From Acidovorax sp. Root219 (lineage in GTDB: Bacteria; Pseudomonadota; Gammaproteobacteria; Burkholderiales; Burkholderiaceae_C): a stretch of 64,000 nt of DNA. The position numbers and the translations under genes were made by a program. The stretch covers positions 84,278 through 148,277 of the forward strand of contig NZ_LMIJ01000024.1 in NCBI RefSeq assembly GCF_001428665.1, given 5' to 3'. The notes beneath the pieces are model-generated. The model did no database searches, had not been told where the DNA came from, and saw only the letters and a program-made list of their open reading frames with translations. This document shows positions 1 to 64,000 of the stretch, piece after piece; position 1 is the stretch's first letter, and each line of letters opens with the position of its first letter.

Positions 1-38
1 GGTCCCTCACGCACAGTCGATTTCTCGGTTTCAGTGGA

Positions 39-1145
39 CTAGGGGCGCTGGCGCTCCAGTAGCATCGAATCGCCATAGCTGAAGAAGCGGTACTGCTGCG
101 CGATGGAGTGGCGGTACAGATCCATGATCCGCCCATAGCCCGCGAAGGCGCTGACCAGCATCATCAGCGTGCTCTTGGGCAGGTGGAAGTTGGTGAGCAG
201 CAGGTCCACCACCTGGAAGGGGAAGCCCGGGGTGATGAAGATGTTCGTATCGCCCGAGGCCTGGCCGCTGCGCGCCCAGGATTCGAGGGTACGGACCGTC
301 GTCGTGCCCACCGCCACCACACGGCCGCCGCGCTGGCGGCAACGCTCGAGCGCTGCCAGCGTGGCCTGCGGCACTTCGTACCACTCGCTGTGCATCTGGT
401 GCTCGGTGAGGTTCTCGGTCTTCACGGGCTGGAAGGTGCCGGCGCCCACGTGCAGGGTGACGCTGGCACGCTCCACGCCGCGTTCAGCCAGCGCAGCGAG
501 CACACCCTCGTCGAAATGCAGGGCCGCCGTCGGGGCCGCCACTGCGCCGGGTGCGCGCGCGAACACCGTCTGGTAGCGCTGGGCATCTTCTGCGGCGTCG
601 GGATCGTGGTCGGCATTCTGCTGGCGCTCGATGTAGGGCGGCAGCGGCAGGTGGCCGTGGCGCTCCATCAGCTCGTGCGGCGTCTCGCCGGCCGGACCTT
701 GGAGGGCGAAGCGGAACAGCGGGCCATCGTCCTCGGCTGGCCAGCGCGAGAGCAGGGTGGCGTTGAAGCCGCCGCCGTGCAGGCCTCCCGCCATGTGCAC
801 CACGGCGCCAGGCAGGGGCTTCTTGCTGACCTTCATGTGGGCCACGACCTCGTTGCCGAGCAAAACACGCTCGATCAGCAGCTCCAGCTTGCCGCCGCTG
901 GCCTTTTCGCCAAAGATGCGCGCCTTGACCACGCGCGTGTCGTTGAAGACCAGCAGGTCGCCGCTTTGCAGCAGGCCAGACAGCTCGCGAAAGATGCGGT
1001 CCACCGGTGCGCTCGCGCGGCCGTCGAGCAGGCGCGATGCGCTGCGCTCTGCAGCGGGGTGTTGGGCAATGAGTTCGGGGGGCAGCGAGAAGTCGAAATC
1101 GCTGAGCGTGAAGTGGCGCGGGGCCGGCGTGGCAGAAACAGTCAT
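39..1145 (-). CDS. queA: S-adenosylmethionine:tRNA ribosyltransferase-isomerase
   Basis: QueA transfers and isomerises the ribosyl part of SAM onto 7-aminomethyl-7-deazaguanine in tRNA, giving epoxyqueuosine at the wobble position of GUN anticodons in the cytoplasm. The 368-residue protein has family blocks from end to end: the N-terminal [14 protein letters not shown], the central [11 protein letters not shown] and [10 protein letters not shown], and the C-terminal TTTVRTLES and [10 protein letters not shown]. Length is normal for the family (about 340-370). The ATG start lies before the first conserved block. The usual partner tgt is not inside the window; only 38 bases remain downstream and no start codon is visible there. 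The next gene upstream (HD-GYP) is 80 bp away in the same direction and is probably unrelated. Confidence 0.97.
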
Positions 1146-1225
1146 GGAGCTTGAGGGCCGGACGGGCCCGTACCAAGGGGTAAAGAAACAGGGGCGCTAT
1201 TTTCCCACGCCAGCCCGGGCTGCCT

Positions 1226-2518
1226 TTACCAGGCCTGCCCGGCAAAACCGGACCACAGCTGGTTAAGGTCCGGGAACTTCCACTTGTCCGGGTCTTCGCG
1301 GGCCACGATCTTCTCGGCACAACCGGGCGCAGCCAGGTCCACCACCTCGGGCGGAATGCGCAGGTCCGACTTGGTCGAGAAGAACACCTTCACCTTGGGC
1401 GAGGTCAGTGATTGCTGCGCCTGCTCCATCACCACGCCGATGCGCCCGGACGTCAGCCGCACCAGCGAACCCACGGGGTAGATGCCGATGCTCTTGACGA
1501 AGGCCTGGAACAGGCGGGGGTCGAAATGGCCTTTGGTCCACTCGGCCATGCGGCGCAGCGACTCTGCGGGGTCCCAGCCGGATTTGTAGGGGCGGTCCGA
1601 GGTGATGGCGTCGTAGACGTCGCAGATGGCGGTCATGCGGGCAATCAGGCTGATCTCATCGCCCTTGAGCTTGCCGGGGTAGCCCGAGCCGTCCATCTTC
1701 TCGTGGTGGTGGCGGCAGGCATCGAGCACCGCATCTTCCACGCTGCCACCCTCCTTGAGCATGTCGTAGCCCTCCTGTGGGTGGGTCTGGACGATGGCGA
1801 ATTCGCTGTCGGTGAGCTTGCCCGGCTTGTTGAGCACCGCCAGCGGGATCGCCGCCTTGCCCAGGTCGTGCAGCAGCCCGGCCATGCCGGCGCTGCGGGT
1901 GTGTTCTTCGTTGAGGTTGATCTGCTTGGCCAACGCCACCATCAGCGCGCACACCGCCACCGAGTGCATGTAGGTGTAGTCGTCCGCCGTCTTGAGCCGG
2001 GCCAGGCTGATCAGGGCGCCCGGGTTGCGCGTGACCGAGTCGGAAATCTCCTCCACCAGTCCGCGGGCATTCTCGGAATTCACGGCCTTGCCCATGCGCG
2101 CTTCCCGGAACATGGAGACCATGGCCTGCTTGGCCTCACCACAGATCGAGGCGGCCGCCAGCAGTTCGCTGTGCATGCTGGCGGGTGCCTTGCCGCGTGT
2201 CTGGCGGCGCGCAGGGGGGGCAGGAGGGGGTGGGGGGTCGACCACCAGGGAGGGCAGGTTCTCCAGCATGCTGAAGTCCGTCTCGACCTGGATGTCCGCC
2301 TCTTCGCGCGAGATGGAGCGCACGCCCGCCGCCACGTCCAGGCCCTTGGAAATGTCGATCCACACCTCCTCTATGGCCGTATCCTTGATGCGCGCCAGAT
2401 CCTTGGGGTCCTTCAAGACGAACTTGGCACGCCAGAAGGGGTGGTCCATCCAGGAGCCGCAGAAGTCGTGCAGGTACATGCCCAACGTGAGATGCTGAAT
2501 ACTGATGCGCTTGAGCAT
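1226..2518 (-). CDS. HD-GYP domain cyclic-di-GMP phosphodiesterase (DUF3391 + HD-GYP)
   Basis: Probable cytoplasmic phosphodiesterase that hydrolyses cyclic-di-GMP. The 430-residue protein starts with a DUF3391-like region (about 1-130), followed by a proline-rich stretch near residues 95-103 and an HD-GYP domain (about 150-370). The metal and catalytic residues are present: H185, the HD pair H217-D218 followed by K221, H246, H270-H272 with E273, and the signature D276-G-S-G-Y280-P281. An intact HHExxDGxGYP motif predicts an active enzyme rather than a degenerate sensor. No transmembrane segment is seen. It is divergent from recG with about 100 bp between them, which must hold both promoters. 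The target process (motility or biofilm) cannot be read from the neighbours. Confidence 0.93.
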   Translation of the reverse strand: MLKRISIQHLTLGMYLHDFCGSWMDHPFWRAKFVLKDPKDLARIKDTAIEEVWIDISKGLDVAAGVRSISREEADIQVETDFSMLENLPSLVVDPPPPPAPPARRQTRGKAPASMHSELLAAASICGEAKQAMVSMFREARMGKAVNSENARGLVEEISDSVTRNPGALISLARLKTADDYTYMHSVAVCALMVALAKQINLNEEHTRSAGMAGLLHDLGKAAIPLAVLNKPGKLTDSEFAIVQTHPQEGYDMLKEGGSVEDAVLDACRHHHEKMDGSGYPGKLKGDEISLIARMTAICDVYDAITSDRPYKSGWDPAESLRRMAEWTKGHFDPRLFQAFVKSIGIYPVGSLVRLTSGRIGVVMEQAQQSLTSPKVKVFFSTKSDLRIPPEVVDLAAPGCAEKIVAREDPDKWKFPDLNQLWSGFAGQAW

Positions 2519-2618
2519 GGAATCTGTCCGGATCGCCGGGGTCTGCCGAAATCAGGTAATAAACAGTAACCATGGTAGCCTTTTTGACTGCCGAAACCTT
2601 CGCCCTGCCGGATAACCT

Positions 2619-4748
2619 TTGAACAAAATGCCCGCGGCTGCTGCTCCCAGCAAGCCCTCCACCGCCAGCGTGGCGCAAAAGGCACTGCACAAGCTGGGTC
2701 TGAAGCGCGACATCGATCTGGCCCTGCACCTGCCACTGCGTTATGAGGATGAAACCCGCATCACGCCGCTGTCCAGTGCCCGCGACGGCCAGATGGTGCA
2801 GATCGAAGCCACCGTGACGGCCTGCGAGGTGCAGTTGCGCCCGCGCCGCCAGTTGCTGGTGCAGGTGGAAGACGCTTCGGGCACCTGCGAACTGCGCTTC
2901 TTCAGCTTCTACCCCTCACACCAGAAAACCCTGGCCGTGGGCGCGCGCCTGCGCATCCGGGGCGAGGTCAAGGGCGGCTTCTGGGGCCGGCAGATGCTGC
3001 ACCCGGCCTTTCGCCAGGCCGGCGGCGAGCTGCCGGCCGCGCTGACCCCCGTCTACCCGACCACGGCCGGCCTGCCGCAGTCCTACCTGCGCCGGGCGGT
3101 GGTGGGGGCGCTCAGCCGGGTCGACCTGTCCGAAACCCTGCCCGCCGGCACCGAGCCGCCGTACGCCGTCTTCCGGCATGACAACGGCAGCTACCGCGCG
3201 TTCAATCTGCGCGAGGCACTCACTTTTTTGCACCACCCCACGCCCGACGTGTCGCTGTCCACGCTGGAGGACCACAGCCACCCGGCCTGGCAGCGCCTGA
3301 AGGCCGAGGAACTGCTGGCCCAGCAGCTCTCGCAGCAGCAGTCGCGCCGCGAGCGCGACCAGTTGCGCGCACCGGTGCTGCGCCCGCGCAAGGTGGTGGA
3401 TGGCGTGCTGCCGTTGCACGAACAACTGATGGCCGTGCTGCCCTTTTCGCTGACCGCGGCGCAGCGGCGGGTCGGGGTGGAGATTGCCAAAGACCTGGCG
3501 CACCGCGTGCCCATGCACCGCCTGCTTCAGGGCGACGTGGGCTCGGGCAAGACCGTCGTGGCGGCGCTGGCGGCCGCCATTGCCATGGACGCCGGCTGGC
3601 AGTGTGCCCTGATGGCGCCTACCGAAATCCTGGCCGAGCAGCACTTCGCCAAGATGATCGGCTGGCTCGAGCCGCTGCTGGCGGCCCACGGCCGGCGTGT
3701 GGCCTGGCTGGTGGGCGGGCAGAAGAAGAAGGAGCGCATGGCCATGCTGGCCCTGGTCGAAAACGGCGAGGCAGCGCTGGTGGTGGGCACGCATGCCGTG
3801 ATCCAGGACCAGGTGCGTTTCAAAAACCTGGCGCTGGCCATCATCGACGAGCAGCACCGCTTCGGGGTGGCGCAGCGTTTGTCCCTACGGCAAAAGCTCG
3901 CTGCCCAGGGGATGGAACCCCATATGCTGATGATGAGCGCCACGCCCATTCCCCGCACCTTGGCCATGAGCTACTACGCCGACCTCGACGTCTCGGTGAT
4001 CGACGAACTGCCGCCTGGGCGCACCCCCATCGTCACCAAACTCATTGCCGACAGCCGCAAGGACGAAGTGATCGCTCGCATTGGCGCCCAGGTAAACGAC
4101 GGACGGCAGGTGTATTGGGTGTGCCCGCTGATCGAAGAGAGCGAGGCGCTGGACCTGAGCAATGCCACCGCCACCCATGCCGACCTGAGCGAGGCCCTGC
4201 CCGGCGTCATGGTCGGCCTGCTGCACTCGCGCATGCCGACCGCGGAGAAGAAAGCCGTGATGGCGCTCTTTTCCAGCGGGCAGATGGGCGTGCTGGTGAG
4301 CACCACGGTGATCGAGGTCGGGGTGGATGTGCCCAATGCCTCGCTGATGGTGATCGAGCATGCCGAGCGCTTCGGCCTGTCGCAGCTGCACCAGCTGCGC
4401 GGGCGCGTGGGGCGCGGTGCGGCGGCATCGGCCTGCGTGCTGCTGTATTCCACCAACGACAGCGGCCGGGTGGGCGAGACCGCCAAGGAGCGGTTGAGGG
4501 CCATGTCCGACACGAATGATGGTTTCGAGATCGCCCGGCGCGACCTGGAGATCCGCGGGCCGGGCGAATTCCTCGGGGCCCGGCAGTCGGGCGACGCGCT
4601 GCTGCGCTTTGCCGACCTGGCCACCGACACCCACCTGCTCGAATGGGCGCGCGAACTCGCGCCAATGATGCTGGACCGCCACGCCGAGCTGGCCGAGCGC
4701 CACGTGATGCGCTGGCTGGGTGGAAAATCCGACTACCTGAAAGCCTGA
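2619..4748 (+). CDS. recG: ATP-dependent DNA helicase RecG
   Basis: RecG is a monomeric SF2 helicase that remodels stalled replication forks and branch-migrates Holliday junctions. At 709 residues it is close to the family's usual ~690. It has an N-terminal wedge/OB region, then helicase motifs: Walker A GDVGSGKT near residues 305-312, the DEQH box at 410-413, SATPIPRT after it, and the C-terminal QLRGRVGRG motif VI. The first in-frame start is TTG at 2619; an ATG at 2628 would remove three residues and is equally plausible because neither has a clear Shine-Dalgarno. recG beside oxyR is a recurring arrangement in beta- and gammaproteobacteria, although there oxyR often comes first. Confidence 0.97.
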   Translation: MNKMPAAAAPSKPSTASVAQKALHKLGLKRDIDLALHLPLRYEDETRITPLSSARDGQMVQIEATVTACEVQLRPRRQLLVQVEDASGTCELRFFSFYPSHQKTLAVGARLRIRGEVKGGFWGRQMLHPAFRQAGGELPAALTPVYPTTAGLPQSYLRRAVVGALSRVDLSETLPAGTEPPYAVFRHDNGSYRAFNLREALTFLHHPTPDVSLSTLEDHSHPAWQRLKAEELLAQQLSQQQSRRERDQLRAPVLRPRKVVDGVLPLHEQLMAVLPFSLTAAQRRVGVEIAKDLAHRVPMHRLLQGDVGSGKTVVAALAAAIAMDAGWQCALMAPTEILAEQHFAKMIGWLEPLLAAHGRRVAWLVGGQKKKERMAMLALVENGEAALVVGTHAVIQDQVRFKNLALAIIDEQHRFGVAQRLSLRQKLAAQGMEPHMLMMSATPIPRTLAMSYYADLDVSVIDELPPGRTPIVTKLIADSRKDEVIARIGAQVNDGRQVYWVCPLIEESEALDLSNATATHADLSEALPGVMVGLLHSRMPTAEKKAVMALFSSGQMGVLVSTTVIEVGVDVPNASLMVIEHAERFGLSQLHQLRGRVGRGAAASACVLLYSTNDSGRVGETAKERLRAMSDTNDGFEIARRDLEIRGPGEFLGARQSGDALLRFADLATDTHLLEWARELAPMMLDRHAELAERHVMRWLGGKSDYLKA

Positions 4749-4756
4749 CTCCCGCC

Positions 4757-4957
4757 ATGACGCACGTCGTCCCTGTTGCCGAGCCGTTGCCGGCCGTCAC
4801 CGTGTCCCACCCGCTGGCCTTCCCTGCCGTTGCAGCCTGTGCGAGGATTCTTGTGCTGCTGCCGGTCTTCTTTCTGCACCGCTGCAGCACCACGCCCTGG
4901 GTTGCCGGGCGCGCGGCGCTGCACAATGCAGGGTCTACCCGTCTGGAATCTCCATGA
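4757..4957 (+). CDS. possible 66-codon ORF filling the recG-oxyR gap
   Basis: An ATG-initiated frame begins 8 bases after the recG stop and ends with a TGA overlapping the oxyR ATG (ATGA). The product would be 66 residues with no family I recognise and a weak hydrophobic stretch in the middle. Third-position GC looks lower than in the flanking genes, which argues against coding. The exact fit between two genes is the only positive evidence. It may simply be the oxyR leader. Confidence 0.15.
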   Translation: MTHVVPVAEPLPAVTVSHPLAFPAVAACARILVLLPVFFLHRCSTTPWVAGRAALHNAGSTRLESP

Positions 4958-5919
4958 CCCTCACCGAACTCAAATACATCGTCGCGGTGGCGCGCGAAAA
5001 GCACTTCGGCCACGCCGCCGATGCCTGCTATGTGTCGCAGCCCACCCTGTCGGTGGCCATCAAGAAGCTCGAAGAGGAACTTGACGTGAAGCTTTTCGAG
5101 CGCAGCGCTGGCGAAGTGACCGTCACCCCGCTGGGCGACGAGATCGTGCGCCAGGCGCAAAGCGTGCTGGAGCAGGCCGCCGCCATCAAGGAGATCGCCA
5201 AGCGCGGCAAGGACCCCCTGGCCGGGCCGCTGACCCTGGGCGTGATCTACACCATCGGCCCCTACCTGCTGCCCGACCTGGTGCGCCATTCGATTGCGCG
5301 CACCCCGCAGATGCCGCTGATGCTGCAGGAGAACTTCACCGTCAAGCTGCTCGAAATGCTGCGCACCGGCGAGATCGACTGCGCCATCCTGGCCGAGCCC
5401 TTTCCCGACACCGGCCTGGCCATGGCGCCGCTGTACGACGAGCCCTTCATGGCGGCCCTGCCCAGCACCCACCCGCTGGGCACGCAGAAATCCATCACTG
5501 CCGCAGAACTCAAGAGCGAAACCATGCTGCTGCTGGGCGCGGGCCACTGCTTTCGCGACCATGTGCTGGAGGTCTGCCCCGAGTTCGCGCGCTTTGCCAG
5601 CAATGCCGAGGGTATCCGCAGGTCCTTCGAGGGCTCGTCGCTGGAAACCATCAAGCACATGGTGGCGGCCGGCATGGGCGTGACCCTGGTGCCGCGCCTG
5701 TCGGTGCCGCGCGATGCGCTGCTCACGGTGTCGCGCCGGCGCAAGAGCGACGAGAACTACATCCGCTACATCCCCATCCGCGAGGACGATGGCAGCCCGC
5801 CACCCATGCGCCGCGTGGTGCTCGCCTGGCGGCGCAGCTTCACGCGCTACGAAGCCATTGCCGCGCTGCGCAACGCGATCTACGCCTGCGAGTTGCCGGG
5901 CGTCACGCGCCTGTCGTGA
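4954..5919 (+). CDS. oxyR: LysR-family peroxide-sensing regulator OxyR
   Basis: Hydrogen-peroxide sensor and transcription activator. The 321-residue LysR protein has an N-terminal winged helix-turn-helix (about 1-60, with SQPTLSVAIKKLEEEL as the recognition region) and a C-terminal regulatory domain. The redox pair is visible: C199 in GHCFRD and C208 in LEVCP, nine residues apart, the same spacing and numbering as E. coli C199/C208, so a peroxide-driven disulfide is expected. It follows recG by about 200 bp and is a plausible regulator of dps 2.2 kb downstream, a classic OxyR target. No OxyR operator was identified by eye. Confidence 0.95.
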   Translation: MTLTELKYIVAVAREKHFGHAADACYVSQPTLSVAIKKLEEELDVKLFERSAGEVTVTPLGDEIVRQAQSVLEQAAAIKEIAKRGKDPLAGPLTLGVIYTIGPYLLPDLVRHSIARTPQMPLMLQENFTVKLLEMLRTGEIDCAILAEPFPDTGLAMAPLYDEPFMAALPSTHPLGTQKSITAAELKSETMLLLGAGHCFRDHVLEVCPEFARFASNAEGIRRSFEGSSLETIKHMVAAGMGVTLVPRLSVPRDALLTVSRRRKSDENYIRYIPIREDDGSPPPMRRVVLAWRRSFTRYEAIAALRNAIYACELPGVTRLS

Positions 5920-5924
5920 GGTGA

Positions 5925-6078
5925 GCACCCCCTGAGGCGCTGTGCGCCTTCACCCCTCTCTCATATTGCTTTGCAATCTGGGAGGGGGACGCCCCCAGCG
6001 CAAGCGCTGGATACGCCGTCTTCGCGGCGGGGCGGCCCTTGCGCGGGTGCGCTGGCTTGGGTCGCGCCAGTTTCATGC
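5925..6078 (+). repeat. dispersed GC-rich intergenic repeat, copy 1
   Basis: A block of about 150 bp just after oxyR that is clearly related to a second block at 20969-21098, in the same orientation. Shared segments include GCACCCCCTGAG, a pyrimidine run CCCCTCTCTC, GGGAGGGGGACGCCCCCAG, GGCGGGGCGGCCCTTGC and GCCAGTTTC. Bases 5954-5988 form a long hairpin with the apical stem ATTGC/GCAAT and loop TTT; the equivalent stem in copy 2 is different but still paired. No coding potential and no transposase are evident. Confidence 0.8.
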
Positions 6079-6276
6079 TCTGCGCCTGCCTTGCGCGCAG
6101 GTCGGAATGAAATCTGCCTTTCAGGGCATGTCTGGCGCTGCCGGGGCCGGCAGCGATACACTTTCGCCGCGCAGGGCACGCCGGCGTGCCATACACGGGG
6201 CCCGGTGCTGCGAAGCAGCGCCACATGCCGCCCGCACCTGTCCCGCGCTCCCCAATTCCCAAGGAAAGCTACAGAG
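6079..6276. other. non-coding remainder of the oxyR-M20 peptidase gap
   Basis: The gap between oxyR and the next gene is 357 bp. After the repeat (5925-6078) the remaining ~200 bp holds the untranslated leader of the peptidase gene and a good ribosome binding site, AAGGAAAG, at 6261-6268. I see no further gene, tRNA or clear terminator. An upstream in-frame extension of the peptidase exists through this region but would place a lipoprotein signal in mid-protein, so it is not used. Confidence 0.5.
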
Positions 6277-8013
6277 ATGAAGAAAATTTTGATGGCCGCA
6301 GGCCTCGCCGTGGGCCTTGCCGCCTGCTCCAGCGTGACGACCAACGCGCCGCAGGCCACGACGATCAAGAAGGTCCAGATGGACCGTCTGGTGGCTGCAT
6401 TGCCCGCCGCCGCCCAGGGCAGCTTTGATGAGTTCCTGGCGCAGGCCGCGCGTGAGAACCCCATGCTGCAGGCCAGCGTGGCCGGCTACAAGGCCAAGGC
6501 CCCGCTGGCCGGGGACGACCTGGTCAACATCAGCCGCCTGCTGGGCCTGTACAACCGTTTGCGCAACCAGGCTGCGGTGATAGACACCACGGCGCGCATG
6601 GTCGCCCTTCCCACCTTCAGGAGCGACAAGGTGCCTCCGCACGAGGACAAGGCCATCATCGCCTTCGGTGCGCTGGTCGAAGCCATGGCCAAGGATTTCG
6701 GCCTGGAATACCGCAATGTGGACAACCGCATCTTCGAGGTGAAGCTGCCGGGCACGGGCAAGGAAGAATTCGGCATCCTCACGCATGCCGACGTGGTGCC
6801 CGTGGTGGCCGACGAATGGGTGCTGGAGGACGGCACGCGCCTCGATCCCTTCAAGCTCACGCGCGTGGGCGGCAACCTGTATGGCCGCGGCTCCATCGAC
6901 GACAAGGGCTCCATCGCCACCGTGCTGTATGCGATGAAGGCCGTCAAGGACAGCGGCCTGCCGCTGGCGCGCACCATCCGCCTCATGATCGAGACCACCG
7001 AAGAGACCGGTGGCGACGCCATGAAGTACTACCGCACCAAGACCGAGCTGCCCGAGTACAACATCGTGCTCGACAGCAAGTACCCGGCCGTGGTCGCAGA
7101 GAAGGGCTCGGGCGCGCTGCGCACCTCGTTCCCGCTGCAGGATGCGCCGGCCGGCTTCACCTACATCGCTGCCATGGCCGGTGCCGCCTCCACCAACGCC
7201 GTGCCGCAGACCGCGACCGCGCGTCTGCAGGGCGGTGACCTGGCTGCCGTGGCGGCCCGCCTGAACGCGGCCAAGGCCGCGTTCATCGCCAAGTACACGC
7301 CCCAGGGCGGCAGCTTCGGCATCGACGTGGTGCAGGACGCCAGCGCGGTGCAGATCAAGGTGACCGGCACCTCCGCCCACGGCTCGCGCCCCGAAGAAGG
7401 CGTGAACCCGCTGCCGCGCCTGGCACTGTTCCTGCGCGAGTCCGACGTGCCCGTGGCGCCCACCGGCTATGCCAACGCCGTGCGCTACATTGCCGAGCTG
7501 TATGGCACGGACTACCTCGGCCGCACCATCGGCCTGGCTTATGGCGATGATTTCATGGGCCCGCTGACCATGTCGCCCAACCTTGTGCGCGAGAAGGATG
7601 GCATGGTCGACGTGCTGGTGAACGTGCGCATGCCGCGCGGCAGAACGCCCGACGCCCTGGTGCACGCCACCAAGGTCAAGGTCAACGACTGGGCCGCGCA
7701 GGCGTCCGTTCCGGTGATCATCGACCACCAGCAGGGCAACTGGATGGCGCGCGACCCCAAGGGCGCCTGGCTGTCCACACTGCTCAACACCTTCGGCGAC
7801 ACCACGGGCCTCCCAGCCCAGCCGGTGTCCACCGCCGGCAGCACCACGGCCAAGCTCATGCCCAACGCCATCAACTTCGGCCCCGCCATGCCCGGCAAGA
7901 AGTACACGGCCCACAACGCCAAGGAATTCAAGGAAGTGGTGGACCTCGATGCCGACATGCAGATGTTCACCGAGATGCTGGTGCGCATCGGCAATTTGGG
8001 CCAGATGCAGTGA
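6277..8013 (+). CDS. M20-family metallopeptidase, lipoprotein (dipeptidase-like)
   Basis: Zinc peptidase of the M20 (ArgE/DapE/dipeptidase) family, predicted to be anchored as a lipoprotein. The ATG at 6277 is chosen because it follows AAGGAAAG and because it makes a lipoprotein signal with lipobox LAAC and acylated C17. The product is 578 residues. Metal and catalytic features: H170-A-D172 in the first HxD motif, GRGSIDDKG with D208/D209, the glutamate pair E242-E243 in ETTEETGG, SAHGSRPEEG in the dimerisation region, and TAHNAKE near the C terminus. Its substrate is unknown; export suggests small-peptide processing at the envelope. It sits alone between oxyR and dps. Confidence 0.88.
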   Translation: MKKILMAAGLAVGLAACSSVTTNAPQATTIKKVQMDRLVAALPAAAQGSFDEFLAQAARENPMLQASVAGYKAKAPLAGDDLVNISRLLGLYNRLRNQAAVIDTTARMVALPTFRSDKVPPHEDKAIIAFGALVEAMAKDFGLEYRNVDNRIFEVKLPGTGKEEFGILTHADVVPVVADEWVLEDGTRLDPFKLTRVGGNLYGRGSIDDKGSIATVLYAMKAVKDSGLPLARTIRLMIETTEETGGDAMKYYRTKTELPEYNIVLDSKYPAVVAEKGSGALRTSFPLQDAPAGFTYIAAMAGAASTNAVPQTATARLQGGDLAAVAARLNAAKAAFIAKYTPQGGSFGIDVVQDASAVQIKVTGTSAHGSRPEEGVNPLPRLALFLRESDVPVAPTGYANAVRYIAELYGTDYLGRTIGLAYGDDFMGPLTMSPNLVREKDGMVDVLVNVRMPRGRTPDALVHATKVKVNDWAAQASVPVIIDHQQGNWMARDPKGAWLSTLLNTFGDTTGLPAQPVSTAGSTTAKLMPNAINFGPAMPGKKYTAHNAKEFKEVVDLDADMQMFTEMLVRIGNLGQMQ

Positions 8014-8136
8014 GGGAAAAGGCGCTTGCGCTAAAGTGACCGCAAGCCGCCGCGCCCTGGCCGGGAGCCTTCCCGGTCCACCGGTGCGGCGTATTTCCAT
8101 CGATTGATCGACCACCATCCCAACGAAGGAGCTCCC

Positions 8137-8637
8137 ATGGCCAAAGCCGCCAAGTCCACCGCCCCCACCATCAACATCGGCATCAGCGAAAAAGACCGCG
8201 CTGCCATCGCCCAGGGCCTGTCGCGCCTGCTGGCCGACACCTACACGCTGTACCTGACCACGCACAACTTCCACTGGAACGTGACGGGGCCCATGTTCAA
8301 CACGCTGCACACCATGTTCATGGCCCAGTACACCGAGCTGTGGAACGCGGTGGACCCGATTGCTGAGCGCATCCGCTCGCTGGGCCACATCGCTCCCGGC
8401 TCGTATGCCGACTTCGGCAAGCTGGCCACCGTCGCCGATGCGCCGAGCAAGCCGCCCAAGGCGCTGGACATGGTGCGCGTGCTGGTCGAAGGCCATGAGG
8501 CCGTGGCCCGTACGGCGCGCAGCCTGTTCCCCCTGGCCGACAAAGCCAGCGACGAGCCCACGGCCGATCTGCTGACCCAGCGCCTCACGGTGCACGAGCA
8601 GACCGCGTGGATGCTGCGCTCGCTGCTCGAAGAATAA
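8137..8637 (+). CDS. dps: Dps/ferritin-like DNA-protecting protein
   Basis: Dps is a dodecameric mini-ferritin that oxidises Fe(II) with hydrogen peroxide and can coat DNA. The ATG at 8137 has a strong Shine-Dalgarno, GAAGGAG, six bases upstream; an earlier in-frame TTG is rejected. The 166-residue product has ferroxidase ligands H46, H58, D73 and E77, with the same mutual spacing as E. coli H51, H63, D78, E82, within HNFHWNV and [11 protein letters not shown]. The lysine-bearing N-terminal tail (MAKAAK) may contact DNA. A strong terminator follows. Location near oxyR fits peroxide-inducible expression. Confidence 0.96.
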
Positions 8638-8657
8638 GCCCTGGCCAGCCACGCCAG

Positions 8658-8681
8658 CGGGGCCACGGGGCCCCGTTTTTT
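8658..8681 (+). terminator. Rho-independent terminator of dps
   Basis: Perfect 7-bp stem CGGGGCC/GGCCCCG with loop ACGG, immediately followed by six T residues, 20 bp after the dps stop. Confidence 0.9.
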
Positions 8682-8821
8682 CGTCCGGCCAGGCCTTTCC
8701 CCGCAGGGCCGCGCTGCACGATGGGTGCTCGTCCTACAAGCGGAATCGGCGCTTTGCTGAATGATCGCCGCTGGCATTTGCTTCTTTCAACCACGGCCAG
8801 CCTTCGAGAACACGACGCCCT

Positions 8822-9196
8822 ATGCGAATCCTTTATGTAGAGGACAACCCCGAACTGCGCGAAACCATCGGCATGCTGATGGAGGGTGAGGGGCGCGCAA
8901 TCACGACCTGTACAACGGCTGAAGAGGCGCTGGAACTCGAAAAGGCCGGCAGCTTTGACCTGCTGGTGACCGACGTGAGCCTGCCCGGGCTGTCGGGCAC
9001 GGACCTGGCTCGGCAGGTGCTGGCGGTGGACCCGCAGCGCTGGGTGGTGCTGTGCACCGGCTATGACCTGGGCGCGCATCCATCGGGCTGGGGCCCCCAT
9101 GTGCGCACGCTGATGAAGCCTTTCGAACTGGAAGACCTGGAGGCGTTGCTGGTGCAGGTGCAGTCCACCCTCGAAAAGACGCCCGCCGGGCTCTGA
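8822..9196 (+). CDS. single-domain response regulator receiver
   Basis: 124-residue stand-alone receiver domain with no output domain. Phosphorylation features are complete: acidic residues E7/D8 in YVEDNP, phosphoacceptor D51 in VTDVSLPG, T79 in LCTGYD and K99 in LMKPF. It converges on the leftward sensor-kinase/CheR/CheB operon, so it is a plausible diffusible partner (CheY-like or phosphorelay), but this is only positional. The stop codon overlaps the first base of the long palindrome at 9196-9356. Confidence 0.9.
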   Translation: MRILYVEDNPELRETIGMLMEGEGRAITTCTTAEEALELEKAGSFDLLVTDVSLPGLSGTDLARQVLAVDPQRWVVLCTGYDLGAHPSGWGPHVRTLMKPFELEDLEALLVQVQSTLEKTPAGL

Positions 9197-9356
9197 GAGG
9201 CTGAGAATCTCTCGTCCATGCCCGCCTTGCACGCCAAAACACCCCGGCTCGTCGTTGCAAATGCTCGCCATAGCCCCGGCTATGGCTGTGCTTTGCGCTT
9301 AGAGCCGAAGTGTTTTGACACGCCCTGCGGACACGGCCAAAAAATCCCCAGCCTCT
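9196..9356. repeat. 161-bp imperfect palindrome between convergent genes
   Basis: Centred on 9276. Paired blocks at increasing distance share that centre: GCCATAGC 9267-9274 / GCTATGGC 9279-9286, AAAACAC 9236-9242 / GTGTTTT 9310-9316, and AGAGGCTG 9196-9203 / CAGCCTCT 9349-9356. In the outer 55 positions of the arms about 39 are identical, and about 12 of the 16 differences become G-U pairs in the leftward transcript but C-A mismatches in the rightward one. It therefore looks like a very long RNA hairpin at the 3' end of the leftward operon, possibly also a bidirectional terminator or a dispersed element. Confidence 0.8.
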
Positions 9357-9391
9357 GATTTCCTGAGCTGCCGGCGCGGGTAGTCGTGCGA

Positions 9392-10540
9392 TCAGCCCGC
9401 AGCCGCAGCGCCGCAGCGCGGCAGAACCACATGGAAGCGCGTGGTGCCGTCTTCGGACTGCACATCGATCCGGCCGCCATGCGAGCGCACGATCTGCTGC
9501 ACGATGAACAGGCCCAGCCCCAGGCCCTGGTGGCGCCCCGGTTCCTGGTCACGCCCCCGGAACGGGCTGAATAACTGCGGAAGCAGGGCCGGCGGAATGG
9601 TGCCGCCGTTGGTCACCGTCAAGGCGACAGTGTCCGTGTCGGTGCCATCGAGTGCCACATGGATCGCCACTGCGGGATCGCCGTGGTGCACCGCATTGCC
9701 GATGAGGTTGATGGCCAGCTGGCACAGGCGCTCCTCGTCCCCCATGCCGGCCAGATTCCCCTGGTCGCTGGTACTGATCACATGGTTGGGAAAGCTGGTG
9801 CGTATCTCCTGCAGAGAGCGCTGCAGCACGGCATGCAGGTCCACGGGGGCCATGCGCATCGCCAGGCCGGTGCCCTGGCGGATGCGCGTCACGTCCAGCA
9901 GATCCTCGATCATGCGTGCCATGCGCTGGCTGCTGCTGAGCACGCGGCCGGCCAGTGCCTGCGCCCTGTCCGCCGCCAGGGGCTGGCGTTGCAGCGCCGT
10001 GGCCGCCGCGCCGATGGCCATCAGCGGCGTGCGCAGGTCATGGCTGAGCACCGCCATGAACATTTCGTTGATGCGCAGGGCCTCGGTGCGTTCGCGCAGT
10101 TCGCGGGCCAGGCTGCGCTTTTGGCGGAACAGCTCGAAGAACACGCCCGCCTTGGACGCCAGCATCTGCGGATCGATGGGCTTGTACAGAAAGTCCACGG
10201 CCCCCGTTTCGTAGCCACGGAACTGCCAGTTCGGGTCGCGCGAACCGGCGGTCATGAAGATCAGGGGGATATGGCGGGTGCGCTCGCTGCCGCGGATCAG
10301 CTCGGCCAGCTCGAACCCGTTCATCTCGGGCATCTGCACGTCCAGCAGGGCCAGCGCCACGTCACCGTGCAACAGCAGCAGCTCCAGTGCCTCGGGGCCC
10401 GACTGGGCCTTGAGCACCTCGATGCTGTCGCTGTGCAGCAGGGCTTCCACGGCCACGAGGTTTTCGGGCACGTCGTCCACCACCAGGCACTTGATGCGCT
10501 CGGCGGGCGGTGGCGGTGGGTGCAGAAGGGTGGGGCTCAC
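9392..10540 (-). CDS. receiver-histidine kinase (REC-HisKA-HATPase)
   Basis: 382-residue cytoplasmic protein with reversed order relative to most hybrids: an N-terminal receiver (about 15-135; D67 in LLDVQMPEM, K120 in YKPID), a coiled linker, HisKA with H167 in LSHDLRTPL, and an HATPase domain with an N-box (INLIGNAVHHG) and G-box GLGLGLF. It is the last gene of a leftward four-gene set and starts with GTG overlapping the cheB stop (GTGA), so it is translationally coupled. This architecture commonly links an upstream phosphorelay to a second kinase. No membrane segments are present. The signal is unknown. Confidence 0.92.
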   Translation of the reverse strand: MSPTLLHPPPPPAERIKCLVVDDVPENLVAVEALLHSDSIEVLKAQSGPEALELLLLHGDVALALLDVQMPEMNGFELAELIRGSERTRHIPLIFMTAGSRDPNWQFRGYETGAVDFLYKPIDPQMLASKAGVFFELFRQKRSLARELRERTEALRINEMFMAVLSHDLRTPLMAIGAAATALQRQPLAADRAQALAGRVLSSSQRMARMIEDLLDVTRIRQGTGLAMRMAPVDLHAVLQRSLQEIRTSFPNHVISTSDQGNLAGMGDEERLCQLAINLIGNAVHHGDPAVAIHVALDGTDTDTVALTVTNGGTIPPALLPQLFSPFRGRDQEPGRHQGLGLGLFIVQQIVRSHGGRIDVQSEDGTTRFHVVLPRCGAAAAG

Positions 10541-11148
10541 AGGATTCTCCGCATTTGCAGTTCGGTCAGCAGGGATGCGATCTCCGAAGGGGGGAGGATG
10601 TGGTGCGGCGTCATCAGGTCCAGCGCGGACTGGGGCATGGCGGACATGGCGGCGCTTGCGGGGGACTGCACGATGCAGAGCCCCCCTGCAGCGCCGATGG
10701 CGGCCATGCCACGGGCGCCATCGTGGTTGGCGCCGGACAGGAGCATACCAATCAAACGCCCTCCATAAATGTCCGCCGCCGATTCGAACAGCACGTCGAT
10801 GGACGGGCGCGAGAAGTGCACGGGCGCATCGACCGACAGCGCCAGCTGCGGACCGGCATCCACCAGCAGGTGGTAGTCGGGTGGGGCAAAGTACACGCTG
10901 CCGGCCTCGATCGGCTCCTTGTCCTGCGCCTCGGCCGTGCGCAGCGCACAGCGCGGGCGAAAGATCTCGGGCAGCAGGCTGGGTGCCTCGCGCGGCAGGT
11001 GCAGCGTGACCAGCACCGCCACGCAGGTCTGCGCCTGAAGCGATGGCAGGATGGTGGAGATGGCATCGATGGCGCCCGCCGAGCCACCGATCACGATGGC
11101 ATCGAATGCGCGCGGCCCGTGCGGGTACATCGGGGCTGCGGTAGTCAT
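10537..11148 (-). CDS. cheB: CheB-type methylesterase domain protein without receiver
   Basis: 203-residue stand-alone CheB methylesterase. Family features are the nucleophile loop GGSAGAID near the N terminus and the acidic catalytic motif in LLSGANHDGARGM; a histidine in TLHLPRE fits the triad. Canonical chemotaxis CheB has an N-terminal receiver, which is absent here. The start is the ATG overlapping the cheR stop (ATGA); upstream in-frame codons lie inside cheR. No methyl-accepting chemotaxis receptor is encoded nearby, so the methylation target is unclear; the coiled-coil hybrid kinase in the same operon is an obvious candidate. Confidence 0.88.
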   Translation of the reverse strand: MTTAAPMYPHGPRAFDAIVIGGSAGAIDAISTILPSLQAQTCVAVLVTLHLPREAPSLLPEIFRPRCALRTAEAQDKEPIEAGSVYFAPPDYHLLVDAGPQLALSVDAPVHFSRPSIDVLFESAADIYGGRLIGMLLSGANHDGARGMAAIGAAGGLCIVQSPASAAMSAMPQSALDLMTPHHILPPSEIASLLTELQMRRIL

Positions 11149-11987
11149 ATGCCCACCTTCTTGCGGTAGATGCGGTCTTCGAGCACGAAGTCGTCGAAGG
11201 CCGGGGCCTGCTCGGTGAAGCGCATCGACTCCTTGGACCCCAGGCCCAGGAAGCCTCGGCGGCACAACGCCTCCTTGAACAGGCCCAGCGCCCGGTTCTG
11301 CAGCTCGCGCTCGAAATAGATCAGCACGTTGCGGCAGGACACCAGGTGCACCTCGGCAAACACCGTGTCCGTGGCCAGGCTGTGGTCGGAGAACACCACT
11401 TGCTTGCGCAGCGCACGGTCGAACACCACCCGGCCGTAGCCGGCCGAGTAGTAGTCCGACAGCGAGGTCTTGCCGCCCGAGCGTGCATGGTTCTCGGTGA
11501 AAGCGGCCACGCGCGCCAGGTCGTACACGCCGGCCTCGGCGGCCTGCAGGGCCTGCTGGTTGATGTCGGTGGCGTAGATGATGGTGCGTTCGAGCAGGCC
11601 TTCCTCGTGCAGCAGGATGGCCAGCGAGTACACCTCCTCGCCGTTGCTGCAGCCGGCCACCCAGACCTTGAGCGAGGGGTAGGTGCGCAGGATGGGGATC
11701 ACCTGCTCGCGCAGCGACTTGAAGTAGCGCGGGTCGCGGAACATCTCGCTGACCTGCACCGTGAGGTATTCGAGCAGCGCCGGGAACACGGTCGCGTCGT
11801 GCAGCACCTTGTCCTGCAGCTGCGACAGCGTCTGGCAGCCAAAGCGCGAGATCGCGGCCTGCAGGCGCCGCTTGAGCGAGGCCTGCGCGTAGCCGCGAAA
11901 GTCGTAGTGGTAGCGGTAGTAGATCGCGTCCAGCAGCAGGCGCTGCTCGATGTCGGCAATCCTGGCCGTCTTGGGTTGGGCGCTCAC
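11145..11987 (-). CDS. cheR: CheR-type SAM-dependent protein glutamate methyltransferase
   Basis: 280-residue CheR with an N-terminal helical domain, then a Rossmann SAM-binding domain containing VWVAGCSNGEEVYS and YATDI, and the C-terminal CRNVLIYF motif. These are the standard CheR landmarks. The GTG start overlaps the stop of the upstream hybrid kinase (GTGA); the longer in-frame extension falls entirely within that gene and is rejected. In chemotaxis CheR methylates receptor glutamates; here it lies between a hybrid kinase and a CheB domain with no receptor, a layout known from non-chemotaxis CheB/CheR sensory operons. Confidence 0.92.
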   Translation of the reverse strand: MSAQPKTARIADIEQRLLLDAIYYRYHYDFRGYAQASLKRRLQAAISRFGCQTLSQLQDKVLHDATVFPALLEYLTVQVSEMFRDPRYFKSLREQVIPILRTYPSLKVWVAGCSNGEEVYSLAILLHEEGLLERTIIYATDINQQALQAAEAGVYDLARVAAFTENHARSGGKTSLSDYYSAGYGRVVFDRALRKQVVFSDHSLATDTVFAEVHLVSCRNVLIYFERELQNRALGLFKEALCRRGFLGLGSKESMRFTEQAPAFDDFVLEDRIYRKKVGI

Positions 11988-14900
11988 TTGGGCATCCACA
12001 CCCGTACCAGCGACAGCAGCTTCTCCACGTCCAGTGGCTTGGCGATGTAGTCGTTGGCGCCGGCGGCCAGGCATTTGTCCTGGTCGTCCTTCATGGCCTT
12101 GGCCGTGAGGGCGATGATGGGCAGCCTGCGCCAGGCGGGCTGCTTGCGGATCTCGCGCATGGCGGTGTAGCCATCCATCTCCGGCATCATGATGTCCATC
12201 AGCACCAGGTCGACGGCGGGCCCGGTGCCACCCGAGCGCTCCAGGAACTCGAGCGCCTCGCGGCCGTTGCGCGCGATCTGCACCGAGATGCCCGTGGGCT
12301 CCAGGATGCTGGAGAGCGCGAACACGTTGCGCACGTCGTCCTCCACCACCAGCACCGTGCGGCCCTCGAAGGCCGCGTCGCGGCTGCGCGCTACCTGCAG
12401 CATCTGCCGGCGCTCCACCGAAAGTTCGGATTCCACCTGGTGCAGGAACAGGGTCACCTCGTCGAGCAGGCGCTCGGGCGAGCGTGCGTCCTTGATGATG
12501 ATGGACTTGGAGAAGCGGCGCAGCTGCTGTTCCTCGTCGCGCGTCAGGGCCCGGCCGGTATAGACGATGACCGGCGGGAAGGACACGTCCTCCTGCTCGG
12601 ACATGGCCTGGAGCAGCTCATAGCCGCTCAGGTCGGGCAGGTTCACGTCCATCACCATGCAGTCGAAGGTGCTGCTGCGCAGGTACTCCAGGGCGGCCGT
12701 GGCGTTTTCCACGCACACGATGTCCACGCCGTCGCTGGCCAGCAGCGCGCGCACGCTCTCGCGCTGGCGCGCGTCGTCTTCCACCACCAGCACGCGGCGC
12801 ATGCCCTGGGTGAACTTGGCTTCCAGGCGCTGCAGGGCGTGCACCAGTTCTTCGCGCTTGACGGGCTTGAGCGCGTAGCCAACGGCACCGCGGCCCATGG
12901 CCTCCTGCGAGTAGTCGGCCACCGAGACCACGTGCACCGGGATGTGCCGCGTGGCCGGGTTGCGCTTGAGCTGGTCGAGCACCCCGAGACCCGAGAAGTC
13001 GGGCAGGTTCACGTCCAGCACGATGGCGCTGGGCTGGTGCAGGGTGGCGGCAGCCAGGCCCTCCGTGGCCGTGTGGGCCAGGATGCAGTGGAAATCCATC
13101 TCCTGCGCCAGGTCGTTCAGGATGTTGGCAAAGCGCACGTCGTCCTCGATCACGAGGATGTTGCGCTCGCCCTTGGGGCGCGCTGCCACGGGCAGGATGG
13201 CGGGGGCTGTCGGCGCCGGCCGGTCAGGCCTGGAGGCTGGCGCCGCTGGCGGCGCGCTGGCGGCGCTCTGGGGGGCCTGGAAGGCACGGCCGGTGGATGG
13301 CTCGTCGGACTGCACGGCATGGCGCGGCACGGTCAGGGTGAACTCGCTGCCCTGGCCCGGCGTGCTGTGGATGGCGATGCTGCCGCCCAGCAATTGGGCC
13401 AGATCGCGCGAGATCGACAGGCCCAGGCCGGTGCCGCCATACTTGCGGTGGGTGCTGCCATCGGCCTGGCGGAAGGCCTCGAAGACCAGCTCCTGCTGGT
13501 GCTCGGGAATGCCGATGCCGGTGTCGCGCACGGCAAAGGCCAGCAGGTCGCCTGGTTGGTGCGAGACATGCAGCGCCACGCTGCCCTGCTCGGTGAACTT
13601 GACGGCGTTGGACAGCAGGTTCTTGAGCACCTGGCCCAGGCGCAGGGCGTCGGTGTCCATGGTGGCCGGTACGTTGGCATCGATGGTGAGCGCCAGACTC
13701 AACCCCTTCTCCTCGGCGATGGGGCGCAGCGGGTCGACCAGGGCCTGCATGGCGCGGGCGATGTCCACGGTCTCGATGTCGATGGTGGCCTGGCCGGCCT
13801 CGATCTTGGACAGGTCCAGGATGTCGTTGATCAGCGCCAGCAGGTCGTTGCCGGCCGAGGAGATGGTCTGCGCGTACTTGACCTGCTCGCCCGTCAGGTT
13901 GCCGGCCTTGTTGTCGGCCAGCAGCTTGGCCAGGATCAGGGTGGAGTTGAGCGGGGTGCGCAGTTCGTGGCTCATGTTGGCCAGGAACTCGCTCTTGTAC
14001 TGGCTGGTCTGCTCGATCTCGCGCGCCTTCTCGGTCAGGTCCGACTGGGCGGCCAGCAGCTCCTCGCGCTGGTTCTCGAGCTGCTGGGTCTGTTCTTCCA
14101 GCTGTGCATTGGTCTGCTCCAGTTCGGTCTGCTGCAGCTCCATCTGCGCCTGCGACTCCTGCAGGATGCGGCTTTGCTGCTCCAGCTCTTCGTTGTTGAC
14201 GCGCAGTTCCTCCTGCTGGGCCTGCAGCTCTTCGGACTGACGCTGGGTCTCTTCGAGCAGGGCTTCGAGCCGGCTGCGGTCCTGGCCCGAGCGGATGGCC
14301 ACGGCCAGCATCTCGGAGGCCTGCTTGAACAGGCGGTGCTCGAATTCGTCCACCGCGCGGTAGAAGCCGAGTTCGATCACGGCAAACACCTCGCCGTTCT
14401 CCATGGCGGGTGCCACCAGCAACTCGGCCGGCGCCGACGCGCCCGTGCTGGAGGACACGGTCAGGTGGTTGGCCGGCACGTCGCGCACGTGCAGCAGCTC
14501 GCGCGAGCGCGCGCACTGGCCCACCAGGCCTTCGCCATCGATCAGTTTCTGCGCCAGTCGCTCGCGCGGCAGGGCGTAGCCGCCGAATAGGGTGAAACCA
14601 CCCTGCTCGTCAACAGCGTAGGCCGCGCCCACCTTGGCGTTGAGGTAGGTGGCCAGGTATTCGAGCGCCAGTTCGCCGATCTCTTCGACGCGGCGGTCGC
14701 CCTGCAACTGTTGTGCCAGGCCGCTCAGGCCCGTGACCACCCAGTTCTGGCGCGCCTTGAGGCGGTGCTCGCGCGCCGTGAGGGCTGCCGAGATGCAGAT
14801 CAGCACCAGCAACACCAGGGACCCGCCCCAGGAATAGTAGGCCGAAAGGGCGGCCGCTTCTTCCCAATTGCGGCGGCGGTCCTCCAGTTCCTGGGTCTGC

Positions 14901-15418
14901 AGGCCCGCCAGGTCGGAGGCCAGGTCCCGGATGCGGTCCATGATGTTCTTGCCCGCATCCGTGCGCACCAGGGCCATGGCCCCGTCCACGTTGCCGGTCT
15001 TGCGCAGCTCCACGGTTTCGGCGAGTTCGCTGCGCTTTTGTTTGGTCAGGTCTTCGATCTGGACCACGAGTCGCAACTGGCCCGGGTTGCTGCCCGTACT
15101 GGTCTTGAGGGCTGCGATCTGGCGGTCCAGGACGTTCTGTGCCAGCAGATAGGGCTGCAGGTACGAGGCATCGCCTGTGAGCAGGTAGCCGCGCTGGCCG
15201 GTTTCCAGGTCCTTCATCGCCGAGTGCACCAGCGACAGCTGGCGCATGCCCTGCGAGGTGCGGTCCATCGCCGCCACGGCTTCGGCACGGACCTCGGACG
15301 CACGGTAGTTGACGAAGGCAATGACCAGCGTGGCCAGGGCCGCCACGATGAACCCCGCCATCAGGCTGCGGGGAATGGCAAAACGCTGGGCGGCCTGGGT
15401 ACTCGGTGATCGGGGCAT
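11984..15418 (-). CDS. CHASE3-GAF hybrid histidine kinase with three receivers
   Basis: 1144-residue inner-membrane sensor. Order: TM1 (about 16-38), periplasmic CHASE3 domain ([21 protein letters not shown] is its core), TM2 ([18 protein letters not shown]), a GAF domain, a very Q/E-rich coiled coil, HisKA with SHELRTPLN (about residue 483), HATPase (G-box GTGLGLS), a proline/alanine linker, then three receivers with phosphoacceptor motifs [22 protein letters not shown] and [11 protein letters not shown]. The start is an ATG just before TM1; longer frames lack coding character. First gene of the cheR-cheB operon. The glutamate/glutamine-rich coiled coil resembles chemoreceptor signalling helices and could be the CheR/CheB substrate (inference). 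Confidence 0.93.
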
Positions 15419-15592
15419 GCGAAGCGGGTTCCGGGTGAGGGGCAACCGGACAATGTAACGGGTTTGTACAAATTCCCGGTGTAGGACATTTCCTGCATCG
15501 CAAGCGCGGCGAGTGGGGTCCTCGCGGCTGCTACATTCCCGGTGCCGCCCGCCCGACGGGCAACATTGCCCGTATTTGCCGCCTTCTTCGCC

Positions 15593-16477
15593 ATGTCCGC
15601 CCCTTCGCGCAGTCGCCTGTCCCTCTACCTTGACCTGATCCGTTTGAACCGGCCGGCCGGCTGGCTGGTCTGCCTGTGGCCCACCTTGAGCGCGCTGTGG
15701 ATTGCCTCGGATGGTTTTCCGGGCTGGCACCTGCTGGCGGTGTTCGTGCTGGGCACCTTTCTCATGCGCAGCGCCGGCTGCTGCGTGAACGATGTGGCCG
15801 ACCGTGACTTCGACCGCCATGTCAAGCGCACGGCGGCGCGGCCCGTGACCACCGGGGCCATTTCCGTCAAGGAGGCGCTGACCCTGGGCGCCGTGCTCGC
15901 GCTGGTGTCCTTCGGCCTGGTGCTGACCACCAATGCGGCGGCCATCGCCTGGTCCGTGCCCGCCGTGCTGGTGGCCATTGCCTACCCGTTTTCCAAGCGC
16001 GTGATTTCCATGCCACAGGCGGTGCTGGGCATTGCCTTCAATTTTGGCATCGTGATCGCTTTCGCCGCCGTGCAGGGCCAGGTGCCCGCCGTGGCCTGGT
16101 GGATGTGGCTCGGAAACCTGTTCTGGGTGCTGGCCTATGACACCGAGTACGCCATGGTCGACCGCGACGACGACCTGAAGATCGGCATCAAGACCTCGGC
16201 CATCACCCTGGGCCGTTTCGATGTGGCGGCCATCGTGCTATTCTACCTGCTGTTCCTGGTCATCTGGGGCGTGGCGCTTGCGCCCTATGCCCTGGGTCCG
16301 GTGTACTGGCTGGCCACGGCCGCAGCCCTGGCGCAGGGTGTCTGGCATTGGACGCTGATCCGCCACCGCACCCGCGAAGGCTGCTTCATCGCCTTCCGCG
16401 TCAACCACTGGCTTGGCGCAACGGTGTTTGCCGGCATTGCCGGCAGCTATCTGCTGCGGCAGATGGCGGCCAACTGA
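15593..16477 (+). CDS. ubiA: 4-hydroxybenzoate polyprenyltransferase
   Basis: Inner-membrane prenyltransferase that attaches the polyprenyl tail to 4-hydroxybenzoate in ubiquinone synthesis. The 294-residue product (E. coli 290) is almost entirely transmembrane helices and carries both Mg2+-diphosphate motifs: NDVADRDFD and the second, in YAMVDRDDD. The N-terminal [15 protein letters not shown] is typical. ATG at 15593 is chosen; an in-frame upstream CTG/GTG-type extension of 17 codons adds no conserved sequence. Neither start has a good ribosome site. It is divergent from the hybrid kinase and convergent with proC, with a GC hairpin (GGGGC TCAG GCCCC, 16490-16503) at the junction. Confidence 0.96.
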
Positions 16478-16494
16478 ATAGCAATCTCCGGGGC

Positions 16495-17331
16495 TCAGGC
16501 CCCGAACTCGTTGCCCAGTTCGTGGGCGCGCTGCTCGGCGGCTTTCATCGCGCGCTCGAAGGCCTCGCCCACGCCATCCTTTTCCATGGACTGCAGGGCT
16601 GCATAGGTGGTGCCGCCCTTGGACGTGACGCGCTGGCGCAGCACGGCCGGTGACTCGTCGGAGCGGCGCGCCAGCTCCGAGGCGCCCACGAAGGTGCCCA
16701 CGGCCAGCTGGTGCGCCTGCTCCGCAGACAGTCCCATGGCCGTGCCCGCGCGCGCCATGGCTTCCAGGAAGTAAAAGACATAGGCCGGGCCCGAGCCCGA
16801 CAGGGCCGTCACGGCATCGAGCTGCTTTTCGCTGTCCACCCACAGGTACTCGCCGGTGGTGGCCATGATGGCCTGCACGCTCTCGCGCTCGGCCTGCGAT
16901 ACGCCGGGGCGGGCATACAGCGCGCTCATGCCCTTGCCCACCAGGGCCGGGGTGTTGGGCATGGTGCGCACCACGCGCTCGCTGCCGAGCCACTGGGCGA
17001 TGCTGTCCGAGCGGATGCCGGCGGCCACGCTCAGGTGCAGGGCGTCCTCTGTGTGCGCGCGGGTCTGGGCAGCCGCGTCCTTGAACGTCTGGGGCTTCAC
17101 GGCCCAGACCACGATGCGGGCGCGCTGCAGGGCCGGGCCAGCCTCGGGCTGGGCCTCCAGACCATAGTTCTTGAGCAAGGCGCCCCGCGCCTCGGCCCAG
17201 GGCTCGACCACCTCGATCTGGCTGGCCGGGTGCCCCTGGCGGATCAGGCCGCCGATGATGGCGCTGGCCATGTTGCCGCCGCCGATGAAGGCGATCACGG
17301 GAAGGGATGAGGGTGCGGTGGTCTGGCTCAT
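16495..17331 (-). CDS. proC: pyrroline-5-carboxylate reductase
   Basis: Last step of proline synthesis: NAD(P)H-dependent reduction of 1-pyrroline-5-carboxylate. The 278-residue protein has the N-terminal dinucleotide motif IAFIGGGNMASAIIGGL, VVWAVKPQ, RTMPNTPA, and the C-terminal signature TALSGSGPAYVFYF followed by SKGGTT. Length matches the family (about 270). The ATG at 17331 lies just before the Rossmann strand; the in-frame upstream extension is rejected because it is not conserved in character. Downstream of glpK in the same direction (76 bp gap) but functionally unrelated. Confidence 0.96.
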   Translation of the reverse strand: MSQTTAPSSLPVIAFIGGGNMASAIIGGLIRQGHPASQIEVVEPWAEARGALLKNYGLEAQPEAGPALQRARIVVWAVKPQTFKDAAAQTRAHTEDALHLSVAAGIRSDSIAQWLGSERVVRTMPNTPALVGKGMSALYARPGVSQAERESVQAIMATTGEYLWVDSEKQLDAVTALSGSGPAYVFYFLEAMARAGTAMGLSAEQAHQLAVGTFVGASELARRSDESPAVLRQRVTSKGGTTYAALQSMEKDGVGEAFERAMKAAEQRAHELGNEFGA

Positions 17332-17407
17332 GGTGTGCAGTCGGAAGAACGAAGACAAGGGAACGGCAGGGGCATGATGGTAGCCGCCCCGCCGAACTCC
17401 GGGGCCT

Positions 17408-18901
17408 TCATTCCAGTGTGGCCTGGCGCACGGCCAGCTCCCAGCGCTCCATGAGTTCCTGCGCGCGCGCCTTGCCCAGAGTGGGCACGAAGCGCCGTTC
17501 GGCCCGCCACAGCTGCGAGAGCTCGGTCGTGCTGCCGTACACGCCGCTCGACAGGCCTGCAAGATAGGCAGCACCCAGGGCGGTGGTCTCGATCACGGCG
17601 GGGCGCACCACGGGGATGCCCAGCAGGTCGGCCTGGAACTGCATCAGCAGGTCGTTGATGCAGGCCCCGCCATCCACGCGCAGCTCGCTCACCGGGGCGC
17701 CTCCGGCGGCCACGGCGTCGCGGCTCATGGCCAGCAGCAGGGCGGCGCTCTGGTAGGCGATGCTTTCGAGCGCGGCGCGCGCGATGTGGCCCAGGGTGGA
17801 GCCGCGCGTGAGGCCGGTGATGGTGCCGCGCGCATCGGGCTTCCAGTACGGGGCGCCCAGGCCGGTGAAGGCCGGCACCATCATCACGCCGCCCGAGTCG
17901 GGCACGCTCTGGGCGAGCGACTCGACCTCGCCGCTGGTGGAGATGGCGCGCAGGCCGTCGCGCAGCCACTGAACCACGGCGCCGCCGACGAAGACACTGC
18001 CTTCCATGGCGAACTCGGTCTGTGCGCTGGCCTGGGCCGCGCTGGTGGTGAGCAGGCCGTTCTGCGAGGTCTGGAAGGTGGTGCCCGTGTGCATGAGCAT
18101 GAAGCAGCCCGTGCCATAGGTGTTCTTGGCCATGCCCGCGCCAAAGCAGGCCTGACCGAACAGCGCGCTCTGCTGGTCGCCTGCCACGCCGCCCACGCGG
18201 ATGGCGTGGCCCAGCAGGTCGGGGGCCACGTCGCAGAAATGCGAGCTCGATGGCTGCACGCTGGGCATCAGCGATTTGGGAATGCGCAGCAGCGCCAGCA
18301 GCTCATCGTCCCACTGGTTGGTGTGCACGTTGAACAGCATGGTCCGCGAGGCATTGCTCACATCGGTCACATGCACCTCGCCATGCGTGAGCTGCCACAT
18401 GAGCCAGCTGTCCACCGTGCCGAAGGCCAGCTCGCCGCGCTCGGCCTGGTCGCGTGCGCCGGGCACGTGGTCCAGCAGCCACTGCAGCTTGGTGCCTGAA
18501 AAATAGGCATCGATCAGCAGGCCGGTCTTGGCCTGGATGGTCCCGGCCTTGCCTTGCTCGCGCAGCGCGGCGCAGGCCGGCTCGGCCCGGCGGTCCTGCC
18601 AGACGATGGCATGGTGCACGGGCTGGCCGGTCTGGCGGTTCCACAGCACGGTTGTCTCGCGCTGGTTGGTGATGCCCACGGCGCGGATGGCGCTGGCCTG
18701 GAGGTTCGCCTTCTCCAACGCCTCGCGGGCCGTGGCCAGCTGGGTGCGCCAGATCTCCATGGGGTCGTGTTCCACCCAGCCGGGCTGGGGGTAGATCTGG
18801 GGCAGCTCGCGCTGGGCCTGGGCCACGATGTGGCCCAACTCGTCAAAGACGATGCTGCGGGAGCTGGAAGTGCCTTGGTCGAGTGCAAGCAGGTAGGTCA
18901 T
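17408..18901 (-). CDS. glpK: glycerol kinase
   Basis: ATP-dependent phosphorylation of glycerol to sn-glycerol-3-phosphate, feeding GlpD encoded divergently. The 497-residue product (E. coli 502) begins with the phosphate-binding [10 protein letters not shown] and includes [28 protein letters not shown] and NASRTMLFN, all FGGY/glycerol kinase signatures. ATG 18901 is chosen over a TTG nine bases upstream. It lies 16 bp after glpR, so the two are almost certainly co-transcribed from the 19.7-19.9 kb intergenic region. Confidence 0.97.
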
Positions 18902-18917
18902 GGCAAACAAGGATAAG

Positions 18918-19682
18918 TCAGGCGGCCACGGTGCAGATCACCTCGGCGTCCTGGAGCAGTACAGGGAAGGGCTCGGGCGGCGGCGCATCGGTGAACAGCC
19001 GGTCGATCTGCTGCAGGGTGGCCAGTTGCACCATGGCCGGGCGGTTGAACTTGCTGTGATCGGCCGCCAGCCAGACCTCGCGCGACTGGGCAATGATGGT
19101 CTGCGCCACCTTCACCTCGCGGTAGTCGAAGTCGCGCAGCGAGCCGTCGGGCTCGATGCCCGAAATGCCGATGAGCGCGATGTCCACGCGGAACTGGCGA
19201 ATGAAGTCCACCGCCGCCTCGCCCACGATGCCGCGGTCGCGCGTGCGCACCACCCCGCCGGCCACGATCACCTCGCATTCGGGGTTGCCGCTCAGGATGG
19301 CGGCCACATTCAGGTTGTTGGTGATCACGCGCAGGCCGCGGTGGTGCAGCAGCGCCTTCGCGATGGCTTCGGTGGTGGTGCCGATGTTCAGGATCAGCGA
19401 GCAGTCGTTGGGTACCTGCTCGGCCACTGCGCGTGCAATGCGCGCCTTGCCCTCGGCATGCAGGGTTTCGCGCTGCGTGTGGGCCAGGTTCTCCACGGTG
19501 GAGCTGGGCACTCGCACCCCGCCGTGAAAGCGCGTGAGCAGGCCCGATTCCGCCAGGCGCTGCACGTCGCGGCGCACCGTCTGCAGGGTCACGCCCAGGG
19601 TCTCGGCCAGCTGTTCGACGCTGGCGGATTTGCGCGCGCGCACTTCTTCAAGGAGCAGGAGTTGTCGGGGGTTGGTATTCAC
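18918..19682 (-). CDS. glpR: DeoR-family glycerol regulon repressor
   Basis: 254-residue DeoR-type repressor: N-terminal helix-turn-helix (about 8-60, [20 protein letters not shown]) and a C-terminal sugar-phosphate sensing domain with [17 protein letters not shown] and AADHSKF motifs. GTG start at 19682. In the GlpR group the inducer is glycerol-3-phosphate; the location between glpK and the divergent glycerol ABC operon supports that assignment. The immediate upstream region contains phased GAAC-type motifs that may be its operators. Confidence 0.93.
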
Positions 19683-19699
19683 GCGAATGGATCAGCAAG

Positions 19700-19884
19700 A
19701 AGGACGCCAGTAGTGGATGTACTTTAAATGGAACAAAAAGGAACCCGTTAAGGGTAAACCTTGATTTGAAACGATCACAAAAGAACAAGAATGAACGCAA
19801 TCGAAAACAAACGACCGCTGTGCGCTTGCGTCAGCGGTTTGGCACAACAGGCCCCTCGAGGGGCACTATGGAAAGGCATGCGTG
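19700..19884. promoter_or_regulatory. glpR/glpS divergent control region
   Basis: About 200 bp, strikingly A-rich within a GC-rich genome. It holds phased short direct repeats: GGAACAAAAAGGAAC at 19730-19744, and AGAACAAGAATGAACGC followed by TCGAAAACAAACGA between 19782 and 19814, giving GAA-type motifs about every 10 bp, an arrangement common for DeoR repressors. A perfect 14-bp palindrome GCCCCTCGAGGGGC (19851-19864) lies in the glpS leader, directly before the ribosome site GGAAAGG (19870-19876). Operator assignment is inference. Confidence 0.5.
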
Positions 19885-20961
19885 ATGCAGCTGGCACTGG
19901 ACAGCATCAGCAAGAGGGTGGGGGCGCAGACCTGGCTCCATGGCATGAGCATGGCGCTGCACAGCGGCGCCGTGACGGTGCTGCTGGGCGCCACGCAAGC
20001 CGGCAAGACCAGCCTGATGCGCATCATGGCCGGGCTCGACACGCCCACCGCCGGCACCGTGCGGGTGGACGGTGCGGACGTGACCGGCGTGCCGGTGCGC
20101 GAGCGCAACGTGGCCATGGTCTACCAGCAGTTCATCAACTACCCCTCGATGAAGGTGGCGGACAACATCGCCTCGCCGCTCAAGCTGCGCGGCGAAAAGA
20201 ACATCGACACCCGGGTGCGCGAGATCGCCGCCCGCCTGCACATCGAGATGTTCCTCGACCGCTACCCGGCCGAGCTCTCGGGCGGGCAGCAGCAGCGTGT
20301 GGCGCTGGCGCGGGCCCTGGCCAAGGGCGCGCCGCTGATGCTGCTCGACGAGCCGCTGGTGAACCTGGACTACAAGCTGCGCGAAGAGCTGCGTGAAGAG
20401 CTGACCCAGCTGTTCGCCGCCGGCCAATCCACGGTGGTCTATGCCACCACCGAGCCGGGCGAGGCCCTGCTGCTGGGCGGCTACACCGCCGTACTCGACG
20501 AAGGCCGCCTGCTGCAGTATGGCCCCACGGCCGAGGTGTTCCATGCCCCCAATTCGCTGCGCGTGGCGCGTGCCTTCAGCGACCCGCCCATGAACCTGAT
20601 CGCGGCCACCGTGGCAGCGCAAGGCGTGCAATTGCAAGGCGGGGCCACGCTGGCCATCCCGCTGCCAGAGGGTACGGCGGCCGGCGCTGTTACCGTCGGC
20701 GTGCGCGCCAGCGCACTGCGCGTGCAGGCCCGCCCCGGCGATGTGGGCGTGAACGGCACGGTGGAGCTGGCCGAGATCTCGGGCTCGGACACCTTCGTGC
20801 ATGCCTCCACCCCCTGGGGCGACCTGGTGGCACAGCTCACCGGGGTGCATTACTTTGAACTGGGAACGCCCCTGGCGCTGCACCTGGACCCGGCGCAGGC
20901 CTATGTGTTCGGGGTCGATGGCCGGTTGGTATGGGCGCCCGCGCGCCTGGGAGGGCGTTGA
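19885..20961 (+). CDS. glpS: glycerol ABC transporter ATP-binding protein GlpS-like
   Basis: 358-residue ABC ATPase with a C-terminal TOBE-like region, one half of a heteromeric pair with the next ATPase. Walker A GATQAGKT (35-42), signature LSGGQ (131-135), Walker B LMLLDEP. The H-loop position is altered: VYATTEP, with threonine at about residue 189 where a histidine is normal. ATG 19885 is preferred over an adjacent GTG because it lies 8 bases from GGAAAGG. Operon order glpS-T-P-Q-DUF2160-V followed by glpD matches the rhizobial glycerol uptake operon. It provides a canonical signature to its partner's nucleotide site. Confidence 0.88.
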   Translation: MQLALDSISKRVGAQTWLHGMSMALHSGAVTVLLGATQAGKTSLMRIMAGLDTPTAGTVRVDGADVTGVPVRERNVAMVYQQFINYPSMKVADNIASPLKLRGEKNIDTRVREIAARLHIEMFLDRYPAELSGGQQQRVALARALAKGAPLMLLDEPLVNLDYKLREELREELTQLFAAGQSTVVYATTEPGEALLLGGYTAVLDEGRLLQYGPTAEVFHAPNSLRVARAFSDPPMNLIAATVAAQGVQLQGGATLAIPLPEGTAAGAVTVGVRASALRVQARPGDVGVNGTVELAEISGSDTFVHASTPWGDLVAQLTGVHYFELGTPLALHLDPAQAYVFGVDGRLVWAPARLGGR

Positions 20962-20968
20962 AAATGAA

Positions 20969-21098
20969 GCACCCCCTGAGTCGCTTCGCGCCTTCCCCCT
21001 CTCTCGACTCGCTGCGCGATTCGGGAGGGGGACGCCCCCAGTGCGGCGGGGCGGCCCTTGCACGGGGGCACTGGCCTTGGCTGTGCCAGTTTCGTGGC
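20969..21098 (+). repeat. dispersed GC-rich intergenic repeat, copy 2
   Basis: Related to 5925-6078 and in the same direction as transcription, inserted between glpS and glpT. Hairpin 20997-21031 keeps the copy-1 architecture: apical stem TCGC/GCGA with loop TGC, one mismatch, then a stem with two G-U pairs in the same places. The GGGGG strand could alternatively pair with the CCCCC of GACGCCCCC just downstream. It may tune the relative expression of the two ATPases. Confidence 0.8.
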
Positions 21099-21132
21099 CC
21101 GCGGGTGGCGCGCTGCGCTATGGAGAACTGAG

Positions 21133-22220
<1,088 letters not shown>

Positions 22221-22224
<4 letters not shown>

Positions 22225-23117
22225 GCACCACGACCAAGCCGGTGAACCAGAAGGCCTGGTTCCTGATCCTGCCGGTCATCATCTGCGTGGCCTTCTCGGC
22301 CATCCTGCCACTGATGACGGTGGTGAACTACTCGGTGCAGGACATCATCTCGCCCGAGCGGCGCGTTTTCGTCGGCACCGAATGGTTTGCCGCCGTGATG
22401 CGCGACGAGGAGCTGCACGCCGCGCTGTGGCGCCAGATCACCTTTTCGCTGGCAGTGCTGGCGGTGGAGATTCCGCTGGGCATCATGCTGGCGCTGTCCA
22501 TGCCCGCGCAGGGCTGGAAGTCGTCGGCCGTGCTGGTGGTGGTGGCCCTGTCGCTGCTGATCCCCTGGAACGTGGTGGGCACCATCTGGCAGATCTACGG
22601 CCGCGCCGACATCGGGCTCATGGGCCGCATGCTGCAGGAGATCGGCATCGAGTACAGCTACACCGGCAATGCCACGCAGGCCTGGCTCACGGTGCTGCTG
22701 ATGGACGTGTGGCACTGGACTCCGCTGGTGGCGCTGCTGGCCTTCGCCGGGCTGCGCTCCATTCCCGACGCCTACTACCAGGCGGCGCGCATCGACGGGG
22801 CCAGCAAGTTCGCGGTGTTCCGCTACATCCAGTTGCCCAAGATGCGCGGCGTGCTGATGATCGCGGTGCTGCTGCGCTTCATGGACAGTTTCATGATCTA
22901 CACCGAGCCCTTCGTGCTCACGGGCGGCGGGCCGGGCAATGCCACCACCTTCCTGAGCCAGTACCTGACGACGAAGGCCGTGGGCCAGTTCGATCTGGGC
23001 CCGGCGGCGGCGTTCTCGCTGATCTACTTCTTCATCATCCTGCTTCTGTGCTTCATCCTCTACAACTGGATGCAGCGCGTAGGCACCGCCAGCAACGAAG
23101 GGGCCGGCCATGAATGA
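22221..23117 (+). CDS. glpP: glycerol ABC transporter permease GlpP-like
   Basis: 298-residue inner-membrane permease of the MalF/UgpA type with about six transmembrane helices and the cytoplasmic EAA loop (ARIDGASKFAVFRYIQLP) that docks on the ATPases. It overlaps the glpT stop by four bases and the glpQ start by eight, so the three are tightly coupled. Substrate is inferred from flanking glpK, glpD and glpR. Confidence 0.9.
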
Positions 23118-23922
23118 AAAACGCTTCCACAAGCGGTCGCTGTTCCTGATCGCCTATCTGATTTTCGCCGTGTTGCCCATCTACTGGATGATCAACATGA
23201 GCTTCAAGACGAATGCGGAGATCCTGTCCTCGTTTTCGTTCTTTCCCCAGCACTTCACCTGGGACAACTACAGGACCATTTTCACCGACGAATCCTGGTA
23301 CTCGGGCTACATCAACAGCCTGATCTACGTGGGCATCAACACGGTGATCTCGCTCACCGTGGCGCTGCCGGCAGCCTATGCCTTCTCGCGCTACCAGTTC
23401 ATGGGCGACAAGCATGTGTTCTTCTGGCTGCTGACCAACCGCATGACGCCGCCTGCCGTGTTTCTGCTGCCCTTCTTTCAGCTGTACACCACGGTGGGGC
23501 TGATGGACACACACATCGCCGTCGCGCTGGCCCACCTGTTGTTCAACGTGCCGTTGGCGGTGTGGATCCTGGAGGGCTTCATGAGCGGCATCCCGCGCGA
23601 GATCGACGAGACCGCCTACATCGACGGCTACAGCTTCCCGCGCTTCTTCGTGACCATCTTCCTGCCTCTGATCAAGGCCGGCGTGGGCGTGGCAGCGTTC
23701 TTCTGCTTCATGTTCAGCTGGGTGGAGCTGCTGCTGGCGCGCACGCTGACCAGTGTGAACGCCAAGCCCATCGTGGCCACCATGACGCGCACCGTGAGCG
23801 CCTCGGGCATGGACTGGGCAACACTGGCCGCGGCCGGCGTGCTCACCATCGTACCGGGCGCCATCGTGATCTGGTTTGTGCGGCACTACATCGCGAAGGG
23901 TTTCGCGATGGGCCGCGTTTAA
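23110..23922 (+). CDS. glpQ: glycerol ABC transporter permease GlpQ-like
   Basis: 270-residue second permease, MalG/UgpE type, with about six transmembrane helices and an EAA loop (TAYIDGYSFPRFFVTIFLP). Pairs with the preceding permease to form the membrane pore. The ATG at 23110 lies inside the end of glpP. Named after the GlpSTPQV system; not the periplasmic phosphodiesterase also called GlpQ in enterobacteria. Confidence 0.9.
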   Translation: MNEKRFHKRSLFLIAYLIFAVLPIYWMINMSFKTNAEILSSFSFFPQHFTWDNYRTIFTDESWYSGYINSLIYVGINTVISLTVALPAAYAFSRYQFMGDKHVFFWLLTNRMTPPAVFLLPFFQLYTTVGLMDTHIAVALAHLLFNVPLAVWILEGFMSGIPREIDETAYIDGYSFPRFFVTIFLPLIKAGVGVAAFFCFMFSWVELLLARTLTSVNAKPIVATMTRTVSASGMDWATLAAAGVLTIVPGAIVIWFVRHYIAKGFAMGRV

Positions 23923-23934
23923 GAAGGAGCTGCC

Positions 23935-24243
23935 ATGTTCGAGTGGATGGCCTGGACCCTGCCGGTGGCGGTGTTCTTCACGTGCATCGTGCTGATGCTG
24001 GCTGGCATGGCGGTGTGGGAGTTCAAGTCCCCCACCACGATGCGCAAGGGCTTTCTGCCCCTGGAAACAACGCGCGGCGACCGCCTGTTCATCGGGCTGC
24101 TGTCGGCGGCCTACGTGAACCTGATCTTCGTGGGCGTGAGCGGCAAGCTCGCGCAGTGGTTTGAGCTGGGCGAGGACCCGTCGATCTGGTTCAGCTTCGT
24201 GCTGTCCATGCTGCTGCTCGGCCTGATCATGCGCAAAGGCTGA
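23935..24243 (+). CDS. DUF2160 small membrane protein of glycerol ABC operon
   Basis: 102 residues, mostly hydrophobic, with about three transmembrane helices (near 8-27, 52-70 and 84-98) and a conserved-looking RGDRLF stretch. It resembles DUF2160 proteins that sit between the permeases and the binding protein in GlpSTPQV-type operons. Start ATG follows AAGGAG by 5 bases. Function is unknown; position suggests an accessory transporter subunit. Confidence 0.8.
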   Translation: MFEWMAWTLPVAVFFTCIVLMLAGMAVWEFKSPTTMRKGFLPLETTRGDRLFIGLLSAAYVNLIFVGVSGKLAQWFELGEDPSIWFSFVLSMLLLGLIMRKG

Positions 24244-24270
24244 AGGCGCCCTGGAAATGTTCCCGTTGCA

Positions 24271-24294
24271 CGGCTCAAACCTTCCCCGGAGCCG
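24271..24294 (+). other. intercistronic hairpin before glpV
   Basis: Stem CGGCTC/GAGCCG with a 12-base loop in the 101-bp gap upstream of the binding-protein gene. Such stems often stabilise the 3' end of upstream mRNA or set a higher level of the binding protein; no T-tract, so not a terminator. Confidence 0.35.
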
Positions 24295-24344
24295 GGCGAC
24301 CCTTGTGTATCCAATGGGGAGATGACTATGAGGAGACAGGCACT

Positions 24345-26075
<1,731 letters not shown>

Positions 26076-26088
26076 GCGCCCAGGCCTC

Positions 26089-26140
26089 TGGCGGCCGGTC
26101 CTCTGTCCATCTATCCATAGACGGCCGGCCGCCATTTTTT
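26089..26140 (+). terminator. terminator after glpV
   Basis: Ten-bp stem TGGCGGCCGG (26089-26098) / CCGGCCGCCA (26125-26134) with a 26-base loop, followed by six T. It should reduce read-through into glpD, which therefore probably has its own promoter. Confidence 0.8.
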
Positions 26141-26252
26141 CTCCTCCGCACCTGCGGGCTCGGGAGGCCCACCAGGCCAATCCGCCCCGCAGGTGTCAAG
26201 AATTCAGGGTTTACCCTAGCCCAGCCCCCGTGCCTGTGGACAATCAGCACCT

Positions 26253-27845
26253 ATGACCCACGCTTTCGCTCCCCTGCCCACGCGGCGCTCCGACCTCCTT
26301 GACCGCCTTGCCGCGCCGCACCAGTACGACCTGGCCGTGATCGGGGGCGGGGCGACGGGCCTCGGTGTGGCGCTGGACGCGGCGGCCCGGGGCTTCAGCG
26401 TGGTGCTGGTCGATTCGCACGATTTTGCCAAGGGAACCTCCTCGCGTGCCACCAAACTGGTGCACGGAGGCGTGCGCTACCTGGCCCAGGGGAACATCGC
26501 GCTGGTGCGCGAGGCCCTGCACGAGCGCACGACGCTGCTCAACAACGCCCCCCACCTGGCCCAGCCCCTGGCCTTCGTCATGCCGTCCTACAAGGTGTGG
26601 GAGACGCCGTTCTACGGCATCGGCCTGATGATGTACGACGCCCTGGCCGGCAAGGCGGGCCTGGGGTCCACCCAGTTCCTGGGCCGCGCCAAGACGCTGC
26701 AATGCCTGCCCAACGCCCGCCAGGACGGACTCAAGGGCGGCGTGAAGTACTGGGATGGCCAGTTCGACGATGCCCGCCTGGCGCTGGCCCTGGCCCGCAC
26801 GGCGGCCGCCAAGGGTGCGCTGCTGGTCAATTACTGCCCGGCGACCTCGCTGGTCCATGACAACGGCAAGGTGGCCGGCTTCGTCTGCGAAGACAGCGCC
26901 AGCGGCCGCCAGTTCACCGTGCGCGCCAAGGCCGTGGTCAACGCCACCGGTGTCTGGGTGGATGCCCTGCGCCAGATGGATGGCGACGCCATCGGCCGCC
27001 CTGTCAAGCCCATCGTGGCGCCCAGCCAGGGCGTGCACATCGTGGTGGACCGCGAATTCCTGCCCTCCGACCATGCCCTGATGGTGCCCAAGACGGCCGA
27101 CGGCCGGGTGCTGTTTGCCGTGCCGTGGCTGGGCAAGCTCATTTTGGGCACCACCGACAGCCCGCGCCAGGACGTGGTGCGCGAGCCCCTGGCCTTCAAG
27201 GAAGAGGTGGCCTTCATCCTCGACGAGGCGGCCCGCTACCTCACCCGGGCCCCCAAGGTGGCCGACATCCGCAGCATCTGGGTGGGCCTGCGCCCCCTGG
27301 TCAAGCCGCAGGACGACGACGGTGACAACACCAAGAAGATCAGCCGCGAGCACACCGTGCTGGCCAGCAAGAGCGGCCTGGTGACCGTGACCGGAGGCAA
27401 ATGGACGACCTACCGCGCCATGGCCGAGGACGTGTTGCAAAAATGCTTCACCGTAGGCCTGCTGCCGGAGACGGCCGCCGGCGTCACCAACCGCCTGCCC
27501 CTGGTGGGCACGCCCGCCGAGTCGGTGCGCCACCGCATCAGCGACGCCCAGGGCTTGCATTCCTACGGGGGTGAGGCCTCGTGCGTGCAGGCGCTGCCGG
27601 GCCCAGGGGTGGACCTGGGTGGCGGCCTGACCGAGGCCATGGTGCGCTTTGCCGCACGCTTCGAGTACGCCTGCACGGTCGAGGATGTGCTGGCCCGCCG
27701 CTCGCGCATGCTGTTCCTGGACGCCCGCCAGGCCATCGCCAGCGCCCCTGCGGTGGCGGCCCTCCTGCAGGAGGAACTGGGCGCCGATCCACAACTGGAT
27801 GCGTTTTTGTCACTTGCCGAGCAATATTTGCACGCGCCAGTGTGA
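26253..27845 (+). CDS. glpD: aerobic glycerol-3-phosphate dehydrogenase
   Basis: FAD-dependent, membrane-associated enzyme oxidising glycerol-3-phosphate to dihydroxyacetone phosphate and passing electrons to ubiquinone. 530 residues; FAD Rossmann motif GGGATGLG (31-38), GTSSRATKLVHGGVRYL, VNATGVW, and TVTGGKWTTYR near the C-terminal part are family signatures. ATG 26253. It lies 177 bp after glpV, behind the terminator, and completes the import-phosphorylation-oxidation route. The upstream gap holds no other gene. Confidence 0.97.
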   Translation: MTHAFAPLPTRRSDLLDRLAAPHQYDLAVIGGGATGLGVALDAAARGFSVVLVDSHDFAKGTSSRATKLVHGGVRYLAQGNIALVREALHERTTLLNNAPHLAQPLAFVMPSYKVWETPFYGIGLMMYDALAGKAGLGSTQFLGRAKTLQCLPNARQDGLKGGVKYWDGQFDDARLALALARTAAAKGALLVNYCPATSLVHDNGKVAGFVCEDSASGRQFTVRAKAVVNATGVWVDALRQMDGDAIGRPVKPIVAPSQGVHIVVDREFLPSDHALMVPKTADGRVLFAVPWLGKLILGTTDSPRQDVVREPLAFKEEVAFILDEAARYLTRAPKVADIRSIWVGLRPLVKPQDDDGDNTKKISREHTVLASKSGLVTVTGGKWTTYRAMAEDVLQKCFTVGLLPETAAGVTNRLPLVGTPAESVRHRISDAQGLHSYGGEASCVQALPGPGVDLGGGLTEAMVRFAARFEYACTVEDVLARRSRMLFLDARQAIASAPAVAALLQEELGADPQLDAFLSLAEQYLHAPV

Positions 27846-27852
27846 TAGGCAC

Positions 27853-27881
27853 TTGACTTCGCCTTGTGCTTTGGCAATAAT
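27853..27881 (+). promoter_or_regulatory. sigma-70 promoter of the spc ribosomal operon
   Basis: TTGACT (27853-27858), 17-bp spacer, AATAAT (27876-27881). Initiation near 27888 would give a leader of about 150 nt before rplN. It lies right after glpD, so the rplN cluster has an independent promoter. Confidence 0.8.
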
Positions 27882-28039
27882 CGAGGGCTTCGCGTTTCCT
27901 ACGTGAAGTTTCTGCCCAGCGGGAAGTGCTGCAAATGGTTTGCGGTTCGGACGACGGGCCCAAGACTGACTGGCTGATCTGCAGCCCTTGAGAAGTTCTC
28001 TGGGGCCGTGGTCTTCTGGTGCAAGTTGGGAATATTGAA

Positions 28040-28408
28040 ATGATCCAGACAGAATCTCGGTTAGAGGTTGCCGACAATACCGGCGCCAAGTCCGTCCTTT
28101 GCATCAAGGTGCTGGGTGGCTCGAAGCGTCGCTATGCAAGCGTTGGCGACATCATCAAAGTGAGCATCAAAGAAGCCGCTCCGCGTGGCCGCGTCAAAAA
28201 AGGCGAGGTTTACAGCGCAGTGGTCGTTCGCACCGCAAAGGGTATCCGCCGCGGTGATGGCTCGCTCGTCAAATTCGACGGCAACGCAGCAGTGTTGCTG
28301 AATGCAAAGTTGGAGCCTATCGGCACCCGCATCTTTGGACCCGTGACGCGTGAACTGCGTAACGAAAAGTTCATGAAGATCGTGTCCCTGGCTCCTGAAG
28401 TTCTCTAA
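28040..28408 (+). CDS. rplN: 50S ribosomal protein L14
   Basis: 122 residues (E. coli 123), beginning [18 protein letters not shown]14 is a large-subunit protein at the subunit interface. ATG 28040 is chosen because it gives the invariant N terminus; a seven-codon extension is rejected. First gene of the spc operon; in this window its upstream neighbour is glpD, not rpsQ. Confidence 0.98.
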
Positions 28409-28417
28409 GGACGCGCC

Positions 28418-28738
28418 ATGAACAAGATTCGCAAGGGCGACGAAATCATCGTGCTGACAGGGCGCGACAAGGGCAAGCGCGGCACGGTGTCGTCGCGCAA
28501 GGACGATTCCTATGTGCTGATCGACGGTATCAACGTCGTCAAGAAGCACGCCAAGCCGAACCCCATGAAGGGTACGACGGGCGGCATCGTTGAAAAGTCC
28601 ATGCCTATTCACCAGTCCAACGTAGCCATCTTCAATGCGGCTACCGGCAAGGCTGATCGTGTGGGCATCAAGGTGCAGGCAGACGGCGCACGCATTCGCG
28701 TGTACAAGTCCAGCGGCGCTGAAATCAAGGTGGCCTAA
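28418..28738 (+). CDS. rplX: 50S ribosomal protein L24
   Basis: 106 residues (E. coli 104). KOW motif near the N terminus ([17 protein letters not shown]) and [11 protein letters not shown]. An assembly initiator of the large subunit near the exit tunnel. Nine bases after rplN. Confidence 0.98.
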
Positions 28739-28747
28739 GGGGCAAAC

Positions 28748-29287
28748 ATGGCACGACTCCAAGAAATCTACCGCGACAAGATCGCTCCCGAACTGATCAA
28801 ACAGTTCGGCTACACCTCGCCCATGCAGGTTCCCCGTCTGACCAAGATCACGCTCAACATGGGTGTGAGCGAGGCAGTCTCGGACAAGAAGGTGATGGAC
28901 AACGCCGTGGCGGACCTGACCAAGATCGCTGGTCAAAAGCCCGTGGTCACCAAGGCCAAGAAAGCTATCGCCGGTTTCAAGATCCGCGAAGGCCAGGCCA
29001 TCGGTTGCATGGTCACGCTGCGTGGCGTGCAGATGTATGAGTTCCTGGACCGTTTCGTGACCGTGGCTCTGCCCCGCGTTCGTGACTTCCGTGGTATCTC
29101 CGGTCGCGCTTTCGACGGCCGTGGCAACTACAACATCGGCGTCAAGGAACAGATCATTTTCCCTGAAATTGAATACGACAAGGTTGACGCCTTGCGTGGT
29201 CTCAATATCAGCATCACCACGACGGCCACGTCCGACGAAGAAGCCAAGGCTCTTCTCGCTGGTTTCCGTTTCCCGTTCAAGAACTGA
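28748..29287 (+). CDS. rplE: 50S ribosomal protein L5
   Basis: 179 residues, the same length as E. coli L5. Conserved [13 protein letters not shown] and [11 protein letters not shown]. Binds 5S rRNA and contacts P-site tRNA. Confidence 0.98.
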
Positions 29288-29295
29288 GGCAGGGT

Positions 29296-29601
29296 ATGGC
29301 TAAAGTAGCTTTGATCCAGCGCGAACTGAAGCGCGAAAAACTGGCCGCCAAGTACGCAACGAAGTATGCGGAACTGAAGGCGATTGCCGGTGACGCCAAG
29401 CGCAGCGACGAAGAGCGTGATGCAGCCCGCCTGGGCCTGCAGAAGCTTCCCCGCAATGCGAACCCCACGCGCCAGCGCAACCGTTGCGAAATCACCGGTC
29501 GTCCGCGCGGTACCTTCCGTCAATTCGGTCTGGCCCGCGCCAAGATCCGTGAACTGGCTTTTGCAGGCGACATCCCCGGTGTCACCAAGGCCAGCTGGTA
29601 A
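29296..29601 (+). CDS. rpsN: 30S ribosomal protein S14
   Basis: 101 residues, the long zinc-free (C-minus) form: a single cysteine in [18 protein letters not shown] rather than the four-cysteine ribbon. Head protein of the 30S subunit. Eight bases after rplE. Confidence 0.98.
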
Positions 29602-29621
29602 GCAGGCAGGAGAATTACAAC

Positions 29622-30017
29622 ATGAGCATGAGTGATCCTATCGCTGACTTGCTGACCCGCATCCGTAATGCACAGATGGTCGCCAAAGCCACGGTTCTGG
29701 TGCCTTCTTCCAAAGTGAAGATTGCCATCGCCCAGGTGCTGAAGGACGAGGGTTATATCGACGGATTCCAGGTCAAGACCGAATCCGGCAAGTCCGAACT
29801 CGAAATCGCCCTGAAGTACTACGCAGGTCGCCCGGTGATTGAGCGCATCGAGCGCGTCAGCCGCCCTGGCCTGCGTGTCTACAAAGGCTACGATTCCATC
29901 CCGCAAGTCCAGAACGGTCTTGGTGTGGCAATTGTCACCACCCCCAAGGGCGTGATGACCGATCGCAAGGCGCGCGCTACCGGTGTCGGTGGCGAAGTGC
30001 TCTGCTACGTGGCCTAA
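29622..30017 (+). CDS. rpsH: 30S ribosomal protein S8
   Basis: 131 residues (E. coli 130), [18 protein letters not shown] at the start and the C-terminal [12 protein letters not shown]8 binds 16S rRNA and in E. coli represses the spc operon by binding the rplE start region; whether that site exists here was not tested. Confidence 0.98.
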
Positions 30018-30042
30018 CCCGCGACATTGAGGAGAAACTGAA

Positions 30043-30576
30043 ATGTCCCGAGTAGGAAAAATGCCCGTGACCATCCCCGCTGGCGTGGATGTGTCCGTTA
30101 AAGCCGACCAGATCTCTGTCAAGGGTACTGGTGGTGTTCTGTCGCTGGCGCAAAACGTGCTGGTGAAGGTGTCGAGCAACGACGGCAAGCTCAGCTTTGA
30201 GCCTGTCAACGATTCTCGCGAAGCCAATGCCATGAGCGGCACGATCCGCCAACTCGTCAACAACATGGTTGTGGGCGTGAGCAAGGGTTTCGAGAAGAAG
30301 CTGACCCTGATCGGCGTGGGCTACAAGGCCGCCGCCTCCGGCGCCAAGCTCAACCTGGCTGTCGGTTATTCGCACCCGGTCAACATCGAGATGCCCGCTG
30401 GCATCACGGTGGCCACCCCCACCCCCACGGAAGTGGTTGTGAAGGGTGCCGACCGCCAACGCGTTGGCCAAATTGCCGCTGAGATCCGTGCTGTTCGTCC
30501 ACCCGAGCCCTACAAGGGCAAGGGCATCCGCTATGCGGACGAGAAGATCACGATCAAAGAGACCAAGAAGAAGTAA
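30043..30576 (+). CDS. rplF: 50S ribosomal protein L6
   Basis: 177 residues, equal to E. coli L6. [12 protein letters not shown] start and the C-terminal signature [12 protein letters not shown]. Sits near the factor-binding centre of the large subunit. GAGGAG-type ribosome site upstream. Confidence 0.98.
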
Positions 30577-30587
30577 GGAGCTGCAAC

Positions 30588-30953
30588 ATGTTGACCAAGA
30601 AAGAGCAGCGTCTTCGTCGTTCGCGCCAGACCCGTATCCGCATTGCACAGCAAGGCGTGGCCCGTCTGACCGTGAACCGCACGAATCTCCATATTTATGC
30701 CAGCGTCATTTCCGGCGACGGCAGCAAGGTGTTGGCAAGCGCCTCCACCGCAGAAGCCGACGTCCGCAAGGAACTCGGTGGTTCGGGCAAGGGCGGCAAT
30801 GCCGCTGCAGCCACGGCCATCGGCAAGCGCATTGCTGAAAAGGCAAAGGCTGCTGGCGTTGAGAAGGTTGCATTTGATCGCTCAGGCTTTGCCTACCACG
30901 GTCGCGTCAAGGCTCTGGCCGACGCAGCCCGTGAAGCTGGCCTGCAGTTCTAA
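30588..30953 (+). CDS. rplR: 50S ribosomal protein L18
   Basis: 121 residues (E. coli 117). Basic N-terminal tail and [20 protein letters not shown], the family signature. Binds 5S rRNA with L5. Confidence 0.98.
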
Positions 30954-30970
30954 GCGGAGCGGAATACAAA

Positions 30971-31489
30971 ATGGCTAAATTTCAACCCAAAGTGCAAGAC
31001 GAAGGTCGTGACGACGGTCTGCGCGAAAAAATGATCGCGGTCAACCGCGTCACCAAAGTCGTGAAGGGTGGCCGTATCCTCGGTTTCGCCGCACTGACTG
31101 TGGTCGGCGACGGTGACGGCCGCGTGGGCATGGGCAAGGGCAAGTCCAAGGAAGTGCCTGCTGCCGTGCAAAAGGCGATGGAAGAAGCCCGTCGCAACAT
31201 GGTGAAGGTCACGCTGAAGCACGGCACGATCTTCCACCAGGTGACTGGCCACCACGGCGCTGCACATGTGATGATGGCACCGGCCCCCAAGGGTACCGGC
31301 ATCATCGCTGGCGGCCCCATGCGCGCTGTCTTCGAAGTGTTGGGCGTGACCGACATCGTGGCCAAGAGCCATGGTTCGTCCAACCCCTACAACATGGTCC
31401 GCGCTACTTTTGACGCACTGGTGAACTCCACGACGCCTTCGCAAGTGGCAGCCAAGCGCGGCAAAACGGTCGAAGACATCTTCGCCTGA
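30971..31489 (+). CDS. rpsE: 30S ribosomal protein S5
   Basis: 172 residues (E. coli 167). Double-stranded RNA-binding N half ([18 protein letters not shown]) and GKGKSKEVP loop implicated in accuracy. C-terminal [15 protein letters not shown]. Confidence 0.98.
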
Positions 31490-31502
31490 TTGGAAGCTGT
31501 AA

Positions 31503-31685
31503 ATGACTACGCAACAAACCGTCAAGATTCAACTGGTGCGCAGCCCTATCGGCACCAAGGAATCGCACCGCGCCACCGTCCGTGGCCTGGGTCTGCGCAA
31601 GCTGAACAGCGTCAGCGAACTGCAGGACTCGCCCGAAGTGCGCGGCATGATTAACAAGATCAGCTATCTGGTCAAAGTCCTCTGA
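31503..31685 (+). CDS. rpmD: 50S ribosomal protein L30
   Basis: 60 residues (E. coli 59), with [24 protein letters not shown]. Small large-subunit protein not present in all bacteria. Between rpsE and rplO, in conserved order. Confidence 0.98.
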
Positions 31686-31695
31686 GAGATAGATC

Positions 31696-32127
31696 ATGGA
31701 ACTCAATAGCATCAAGCCCGCAGACGGCGCCAAGCATGCCAAGCGCCGTGTAGGCCGCGGTATCGGCTCCGGTCTGGGCAAGACCGCTGGCCGTGGTCAC
31801 AAGGGTCAGAAGTCCCGCGCAGGCGGCTACCACAAGGTGGGTTTCGAAGGCGGTCAAATGCCTTTGCAACGTCGCCTGCCAAAGCGCGGCTTCAAGTCGC
31901 ACCTGCTGCAGTTCAATGCCGAAGTCAACCTGACCGACCTGGAAAAGCTGGGCCTGGCCGAAGTGGACGTGCTTGCCTTGAAGCAAGCCGGCCTGATCGG
32001 CGAGCTGGCCAAGGTGGTCAAGGTCATCAAGACCGGTACGCTCACCAAGGCTGTCAAGCTGACGGGTGTTGGCGCTACAGCGGGTGCCAAGGCGGCTATC
32101 GAAGCTGCTGGCGGCAGCCTGGCCTGA
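31696..32127 (+). CDS. rplO: 50S ribosomal protein L15
   Basis: 143 residues (E. coli 144). Glycine/arginine-rich N part ([21 protein letters not shown]) that threads into 23S rRNA. Late-assembly protein. Confidence 0.98.
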
Positions 32128-32151
32128 TTTTGGTTCTGAAAGAAGGCACCT

Positions 32152-33471
32152 GTGGCAACTAGCGCGGCTCAAATTGCAAAAACCGGCAAGTTCGGCGACC
32201 TGCGTCGTCGCCTGGTTTTTCTGTTGCTTGCGCTGATCGTTTACCGCATCGGGGCTCATATCCCGGTGCCTGGTATCGACCCAGCCCAACTTCAGCAGTT
32301 ATTCAGCGGCCAGCAAGGCGGCATCCTGAACCTGTTCAACATGTTCTCGGGTGGAGCGCTCTCGCGCTTTACCGTCTTTGCACTGGGGATCATGCCGTAC
32401 ATCTCGGCATCGATCATCATGCAACTGATGACCTACGTGGTCCCGACGTTTGAACAGCTCAAGAAGGAAGGCGAGTCCGGCCGCAGGAAGATCACCCAGT
32501 ACACGCGCTACGGCACGCTGGGCTTGGCCATTTTCCAGTCGCTCGGCATTGCCGTGGCGCTGGAGAGCTCGGCCGGCTTGGTGCTGAGCCCTGGCATGGG
32601 TTTTCGCATCACGGCCATGGTCAGCCTGACGGCAGGCACCATGTTCCTGATGTGGCTCGGTGAGCAGATCACGGAACGTGGTCTTGGCAACGGTATCTCG
32701 ATCCTGATCTTTGCAGGTATCGCGGCCGGTCTGCCAAGCTCCATCGGTGGCCTGCTGGAGCTGGTGCGCACAGGTGCGATGAGCATTCTGGCAGCTATCT
32801 TCATCGTGCTGGTGGTCGCTGCGGTGACTTACTTCGTGGTGTTCGTGGAACGTGGTCAGCGCAAGATCCTGGTGAACTATGCGCGCCGGCAGGTGGGGAA
32901 CAAGGTGTATGGTGGACAATCGTCGCACCTGCCCTTGAAGCTGAACATGGCAGGTGTGATTCCTCCCATCTTCGCGTCGTCCATCATCCTGCTGCCAGCC
33001 ACCGTGGTGAACTGGTTCAGTGCCGGTGAGTCGATGCGCTGGTTGCGCGACATCTCTTCTGCCCTGACGCCTGGTCAGCCGGTGTATGTGATGTTCTATG
33101 CTGCTGCGATCATCTTCTTCTGCTTCTTCTACACGGCGCTGGTCTTCAACAGCCGTGAAACGGCAGACAACCTGAAGAAGAGCGGTGCGTTCATTCCCGG
33201 GATTCGTCCTGGTGAGCAGACGGCCCGCTATATCGACAAGATTCTTGTGCGACTGACACTGGCGGGGGCGGTTTACATCACCTTCGTCTGCCTGCTGCCC
33301 GAGTTCTTGATTCTGAAGTACAACGTACCGTTTTACTTTGGTGGAACTTCGCTGTTGATCATTGTGGTGGTGACCATGGACTTCATGGCCCAGGTCCAGA
33401 ACTACATGATGTCGCAACAGTATGAGTCGCTGCTCAAGAAAGCCAATTTCAAAGGCAATCAGGGCGGTTGA
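32152..33471 (+). CDS. secY: protein translocase subunit SecY
   Basis: 439-residue inner-membrane channel subunit of SecYEG with ten predicted helices. Landmarks: IPVPGID in the plug-proximal loop, [25 protein letters not shown] and [24 protein letters not shown] start at 32152 with AGAAGG upstream. Secretion function embedded in the ribosomal operon as is usual. infA, which follows secY in many betaproteobacteria, is missing here. Confidence 0.98.
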
Positions 33472-33616
33472 CGGGTGACGGTGGCCAGGCGCTTTCCGCG
33501 GTTGGTTTCCTGAATGCAAGGTTTGGTTTAGTTGGCGCCCCACGATGTTTGTCGCGGGCACAAATTGTGTTCCGTGCAAGATGCCGGGACGGATGCAAAA
33601 GTTTTAGGAGAATGCA

Positions 33617-33730
33617 ATGAGAGTTTCGGCTTCGGTCAAAAAAATCTGCCGCAACTGCAAGATCATCCGCCGCAAAGGTGTGGTGCGCGTGATCTGCACG
33701 GAACTGCGTCACAAGCAGCGCCAGGGTTGA
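33617..33730 (+). CDS. rpmJ: 50S ribosomal protein L36
   Basis: 37-residue zinc-ribbon protein [11 protein letters not shown]... with ligands C11, C14, C27 and H32, so the zinc-binding form. Start ATG follows TTAGGAG. The 145-bp gap after secY contains no gene; an infA of ~72 codons would not fit. Completes the spc operon. Confidence 0.98.
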
Positions 33731-33753
33731 TTGGAAAGTATTAGAGGACGCAT

Positions 33754-34119
33754 ATGGCACGTATCGCTGGCATTAACATTCCGCCCCACAAGCACGCGGA
33801 AATCGGTCTGACCGCCATTTTTGGCATTGGTCGGACTCGCGCTCGCAAGATTTGCGAAGCAACCGGAATCGCTTACTCCAAGAAGATCAAGGATCTGACG
33901 GACGGCGACCTGGAAAAAATTCGTGAGCAGATCGAGCAATTCACCATTGAAGGTGATCTGCGCCGCGAAACCACCATGAACATCAAGCGCTTGATGGACA
34001 TTGGCTGCTACCGTGGTTTCCGCCATCGTCGTGGTCTGCCGATGCGTGGTCAGCGTACCCGCACCAATGCCCGCACCCGCAAGGGTCCGCGCAAGGGTGC
34101 TGCTGCACTGAAGAAATAA
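33754..34119 (+). CDS. rpsM: 30S ribosomal protein S13
   Basis: 121 residues (E. coli 118). [14 protein letters not shown] start, [27 protein letters not shown] region seen as separate conserved blocks near the C terminus. Head protein contacting P-site tRNA. First gene of the alpha operon. Confidence 0.98.
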
Positions 34120-34137
34120 AGAGATTGAAAGATCAAT

Positions 34138-34542
34138 ATGGCCAAGTCTCCAGCCAATAACGCAGCACAGCGCGTTCGCAAGAAGGTTCGCAAGAACGTG
34201 TCGGACGGCATTGCCCACGTGCATGCGTCGTTCAACAACACGATCATCACGATCACGGACCGCCAGGGCAATGCCCTGTCGTGGGCATCGTCGGGTGGCC
34301 AGGGCTTCAAGGGCTCGCGCAAATCCACGCCTTTCGCTGCCCAGGTGGCTTCGGAAGTGGCTGGCCGCGCCGCCATTGACCAAGGCATCAAGAACCTGGA
34401 CGTCGAGATCAAGGGCCCAGGTCCTGGTCGCGAATCCTCGGTGCGCGCACTGGGTGCCCTGGGCATCCGCATCACGTCGATCTCCGACGTGACGCCAGTC
34501 CCGCACAACGGCTGCCGCCCTCAAAAGCGCCGTCGTATCTAA
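34138..34542 (+). CDS. rpsK: 30S ribosomal protein S11
   Basis: 134 residues (E. coli 129). [15 protein letters not shown] and the C-terminal [17 protein letters not shown]. Platform protein near the Shine-Dalgarno helix. Confidence 0.98.
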
Positions 34543-34558
34543 TTTTCACAAGCCCACC

Positions 34559-34591
34559 GCCGCCTGCGTACGCGAGAGCGACACAGGCGGC
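34559..34591 (+). promoter_or_regulatory. hairpin in the rpsK-rpsD leader
   Basis: Eight-bp stem GCCGCCTG/CAGGCGGC with a 17-base loop, followed by a second small hairpin CCGCAA TGG TTTGCGG just before the rpsD start. In many bacteria S4 autoregulates through a structured leader; this is a candidate site, with no T-tract for termination. Confidence 0.45.
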
Positions 34592-34632
34592 TCCCGCAAT
34601 GGTTTGCGGTAGATGACAAAAAGGAAGTTCAA

Positions 34633-35256
34633 GTGGCACGTTACCTCGGCCCCAAGGCCAAACTCTCCCGCCGTGAAGGCACCGACCTGTTCCTCAAGAG
34701 CGCACGTCGCTCCATTGCGGACAAGTGCAAGTTCGACTCCAAGCCTGGTCAGCACGGCCGCACCTCCGGTGCCCGCACGTCCGACTATGGCCTGCAACTG
34801 CGCGAAAAGCAGAAGGTCAAGCGCATGTACGGCATTCTGGAAAAGCAGTTCCGCCGCTACTTCGAGACCGCTGATGGCCGCAAGGGCAACACCGGCGCCA
34901 ACCTGCTGTTCCTGCTGGAATCGCGTCTGGACAACGTCGTGTACCGCATGGGCTTTGGCTCCACGCGTGCAGAAGCCCGTCAGCTGGTGTCGCATTGCGC
35001 CATCACCGTGAACGGCAAGCCCGTCAACATCCCCTCGTACCTGGTCAAGGTCGGCGATGTCGTGGCCGTGCGCGAAAAGTCCAAGAAGCAGAACCGCATC
35101 GTCGAAGCACTGCAACTGGCTGCACAGGTCGGCATGCCCGCCTGGGTGGACGTCAATGCCGAGAAGGCAGAAGGCGTGTTCAAGAAGGTGCCTGACCGCG
35201 ACGAGTTCGGCGCCGACATCAACGAATCGCTGATCGTTGAGTTGTATTCGCGCTAA
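34633..35256 (+). CDS. rpsD: 30S ribosomal protein S4
   Basis: 207 residues (E. coli 206), GTG start, ribosome site AAGGAAG. N-terminal region has a single cysteine (C32), so the zinc-free form. S4 RNA-binding domain with [23 protein letters not shown]. Primary 16S-binding assembly initiator and, in E. coli, translational repressor of the alpha operon. Confidence 0.98.
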
Positions 35257-35294
35257 TCGCTAGTTCGAATCACATTTCGAGAAAACCGTACCTG

Positions 35295-35314
35295 AACCGC
35301 GAGGCATCGCGGTT
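35295..35314 (+). promoter_or_regulatory. hairpin in the rpsD-rpoA leader
   Basis: Perfect 8-bp stem AACCGCGA/TCGCGGTT with loop GGCA, extendable by a few pairs, in the 116-bp gap before rpoA. No poly-T, so probably a processing or regulatory structure. Confidence 0.45.
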
Positions 35315-35372
35315 TAGGCGCTTCACCAGCCTTACCGGTGTAACGAGCTGGGGGTATTGAGAGGAAGTCTGA

Positions 35373-36365
35373 ATGCAAACCAATTTGCTGAAACCCAAGG
35401 CGATCAATGTCGAGCAGCTTGGCCACAACCGTGCCAAGGTCGCGCTGGAGCCGTTCGAGCGTGGCTACGGCCATACGCTGGGCAACGCCATTCGGCGCGT
35501 CCTGCTCTCGTCCATGGTGGGTTACGCAGCGACGGAAGTCACCATTGCAGGCGTTCTGCATGAGTACTCGTCCATTGACGGCGTTCAGGAAGATGTGGTC
35601 AACATCCTGCTGAACCTCAAGGGCGTGGTGTTCAAGCTGCACAACCGTGACGAAGTCACGCTGAGCCTGCGCAAGGATGGTGAAGGCGTGGTGACCGCGC
35701 GCGACATCCAGACGCCCCATGACGTCGAGATCGTCAACCCCGACCACGTGATTGCCACGCTGTCGGCCGGTGGCAAGCTGGACATGCAGATCAAGGTGGA
35801 AAAGGGCCGTGGCTACGTGCCGGGCAACCTGCGCCGCTATGCCGACGAATCGACCAAGTCGATTGGCCGCATCGTGCTGGACGCCTCGTTCTCCCCTGTG
35901 AAGCGTGTGAGCTACACCGTGGAAAGCGCCCGTGTGGAGCAGCGTACCGACCTGGACAAGCTGGTCGTCGAGATCGAGACCAACGGTGCCATCACTGCCG
36001 AAGACGCAGTGCGTGCATCGGCCAAGATCCTGGTGGAGCAGCTGGCTGTGTTCGCACAGCTGGAAGGTGGCGAGCTGGCTGCGTTCGACGCACCTGCAGG
36101 CCCACGCGGCAATGCCACGTTCGATCCGATCCTGCTGCGCCCTGTGGACGAGCTGGAGCTGACCGTGCGTTCTGCCAATTGCCTGAAGGCCGAGAACATC
36201 TATTACATCGGTGACCTGATCCAGCGCACCGAGAACGAGCTGCTCAAGACGCCTAACCTGGGCCGCAAGTCGCTCAACGAAATCAAGGAAGTGCTCGCAT
36301 CGCGTGGTCTCACGCTTGGCATGAAGCTTGAGAACTGGCCACCAGCCGGTCTGGACAAGCGTTAA
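35373..36365 (+). CDS. rpoA: DNA-directed RNA polymerase alpha subunit
   Basis: 330 residues (E. coli 329). N-terminal dimerisation domain ([18 protein letters not shown]) and a C-terminal domain ([34 protein letters not shown]) that contacts UP elements and activators. The last codons overlap a probable promoter for rplQ. Confidence 0.98.
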
Positions 36366-36381
36366 TCAAAACCGCTATAAT
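36352..36381 (+). promoter_or_regulatory. internal promoter upstream of rplQ
   Basis: TGGACA (36352-36357), 18-bp spacer, perfect TATAAT (36376-36381). The -35 lies in the final codons of rpoA. Would give rplQ its own transcript with a leader of about 150 nt. Confidence 0.65.
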
Positions 36382-36384
36382 CCC

Positions 36385-36469
36385 GGGTTCCCCGAAAGAG
36401 GGACCCTGGTTTCCAGAGTCCCCCGCGGTCTTGCCGTAAGGGGGACTTTTCGTTCCCCCCCGAGGGAAC
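36385..36469 (+). promoter_or_regulatory. attenuator-like structured leader of rplQ
   Basis: Overlapping hairpins directly after the TATAAT: H1 GGGTTCC...GGGACCC (36385-36406); H1' GGACCCTGG TTT CCAGAGTCC (36401-36421, one mismatch); H2 AGTCCCCC...GGGGGACT (36417-36447) followed by TTTT, terminator-like; H3 GTTCCC...GGGAAC (36452-36469). H1' overlaps both H1 and H2, so the folds are mutually exclusive. Role inferred only. Confidence 0.5.
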
Positions 36470-36538
36470 AACAGTGCCTCGCGCAGTACCTGATACGGCT
36501 GCCCGATTTAATTACATAGACAGTAGAAGGAAAGCACC

Positions 36539-36937
36539 ATGCGCCACGGACACGGACTCCGCAAACTCAATCGCACCAGCTCGCACCGCCTTGCGATGCT
36601 GCAGAACATGATGAACTCGATCATCGAGCACGAAGTCATCAAGACCACCGTTCCCAAGGCCAAGGAACTGCGCCGCGTGATCGAGCCCATGATCACCCTG
36701 GCCAAGGTCGACACCGTCGCCAACCGCCGCCTGGCTTTCAACCGCCTGCGCGACCGTGACAGCGTCACCAAGCTGTTCAACGACCTGGGCCCCCGCTTCA
36801 ACGCGCGTCCCGGTGGTTACACCCGCATCCTGAAGATGGGTTTCCGCGTTGGCGACAATGCGCCCATGGCCCTGGTTGAATTGGTCGACCGTGGCGATGA
36901 AAAAACTGAAAATTCTTCGGCCGCAGCCGCAGAATAA
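36539..36937 (+). CDS. rplQ: 50S ribosomal protein L17
   Basis: 132 residues (E. coli 127). [17 protein letters not shown] start, [21 protein letters not shown], and the C-terminal [19 protein letters not shown] block. Ribosome site AGAAGGAAAG. Last gene of the alpha operon, followed 20 bp later by tRNA-fMet. Confidence 0.98.
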
Positions 36938-36957
36938 GGTATATAATTCAATCTTGC

Positions 36958-37034
<77 letters not shown>

Positions 37035-37054
37035 ATATAGCGGTTAGCCGCTTC

Positions 37055-37084
37055 AAAAAAGCCCACTTGATAGTGGGCTTTTTT
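37055..37084. terminator. bidirectional terminator after tRNA-fMet
   Basis: Twelve-bp stem AAAAAAGCCCAC / GTGGGCTTTTTT with loop TTGATA. A-tract on one side and T-tract on the other let it serve both the tRNA and the convergent tautomerase gene. Confidence 0.92.
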
Positions 37085-37150
37085 GTTTCTGGGCCGGTTT
37101 TGTCGGGGCTTCCATCCTTGAAAGCCCCCTGGCTGGCCATCCGCAGGCGG

Positions 37151-37546
37151 TCACTGGGGATGCTGGTGGCGAAACTCCTGTGTCTTGCCGCCATAGCCAT
37201 AGGCCGTGGCGCGCACATCCTGCACGTAGATGTAGCTTTCTTCGTGCAATTCGCCCAGCAGCCCCTGGAATGCGGCGAACACTTCGGCGATGTAGCGCGC
37301 CTTCTCGGCCTTGGTGTTGGTCTCGTCGACCACCTTGATGTCCAGGTACACGCTGCGCTTGCCCTGTGCTGCGAGGCTGCTGCCGCCCACGATCCAGTCC
37401 TCGGGATGCACGTAGGAGACGGTGACCGCCGTGATCTTGGGGTTCTTGCCCAGGATGCGGGTGGTCAATTCGAGCAGCGTGTCCGAGATGCGCTGCGAAA
37501 GGGCGGCCGAGCGTTCGGCAGAGACCTTGACGTTGATGATGGGCAT
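37151..37546 (-). CDS. 4-oxalocrotonate tautomerase family protein
   Basis: 131 residues, MPIINVKVSAERS, so catalytic Pro1 after removal of the initiator methionine. The tautomerase fold unit (about 1-62) contains the β-strand KITAVTVSYV; it is longer than classic 62-residue tautomerases and closer to the MIF/dimeric groups. Other conserved-looking residues are HPEDWIVGG. Substrate unknown. No catabolic operon neighbours. Confidence 0.82.
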   Translation of the reverse strand: MPIINVKVSAERSAALSQRISDTLLELTTRILGKNPKITAVTVSYVHPEDWIVGGSSLAAQGKRSVYLDIKVVDETNTKAEKARYIAEVFAAFQGLLGELHEESYIYVQDVRATAYGYGGKTQEFRHQHPQ

Positions 37547-37635
37547 GGTGGAAAACTCCTGGTCAGTGGTGGCGGGTTGTTGGTGCCTCCACTGTAGTTT
37601 TCGGCCCTGTTTTCGGACACGGCGGCCCGCGGGAA

Positions 37636-37662
37636 GCGGCTTTGCAGCGCGTGCAAAGCCGC
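37636..37662 (-). terminator. hairpin at the 3' end of the DUF3526 operon
   Basis: Perfect 10-bp stem GCGGCTTTGC / GCAAAGCCGC with a 7-base loop, 12 bp past the stop of the leftward permease gene. No long T-tract, so it may act as an mRNA end stabiliser or Rho-associated end rather than an intrinsic terminator. Confidence 0.45.
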
Positions 37663-37673
37663 CCCGCCGATGT

Positions 37674-39038
37674 TCAGGCCGATGCCTGTACCCGCTTCAA
37701 TGCGCGGGCGCACAGGCCACCCAGGCACAGCACCCAGGCCAGCATGGCCACCAGCGGCGCCAGCGGCATTGAGGGGGCGAGCGCCACGGCCGAGAAGCGG
37801 GGTCGGCGGGCAAAGTCTGCGGGGCCGAAAGGGCGCTCGTTGAAGACATAGGGGTAGTAGAACTCCCGCACTTCCCTGTGGAAGGTTTCTATGCGCTCCT
37901 GGTAGCGCAGCTGGGCTGGCAGGTCGCTGCGCGCCAGCCCGTGCAGTGCGCCCTGGGCCGCCACACCGGGCAGCAGCCAGCCCAGGCGTTCCGTCCAATG
38001 CTGGCGGCGCGTGAGCCCGCTGCGGTAGGCACTGACCTCGCCGGCCACGCTCTCGTCGCCCAGTTGCTGGAAAGCGTAGTACCACTTCCAGTGGAACTGC
38101 ACCGGCAGGGCGGCTGTGTCCTTCCACTCGGGGTGGGTCTTGAAGAACTTGTGCATCGTGGCATCGCGCGGCTGGTCCCAGGCGCCGTGCACGTTCTGGC
38201 GTTGCACGAGCATCAGGTCCACGCCCTGGCCCACGGGAATGCTGCGCGTGATGGCCATCTGCGCCAGCGTGGGCAACACCAGGGTGAGCACCACCCAGCA
38301 GCCCATCAGCGCGGTGGCATGCGCGGTGGAGCTCCAGGGCCGGGCGGCCACCAGCACGCACACGGTGCCCCAGAAGGCCGCGTAGACCACCACCACGGCC
38401 AGCGCTCCTGCCAGGGCCGCCATGCCGATGGGCAGCACGGCTGCGGCTGCCAGCAGCGGCAGGGCCAGGCTGGCGATGGCCAGCGCCGTGCGCAGGCCCG
38501 CGCGGCGCAGCCACAGCCGCGTACCCGCCCCCGGCATGGCCAGCAGCGTGCGCAACCGGCCCGACTGGCGCTCGCCCGACACCAGGTCATGCAGCAGCGC
38601 AATGATGAACAGCGGCGCCAGGTAGATCAGCACGAACGCGAAGTCGAAACGCCCTGCGAGCGCGAGTTCGGGGTTGAAGGTCTCCCCCTCGTAAAGCTGG
38701 GCCTGCAGCCCCAGGGCGCGCACGCGCAGCACATAGGGCGCCACGTCGCGCAGGCCCAGGGCCAGGAAGGCGGCGCTCGAAGGCGGGTCCTGCGTGTCGT
38801 AGAACGTGTAGTAGGCCGCATAACCCGCATCGCCGCCTTTGGCAAAGCGGCTGGCCACGGCCTGCACGTCCCGCTCGTGCAGCGGCGCCAGGCGTGCGAT
38901 GTGGGCCTGCTGGCGGGCCACCTCGCGCGCGCCCGATACCAGGGACACGGCGGACAGCAGGCACAGCAGCACCAGGGCCCACAGGCACAGGCGTGAGCGG
39001 CAGACCAGCCGCCATTCATGGGCAAGCCAGCGCATCAT
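37674..39038 (-). CDS. DUF3526-type ABC-2 permease
   Basis: 454-residue inner-membrane protein: TM1 near 18-36, a large extracytoplasmic domain (about 40-130), then a block of helices (LIYLAPLFIIALLHDLVSGERQSG is the ABC-2 signature region), and a second large soluble segment (about 265-400) before the last helix. The start overlaps the stop of the next gene upstream (ATGA). Forms a pair with the second permease and the ATPase at 40459-41214. The transported substrate is unknown. Confidence 0.82.
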   Translation of the reverse strand: MMRWLAHEWRLVCRSRLCLWALVLLCLLSAVSLVSGAREVARQQAHIARLAPLHERDVQAVASRFAKGGDAGYAAYYTFYDTQDPPSSAAFLALGLRDVAPYVLRVRALGLQAQLYEGETFNPELALAGRFDFAFVLIYLAPLFIIALLHDLVSGERQSGRLRTLLAMPGAGTRLWLRRAGLRTALAIASLALPLLAAAAVLPIGMAALAGALAVVVVYAAFWGTVCVLVAARPWSSTAHATALMGCWVVLTLVLPTLAQMAITRSIPVGQGVDLMLVQRQNVHGAWDQPRDATMHKFFKTHPEWKDTAALPVQFHWKWYYAFQQLGDESVAGEVSAYRSGLTRRQHWTERLGWLLPGVAAQGALHGLARSDLPAQLRYQERIETFHREVREFYYPYVFNERPFGPADFARRPRFSAVALAPSMPLAPLVAMLAWVLCLGGLCARALKRVQASA

Positions 39039-40462
39039 CGGGTGCTCCTTCCCAGGCGCTGCGCGCTGAAGGCCAGCAGCGCCAGCAGTGCTGCCAGCCA
39101 GGCCAGCAGCGTGGCTGCGGCAGGCAGCACCGACTGCAGCACGGCCGACGGTGTGGCAGGCAGGTACTGGAAATGCGCAGTGTCGTGCCAGTGCGTGCGG
39201 TCCACGCGGTTCTGCCGGGTGGGGTTGCGGTCATCGGCATAGCGGATCTTCTCCGCCTGCAGGCGGTTGAGCGACTGGATCAGTGTGTAGCGGTAGTGCT
39301 CCCCCTGCTCCAGAAAGCGCCGGTAGCTGGCCAGGTCGGTGCCCGCCGTGGCCATCGACACCCGCCGCAGGGCCAGCAACGGGCTGAGCAGGCCGGCCCG
39401 GTCCATCCAGGCGCTCTGCCGCCCCTGCTGGTCGAAGGAATCGGCGGCATAGCGGTTGAAGAGCTCGCTGGTCATGCGTTCGCCTTCCATGCCGAGCAGG
39501 CCTTTGTAGTTGACGGGCAGGTCCTCGACCCTGGCGACGCCATACTGCGCCAGTACCTTCTGGCGGAAGCCCGCGAAGTACGGATCGTCGGGGTTGTGGC
39601 TGTCACCCATGGCGGCGAGGTCGCGCGCCACGGCAATGTCGCTCTCCAGGCGGGTGGGCAGCCCGTGGGCATAGGCGGCCGTATCTGCCGCCAGCCGCGG
39701 CACCAGGATCACGGTGACCGTCCACAGGGCAAGCAGGCACAGCAAGGCATCGCGCCGCCGCGCAAACAGCGCGGAAAGCCCCACCACCGCCAGCGCCCAC
39801 AGCAGCAGCCAGAGTGCATGGCCCGCCAGCAGCGCTGCCGAGCGCAGGGGTTGCGAGAGCGCACCCATCCAGGCCAGCGCCAGGGCGGCGGGCAGCAGGG
39901 CCAGTGCCGCCGCGCCGGCCAGTGCCAGCAGCTTGCCGCGCACGATCTGGCCCGGTCGCACGCCCTGCGCCAGCAAGATGCGCAAGGTACCCGACTCGCG
40001 CTCGCGTGCCAGGGATGCGTGGCCCAGGAACACCAGCAGCAGCGGCGCCAGCACCTGCAGCACGAAGGCCGGCGTGAGCTGGCCGAAGCGCAGCAGCAGG
40101 GACGACTGGCGCACATCGCCGAAGTTGGCGCTGTTCTGGCGGTGACCCTCCAGGAACAGCGTGTGCCCGGTGTAGGCATCGATGCCCGCGTCGAATGCCG
40201 CCAGCGGGTTCAGCGGCCGGAACACGAAGTGTCCGTAGTGCACCATGCGGTGCGGGTGGCGGTCAGGCTGGGCCTCGAACTCCTGGTTGGCCTGCGCCTG
40301 GTAGCGGGCGCGCTCGGCATCGGCTGCGCGGCGCGATTCCCAGGCCGTGAGCGAGGCCACCAGGGTCAGCACTGTGAGCAGCGCCAGGCCCAGCACGGCC
40401 ACGCGGTCGCGCAGCATCAGGCGCCACTCCTCGCGCGCGATGCGGGTGACGGCGCGGCTCAT
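39035..40462 (-). CDS. DUF3526-type ABC-2 permease, second subunit
   Basis: 475 residues, paralogous in layout to its downstream neighbour: TM1 (about 22-42), periplasmic insert with HYGHFVFRPLNPLAAFDAGID, helices around LTPAFVLQVLAPLLLVFLGH, the ABC-2 motif ARERESGTLRILLAQG, and a second periplasmic domain before the C-terminal helix. Four-base ATGA overlaps at both ends show tight coupling with the ATPase and the other permease. Confidence 0.82.
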   Translation of the reverse strand: MSRAVTRIAREEWRLMLRDRVAVLGLALLTVLTLVASLTAWESRRAADAERARYQAQANQEFEAQPDRHPHRMVHYGHFVFRPLNPLAAFDAGIDAYTGHTLFLEGHRQNSANFGDVRQSSLLLRFGQLTPAFVLQVLAPLLLVFLGHASLARERESGTLRILLAQGVRPGQIVRGKLLALAGAAALALLPAALALAWMGALSQPLRSAALLAGHALWLLLWALAVVGLSALFARRRDALLCLLALWTVTVILVPRLAADTAAYAHGLPTRLESDIAVARDLAAMGDSHNPDDPYFAGFRQKVLAQYGVARVEDLPVNYKGLLGMEGERMTSELFNRYAADSFDQQGRQSAWMDRAGLLSPLLALRRVSMATAGTDLASYRRFLEQGEHYRYTLIQSLNRLQAEKIRYADDRNPTRQNRVDRTHWHDTAHFQYLPATPSAVLQSVLPAAATLLAWLAALLALLAFSAQRLGRSTR

Positions 40463-41214
40463 GCCGTGGCTCCCGGCGTGGCGTAGCGCCGGTGCAGGGC
40501 GCGCACGTCAAAGCGCTCGTCGCCACTGGCCGCCACTTCCTCGACCAGGCGCCCGGCATCGATGAAGCCGATGCGGTCGGCCACGTCGGCTGCGCTCAGC
40601 AGGTCGTGCGTCACCATCAGCACCGCCACGCCCTGCGAGCGCAGCAGCGCCAGCAACCGGTTGAACTCGGCAGTGGCCTGCGGGTCCAGGCCCGAGGTGG
40701 GCTCGTCCAGCAGCAGCGCCGGCACCTTGCGTGCCAGTGCCAGTGCAATCGCCACCTTCTGGCGCATGCCTTTGGAAAAACCCGCCACGCGCTGGCCGTG
40801 GGCCGCAGCGGCGAGCCCGGCGGCCCGCAGTGCCTGGTCAATGGCCTGCGCGCCCTCGGGTTGGCCCGCCAGGTCCAGCAGGTAGGCCACGTTCTCGCGG
40901 GCGCTCAGGTGCTCGTAGAGTGCGACGTTCTCGGGGATGTAGGCCAGTTGCCTGCGCGCCGCGTCCGGGTCGGCCACCGGGTCGGTGCCGTGCACGCGCA
41001 GGCTGCCCGCAGTGGGCGCAAGAAAGCCCAGGAACAGGCTCAGCGTGGTCGTCTTGCCCGCACCGTTGGAGCCCAGCAGGGCGTAGATTTCACCCCGGTT
41101 CACCTGCAGGTCCAGGCCCTGCAGGATGGTGCGGCCGCCGTAGCTGGCCGTGACGGCGCGGGCCTGCAGTACAGGTTCTGGGAGATGGTGGTCTGCCATG
41201 GTCGTCATGCCCAT
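40459..41214 (-). CDS. ABC transporter ATP-binding protein (ABC-2 exporter type)
   Basis: 251 residues. Walker A GSNGAGKT (48-55), signature FSKGMRQK, Walker B ALLLDEP with H-loop VTHD, all intact. Similar to the CcmA/NatA-type exporters that work with ABC-2 permeases. The ATG at 41214 lies only 5 bases after the receptor stop; ATGs at 41208 and 41199 are alternatives. It drives the DUF3526 permease pair encoded immediately downstream. Confidence 0.9.
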   Translation of the reverse strand: MGMTTMADHHLPEPVLQARAVTASYGGRTILQGLDLQVNRGEIYALLGSNGAGKTTTLSLFLGFLAPTAGSLRVHGTDPVADPDAARRQLAYIPENVALYEHLSARENVAYLLDLAGQPEGAQAIDQALRAAGLAAAAHGQRVAGFSKGMRQKVAIALALARKVPALLLDEPTSGLDPQATAEFNRLLALLRSQGVAVLMVTHDLLSAADVADRIGFIDAGRLVEEVAASGDERFDVRALHRRYATPGATA

Positions 41215-41219
41215 CGTGT

Positions 41220-43412
41220 TCAGAACTTCGCCTGCAGGCCCATGGTGACCGTGCGGGCTGTGCCCGGGGTCACCCACACGCGGCTGTAGGAGCTGGTGTA
41301 GTAGGTCTTGTCAAAAAGGTTGTCCACGTCCAGCGTCAGCCGCAGCGTGGGCGACAGGCGCCAGTACGCGACCAGCTTAGCCGTGGTGTAGGCGGGCAGG
41401 TCGAAGGCCGGCGTGCCTGCGGTGGCCTCGCCTTGCGTGCGCGCCTGGCCCAGGCGCTGGCCCACGTGGGTAACGCCGCCGCCCACGCCGTAGCGCTGCC
41501 CATTGCCCAGCATGTCCTCGTACACCGCCAGTACGCTGCCGTTGACCTTGGGCACGTTGAGCAGGCGGCCACCCACTTCCAGGGTGTTGTCCTTCGTGAT
41601 CTCCACGTCGTTGAACACCATGCTCGCGTTGACCCGCCAGTGCGTCGTCACCTGGCCCGCCAGGTCAAATTCCAGGCCCCGGCTGCGGATCTCGCCAGCA
41701 GCGGCCGAAAAGCCGCTGTTCAGTGGGTCGGCCGTGAGCACGTTGCGCTTGCGGATATCGAACAGAGCCGCAGTGGCGCCCATGCGCTTGTCCGCGCTTT
41801 CCCACTTGGTGCCCAGTTCCAGAGCCCGGCCCGTCTCCGGTTCGAATGCACGGGTCGCCACGTCCGAGCCGACGTTCGGGCGGAAGGAACGGCCCGCATT
41901 GGCATACACCGTCCACTGGGGGGTTGGCAACCAGCTCAGGCCGACACGCGGCGAGGTGGAAGAGGGTTCCTGGCTGGCCGTGGCGCGGGTCCGGCGGTTC
42001 TCCAGGGACTGGCGGTAGTTGTCCATGCGCACGCCCGCCACGAGCCGCCAGTCGGGCGCCAGCCTGATCGCATCCTGCAGGTAGAACGCCGTATTGCGCT
42101 GGTGCTCCAGCGTGTCGGTGTTGGCTGTCGGCGTGGGCTGGGCCTGGCCGTAGACCGGGTTGCAGATGTTGATCGCATACGGCGCCGTGGTGGTGGGGTT
42201 CGCCCTCAGCATCAGCGAATCCATGTGGAAGCGAAAGCTCTCCACTCCCAGCAGCAGTTCGTGCTCGATGGCCCCTGTTTTCAGGTTGCCTTGTAACTCG
42301 GCCTGGAGCGCGATGTCGTCAGACTCGAAATCGCGAAAGCGGCGCTGCCGCGTCAAACTGCCATTGGCCTGCAAGGCGGTGGCTTCGGTGGAGAAACCAT
42401 TCACCGAAGTTTCGCGGTACGCCAGGCCGAACCGGCTGCGCCAGGTGGGGTTCCATTCATGCGACAGGATGAACTGGTGAGTCTGGTTCTCCACCGCCAC
42501 CTTGCCGTCGGCCGGTTCGCCCAGGAAGCGGTTGCGGGGAATGGCGCCCAGCTGGTTGTTCACCGCGACCACGCCGCGGTCGAGGGGCGTTGCCTGGCGC
42601 AGCACCTCGCCGGCATATTCCAGCACCGTGTCGCGGCCCAGCTTCCAGGTGAAGGCGGGCGCCACCACTTCGCGCCGTGCCGTCACCTGGTCGCGAAAGC
42701 TGTCACGGTCTTCCACCGCCACGTTGAGGCGGTAGGCGAAGTTCTCGCCAATGGGGCCCGTGCTGTCGAAGGCGCCGCGCTTGAGCGCATAGCTGCCCAC
42801 GTAGCCTTCCACGGAGTGGGCCGCTTTCCACAGCGGGCGCTTGGAGACGATGTTGAGCGTGCCGCCCGGCTCGCTGCTGCCGTACAGCGCGGCAGCAGTG
42901 CCCTTGAGAAACTCGATGCGCTCCACCCCCGCCAGGTCGCGCGGTGCGTTGAAGCCGCGGTTGGACGAGAAGCCGTTGAGCAGCGTGGCCATGCCGGTGT
43001 TCTCGTTGCCCGGCAGGCCGCGGATGGCGATGTTGTCCCACAGGCCGCCAAAGTTGTTCTGCCGCGATACGCCGCCGACATAGTCGAGCACGTCGTCGAG
43101 CTTGGTGGCGCCCAGGTCGTCGATGGCCTGGCGCGTCACGATGCGCACCGACTGCGGCAGCTCGCGCAGCGGCAGGTCCGACTTGGCTCCGGCCGCTTCA
43201 TCGGCGTGGTATGCCCCGGACTCTGTGCGGCCCACGATCTCGACGGTGGACAGCTGCCCAGGCGCCTGGGCCACGGGGGGCGGTGCAGTCTGCGCGAAGA
43301 CCGGAGCAACCAGCGCGCAAGCAATGGCCCATGCCAAAGGGTGGGGGCGCAGGTGGAGGAAAACGGGCACGGAAATACCCGTGCGAAGCGTGGCGGTGGT
43401 CATGAAGGGCAT
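41220..43412 (-). CDS. TonB-dependent siderophore-type outer-membrane receptor
   Basis: 730-residue TonB-dependent receptor: signal peptide (cleavage after VFAQ), a TonB-box-like LSTVEIVG, plug domain (LPQSVRIVTRQAIDDLG, SSEPGGTLNIVSKRP), and a 22-strand barrel ending in the aromatic C terminus ...LQAKF. The plug matches the FhuE/FpvA ferric-siderophore group. ATG 43412 or 43403 are both possible, with no clear ribosome site. Regulation may come from the Fur-like palindrome upstream of the DUF2946 gene. Ligand unknown: ferric siderophore is the family default, copper is suggested by the DUF2946 neighbour. Confidence 0.9.
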   Translation of the reverse strand: MPFMTTATLRTGISVPVFLHLRPHPLAWAIACALVAPVFAQTAPPPVAQAPGQLSTVEIVGRTESGAYHADEAAGAKSDLPLRELPQSVRIVTRQAIDDLGATKLDDVLDYVGGVSRQNNFGGLWDNIAIRGLPGNENTGMATLLNGFSSNRGFNAPRDLAGVERIEFLKGTAAALYGSSEPGGTLNIVSKRPLWKAAHSVEGYVGSYALKRGAFDSTGPIGENFAYRLNVAVEDRDSFRDQVTARREVVAPAFTWKLGRDTVLEYAGEVLRQATPLDRGVVAVNNQLGAIPRNRFLGEPADGKVAVENQTHQFILSHEWNPTWRSRFGLAYRETSVNGFSTEATALQANGSLTRQRRFRDFESDDIALQAELQGNLKTGAIEHELLLGVESFRFHMDSLMLRANPTTTAPYAINICNPVYGQAQPTPTANTDTLEHQRNTAFYLQDAIRLAPDWRLVAGVRMDNYRQSLENRRTRATASQEPSSTSPRVGLSWLPTPQWTVYANAGRSFRPNVGSDVATRAFEPETGRALELGTKWESADKRMGATAALFDIRKRNVLTADPLNSGFSAAAGEIRSRGLEFDLAGQVTTHWRVNASMVFNDVEITKDNTLEVGGRLLNVPKVNGSVLAVYEDMLGNGQRYGVGGGVTHVGQRLGQARTQGEATAGTPAFDLPAYTTAKLVAYWRLSPTLRLTLDVDNLFDKTYYTSSYSRVWVTPGTARTVTMGLQAKF

Positions 43413-43574
43413 TCGAAGGGGCAGGTCTCGCGCGCATGCCTGCTGCGTGCAGGCGCGGTTACGCGGTGGCGCGGTGGCGCAGACCAGGAAGAAATGCACC
43501 GGCCTGCGGCAGGCGCCGGGCGCAGCCGAAAGGTCGATGGGGACGGGACGTTCAGCCCAACGCAGTGCGCAGGG

Positions 43575-43937
43575 TCAGGCCTGTGCGGCGGGAGGGTCGC
43601 GTGACGCGAACGGCCAATGGCCGGGGTGCGGGATGAAGGCCACTGCATCCCGCACTGGCGGTACCCAGGCCCAGGCCTGCGCAGCGTCGGGCACGGGCGG
43701 GGCCGTGGCCAGGTCGGCCGCCTGCTGGGCGTGGGCCAGGCACCAGGCACACACACCGGCCTCGACAGAGGTCTTGCCGGGATGCCCAGCCTCGCTGTCT
43801 TCGTCGGACGCCAAGGCCTGCGCTACCGCCGCGCGCTGGCTCCCCAGGTGCTCTGCGGCGTGCAGGCCCATGCCTGCCGTCAGGTGCAGGCACAGCGTGA
43901 GCAGCAAGAGCCAGAGGAGGGGGCGCGAGATCCGCAT
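43575..43937 (-). CDS. DUF2946-like small exported protein
   Basis: 120 residues with an N-terminal hydrophobic signal (about 6-24), several histidines (GLHAAEHLG, FIPHPGHWP) and CAWCLAHA, a CxxC-xxH-like metal-binding motif. Resembles DUF2946 proteins often found beside TonB-dependent metal receptors. It is the first gene downstream of the palindrome at 43959-43974; 162 bp separate it from the receptor. Metal-binding role is inference. Confidence 0.65.
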   Translation of the reverse strand: MRISRPLLWLLLLTLCLHLTAGMGLHAAEHLGSQRAAVAQALASDEDSEAGHPGKTSVEAGVCAWCLAHAQQAADLATAPPVPDAAQAWAWVPPVRDAVAFIPHPGHWPFASRDPPAAQA

Positions 43938-43958
43938 GGTGGATGCGCATCATACTAT

Positions 43959-43974
43959 TGAGAACCAATTCTCA
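43959..43974 (-). promoter_or_regulatory. Fur-box-like palindrome
   Basis: TGAGAA CCAA TTCTCA, 22 bp upstream of the DUF2946 start and just before an A/T-rich AATAGTAT that may be the -10. Fur sites often read TGAGAATnATTCTCA; this one is one base longer between arms (16 rather than 15). Likely operator of the DUF2946-receptor-ABC operon. Confidence 0.55.
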
Positions 43975-44036
43975 GTCGAGGCGGGTCGGGCGGGGCCAGG
44001 AGATGCCGTCCGGCACCTCCTGGCCGCCGGCCCGGG

Positions 44037-45503
44037 TCAGGCCGTTGCCTGCCGGCGAATGAAGCGCCCGGCGCGCGCGCCGGTAGCCCGGCCGGCAGCG
44101 GTATAGCTCAGCACGCCGTTCACCCATACCTGCTCGATGCCCTCGCTGAACTGCACGGGTTGCTCGTAGCTGGCGGTATCGCGCACACGCGCCGGGTCGA
44201 ACACCACCACGTCGGCCATGAAGCCGGCCGCGAGCCGCCCGCGCTCGCCGATGCGAAAGCGCCGGGCCGACAGGCCGGTCATCTTGTGGATGGCCTCTTC
44301 CAGCCGCAGCAAGCCTTTTTCGCGCCAGTAGCAAGCCAGTACGCGTGGAAACGCGCCCCACAGCCGCGGGTGCGGGCGCTCGTCATGGGGCAGCCCATCC
44401 GAGCCGATCATGGCCAGCGGGTGCGCAATCACGCGCTCCACATCGTCCTCGCGCATCTGGAAGTAGCAGGCGCCGCCGGGCTGCAGCCGGTCGCACGCCG
44501 CCTGCTCGCTCACATCCCACTCGCGCGCGATGTCCTTGAGGTAGCGGCCCACCATCTCGGGGTGCGGCTGGCTGCCGGTGATCAGGATGTCGATCACGCC
44601 GTCGACCAGGTCAGTGCGCAGCACCGTCGAGCCGGCGGTGTAGGGGTACACGTCCAGGCTGATGGGCTGGCCCTGGGCCAGCGACTCGATCAGCGGCAGC
44701 GTCTCGCGCGTGCGGCCCCAGTTGGCGGCGCCGGCGCATTTGTGGTGCGACAGCACCAGCGGCAGGCCGGCCTGCCGAGCCGTGAGCGCGGCCTCCTGCA
44801 GCGCCGGCAGAATGCCGGCGAGCTCATCGCGGATATGGGTGGCGTAGACGCCGCCATTGCGCGCAGCCACGCTGGCCAGCTCGGTCAGCTCGGTGAGGTC
44901 GGCCGCATAGGCCTCCTTGTAGAACACGCCGGACGACAGGCCCAAGGCGCCCGCGTCCATGGCCTCCTGCATGTCGGCCGCCATGGCGGCGCGCTCGCTG
45001 ACCGTGGCCGCGCGGCCCAGCTCGGGCAGGTGGCGCATGCGCAAGGCTGTGTGGCCCAGCAGGGCCGCCACGTTCACGCCGGGCTGCGCGGCATCCACGG
45101 CGCGCGCATAGGCGGCCATGGTGTCATGGCGGAACTGGTGTTTGCCCAGCAGTGACAGCGGCGCCGCCGGCGCATCGGTCACCATGGGCGCCAGCGAGAT
45201 GCCGCAGTTGCCCACGATCACCGTGGTCACGCCCTGCGACAGCTTGGGCAGCATGTCGGGGGCGTCGATGGCGGCGGCATCGTCGTGCGTGTGCACGTCG
45301 ATGAAACCGGGCGCGATCACGCGGTCCGTGCAGTCGATGGTCTCGACTGCCATGCCGGTGAACAAGGCGGGGTCGATGGCGCCGGGTGCGGCCAGCGCCA
45401 CGATGCGCTCGCCCGCCAGCAGCAGGTCGCCCACCCATCCGGGGCGGTCGGTGCCGTCGATGATGGTTCCGTTCTTCAGCAGGGTCGCTTGCGTTGCTGC
45501 CAT
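44037..45503 (-). CDS. N-acyl-D-amino-acid deacylase (D-aminoacylase)
   Basis: 488-residue zinc amidohydrolase releasing the free D-amino acid from N-acyl-D-amino acids. Metal features: H71-x-H73 in DVHTHDD, C100 in VGNCG, histidines in YATHIRDE and LSHHKCAG, and an aspartate in IGSDGLPHDERPHPR, matching Alcaligenes D-aminoacylases in order and length (about 484). ATG overlaps the RpiR stop (TGATG). No signal peptide, so cytoplasmic. It is the last gene of the long leftward operon beginning at dppA. Confidence 0.92.
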   Translation of the reverse strand: MAATQATLLKNGTIIDGTDRPGWVGDLLLAGERIVALAAPGAIDPALFTGMAVETIDCTDRVIAPGFIDVHTHDDAAAIDAPDMLPKLSQGVTTVIVGNCGISLAPMVTDAPAAPLSLLGKHQFRHDTMAAYARAVDAAQPGVNVAALLGHTALRMRHLPELGRAATVSERAAMAADMQEAMDAGALGLSSGVFYKEAYAADLTELTELASVAARNGGVYATHIRDELAGILPALQEAALTARQAGLPLVLSHHKCAGAANWGRTRETLPLIESLAQGQPISLDVYPYTAGSTVLRTDLVDGVIDILITGSQPHPEMVGRYLKDIAREWDVSEQAACDRLQPGGACYFQMREDDVERVIAHPLAMIGSDGLPHDERPHPRLWGAFPRVLACYWREKGLLRLEEAIHKMTGLSARRFRIGERGRLAAGFMADVVVFDPARVRDTASYEQPVQFSEGIEQVWVNGVLSYTAAGRATGARAGRFIRRQATA

Positions 45504-46465
45504 CAGTGGTCTTTCTGGCCCGGCTTGTGCAGGCCCGGGCCGGGGTCCATGGCGCCCGAATACTCGGCGCTGTCGAATCCGTGTTTGTGCAAAAGCTGCT
45601 TGAACTGCTGCAGGCCGCGGGTGGCTACCGGTCCCAGCTGCTGCGCCAGGCGCACCATCAGGATCTCGATCACCACCAGGTGCGCCAGGTAGGCCTCGGT
45701 GCCCACGCGCATCACTGCGTCCTGCGGCACCGACACGGCCAGCACCAGGTCGGCCGTCTCCGCCAGCGGCGTGCCTGGCTGCGTGAGGGCGATCACGGTG
45801 GCGCCCTGCGAGCGCGCAAAGCGGGCCGCCTCCACCGTGTAGGGCATGCGACCCACGTGCGAGACGACAAAGGCCACGCCCTCGGGGCCCAGCGTGCTGG
45901 CGGATACCAACTGCTGGTGTGCATCGAAGATCGCATTCGCCGTGAGGCCCAGGCGGAACAGCCGGCTTTGCAGCTCGCTGGCCGTGAAGGTCGACGCCGC
46001 ACCCACCGAATAGCAATCGATGCGCCGCGCCTTGGCGAGCTTGGCGGCCACCTGGTCGATCACCTCCACGTCGATGCGCCGGCCCAGCTCGGTCAGCGAG
46101 GCGACGGCCGCGTGGATGATCTTGCTGGAGACGTCCTGCGCCGAGTCTTCGGCCAGCACGCTGCGGTGCAGGTACGAGCCCGAGACCGCCAGGTCCTGCG
46201 CCAGCGCCAGCATGAATTCGCGCACCGAGTCGTAGCCGAAGCTGCGGCAGGTGCGTACGATGGTCGGCATGGACACGCCTGCCTGCTGTGCCAGTTGCTC
46301 CACCGTGGCGGCCACGGCGGCACGCGGGTCTTCAAGCACGGCGCGCACCACGCTGCGCTGCGCTTCGGGCAGGCTGTCCTGCCGTTCGCGCAACTGCTGC
46401 AGCAGTCCGGGCGTGGGGCTGGGCGGCAGGGTGGACGATGGCGAAGGAGGCAGGCTGCTGTTCAT
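45503..46465 (-). CDS. RpiR-family transcriptional regulator (HTH + SIS)
   Basis: 320 residues: N-terminal HTH_6 (TVEQLAQQAGVSMPTIVRTCRSFGY is the recognition unit) and a C-terminal SIS domain (about 155-290) that binds phosphorylated sugars or related effectors. ATG 46465 follows GGAGAAG. Located inside the D-amino-acid operon between the dehydratase and the deacylase, so it is the likely local regulator; candidate sites lie in the dppA/ridA intergenic region. Confidence 0.9.
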   Translation of the reverse strand: MNSSLPPSPSSTLPPSPTPGLLQQLRERQDSLPEAQRSVVRAVLEDPRAAVAATVEQLAQQAGVSMPTIVRTCRSFGYDSVREFMLALAQDLAVSGSYLHRSVLAEDSAQDVSSKIIHAAVASLTELGRRIDVEVIDQVAAKLAKARRIDCYSVGAASTFTASELQSRLFRLGLTANAIFDAHQQLVSASTLGPEGVAFVVSHVGRMPYTVEAARFARSQGATVIALTQPGTPLAETADLVLAVSVPQDAVMRVGTEAYLAHLVVIEILMVRLAQQLGPVATRGLQQFKQLLHKHGFDSAEYSGAMDPGPGLHKPGQKDH

Positions 46466-46479
46466 GCGCTTCTCCGGCC

Positions 46480-47769
46480 TCAGAACCGGGTGCTGATGGC
46501 ACCCGTGACGGCGCCATCGTCTTCCACCAGCGGCATCCAGCGCCATTTGTCGAAGGTGGTGCAGGGGTGCGAAATGCCCAGCGCCACGCGATCTCCCACG
46601 CGCGGGGCGCTGCCTTCACCGGCCGATGCGTCGAAGCGCAGGTAGGCATGCTGGTCGTTGAGTGCGCTCACGCTCCAGCCGGCGGGCACGGCAGCTGCCA
46701 TGCGCGCACCGCGCCGCGCCAGTTGCACGGGGATGGGCATCTCAAGGTCGTAGGAAATGTCGCGCCGCCCGCAGGTCAGCAGGGCCAGGCCCGGTTCGGG
46801 CACGGACTGCACCATGGCCCAGACCGTGAGCGCCGGGCGCAGCGAGGCATCGAGCCCTTCGCGCTGCTCCACGTTCTTGAGAAAGCGCGCGTAGTTGCCG
46901 TGGTCGTGCGTCACGTAGCAGCCCGAGCGCAGCACGCCCTCCACCGGGCGCGACAGGCCCTGGGCCTGCAGCAGCGGCACCACCAGGTCGAACACGGCCG
47001 AGCCGCCGGCCGTGAGCAGGATGCGGTCCCGTGCGAACAGGTGCTCGGTGTCGCAGGCCCGTGCCACGTCCATCACGCGGCGCACCATGGCGGTCACTTC
47101 GCGGGCGTCGTGCTCGTTGTCGCAGCGCGCCACGCCGCCCTCATAGCATTCGATGCCATCGAACTGCACGGCCTTCGACGCCGCCAGCGCGCGCGCCAGC
47201 GCCAGTGCCTCGTCCAGCGTGCGGCAGCCCGTGCGCTGGCCGGGGATGCCCATCTCCAGCAGCACGTTGAACACGCGGGCACTGCCACGGCGCTGCTTCC
47301 AGGCCTCCACCAGCGTGAGCTGCGCCAGCGAATCCACGAGGAACCACACCGTGAGATCCGCATGGCGCGCCAGCAGCGCATCGAGCGCGTCCAGGTCGGC
47401 ATCGCACACCACCTGGTTGGCGATGATGACGCTACGCGCACCGGCCTCCACCCCCACCGCGACCTGGAAGGCCGTGGCGAAGGTCAGGCCCCAGGCACCA
47501 GCCGCCAGCTGCTGTGCGAAGAGCTGGGGCGACATGGTGGTCTTGCCGTGCGGCGCCAGGGCGATGCCCTTGCGCTGCGCGAAATCCTGCATCCAGGCCA
47601 GGTTGTGCGCCAGTGCCGTGCGGCTGAGCACGGCGAGCGGAAACGCCAGGTCGTCCGCCAGTACGTTCCAGCCGCGCGCGCCGATCTCGCTGGCGCGGCA
47701 GGGCGCCGCAGCGATGGGATAGCTCTTGCAGGTGGCGTCCAGGGTGAAGTCAGTGGTGTTGTTGGTCAT
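46480..47769 (-). CDS. D-serine/D-threonine dehydratase family PLP enzyme (DSD1-like)
   Basis: 429-residue fold-type III PLP enzyme: the alanine-racemase-like barrel carries K76 in LAPHGKTTMSP (Schiff base), and the C-terminal domain has HPCTTFDKW, the zinc ligand pair H...C seen in DSD1/D-threonine aldolases. Expected to deaminate D-serine-like substrates to 2-oxoacids through an enamine, or cleave D-threonine. Its companions (transporter, deacylase, RidA) point to D-amino-acid catabolism. The exact substrate cannot be read off. Confidence 0.85.
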   Translation of the reverse strand: MTNNTTDFTLDATCKSYPIAAAPCRASEIGARGWNVLADDLAFPLAVLSRTALAHNLAWMQDFAQRKGIALAPHGKTTMSPQLFAQQLAAGAWGLTFATAFQVAVGVEAGARSVIIANQVVCDADLDALDALLARHADLTVWFLVDSLAQLTLVEAWKQRRGSARVFNVLLEMGIPGQRTGCRTLDEALALARALAASKAVQFDGIECYEGGVARCDNEHDAREVTAMVRRVMDVARACDTEHLFARDRILLTAGGSAVFDLVVPLLQAQGLSRPVEGVLRSGCYVTHDHGNYARFLKNVEQREGLDASLRPALTVWAMVQSVPEPGLALLTCGRRDISYDLEMPIPVQLARRGARMAAAVPAGWSVSALNDQHAYLRFDASAGEGSAPRVGDRVALGISHPCTTFDKWRWMPLVEDDGAVTGAISTRF

Positions 47770-47813
47770 GTTGTCTCGTCATGTGGTTGGGGCGCAGCCA
47801 GGGGCTGCACCGG

Positions 47814-48802
47814 TCAGATGTCGTCGCGCCAGCAGGCCTTCCAATGGTCCGCGCCCACGGAGCGCAGGGCCATGTCGGCGCTGGCACATTCGGCTACCGC
47901 GTGCGGGCAGCGCGTGCGGAACACGCAGCCGGACGGCGGATTGGCGGGGCTGGGCAGGTCGCCCTGCAGCAGGGGGATGGTACGCCGCTGCGCGGGGTCG
48001 GGGATCGGGGCGGCCGCGAGCAGCGCGCGCGTGTAGGGATGCGCAGGGCTTGCATACAGCGCGGAAGTGGGCGCGATCTCCATCACGCGGCCCAGGTAGA
48101 GCACCACCACGCGGTCGCACAGGTACTCCACCACATCGAGGTCGTGCGAGATGAACAGCAAGGTCAGGCCCAACTGCTCCTTGAGGTCGCCCAGCAGGTT
48201 CACCACCTGGGCCTGGATCGACACGTCGAGTGCCGACAGCGGCTCGTCCGCCACGATGAAGTTCGGCTGCACGGCCAGCGCGCGCGCAATGCCGATGCGC
48301 TGGCGCTGCCCGCCCGAGAACTCGTGCGGAAAGCGGTCCGCATGCTCGGGCCTGAGGCCCACCTGCGTGAGCAGCTCGTGAATGCGCGGCAGGCGGGCCG
48401 CACCGCGCGCCTGTTTGTGCGTATCCAGCGCCTCGCCCAGCACCTCGCGGATGCGCATGCGCGGGTTCAGGCTGGCGTACGGGTCCTGGAAGATGATCTG
48501 GATCTTCGAGCGCAGCGGGCGGAACTGGCCCTGGCTCATTGCGGCCAGGTCCTGGCCACTCGCGCCCTCGCCGTTGTACAGCATCTGGCCCGCCGTGGGG
48601 TCCACCAGGCGGGTGAGCAGGCGGCCGATGGTGCTCTTGCCCGAGCCTGATTCGCCCACCAGGCCCAGCGTCTCGCCGCGGCGGATGGCAAAGCTCACAT
48701 CGTCCACCGCGCGCACCGGGTGCGGGCCGCTGCCGAAATACTTGCGCAGGCCGCGCACTTCGATGAGGTTGTCGCCCGGGGTCGGGGCCATGGACGCGGC
48801 GT

Positions 48803-48806
<4 letters not shown>
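47814..48806 (-). CDS. dipeptide/oligopeptide ABC transporter ATP-binding protein (OppF/DppF type)
   Basis: 330 residues. Walker A GESGSGKS, signature FSGGQRQR, Walker [12 protein letters not shown], and a C-terminal oligopeptide-transporter extension with cysteines ([10 protein letters not shown]...C) of the kind that bind an iron-sulfur cluster in related DppD. The ATG overlaps the previous ATPase stop (ATGA). Second ATPase of the peptide transporter. Confidence 0.92.
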
Positions 48807-49867
<1,061 letters not shown>

Positions 49868-49928
49868 GGAGATACCTTCGTAGCGCGCCCTCGGGCGGGC
49901 GCTTGCGTGGGTGGGGCGAAAGCGGGGC

Positions 49929-50798
49929 TCACGAGGCTTTCTTGAGCTTGGGGTCGAGCAGGTCGCGCACGCCGTCGCCCAGCATCTGCAGCGACAGGGC
50001 GGTGAGCACGATGGCCAGGCCCGGGTAGAGAATCGTCCAGAACGCACGGTCGGCCGATTCCAGGCTGCCCGCGATCATGGTTCCCCAGGTGGGGATGTCC
50101 GGCGGCACGCCCACACCCAGGAAGGACAGGCCCGCCTCGGCCAGGATGGCGTAGGCGAAGATGAAGGTCACCTGCACCAGGATGGGTGAGACCAGATTGG
50201 GCAGGATGTGCCGCAGCAAGATGAGCGGCGTGCGCACGCCCAGGGCGCGTGCTGCGTCCACGAACAGCAGCTCGCGCAGCACCAGCGTGCTGGCGCGCAC
50301 CACCCGCGCCACGCGCGGCGTGTAGACGATCACCAGCGCCAGCATCACGTTCCACAGCGAGGCGCCCAGGATGGACACCAGGGCGATGCCCAGCAGGATG
50401 TCGGGGAAGGACATCATTGCGTCCACCACGCGCATCAGCGGCGCGTCCAGCCGCCGAAAGAAGCCCGCGAACATGCCCAGCAGCGTGCCGAACAGCACGG
50501 CACCCGCTGCGGTGAGCCCGCCGATCAGCAGCGAATAGCGCGCGCCATGCACGATGCGCAGCATCACGTCGCGCCCCAGTTCGTCGGTGCCGGCCCAGTG
50601 TGCGGCCGAGGGCGCGTTCAGGCGCTCGCTGATCGAGATGGCATTGGGATCGGCGTCCGACACCCAGGGGAACACGGTGGCCACGGCCACCACCAGCGCC
50701 AGCAGGATGGCCGAGGCCAGCACCACCTTGCGCGAGAACAGCCGGCGCGCCAGCGGCAGCCAGTAGTCCGTGAGATTGCGGATCAGGCGTTGCACCAT
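49929..50798 (-). CDS. dipeptide ABC transporter permease DppC-like
   Basis: 289-residue inner-membrane permease with six predicted helices and an EAA-type loop (DAARALGVRTPLILLRHILPN). N-terminal TM near 27-50. One base separates it from the dppB stop. Confidence 0.92.
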   Translation of the reverse strand: MVQRLIRNLTDYWLPLARRLFSRKVVLASAILLALVVAVATVFPWVSDADPNAISISERLNAPSAAHWAGTDELGRDVMLRIVHGARYSLLIGGLTAAGAVLFGTLLGMFAGFFRRLDAPLMRVVDAMMSFPDILLGIALVSILGASLWNVMLALVIVYTPRVARVVRASTLVLRELLFVDAARALGVRTPLILLRHILPNLVSPILVQVTFIFAYAILAEAGLSFLGVGVPPDIPTWGTMIAGSLESADRAFWTILYPGLAIVLTALSLQMLGDGVRDLLDPKLKKAS

Positions 50799-50799
50799 G

Positions 50800-51747
50800 T
50801 CATTGGCCCTCCAGCCGGATGCGCGGATCGACCAGCGTGTACAGGAAGTCGATGGCCAGGTTGATGAACACGTAGATCGCCGCGATGACCAGCAACGTGC
50901 CCTGGATCACCGGGTAGTCGCGGCGCAGCACGGCGCGCACCACCAGGTTGCCCACGCCGGGCAGGTTGAACACGGTCTCGGTCACCACGGTGCCGCCGAT
51001 CATCAGCGCCAGCGTGAGGCCCAGCACCGTGACGATGGGCACCAGTGCATTGCGCAGCACGTGCTTGACCATCACCGTGCCCTCGGCCAGGCCCTTGGCG
51101 CGCGCGGTGCGCACATAGTCCTCGCCCAGGATGTCGAGCATCGAAGCGCGCGTGAAGCGGATGATCAGTGCCGAGTTCAGCAGGCCCAGCACCAGCGCCG
51201 GCAACAGCAGGTGGGTCAATCTTTCCGCAAGCGGCGACTCCGGATTTCCATAGCCCGAGGCCGGGAACCAGCCGAGCTTGACCGCGAACAGCTGGATCAG
51301 GATCAGCCCGAGCCAGAAGCTGGGCACACTGGCCCCGAGCATGGCCACGCCGCTCAGCGCCTGGTCACCGGGGCTGCCGCGCCAGATGGCCGCGGCCATG
51401 CCGCAGGGGATGCCGATGAGTGCGGCGATGCCCACGGCGAACAGCGCCAGGAACAGCGTAGGCTCGGCCCGTTCGAGCAGTGCCTGCGCCACCGGGCGCT
51501 GCAGGAAGATCGACTGCCCCAGGTTGCCCTGCAGCAGCTCACCGATCCACAGCACGAACTGCGTGGGCAGGGGCTTGTCGAGCCCGTACTGCACGCGCGC
51601 TGCGGCGATGTCCTCGGCCGTGGCCTGGTCGCCCAGCAGCAGCGCCACCGGGTCGCCCGAGGCCAGGCGCGTGAGCGCGAACACCAGCACCGCGACGAGG
51701 GCCAGCACCACCAGGGCACCGCCTAGGCGGGTCATCAGAAAACGCAT
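50800..51747 (-). CDS. dipeptide ABC transporter permease DppB-like
   Basis: 315-residue permease, six helices, N-terminal MRFLMTRLGGALVVLALVAV typical of DppB, and EAA loop (YVRTARAKGLAEGTVMVKHVL). Pairs with DppC. Confidence 0.92.
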   Translation of the reverse strand: MRFLMTRLGGALVVLALVAVLVFALTRLASGDPVALLLGDQATAEDIAAARVQYGLDKPLPTQFVLWIGELLQGNLGQSIFLQRPVAQALLERAEPTLFLALFAVGIAALIGIPCGMAAAIWRGSPGDQALSGVAMLGASVPSFWLGLILIQLFAVKLGWFPASGYGNPESPLAERLTHLLLPALVLGLLNSALIIRFTRASMLDILGEDYVRTARAKGLAEGTVMVKHVLRNALVPIVTVLGLTLALMIGGTVVTETVFNLPGVGNLVVRAVLRRDYPVIQGTLLVIAAIYVFINLAIDFLYTLVDPRIRLEGQ

Positions 51748-51771
51748 GGCAACGAACCTTGTGCGGTGGGC

Positions 51772-53373
51772 TTACTTGGCCAGGCCCGTGTTCCAGAAGA
51801 ACGGCCAGATCGCCGGCGTGTAGCCCTCGAGCTTGGCCGAGCGCGCCGAGAGGCCGTTGAACTTGCCCACCTCGATGAAGGGCACTTCGTCGTACACCAC
51901 CTGCTGCACGGCGCCCCACAGCGGGCCGCGTTTGGCGATGTTGGTCTCCTGGTTGAAGGCCGTGAGCGTGGCCTTCTTGGCCGGCGAGTCCCACCAGCCC
52001 GGTGCGCCTTCACCGAGCTGCGGCGGCGAGAGCATGGGCTCGGGGAACAGGCCCGAGTGCGTGAAGTACACGTCCCACAGCTTGGCGTCGTTGCGCCGCT
52101 GCACCAGGGTGGCCCAGTCCACCACCTGCAGCTCGGTCTTGAAGCCTGCCTTCTTGAGCTGCTCGGCCATCACCAGCGCCATGTTGTAGTGGAACTCGTA
52201 CTGGCGGCTGGCCATGATGCGCACCGGCTGGCCGTTGTAGCCGGCCTTGGCCGCCTGGTCCTTGGCGGCCTGCGGGTTGCGCTCGTTGTACAGCTTGCCA
52301 CCCGCGTCCGAGTAGTAGGGCGTGCCCTTGGGGAAGAAGTTGGGCTCCACCACGAAGAAGCGGTTGTCGCCAAAGCCTGCGGCCAGCAGCTCGCCCGAAC
52401 CCACGGCGGTCTGCACCGCGCGGCGCAGCGGTTGCGCGGCGAGCACGCCTTCCTTGGTGTTGAAGACGATGTAGGGGAAGCCGAAGTTCTTGGTCACGAT
52501 GGGCACCACGGCCGGCGCGCCCTTGTCGATGCGGCCGGCCGCTTCCACGGGCAGCAGGTCGGCGTACTGGAACTGGCCCGACAGGGCGCCTTCCACGCGG
52601 GTGTTGGCATTGGGCACGGGCACGAAGCGCAGCTCGTCGAGCAGGGCCTCGCGGCGGCCGGCATAGCCGCTCGGCGCCTCCTTGCGGGCGCTGTAGCTGT
52701 CGTGGCGCACCAGCACCGTGAACTGGTCGGGACGGCGCTCCTTGAACTTGTAGGGGCCGGTGCCGATGAAGTCCTTGAGTTGCGGCGCAATGCTTTCCTT
52801 GGCCATGATGGCGGCCATGCCGCTGGGCAACGCCAGCTGGGCCAGCAGCGGTGCATAGGGCGCCTTGAGCGTGAGCTCCACCGACAGCGGGCCCTTGGCG
52901 GTGAGCGAGGCCACCTCCTTGGCCACTGCCTTGCCGCGCGGCGACAGCTCCATCCAGCGCTGCAGCGAGGCCACCACGTCGTCGGCGTTCAGGTCGCGCC
53001 CGTTGTGCAGCTTGACTTCCTTGCGCAGGGCGATGGTGTAGGTCAGCCCGTCCTTGGACACGGCAGGCAGGCCTTCGGCCAGCATGGGCGCCACGGCCCA
53101 GTTCGCGTCGAAGGTGTACAGCGGCTCGTAGACGTGCTGCATGATGGTGCCGACCAGGTCGGCCGTGCTGACCATGGGGTCCAGCCCTTGGGGCTCGCCG
53201 ACCATCGCCAGGTTGGCGGCGCCCCCCTTGGCAGGGGCGGCCCGGGCCGGCAGGCCCGAGCCGAGGGCCACGACCATGGCGGCAGTGGCTGCCGCCAGGC
53301 CAAGAACACGGCGCCGTGCGGTTTGCACAGGTACTGCGAGCGTCAACCGATCACGGATGGATGAGGATTGCAT
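51772..53373 (-). CDS. dipeptide-type periplasmic substrate-binding protein (SBP_bac_5)
   Basis: 533 residues with a cleavable signal (cleavage near ARAAPAKG). SBP_bac_5 architecture: EPQGLDPMVSTADL, LTYTIALRKEVKLHNG, and IGTGPYKF motifs. First gene of the nine-kb leftward operon. Binding specificity is unknown; the neighbours suggest N-acyl-D-amino acids or D-amino-acid-containing peptides. Preceded by TTGACT-17-TACGAT. Confidence 0.92.
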   Translation of the reverse strand: MQSSSIRDRLTLAVPVQTARRRVLGLAAATAAMVVALGSGLPARAAPAKGGAANLAMVGEPQGLDPMVSTADLVGTIMQHVYEPLYTFDANWAVAPMLAEGLPAVSKDGLTYTIALRKEVKLHNGRDLNADDVVASLQRWMELSPRGKAVAKEVASLTAKGPLSVELTLKAPYAPLLAQLALPSGMAAIMAKESIAPQLKDFIGTGPYKFKERRPDQFTVLVRHDSYSARKEAPSGYAGRREALLDELRFVPVPNANTRVEGALSGQFQYADLLPVEAAGRIDKGAPAVVPIVTKNFGFPYIVFNTKEGVLAAQPLRRAVQTAVGSGELLAAGFGDNRFFVVEPNFFPKGTPYYSDAGGKLYNERNPQAAKDQAAKAGYNGQPVRIMASRQYEFHYNMALVMAEQLKKAGFKTELQVVDWATLVQRRNDAKLWDVYFTHSGLFPEPMLSPPQLGEGAPGWWDSPAKKATLTAFNQETNIAKRGPLWGAVQQVVYDEVPFIEVGKFNGLSARSAKLEGYTPAIWPFFWNTGLAK

Positions 53374-53385
53374 CGTGGCTCCATA

Positions 53386-53400
53386 AGTAATAAAATTACA
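53386..53400. promoter_or_regulatory. RpiR/HexR-like operator candidate 1
   Basis: AGTAATAAAATTACA, 14 of 15 positions fit the HexR (RpiR family) pattern TGTARTWWWAYTACA. It covers the ridA -10 and the dppA start point, the expected position for a repressor. Confidence 0.55.
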
Positions 53401-53416
53401 TTTTTAATCGTAGATG

Positions 53417-53447
53417 ACTCGTTTGTGAAAGTCAAACGGGTTTTTTT
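53417..53447 (+). terminator. terminator-like hairpin in the ridA leader
   Basis: ACTCGTTTG (53417-53425), loop TGAAAGT, CAAACGGGT (53433-53441), nine pairs with one G-U, followed by TTTTTT. No gene lies upstream on this strand, so it would act only on the ridA transcript, like an attenuator. Confidence 0.5.
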
Positions 53448-53457
53448 CGATGATTTA

Positions 53458-53472
53458 TGTAAATTCATTACA
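53458..53472. promoter_or_regulatory. RpiR/HexR-like operator candidate 2
   Basis: TGTAAATTCATTACA, 13 of 15 fits to TGTARTWWWAYTACA, placed directly before the ridA ribosome site. Confidence 0.45.
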
Positions 53473-53484
53473 CAAGGAGCTTGC

Positions 53485-53877
53485 ATGAGCCATGTAGAAC
53501 TGCTGGGCCAGTCCCCCATCGCCTCCGACCGCCAGGCGCGGCCCCTGTCGCCCGCCACGCGCGCCGGCGACTTCGTCTTCGTCTCGGGCCAGGTGCCCAC
53601 GGACGACCAGGGCCAGGTCATCGTCGGCGGCATCGAGGCGCAGACGCGTCAGGTGTTCCAGCGCGTCAAGGATGCCCTGGCGCTGGCCGACTGCACCTTG
53701 GCCGACGTGGCCAAGGTCAGCGTCTGGCTGGCCGATGCGCGCGATTTCGGCAGCTTCAACCGCGTCTACATGGAGTGCTTCGGCGAGCACCGGCCCGCAC
53801 GCTCCACCGTCGAGTCGCGCCTCATGATCGACGCCAAGGTCGAGATCGACGTCACCGCCTACAAGCCCCGTGTCTGA
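53485..53877 (+). CDS. ridA: RidA-family enamine/imine deaminase
   Basis: 130 residues. RidA proteins hydrolyse 2-aminoacrylate-type enamine/imine intermediates released by PLP dehydratases, to the 2-oxoacid and ammonia. Conserved features: FVSGQVPTD, the arginine in RPARSTVESRLM (RidA R105 equivalent) and IDVTAYKPR. Starts at ATG 53485 after AAGGAG. Its placement opposite a D-serine/threonine dehydratase operon fits that role precisely. Confidence 0.92.
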   Translation: MSHVELLGQSPIASDRQARPLSPATRAGDFVFVSGQVPTDDQGQVIVGGIEAQTRQVFQRVKDALALADCTLADVAKVSVWLADARDFGSFNRVYMECFGEHRPARSTVESRLMIDAKVEIDVTAYKPRV

Positions 53878-54823
53878 GCGCGCCAACACCTCCAAGGGCA
53901 GGAGCTTCGACGTGGCCGCGCTGGGTGAGGCCATGGTCGAGTTCAACCAGATCCACCGCGGCCAGCCGCAGTACCTGCGCGGCTTTGGCGGCGATACCAG
54001 CAATGCCGCCATCGCGGCGGCGCGGGCCGGCGCGCGCGTGGCCTACCTCACGCGCATCGGGCAGGACAGCTTTGGCCAGGCGCTCACCGCGCTGTGGCGT
54101 ACCGAGGGGGTGGACACCCGTGCGGTGCAGGGCGATGGCGAACACCCCACGGGCATCTACTTCGTCTCGCACGGGGATGCCGGGCACGAGTTCAGCTACC
54201 TGCGAGCGGGCTCGGCCGCGAGCCGCATGTCGCCGCAATGGCTGGCCGGCGAGCCCACCGCCGTGCTGCAGGCCGCGCGCATCCTGCACCTGTCGGGCAT
54301 TTCGCTGGCCATCTCGCCCCAGGCCTGCGACACCGCCTTCGAGGCCATGCGCCTGGCGCGCGAGGCCGGCACGCTGGTGGCCTTCGACTCCAACCTGCGC
54401 CTCAAGCTCTGGCCGCTGGCGCGGGCCCAGGCCTGCATCGCGCAGGCCGTGGCGCTGTGCGACATCTTCCTGCCCAGCCTGGAGGACATGCAGGCCCTGA
54501 CGGGCCTGTCCGACCCGGACGCCATCGTCGACTGGGGCCATGCCCGGGGCGCGGCCACCGTGGTGCTCAAGCTCGGGGCCGAGGGGGCACTGGCCAGCAA
54601 CGGCCAGCGCAGTGAGCGGATCGCAGGCCTGCGCGTTAATCCCGTGGATGCCACGGGCGCGGGCGATTGCTTCTGCGGCAACCTGCTGGCCCGCCTGGCC
54701 CAGGGCGACAACGTGTTCGCGGCGGCGCGCTATGCCAACGCGGCGGCCGCACTGGCCGTGCAGGGCTATGGCGCCGTCGCGCCGCTGCCGTACGCGCACC
54801 AGGTGCAGGCAGCGATGGCGTGA
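53870..54823 (+). CDS. PfkB-family sugar kinase (2-keto-3-deoxygluconate kinase-like)
   Basis: 317 residues. PfkB signatures: GGDTSNAAIAAARAG near the N terminus and DATGAGDCFCGN (anion hole and catalytic D) near residue 262. The GTG start overlaps the ridA stop by eight bases, so the two are coupled. Resembles KdgK-type kinases; the true substrate is unclear in a D-amino-acid locus. Convergent with the LysR gene. Confidence 0.85.
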   Translation: MSERANTSKGRSFDVAALGEAMVEFNQIHRGQPQYLRGFGGDTSNAAIAAARAGARVAYLTRIGQDSFGQALTALWRTEGVDTRAVQGDGEHPTGIYFVSHGDAGHEFSYLRAGSAASRMSPQWLAGEPTAVLQAARILHLSGISLAISPQACDTAFEAMRLAREAGTLVAFDSNLRLKLWPLARAQACIAQAVALCDIFLPSLEDMQALTGLSDPDAIVDWGHARGAATVVLKLGAEGALASNGQRSERIAGLRVNPVDATGAGDCFCGNLLARLAQGDNVFAAARYANAAAALAVQGYGAVAPLPYAHQVQAAMA

Positions 54824-54857
54824 ACCGGCGGGGCAGGGCCATCGGCACCTGCCCCGG

Positions 54858-55754
54858 TCATGCCGCAAAAAGGTCCGACCGCGCCGCCCTGGTGATGGCG
54901 GCCACGCAGGGGTGGCTGATGCGCCGCTCCACCGAGATCGCGAAGAATTCCTCTACCAGTTCGGTGGAACGGCCGATCACCTCCACCCCGAACTGGGCCT
55001 GGGTCTCCTCCTCCAGCACGGTGGGCGAGGTGAACACCCCGCGGCCCTCGCGCCCGAAGGCGTTCATCAGCGCGCTGTCGTCGAACTCCCCCACCAGGCG
55101 TGGCTGCAGCTGGTGCTTGTTGAACCAGTGGTCGAGCTGCTGGCGCACCGAGGACATGGGCCCCTGGATCAGCATCGGCGCGCCATGCAGGCATTTGGGG
55201 AACGGGCCTTGCAACTGGCTGCGCAGGGCCGGCGCGCAAAAGAAGCTCATCGAGCTGGTGCCCAGGCCGTGGTTGAAGGCCTTGACGCCGATCTTCTTGG
55301 AGACCGGCTCGTCCGCCAGCACCAGGTCCAGCCGGTTCAGGCTCAGCTGCGCCACCAGCTCGGGGAACTTGCCTTCGTGGCAGGTCATGTGCACCTGCTC
55401 GGCAAGGCCCATCGCCGGCTCCAGCAGGTGGTAAGCCACCGACTTGGCCACCGAATCCGCCACGCCCACCCGGAAGGTGATCGGGCGCGACTGCCCGCGT
55501 GCCAGGCGGATGGATTTTTCGAGCTCGTCGCCGAGGGTAAAGATCTGTTCCGCATAGCCCAGAGCCACCCGGCCCTCGGCGGTCAGCTCCAGCCCCCGGC
55601 CGCGCTTCCTGAACAGGTCGTGGCCCAGCCACTCCTCCAGCTGTTTGATCTGGCCCGACAGTGTCTGCGGCGAGGTGTTGAGCTGCTCGCCAGCGCGCAT
55701 GATGCCGCCCGCCTTGGCCGTGGTCCAGAAGTAGCGCAGGTGTTTGAAGTTCAT
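54858..55754 (-). CDS. NhaR-like LysR-family transcription regulator
   Basis: 298 residues, MNFKHLRYFWTTAKAGGIMRAGEQL start and SPQTLSGQIKQLEEWLG recognition helix as in NhaR, then an effector domain. Divergent from the Rrf2 gene, with a long inverted repeat between them. No Na+/H+ antiporter gene is nearby; target unknown. Confidence 0.9.
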   Translation of the reverse strand: MNFKHLRYFWTTAKAGGIMRAGEQLNTSPQTLSGQIKQLEEWLGHDLFRKRGRGLELTAEGRVALGYAEQIFTLGDELEKSIRLARGQSRPITFRVGVADSVAKSVAYHLLEPAMGLAEQVHMTCHEGKFPELVAQLSLNRLDLVLADEPVSKKIGVKAFNHGLGTSSMSFFCAPALRSQLQGPFPKCLHGAPMLIQGPMSSVRQQLDHWFNKHQLQPRLVGEFDDSALMNAFGREGRGVFTSPTVLEEETQAQFGVEVIGRSTELVEEFFAISVERRISHPCVAAITRAARSDLFAA

Positions 55755-55762
55755 GCCGTCTC

Positions 55763-55825
55763 CTTGATACTTCGCAAAAATCGAAGTAAAAAACTCAATA
55801 AATCGAATATACGCGAAGTGTCAAG
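55763..55825. promoter_or_regulatory. inverted-repeat operator between LysR and Rrf2 genes
   Basis: CTTGATACTTCGC (55763-55775) and GCGAAGTGTCAAG (55813-55825) are inverted with one mismatch. A third half-site CGAAGT (55782-55787) forms ACTTCG-N7-CGAAGT with the first. Candidate binding site for the LysR protein. Confidence 0.55.
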
Positions 55826-55911
55826 ATCCCTACAGTACGTACATGGACAGATCGCGGAACGCCCCTTCGGGCACCGAACCCTGGCCATACAACGTTCACA
55901 AGGAGTCAAAG

Positions 55912-56460
55912 ATGCGTATCACTACCCGAGGGCAACTTGCCGTGTCGGCCATGACCGATCTCGCGCTGCGCCAGCAGATGCGTCCTGTGGCACTGTCGAC
56001 CATCAGTGCACGCCAGGGCACCTCGCTGTCCTACCTGGAGCAGCTGTTCAGCGCGTTGCGGCGCGCCGGGCTGGTGGACAGCACGCGCGGCCCAGGCGGC
56101 GGCTACACCCTGGCGCGCCGCGCGGAGCAGGTGTCCGTGGCCGAGATCATCCTGGCGGTGGAGAACCTCAAGGGTGATGACACCCAGGGGCTGGGCCAGG
56201 GCCAGGCCGCGCAGATGACGGCCATGACGGGCGAGCTGTGGATCACCTTCAACAGCCGGGTGATGGACTACCTGCAGTCCGTGAGCCTGGCGGAACTGGT
56301 GGCCCAGGAGATCGAGCGCGGCGTGGTGGTGGATGCGGCCGAGCCGCAGCAGCGTGCCCGTGCCGTACCAACGAGCAAGCCCAAGCCGCGCATGGCGGGG
56401 GTGGGGGTGCCCAACTCGGTGTTCGCGCTGGGCACCATGCCGCTGATGCAGCGGCGCTGA
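55912..56460 (+). CDS. Rrf2/IscR-like regulator lacking cluster cysteines
   Basis: 182 residues. The N-terminal HTH is close to IscR (MRITTRGQLAVSAMTDLAL, SLSYLEQLFSALRRAGLV, RGPGGGYTLAR). The region that should hold three [2Fe-2S] cysteines reads KGDDTQGLGQGQAAQMTAM, and no cysteine occurs anywhere in the protein. It should therefore bind DNA without a cluster. ATG 55912 after AAGGAG. No isc or suf genes follow. Confidence 0.88.
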   Translation: MRITTRGQLAVSAMTDLALRQQMRPVALSTISARQGTSLSYLEQLFSALRRAGLVDSTRGPGGGYTLARRAEQVSVAEIILAVENLKGDDTQGLGQGQAAQMTAMTGELWITFNSRVMDYLQSVSLAELVAQEIERGVVVDAAEPQQRARAVPTSKPKPRMAGVGVPNSVFALGTMPLMQRR

Positions 56461-56470
56461 AGAGGCGTGC

Positions 56471-56506
56471 CAGGGGGAGGGTGGCCACCCCCTGCGCCCG
56501 ATTTTT
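56471..56506 (+). terminator. terminator after the Rrf2-like gene
   Basis: CAGGGGG (56471-56477) / CCCCCTG (56488-56494) with a 10-base loop, a short spacer, then TTTTT. Confidence 0.55.
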
Positions 56507-56530
56507 CAGGGCAGGGGTCGGCTAAGCCTC

Positions 56531-56944
<414 letters not shown>

Positions 56945-56983
56945 CGGCGCAGGATAGCAGCCGCCATGCGCCCCCTGGAAGCG

Positions 56984-57628
56984 TCAGCCTTTCGGGCGTG
57001 CGAGCATTTCGGCGGTGTTGGTCTTGCGGTCGGCATTCACGCGCGCCACATGGGGGCGCTCGTTCATGCGGGCCAGGTATTCACGCACCGGCAGCTCGGC
57101 CAGGAAGTCGCGGCCGTAGATGATCTTGGTGGCCGAGGACACCAGGGGCAGGTGCACGATGGCCGCGCAGTCTGCCGCCGTGAACGTGTCGCCGCCGATG
57201 AAGGGGCTGAACTTCGTGAGCTGGGCGAATGCCGCGACATTCTTGGCCAGTTGGGCGCCGACTTTTTCGCGCGCGGCCTCGCTCACCGTTCCGCCGAAGA
57301 AGGCCTGCGGGTAGAGGTTGCGCGCCACCAGCTCCAGGTGCAGTTCCATGAAAGTGACCAGCTCGCGCACCTTGCCGGCGGCCAATGGATCAGCCGGGAT
57401 CAGCGGATGCGCGGGGTAGGCCGCCTCGATGTAGTCGGCGATCACGGCCGACTCGCACAGCGTGCCGCCCGGGGTGCGCAGGTAGGGCACCTTGCCCAGC
57501 GGGCTGGCGCTGCGGTCGGTCTCGCCGACCCAGGCCAGTTCCTCCTCGAAGGGCACGCCCTTTTCCAGCAGCGCGAGCTTGACCTTGTTGTAGTAGTTGC
57601 TGGCCGAAAAGCCGCAGAGTGTGAGCAT
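56984..57628 (-). CDS. glutathione S-transferase family protein
   Basis: 214 residues: thioredoxin-like N domain with S-rich active region FSASNYYNKVKLAL, VPYL and ESAVIADYIE (glutathione γ-glutamyl binding E-S), then an all-helical C domain. ATG 57628 follows AGGAGAC. Substrate unknown. Confidence 0.9.
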   Translation of the reverse strand: MLTLCGFSASNYYNKVKLALLEKGVPFEEELAWVGETDRSASPLGKVPYLRTPGGTLCESAVIADYIEAAYPAHPLIPADPLAAGKVRELVTFMELHLELVARNLYPQAFFGGTVSEAAREKVGAQLAKNVAAFAQLTKFSPFIGGDTFTAADCAAIVHLPLVSSATKIIYGRDFLAELPVREYLARMNERPHVARVNADRKTNTAEMLARPKG

Positions 57629-57851
57629 GGGGTGTCTCCTGTATTGCCTTGGGGGCCATTGGTGTGCGCCAGCCGCCATGCTAGGGGCTGGCCGGGGCCG
57701 GGCGCGTCGCGCAGATGACGCGCGGCGGCGTGCCAGGGGGCCCTCCCTACAATGAGGGAGCACGCGCTTGCTGCGCAATCCCTTCCATTCTCAGGAGCGG
57801 CCGCCCTGGCCCCGCCATCCGCGCCGCCACCGTTCTCCAGGAGCCTTTTGC

Positions 57852-58343
57852 ATGATTTTCTCCCGCACCCTCGCCGGCCTCACCCTGTGCACCCTGCTGG
57901 CCGCCCCCGCGCTGGCCCAGGTTTCCGACGTGAAGGTCGAGGGCGCCTGGGCCCGCGCCAGCGTGCCAGGCCAGAAGGGCACCGGTGCCTTCATGAAGCT
58001 CACGGCACCGCAGGGCGCGCGCCTGGTCAGCGCTTCATCCCCCGCCGCTGGCGTGACCGAGGTGCATGAGATGAAGCTCGATGGCGACGTGATGCGCATG
58101 CGTGCCGTACCGGTGCTCGATCTGCCCGCAGGCAAGGCCGTGGAGCTCAAGCCCGGTGGCTTTCACGTCATGCTGCTGGACCTCAAGGCCCCCCTGGCCA
58201 AGGACAGCACCGTGCCCCTCACGCTGACGTTCAAGGACGCCAAGGGCGTGGAAAGCAAACTCGAGCTGACCGTGCCCGTGGCGGCCAGCGCGCCGGGTGC
58301 GCAGCCTGGGGCGGCAGCCCCGGCGCATGGGCACAAACACTGA
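57852..58343 (+). CDS. PCu(A)C periplasmic copper chaperone
   Basis: 163 residues with signal peptide (cleavage after ALAQ). Copper ligands in order: VHEM (H-x-M), a second methionine in VMRM, and FHVM (H-x-M), the H(M)X10MX21HXM pattern that binds Cu(I). His-rich C terminus HGHKH. Delivers copper to CuA of cytochrome oxidase in the periplasm. Confidence 0.9.
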   Translation: MIFSRTLAGLTLCTLLAAPALAQVSDVKVEGAWARASVPGQKGTGAFMKLTAPQGARLVSASSPAAGVTEVHEMKLDGDVMRMRAVPVLDLPAGKAVELKPGGFHVMLLDLKAPLAKDSTVPLTLTFKDAKGVESKLELTVPVAASAPGAQPGAAAPAHGHKH

Positions 58344-58431
58344 GCCAGGGGCCTGTGCAGGCCATCGCCAGCCGCCACTCATTGGGGTAAGCTGTCAAGA
58401 CAGGTTCCAACCCCCTTCTTGCGGAGCAGCC

Positions 58432-59259
58432 ATGAGCGACACATCCAACTTTGGTTTCGGCAAATTCGTCCCCGGTTTCGATTTTCTGCAGAGCCTGGCC
58501 AAGGGTGCGTCGACCAGCATTCCGCAACTGCCCAACCTCTCGAACTGGGTGGCACCGACCATCAGCGTCGAAGAACTGGACAAGCGAATCGACGAACTCA
58601 AGGCCGTGCAATTCTGGCTGGAGCAGAACTCCCGCGCGCTGGCCGCCACCATCCAGGCGCTGGAGGTGCAGAAGATGACCCTGGCCACCCTGAAAGGCAT
58701 GAACTTCAGCATGGGGGACGTGGCCAATGCCTTCAAACTGAAGACCGCCGACACGGTGATGAGCGGCGTGCAAAAGGCTGCTGACACGGTGAGTGGTGCG
58801 GCCGGGGCCGTCGCCGGTGCGGCTGCCCGCGTCACCGGCCGCGCGAAGGAAGAAGAGCCTGAGGTGCAGGCCGAGCCCGAGGTGCAGGCGCCCGGCAAGG
58901 CCAGCAAGGGCAAGCCCGCGGCCTCGGCACCGGACGCCTCCGTGGTGGACCCGCTGCAGTGGTGGGGCGCGCTCACCGGCCAGTTCCAGCAGATCGCCGC
59001 CAATGCCATGAAGGATGCGGCCAAGCAGACCGCCCTCGACACCACCAAGAACATGGCTACCGGCCTGGCCAAGGAGGCCATCAAGACGGCCACCGGCATG
59101 GCCAGCCAGTTTGCCGCCAAGGGCATGAAGAGCATGTCGGGCGAGCGCAAGCCCGCCGCCAAAAAGGCAGCGGCCAAGCCCGCAGCCAAGGCCCGGCCGG
59201 CCGCGAAGAAGGCAACGGCTGCGGCCGCCAAGCGCGCGCCGCGCAAGAGCGCTGGCTGA
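58432..59259 (+). CDS. phaM: PhaM-like PHB-granule protein
   Basis: 275 residues. N-terminal helical phasin-like part (GFGKFVPGFDFLQSL..., LEVQKMTLATLKGMNFSMGD), Ala/Pro-rich middle, and a C-terminal tail rich in KPAAKKA-type repeats typical of PhaM, which tethers PHB granules to DNA and activates PHB synthase. ATG 58432. Confidence 0.85.
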   Translation: MSDTSNFGFGKFVPGFDFLQSLAKGASTSIPQLPNLSNWVAPTISVEELDKRIDELKAVQFWLEQNSRALAATIQALEVQKMTLATLKGMNFSMGDVANAFKLKTADTVMSGVQKAADTVSGAAGAVAGAAARVTGRAKEEEPEVQAEPEVQAPGKASKGKPAASAPDASVVDPLQWWGALTGQFQQIAANAMKDAAKQTALDTTKNMATGLAKEAIKTATGMASQFAAKGMKSMSGERKPAAKKAAAKPAAKARPAAKKATAAAAKRAPRKSAG

Positions 59260-59306
59260 CCCTGGCCTGTGCGTCCCGCGCAACCGCCTGCGAGAAGACA
59301 CACACC

Positions 59307-60611
59307 ATGACACTCTTTCCCTCCGGCCATGCGACCCACCCCCAGTGGCGCATGGCTGCGGCCCTGGCGCTGGCGCAACTGCGCGCGCAGATGGCGCTGC
59401 CCCAGTACGCGAGTGCCCCCACGCTGGGCCTGCTCTACATCACCGACCACTATGCGGGCGATGCCCAGGCCCTGCTTGACCACCTGGCCAGCGAATTGCC
59501 CGGCGTGACCGACTGGAGTGGCACCGTGGGCGTGGGCGTGGCCGCCAACAATGCCGAGTATTTCGACGAGCCTGCACTGTCCGTGATGCTGCTGGACGTA
59601 TCGCCCGACCAGTACCGCGTGTTCTCGGGCGTGGCCCCGCTGCCGCGCCAACCGGCCAGCGGCTTCGTGGCCCACACGGCGCTGGTGCATGCCGATGGTC
59701 ACACGCCCGAGCTGGCCGAGCTGCTGGCCGAAATGGCTGCGCGCACCGAGACCGGCTACCTGTTTGGCGGCCTGAGCGCCAGCCGGGGCGCGGGCGTGCA
59801 GTTCGCGGTTGCCGGTGACGGCAATATCGCCGGGCAGGGCGGTGCCAGCGGTGTCTTCGATGGCGGCCTGTCGGGCGTGGCCTTTGGCGCCGAGGTGGTC
59901 CTGGTCTCGCGCGTCACCCAGGGCTGCCAGCCCGTGGGGCCGCTGCGCAGCGTGACCGCTGCGCATGAGAACGTGGTGCTGCAGCTCGATGGCGAGCCAG
60001 CGCTCGACGTGCTGCTCGACACGCTGGAGGTCTCGCTCGACGGTGATCCGCAGCCAGCGTTGCGCAAGGTGCGCGCCACGCTGGCCGGGCTGGTGGATGC
60101 CGGAGAGCAGCCCCGGGGCCAGCAGCGCACGGGCCACTTCGGCACCGATACGCGCGTGCGCCACATCGTGGGCCTGGACGGTGCGCGCCGGGGCGTGGCC
60201 CTGGGCGACCGGGTGGAGCCCGGCATGCACCTGGCCTTCTGCCAGCGCAACGTGGCGGCGGCGCGCGCCGACCTGATGCGCATCTGCGCCGAGATCCGCG
60301 AAGAGCTGGAACCCGAGGAACTGGAGCCTGCGCCACTGGAGTCGCAGGACCACACGGGCCGCGCCATGGCCCCGGCGCCCGGAACGGCGGCGCAGGGCCC
60401 TGCCGCCGGGCACCACGGCCGGCGCATTCGCGGCGCCATCTACGTGAGCTGCTCAGGCCGTGGGGGTCCGCATTTCGGCGGGCCCAGCGCAGAGCTGCAG
60501 ATCGTGCGCCATGCGCTGGGCGACGTGCCGCTGACCGGCTTCTTCGCGGGCGGAGAGATCGCGCACCACCATCTGTACGGCTACACGGGCGTGCTCACGG
60601 TCTTCACCTGA
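59307..60611 (+). CDS. FIST domain sensor protein
   Basis: 434 residues with FIST N and C domains: TLGLLYITDHYAGDAQALLDHL, GTVGVGV, and C-terminal GFFAGGEIAHH. FIST proteins are small-ligand sensors, often next to signalling genes; none is adjacent here. A variable charged linker lies near 340-375. ATG 59307. Confidence 0.85.
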   Translation: MTLFPSGHATHPQWRMAAALALAQLRAQMALPQYASAPTLGLLYITDHYAGDAQALLDHLASELPGVTDWSGTVGVGVAANNAEYFDEPALSVMLLDVSPDQYRVFSGVAPLPRQPASGFVAHTALVHADGHTPELAELLAEMAARTETGYLFGGLSASRGAGVQFAVAGDGNIAGQGGASGVFDGGLSGVAFGAEVVLVSRVTQGCQPVGPLRSVTAAHENVVLQLDGEPALDVLLDTLEVSLDGDPQPALRKVRATLAGLVDAGEQPRGQQRTGHFGTDTRVRHIVGLDGARRGVALGDRVEPGMHLAFCQRNVAAARADLMRICAEIREELEPEELEPAPLESQDHTGRAMAPAPGTAAQGPAAGHHGRRIRGAIYVSCSGRGGPHFGGPSAELQIVRHALGDVPLTGFFAGGEIAHHHLYGYTGVLTVFT

Positions 60612-60635
60612 AGGCAGGTCGCCTGGGCGCCCAGG

Positions 60636-61790
60636 TCAGCTGCTTTCGGTCGGAAGCCCGTCGGCATCCCACTCGGGCAGGCCGCCGCGCAACCAGTACA
60701 CCGTCTTGTAGCCCTTGCTGGCCGCCACCTTGGCCGCCTTGTAGGACTTCCAGCATTCGGCCCCGTTGCAGGCAAAGATCACGGGCTTGCTGCGGTCCAC
60801 CTTCTCCAGTGCCTGGAAGTCATCCTGCGTGGCGTTGAAGGCCACGTCCTTGAGGCTTTTTTCCACGTAGGCCGCGAAGACGGCGCCGCGGATACGCTTG
60901 GCCTTGAACTCCTTCTCGGTGCGTGTATCGACCACCACCGCCCCCTGCGCCTGCAGCTTTTGCGCCTCGCGTGCGGTGATGCGGTTCACGCCGGGCAGGC
61001 TGTTGGGGGTGAAGAGTCCAAGCTCTGCCACGCGGCGGTACTCCTGCGCTTCAGGGCGCAAGGCCACCGGGCTCAGCCCTGTGGTCCCGGAGCCCGAGGC
61101 GAACCACTGGGCCAGGCGTGCCTTGACGTCGGCAGGCAGGTCCTTCTTCACGGCGATCGAGAAGCCGCCCGGTACCGGCTGCGAGGTCGCCAGCACCCGT
61201 GCGTCGCCCTTGTGGGTGGCCGACCATTCGGCCCAGTCGTCCGCCCGCACCACGGTGGCATCCGTGCTGCCGAGCACCAACGCGCTCAAGCCCGCCTGCG
61301 GGTGCTTTTCGTGCAGTACCGACTTGAGGTCCTGGAACGACAGGCCTGCTTCGTTGAGCATGCCGCGTGCCATGTAGGTGTAGATCGAATCCTGCTGGGG
61401 CAGGTACAGGCGCTGGCCTTTCATCGCCGCCACGTTCGCCACCTGGGCAGAGCCCACGAGCAGGTACAGGTCCGATTTCTGCGTGGCGCCCACCAGCTCG
61501 TACCCGCGCTGCAGCGCCGAGGCCGCCACCTGGGCCGGGCCGATGAACACATCGTAGCCCGCGCTGCGCGTGGCGCGCATGACATCGGCCAGGTCTTCGC
61601 TGGTGACCACGGTGGCAGCTTGACCAGCGGCCTTGGACAGGCCTGACTCGAACGCGCTGCGCAGGATGCTGTGCGCGGCCTTCTTGGCCGTGGGCTCCAC
61701 GGCCACGATGGCCGTGAGCTGGGCCTGGGCGAAGGGGCTGAGCACTAGCAGCAACAGGGACAACAAGGCAGGGCGTGTTTTGCGGTACAT
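60636..61790 (-). CDS. PhnD-like periplasmic binding domain fused to rhodanese
   Basis: 384 residues, exported (signal cleavage after AQAQ). Residues ~25-245 form a PhnD/phosphonate-type binding domain (VFIGPAQVAASALQRG, YLPQQDSIYTYMARGML). Residues ~265-384 form a rhodanese domain with VVVDTRTEKEF and the active loop FACNGAECWKS; C341 and C346 are both in the loop. Divergent from sorAB. Likely sulfur-compound handling in the periplasm. Confidence 0.85.
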   Translation of the reverse strand: MYRKTRPALLSLLLLVLSPFAQAQLTAIVAVEPTAKKAAHSILRSAFESGLSKAAGQAATVVTSEDLADVMRATRSAGYDVFIGPAQVAASALQRGYELVGATQKSDLYLLVGSAQVANVAAMKGQRLYLPQQDSIYTYMARGMLNEAGLSFQDLKSVLHEKHPQAGLSALVLGSTDATVVRADDWAEWSATHKGDARVLATSQPVPGGFSIAVKKDLPADVKARLAQWFASGSGTTGLSPVALRPEAQEYRRVAELGLFTPNSLPGVNRITAREAQKLQAQGAVVVDTRTEKEFKAKRIRGAVFAAYVEKSLKDVAFNATQDDFQALEKVDRSKPVIFACNGAECWKSYKAAKVAASKGYKTVYWLRGGLPEWDADGLPTESS

Positions 61791-62018
61791 GGTGTCTCCT
61801 TTGGAGTCTGTCAGCCGATGTCAAATATGCACCAGGGCGCTACCTAGCACACGTCCTTGAGGGTGTTGTTGCCATTTCTTACACCTGCTCTCACAAACCC
61901 CCAGGGCAAATCGGGGCGGCCATACCAGAATGGGATATGCAGCCGCATGCTGGCGGCCGTCTGCGGCCGGTGCCGATTGCGGAAACACCTGCCTTACCCA
62001 CCTCTGGAGGAACGTTTC

Positions 62019-63230
62019 ATGAAGAATCCCGTGACCCTGCCGCGCCGGCACCTGCTCACTGGCAGCGCTGCCGCACTCAGCGCCCTGGGGCTGGCTGCAT
62101 GGACCCGCGGCGCGCATGCCCAGGCTGCGCCAGCGGCGGCTAAGCCGCTGCCCCCCTACGTGGGGTGGAAGAACCCTGGCAGCCTGATCGTGCACAGCAG
62201 CAGCACCCTGGAAACGCGCCGGGGCGCTTTCGGCACGGGGGTGGTCACGCCGTCGAGCCAGCTGTACATCCGCAACAACCTGCCCGCGCCCGATGCCGCC
62301 ATCGTGGCCGAGCGCGATGCATGGACAGTGTCCATCGAGGGGGTGAAGGCACCACGCGCACTGACCGTGGCTGAGCTCAGAACCCTGGGCATCGAGACCG
62401 TGACCACGGTGCTGCAATGCTCGGGCAACGGGCGCGGCTTCTTCCCCAGCAAGCCCAGCGGCACGCCGTGGACGGTGGGCGCGGCAGGCTGCGTGGTCTG
62501 GAGCGGGGTGCCGCTGCGCAACGTGGTGGCCGCCCTGGGTGGGCTGGCGGGCGGTGCTGCCTACCTCACGGGCACGGGCGGCGAGAAATTGCCCGAGGGC
62601 GTGGACCCGCTCTCGGTGATCGTCGAGCGCTCGGTGCCCATCCAGGCGCTGGAGAATGCCATCCTGGCCTGGGAGATGAACGGCGAGCCCATGCCGCTGG
62701 CCCATGGGGGGCCGCTGCGCCTGATCGTGCCGGGCTACCAGGGGGTGAACAACATCAAGTACGTCAAGCGCGTGGCCTTCGGTGCCGAGCAGTCGCAGGC
62801 ACGCATCATGTCGCACGGCTACCGCATGTCGCCACCCGGCACCAAGGCGGGCCCCGAGCAGCCCTCGGTGTGGGAGATGACGACCAAGTCCTGGATCAAC
62901 GGCCCCCTGCCCGAACAGGGCACGCTCAAGGCCGGCATGGTGCAGGTGCATGGCGTGGCGTTTGGCGGCACGCGCGGCGTGAAGGGCGTGGAGGTCTCGG
63001 TGGACGGCGGCAAGACCTGGCAGGCGGCCCAACTCATCGGGCCTGACCTGGGCCGCTTTGCGTGGCGCCAGTTCGTGCTGCCCGCACGCCTGGCCGCAGG
63101 TTCGCATGAACTGCTCAGCCGCGCCACCGACACGGCAGGCAACGTGCAGCCAGAGCAGCGCGAGGAAAACCTGGGTGGCTACAACAACACGAGCTGGCGC
63201 GACCACGGTGTGACCGTGGTGGTCGCCTGA
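62019..63230 (+). CDS. sorA: molybdopterin sulfite dehydrogenase catalytic subunit
   Basis: 403 residues, exported by Tat: RR (9-10) in PRRHLLTG. Molybdenum-ligand cysteine C134 in LQCSGNGRGFF; Mo-co dimerisation domain at the C end. Oxidises sulfite to sulfate in the periplasm and passes electrons to SorB. Related SoxC proteins are similar; SorA is preferred because of the single-heme partner downstream. ATG 62019 after GGAGG. Confidence 0.88.
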   Translation: MKNPVTLPRRHLLTGSAAALSALGLAAWTRGAHAQAAPAAAKPLPPYVGWKNPGSLIVHSSSTLETRRGAFGTGVVTPSSQLYIRNNLPAPDAAIVAERDAWTVSIEGVKAPRALTVAELRTLGIETVTTVLQCSGNGRGFFPSKPSGTPWTVGAAGCVVWSGVPLRNVVAALGGLAGGAAYLTGTGGEKLPEGVDPLSVIVERSVPIQALENAILAWEMNGEPMPLAHGGPLRLIVPGYQGVNNIKYVKRVAFGAEQSQARIMSHGYRMSPPGTKAGPEQPSVWEMTTKSWINGPLPEQGTLKAGMVQVHGVAFGGTRGVKGVEVSVDGGKTWQAAQLIGPDLGRFAWRQFVLPARLAAGSHELLSRATDTAGNVQPEQREENLGGYNNTSWRDHGVTVVVA

Positions 63231-63234
63231 AGCG

Positions 63235-63564
63235 GTGCGCATCTTGCGTACCGCAGCCGCGGCCTGGCTGCTGGCGCTGATCAGCAGCGGCGCCTGGGCC
63301 GCAGATGCCGGCGAGCTGGCGCGGGGCAAGGAGCTGTTCGGCAAGATCCAGCCGGCCTGCGCGGTGTGCCATACGCTGCAGGCAGCGGGCGCCGAGGGCC
63401 AGGTCGGCCCCGTGCTCGATGAGCTCAAGCCCAACGCTGAGCGCGTGCTGCGCGCACTGCGTGCGGGCATTGGCGTCATGCCCTCCTATGCCGACAAGCT
63501 CAGCGACAAGGACATGCGGGCCTTGGCGCACTTCGTGGCGCAGGCCAGCGGCGCTGCTCCCTGA
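63235..63564 (+). CDS. sorB: monoheme cytochrome c of sulfite dehydrogenase
   Basis: 109 residues, signal peptide (cleavage after WAAD), heme c motif CAVCH (C42, C45, H46), likely axial M82 in GVMPSYADK. GTG start four bases after the sorA stop. Electron acceptor of SorA. Confidence 0.85.
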   Translation: MRILRTAAAAWLLALISSGAWAADAGELARGKELFGKIQPACAVCHTLQAAGAEGQVGPVLDELKPNAERVLRALRAGIGVMPSYADKLSDKDMRALAHFVAQASGAAP

Positions 63565-63567
63565 GCG

Positions 63568-64000
63568 TCAGGCCTTGTGGGCCGCTGCTGTGGGCAGCCG
63601 GCTGGGTGCTGCGCTGTGGGGCATGCCCGTGAAGGCAAAGTCCAGCTCGGGCGCCAGGCCGCTCACGATGCGCGCCAGCGACTTGCCCGAGCCGCAGGCA
63701 TGCGTCCAGCCCAGCGTGCCGTGGCCGGTGTTGAGGAACAGGTTGGCGAGCTTCGTCTTGCCGATCAGCGGCACGTTGCTCGGCGTGGCGGGGCGCAGGC
63801 CGGTCCAGAACTGGGCCCGGCTGGCATCGCCCGCGCCGGGAAACAACTGCTCCACTCGGCGCACGATGGCGTCGCAGCGCACCTGGTTGAGGTCGCGGTT
63901 GTAGCCGTTGAGTTCGGCCGTGCCGGCAATGCGCAGGCGGTCACCGCCGCGCTCGCTGGTGTAGCGCGAGAACACGAGCTTGTACTCATCGTCGGTGAGA
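63568..64000 (-). CDS. dadA: D-amino-acid dehydrogenase, 3' part (start outside the window)
   Basis: Truncated by the window edge; about 144 C-terminal residues. Contains ELNGYNRDLN, FWTGLRPATPSNVPLIG and TGHGTLGWTHACGSGKSLA, the FAD-dependent DadA C-terminal signature. Converts D-amino acids to 2-oxoacids with electrons to quinone. Stops three bases after the sorB stop (convergent). Confidence 0.92.
   Translation of the reverse strand, partial: LTDDEYKLVFSRYTSERGGDRLRIAGTAELNGYNRDLNQVRCDAIVRRVEQLFPGAGDASRAQFWTGLRPATPSNVPLIGKTKLANLFLNTGHGTLGWTHACGSGKSLARIVSGLAPELDFAFTGMPHSAAPSRLPTAAAHKA

Follow-up and report, generated by a model that had tools for sequence, protein, structure and literature searches.

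The window analysed here, a stretch of 64,000 nucleotides from Acidovorax sp. Root219 (contig NZ_LMIJ01000024.1, positions 84,278 to 148,277), carries a large palindrome between a rightward response regulator gene and a leftward row of genes with domain matches to receiver/HisKA/HATPase, CheB, CheR and CHASE3/GAF/HisKA/receiver (Table 1). A preliminary description placed the palindrome at 9196-9356, with all paired blocks around a single centre and the stop codon of the convergent response regulator at its edge. The shared centre (9276), the regulator gene and the position of its stop codon are all borne out, but the range wrongly took in one base of each of the two TGA triplets that bracket the element. 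Searches of the whole window against Rfam gave no match at gathering score on the palindrome, the sole such match being a tRNA gene at 36958-37031; 15 other loci likewise gave none above that score, and in evalue mode the interval 9150-9400 returned two matches, with E of 2.2 and 4.8, far below gathering. The sequence has no T run after the minus-strand stem and thus does not have the form of an intrinsic terminator.

Table 1. Features at the palindrome locus, in window coordinates.
Feature	Position	Strand	Remarks
Response regulator gene	8822..9196	+	Pfam Response_reg; its stop codon is the target
Target-site duplication, left copy, TGA	9194..9196	+	Response-regulator stop codon; empty site in G620 (L320)
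Mobile element, class A, 159 bp	9197..9355	-	Minus is the best-folding strand ("GU strand")
Outermost inverted repeat GAGGCTG, arm continuing inward	9197..9203	+	Alignment A2
Conserved core hairpin	9246..9306	-	R1 match G000:C24:93523-93583 minus; alignments A1/A3
Outermost inverted repeat CAGCCTC	9349..9355	+	Alignment A2
Target-site duplication, right copy, TGA	9356..9358	+	
Receiver/histidine kinase gene	9392..10540	-	A read-through transcript would carry the GU strand

The two strands of the palindrome are not equivalent. When both were folded over 9186-9366, as the preliminary description had proposed, the minus RNA reached −108.1 kcal/mol (z −10.25) and the plus RNA −74.9 kcal/mol (z −5.99), and for neither strand did any of 200 shuffles fold as well. 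That description had also counted about 12 of 16 differences between the outer arms as G-U pairs in the leftward RNA; the asymmetry is real, but the count is 12 of 17. Over positions k = 25-79 (55 positions per arm, ungapped, minus strand) there are 38 Watson-Crick pairs, 12 G.T, 0 A.C and 5 others, and over the full k = 1-79, in which the core is out of register, 44 Watson-Crick pairs, 14 G.T, 3 A.C and 18 others.

The palindrome is a copy of a dispersed mobile element that has inverted-repeat ends and no gene of its own. The proposed search for homologous copies by blastn yielded 34 matches in the own genome, 15 of them nearly full length, 5 partial and 1 an opposite-strand echo, with the rest confined to the core or less, and 25 of 40 genomes (own included) gave a match to the window copy. 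The earlier suggestion of a dispersed Comamonadaceae element was right about dispersal, but the range is wider than Comamonadaceae. No match was found in phages at E ≤ 0.01, and six plasmid records gave one (4 Cupriavidus, 1 Variovorax and 1 Mitsuaria), each over less than 80% of the query. As in a MITE, the element is short (159 bp) and without a transposase gene, and its terminal repeats continue inward along the arms. In three genomes of the same genus (G620, G005 and G607) both flanking genes are kept and the element is absent. The closest of the three, with 95-96% identity in the flanks, reads ...CACTGA followed directly by CTTCCTG at the empty site (L320), where the window reads ...CTCTGA, the element and then TGATTTCCTG; comparison of the filled and empty sites thus reveals a 3-bp TGA duplication. 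One further class A copy, beside an assembly gap in the own genome (L185, C18:1-320), has a core loop that by eye encloses another small palindrome with an end of its own and the same core frame; similar sequence flanks L010.

Copies of class A show a strong excess at stop codons, in one orientation. In a survey of 97 class A or B copies fetched from the genus (37 earlier and 60 more, part of those in the genus, with L016 and L017 left out), which measure 154-171 bp end to end, the left duplication is itself the in-frame stop of a coding sequence in 81. Both ends could be recognised in 93 of the copies, where the left duplication was TGA in 74 and TAA in 12 and the right was TGA in 82; TCA stood at neither end in any of the 93, so the element always faces the same way with respect to TGA. 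Across 79 copies the target has the consensus C-TGA-GCC. When insertions with similar upstream sequence were collapsed, 81 sites remained, 68 of them (84%) at stop codons. Over 190 kb of the own genome, 54 CTGA sites are gene stops and 157 are intergenic, which sets the expected share at stops at 26%; leaving out sites closer than 60 or 100 bp to a start raises it to 31% and 36%. As a control for the stop-codon test, 37 of 370 CTGA sites in the window passed it, and 20 CTGA sites were called gene stops. Among elements of neither class A nor class B, a stop codon lies at the edge in 15 of 42 by raw count, read from the AC strand in 12 and from the GU strand in 3. Paired insertions with similar upstream sequence were seen in two genomes (L004/L413 and L400/L409); within each pair, one host gene stops at TGA and the other at TAA.

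The same excess might arise by survivorship, if insertion occurred at random TGA sites and only the harmless ones remained. This account is a possible one, at somewhat less than even odds: the strictest background, which in addition retains only places no more than 100 bp from a stop, already predicts 64% at stops, yet the observed 68 of 81 exceeds even this figure (p 6e-5, compared with p 8.5e-19 against 36%). A mobile element that lands on stop codons would have an unusually harmless targeting strategy, and one that is testable.

A TNA or YTAR target is typical of IS5 relatives, and TGA or TAA in 86 of the 93 left ends conforms to the TNA form expected of an IS5-derived MITE. A second class, class C, has ends identical at 20 of 22 positions to the termini of a resident 3772-bp element (L181, 201-3973; C11:159701-163472 of the own genome). 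This element has a PF01609 transposase match and also encloses an IS66-family transposase gene. An autonomous element with class A ends was not found in the own draft genome. A candidate at a contig end (L184) was rejected: its bases 30-95 turn up again at further contig ends and in additional genomes where no class A ends accompany them, and it was read as another repeat inserted in a class A copy. Ends of the TAGTGT type in G030 form 7 pairs whose starts are 145-175 bp apart, plus 5 singles, and none of these ends in that genome lies about 1 kb from a partner. Mobility through a RAYT was rejected as well, the two Y1 loci (L178 and L179) having no core match. A dedicated neighbour gene was not found either: by eye, from the first residues, none of the 15 largest reading-frame clusters around 252 loci resembled a transposase. 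The fixed orientation to TGA would be odd for a DDE transposase acting on nearly symmetric ends.

One folded core of about 60 nt is common to palindromes with unrelated arms. Nine loci in the own genome, two of them interrupted by N runs, match the window copy in the core alone and carry different arms that are again palindromic. From 20 own-genome sequences a model (R1) of the central 61 nt was built; at E ≤ 0.1 it gave 47 matches in that genome, counting echoes. Core matches at E ≤ 0.001 were present in 35 of 200 genomes of the order (own included), representing 26 of 109 genera. A broader model built from 76 sequences (R2), applied with a cut-off of E ≤ 1e-4 to a phylum-wide sample of 398 genomes (own included), matched 67 of them, in 44 of 213 genera. 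Discarded from 165 core-model matches were 15, of which 13 were opposite-strand echoes and 2 were partial. An exact core pattern occurs in at least 118 stretches of named genomes; the matches listed for it include Acidovorax, Variovorax, Ramlibacter, Rhizobacter, Ideonella, Massilia, Castellaniella, Methylobacillus, Thiomonas and others, together with a small number of metagenome bins carrying the labels Gammaproteobacteria, Bacteroidetes or Desulfovibrionaceae; these names suggest Pseudomonadota as the phylum. On the GU strand the conserved frame is C(T/A)AGGC-stem-CAG-stem-loop-stem-GAG-stem-AACG(A/C)CG; the window copy departs at single positions from the family frame CTAGGC-stem-CAG-stem-loop-stem-GAG-stem-AACGACG. 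In some genomes an element carries two cores in opposite orientation within one outer stem, with a mini-hairpin such as CCCGAAGGG between them. Two inverted cores were seen at L146, L150, L151, L148, L152, L173 and L093 and at L311 and L318 (the last by eye); those of them that were folded place a tiny hairpin between the cores within the single outer stem and resemble a four-way junction. A further locus (L175, positions 1471, 3304 and 4582) holds three cores in 3.2 kb, adjacent to frames that by eye resemble a regulator and a sensor kinase.

One strand of these elements is biased towards foldability, in wobble pairs and in compensatory changes alike, with orientation set by the core. In a first set of 150 elements, the arms were aligned outward from the core, G.T and A.C were scored alike, and each element was oriented by its core alone. 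The 94 elements counted at a score threshold of 30 gave 484 G.T, 42 A.C, 363 other and 3496 Watson-Crick pairs. Nine of the 33 arm clusters had no countable element; G.T exceeded A.C in 21 of the remaining 24, three showed no difference and none the reverse. Copies whose arm differences are G-U compatible on neither strand, which the preliminary description had named as evidence against its proposal, were looked for in these clusters and not found. In a second set, of 122 pattern matches in named genomes, 74 passed the arm score, compared with 2 of 606 random anchors, and gave 298 G.T against 30 A.C; of 30 clusters, 13 showed the bias, 1 the reverse and 16 no difference. Arms related to the first set occur in 82 of the 122, none 99% identical over 50 nt, and the second set is thus a replicate that is not fully independent of the first. 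Its clusters with arms unrelated to the first set, with 14 elements counted, gave 40 G.T against 8 A.C, clusters standing 7 to 1.

Compensatory changes were followed in an alignment of 34 class A and B sequences (A2), from which L059, L087 and L043 (class A) and L046 (class B) were left out. Its consensus fold has 61 pairs, of which 24 changed on both sides, and 96.9% of cells pair, compared with 90.5% in shuffles, none of 500 of which reached any of five measures; the opposite strand would pair in 85.0%. Since this fold was derived from the very sequences tested, the arm count over 150 elements is the fairer test. Pure deamination of C was rejected as the source of the wobbles, which occur both in columns with G-C alternatives and in columns where other copies have A-T pairs. 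Taken together, the excess of G.T across clusters and the compensatory changes point to selection of one strand to fold, which seems to be a property of the element family rather than of an operon.

The preliminary description had proposed selection on an RNA hairpin at the 3' end of the CheR/CheB kinase operon. Strand-specific selection for folding is supported and the RNA nature of the hairpin is probable rather than proven, but the operon link is wrong: an RNA specific to this operon is ruled out by the empty site and the family-wide bias. The wobble bias belongs to the family irrespective of the direction of the neighbouring gene. In a set of 56 copies, 20 have a left-hand gene whose transcript corresponds to the GU strand and 30 a right-hand gene whose transcript corresponds to the opposite strand; the GU strand has no preference for sense transcripts.

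Changes shared between copies were compared with those private to one copy, using Watson-Crick consensus pairs in the 12 clusters with at least 4 rows (smaller clusters left out). One-copy changes stood at 108 G.T to 71 A.C and shared changes at 61 to 24 (Fisher p 0.076). Cluster 2, which consists of two-core elements and is badly alignable, contributed 6 shared G.T and 10 shared A.C; without it the one-copy changes were 101 to 63, a weak lean towards G.T (p 0.004), and the shared changes 55 to 14 (p 0.009 for the comparison). These figures give no more than a hint that the fold is maintained in lineages that spread and is lost more readily in copies that stay in place. The persisting lean of one-copy variants towards G.T, with or without cluster 2, together with the location of copies at gene ends, would also fit an RNA element of the host, located at the 3' ends of genes and retained because its transcript stabilises or terminates the adjacent mRNA. 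We consider this quite improbable, because the gene whose stop is hit does not have the GU strand as its sense strand, the GU strand shows no preference for sense overall, the window copy is absent from three relatives and no T run follows the stem.

The bias is not confined to wobbles, as purine mismatches are strand-biased too. Counted once per distinct column and cluster, isolated mismatches in the first and second sets were 72:17 and 59:11 for G.T/A.C, 19:9 and 25:6 for A.G/C.T, and 11:5 and 20:2 for G.G/C.C; over all columns of the second set, A.G stood to C.T as 194:17 and G.G to C.C as 83:24. From known stability orders, purine mismatches are expected to be favoured in DNA hairpins. The folded molecule might then be single-stranded DNA, its core recognised as a one-strand hairpin in the manner of REP/RAYT or attC and its arms holding mismatches that DNA tolerates. 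The strand bias of A.G and G.G suits such a molecule, as do the two-core inverted elements, in which each hairpin leans towards G.T on its own strand (13 G.T to 4 A.C and 17 to 2). We nevertheless regard it as fairly unlikely: weighted by copies, the G.T/A.C ratios of 206:18 and 123:11 exceed those of A.G/C.T (28:16 and 35:7) and G.G/C.C (16:10 and 30:14), the target duplication is a precise 3 bp, and the two Y1 transposase loci of the genome lack the core. The copy-weighted excess of G.T favours RNA, and the folded GU strand more likely acts as RNA than as single-stranded DNA.

We therefore favour, with a probability of about 0.6, the view that the palindrome belongs to a non-autonomous, MITE-like family of mobile DNA whose core strand is selected to fold. 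A DDE transposase provided in trans, of IS5 type for class A, would move the DNA, and the core strand, in RNA form (the likelier case) or as single-stranded DNA, may be recognised by a putative factor that aids spread or tolerance. Insertion in a stop codon would regenerate the stop and so leave the host protein untouched. Against this view stand the lack of an autonomous class A element in the own draft genome and the lack of a preference of the GU strand for sense; against the RNA form, the G.A and G.G asymmetries fit single-stranded DNA equally. An improbable alternative is a phylum-wide, SINE-like system in which a host- or parasite-encoded factor recognises the core, as RNA or as a folded strand, and spreads short palindromes with many different ends, class A insertion being directed to the sense-strand stop codon, for example by coupling to RNA or transcription. 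Were this so, directed insertion at stop codons would also explain the fixed orientation of class A. The core and its strand bias provide a sequence test of whether the hairpin of a bacterial repeat matters, a question usually left open for such repeats, and on which strand.

Several known systems share part of this design. Searches of the open-licence literature yielded no recognisable description of the core, of a strand-specific core shared by unrelated ends, or of the class A excess at stop codons. Like IS5-family insertion sequences, the element makes a TGA (TNA) duplication, and in class C the ends match a resident DDE_Tnp_1 element's at 20 of 22 positions; unlike those sequences, it has no transposase and is palindromic throughout, and a class A partner was not found. 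Integron attC sites conserve structure rather than sequence and act with one strand folded, and the core resembles them in both respects; inspection by eye gave no attC consensus. REP and BIME sequences, as described in PMC2817692, are strand-specific hairpin units, sometimes paired inversely and associated with RAYT transposases. They are matched by our strand-specific hairpins and occasional inversely paired cores, and differ from our element in length, in its target duplication and long arms, and in the placement of a REP beside a RAYT, the core being absent from L178 and L179. The Correia/NEMIS, ERIC, RUP and CIR MITEs, as described in PMC10969869 and PMC2229807, are short, gene-less and mostly intergenic, with inverted-repeat ends and a target duplication; their transcripts are predicted to form stable stems, CIR consists of two arms and a linker, and TA termini are listed for Correia and ERIC. 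The window family is likewise short, gene-less and mostly intergenic, with inverted-repeat ends, a target duplication and transcripts for which stable stems are predicted. Unlike these MITEs as described there, it has one core across unrelated ends in the phylum sample and a strand-specific wobble bias, and, in place of the TA of Correia and ERIC, class A lies at stop codons with a TGA duplication.
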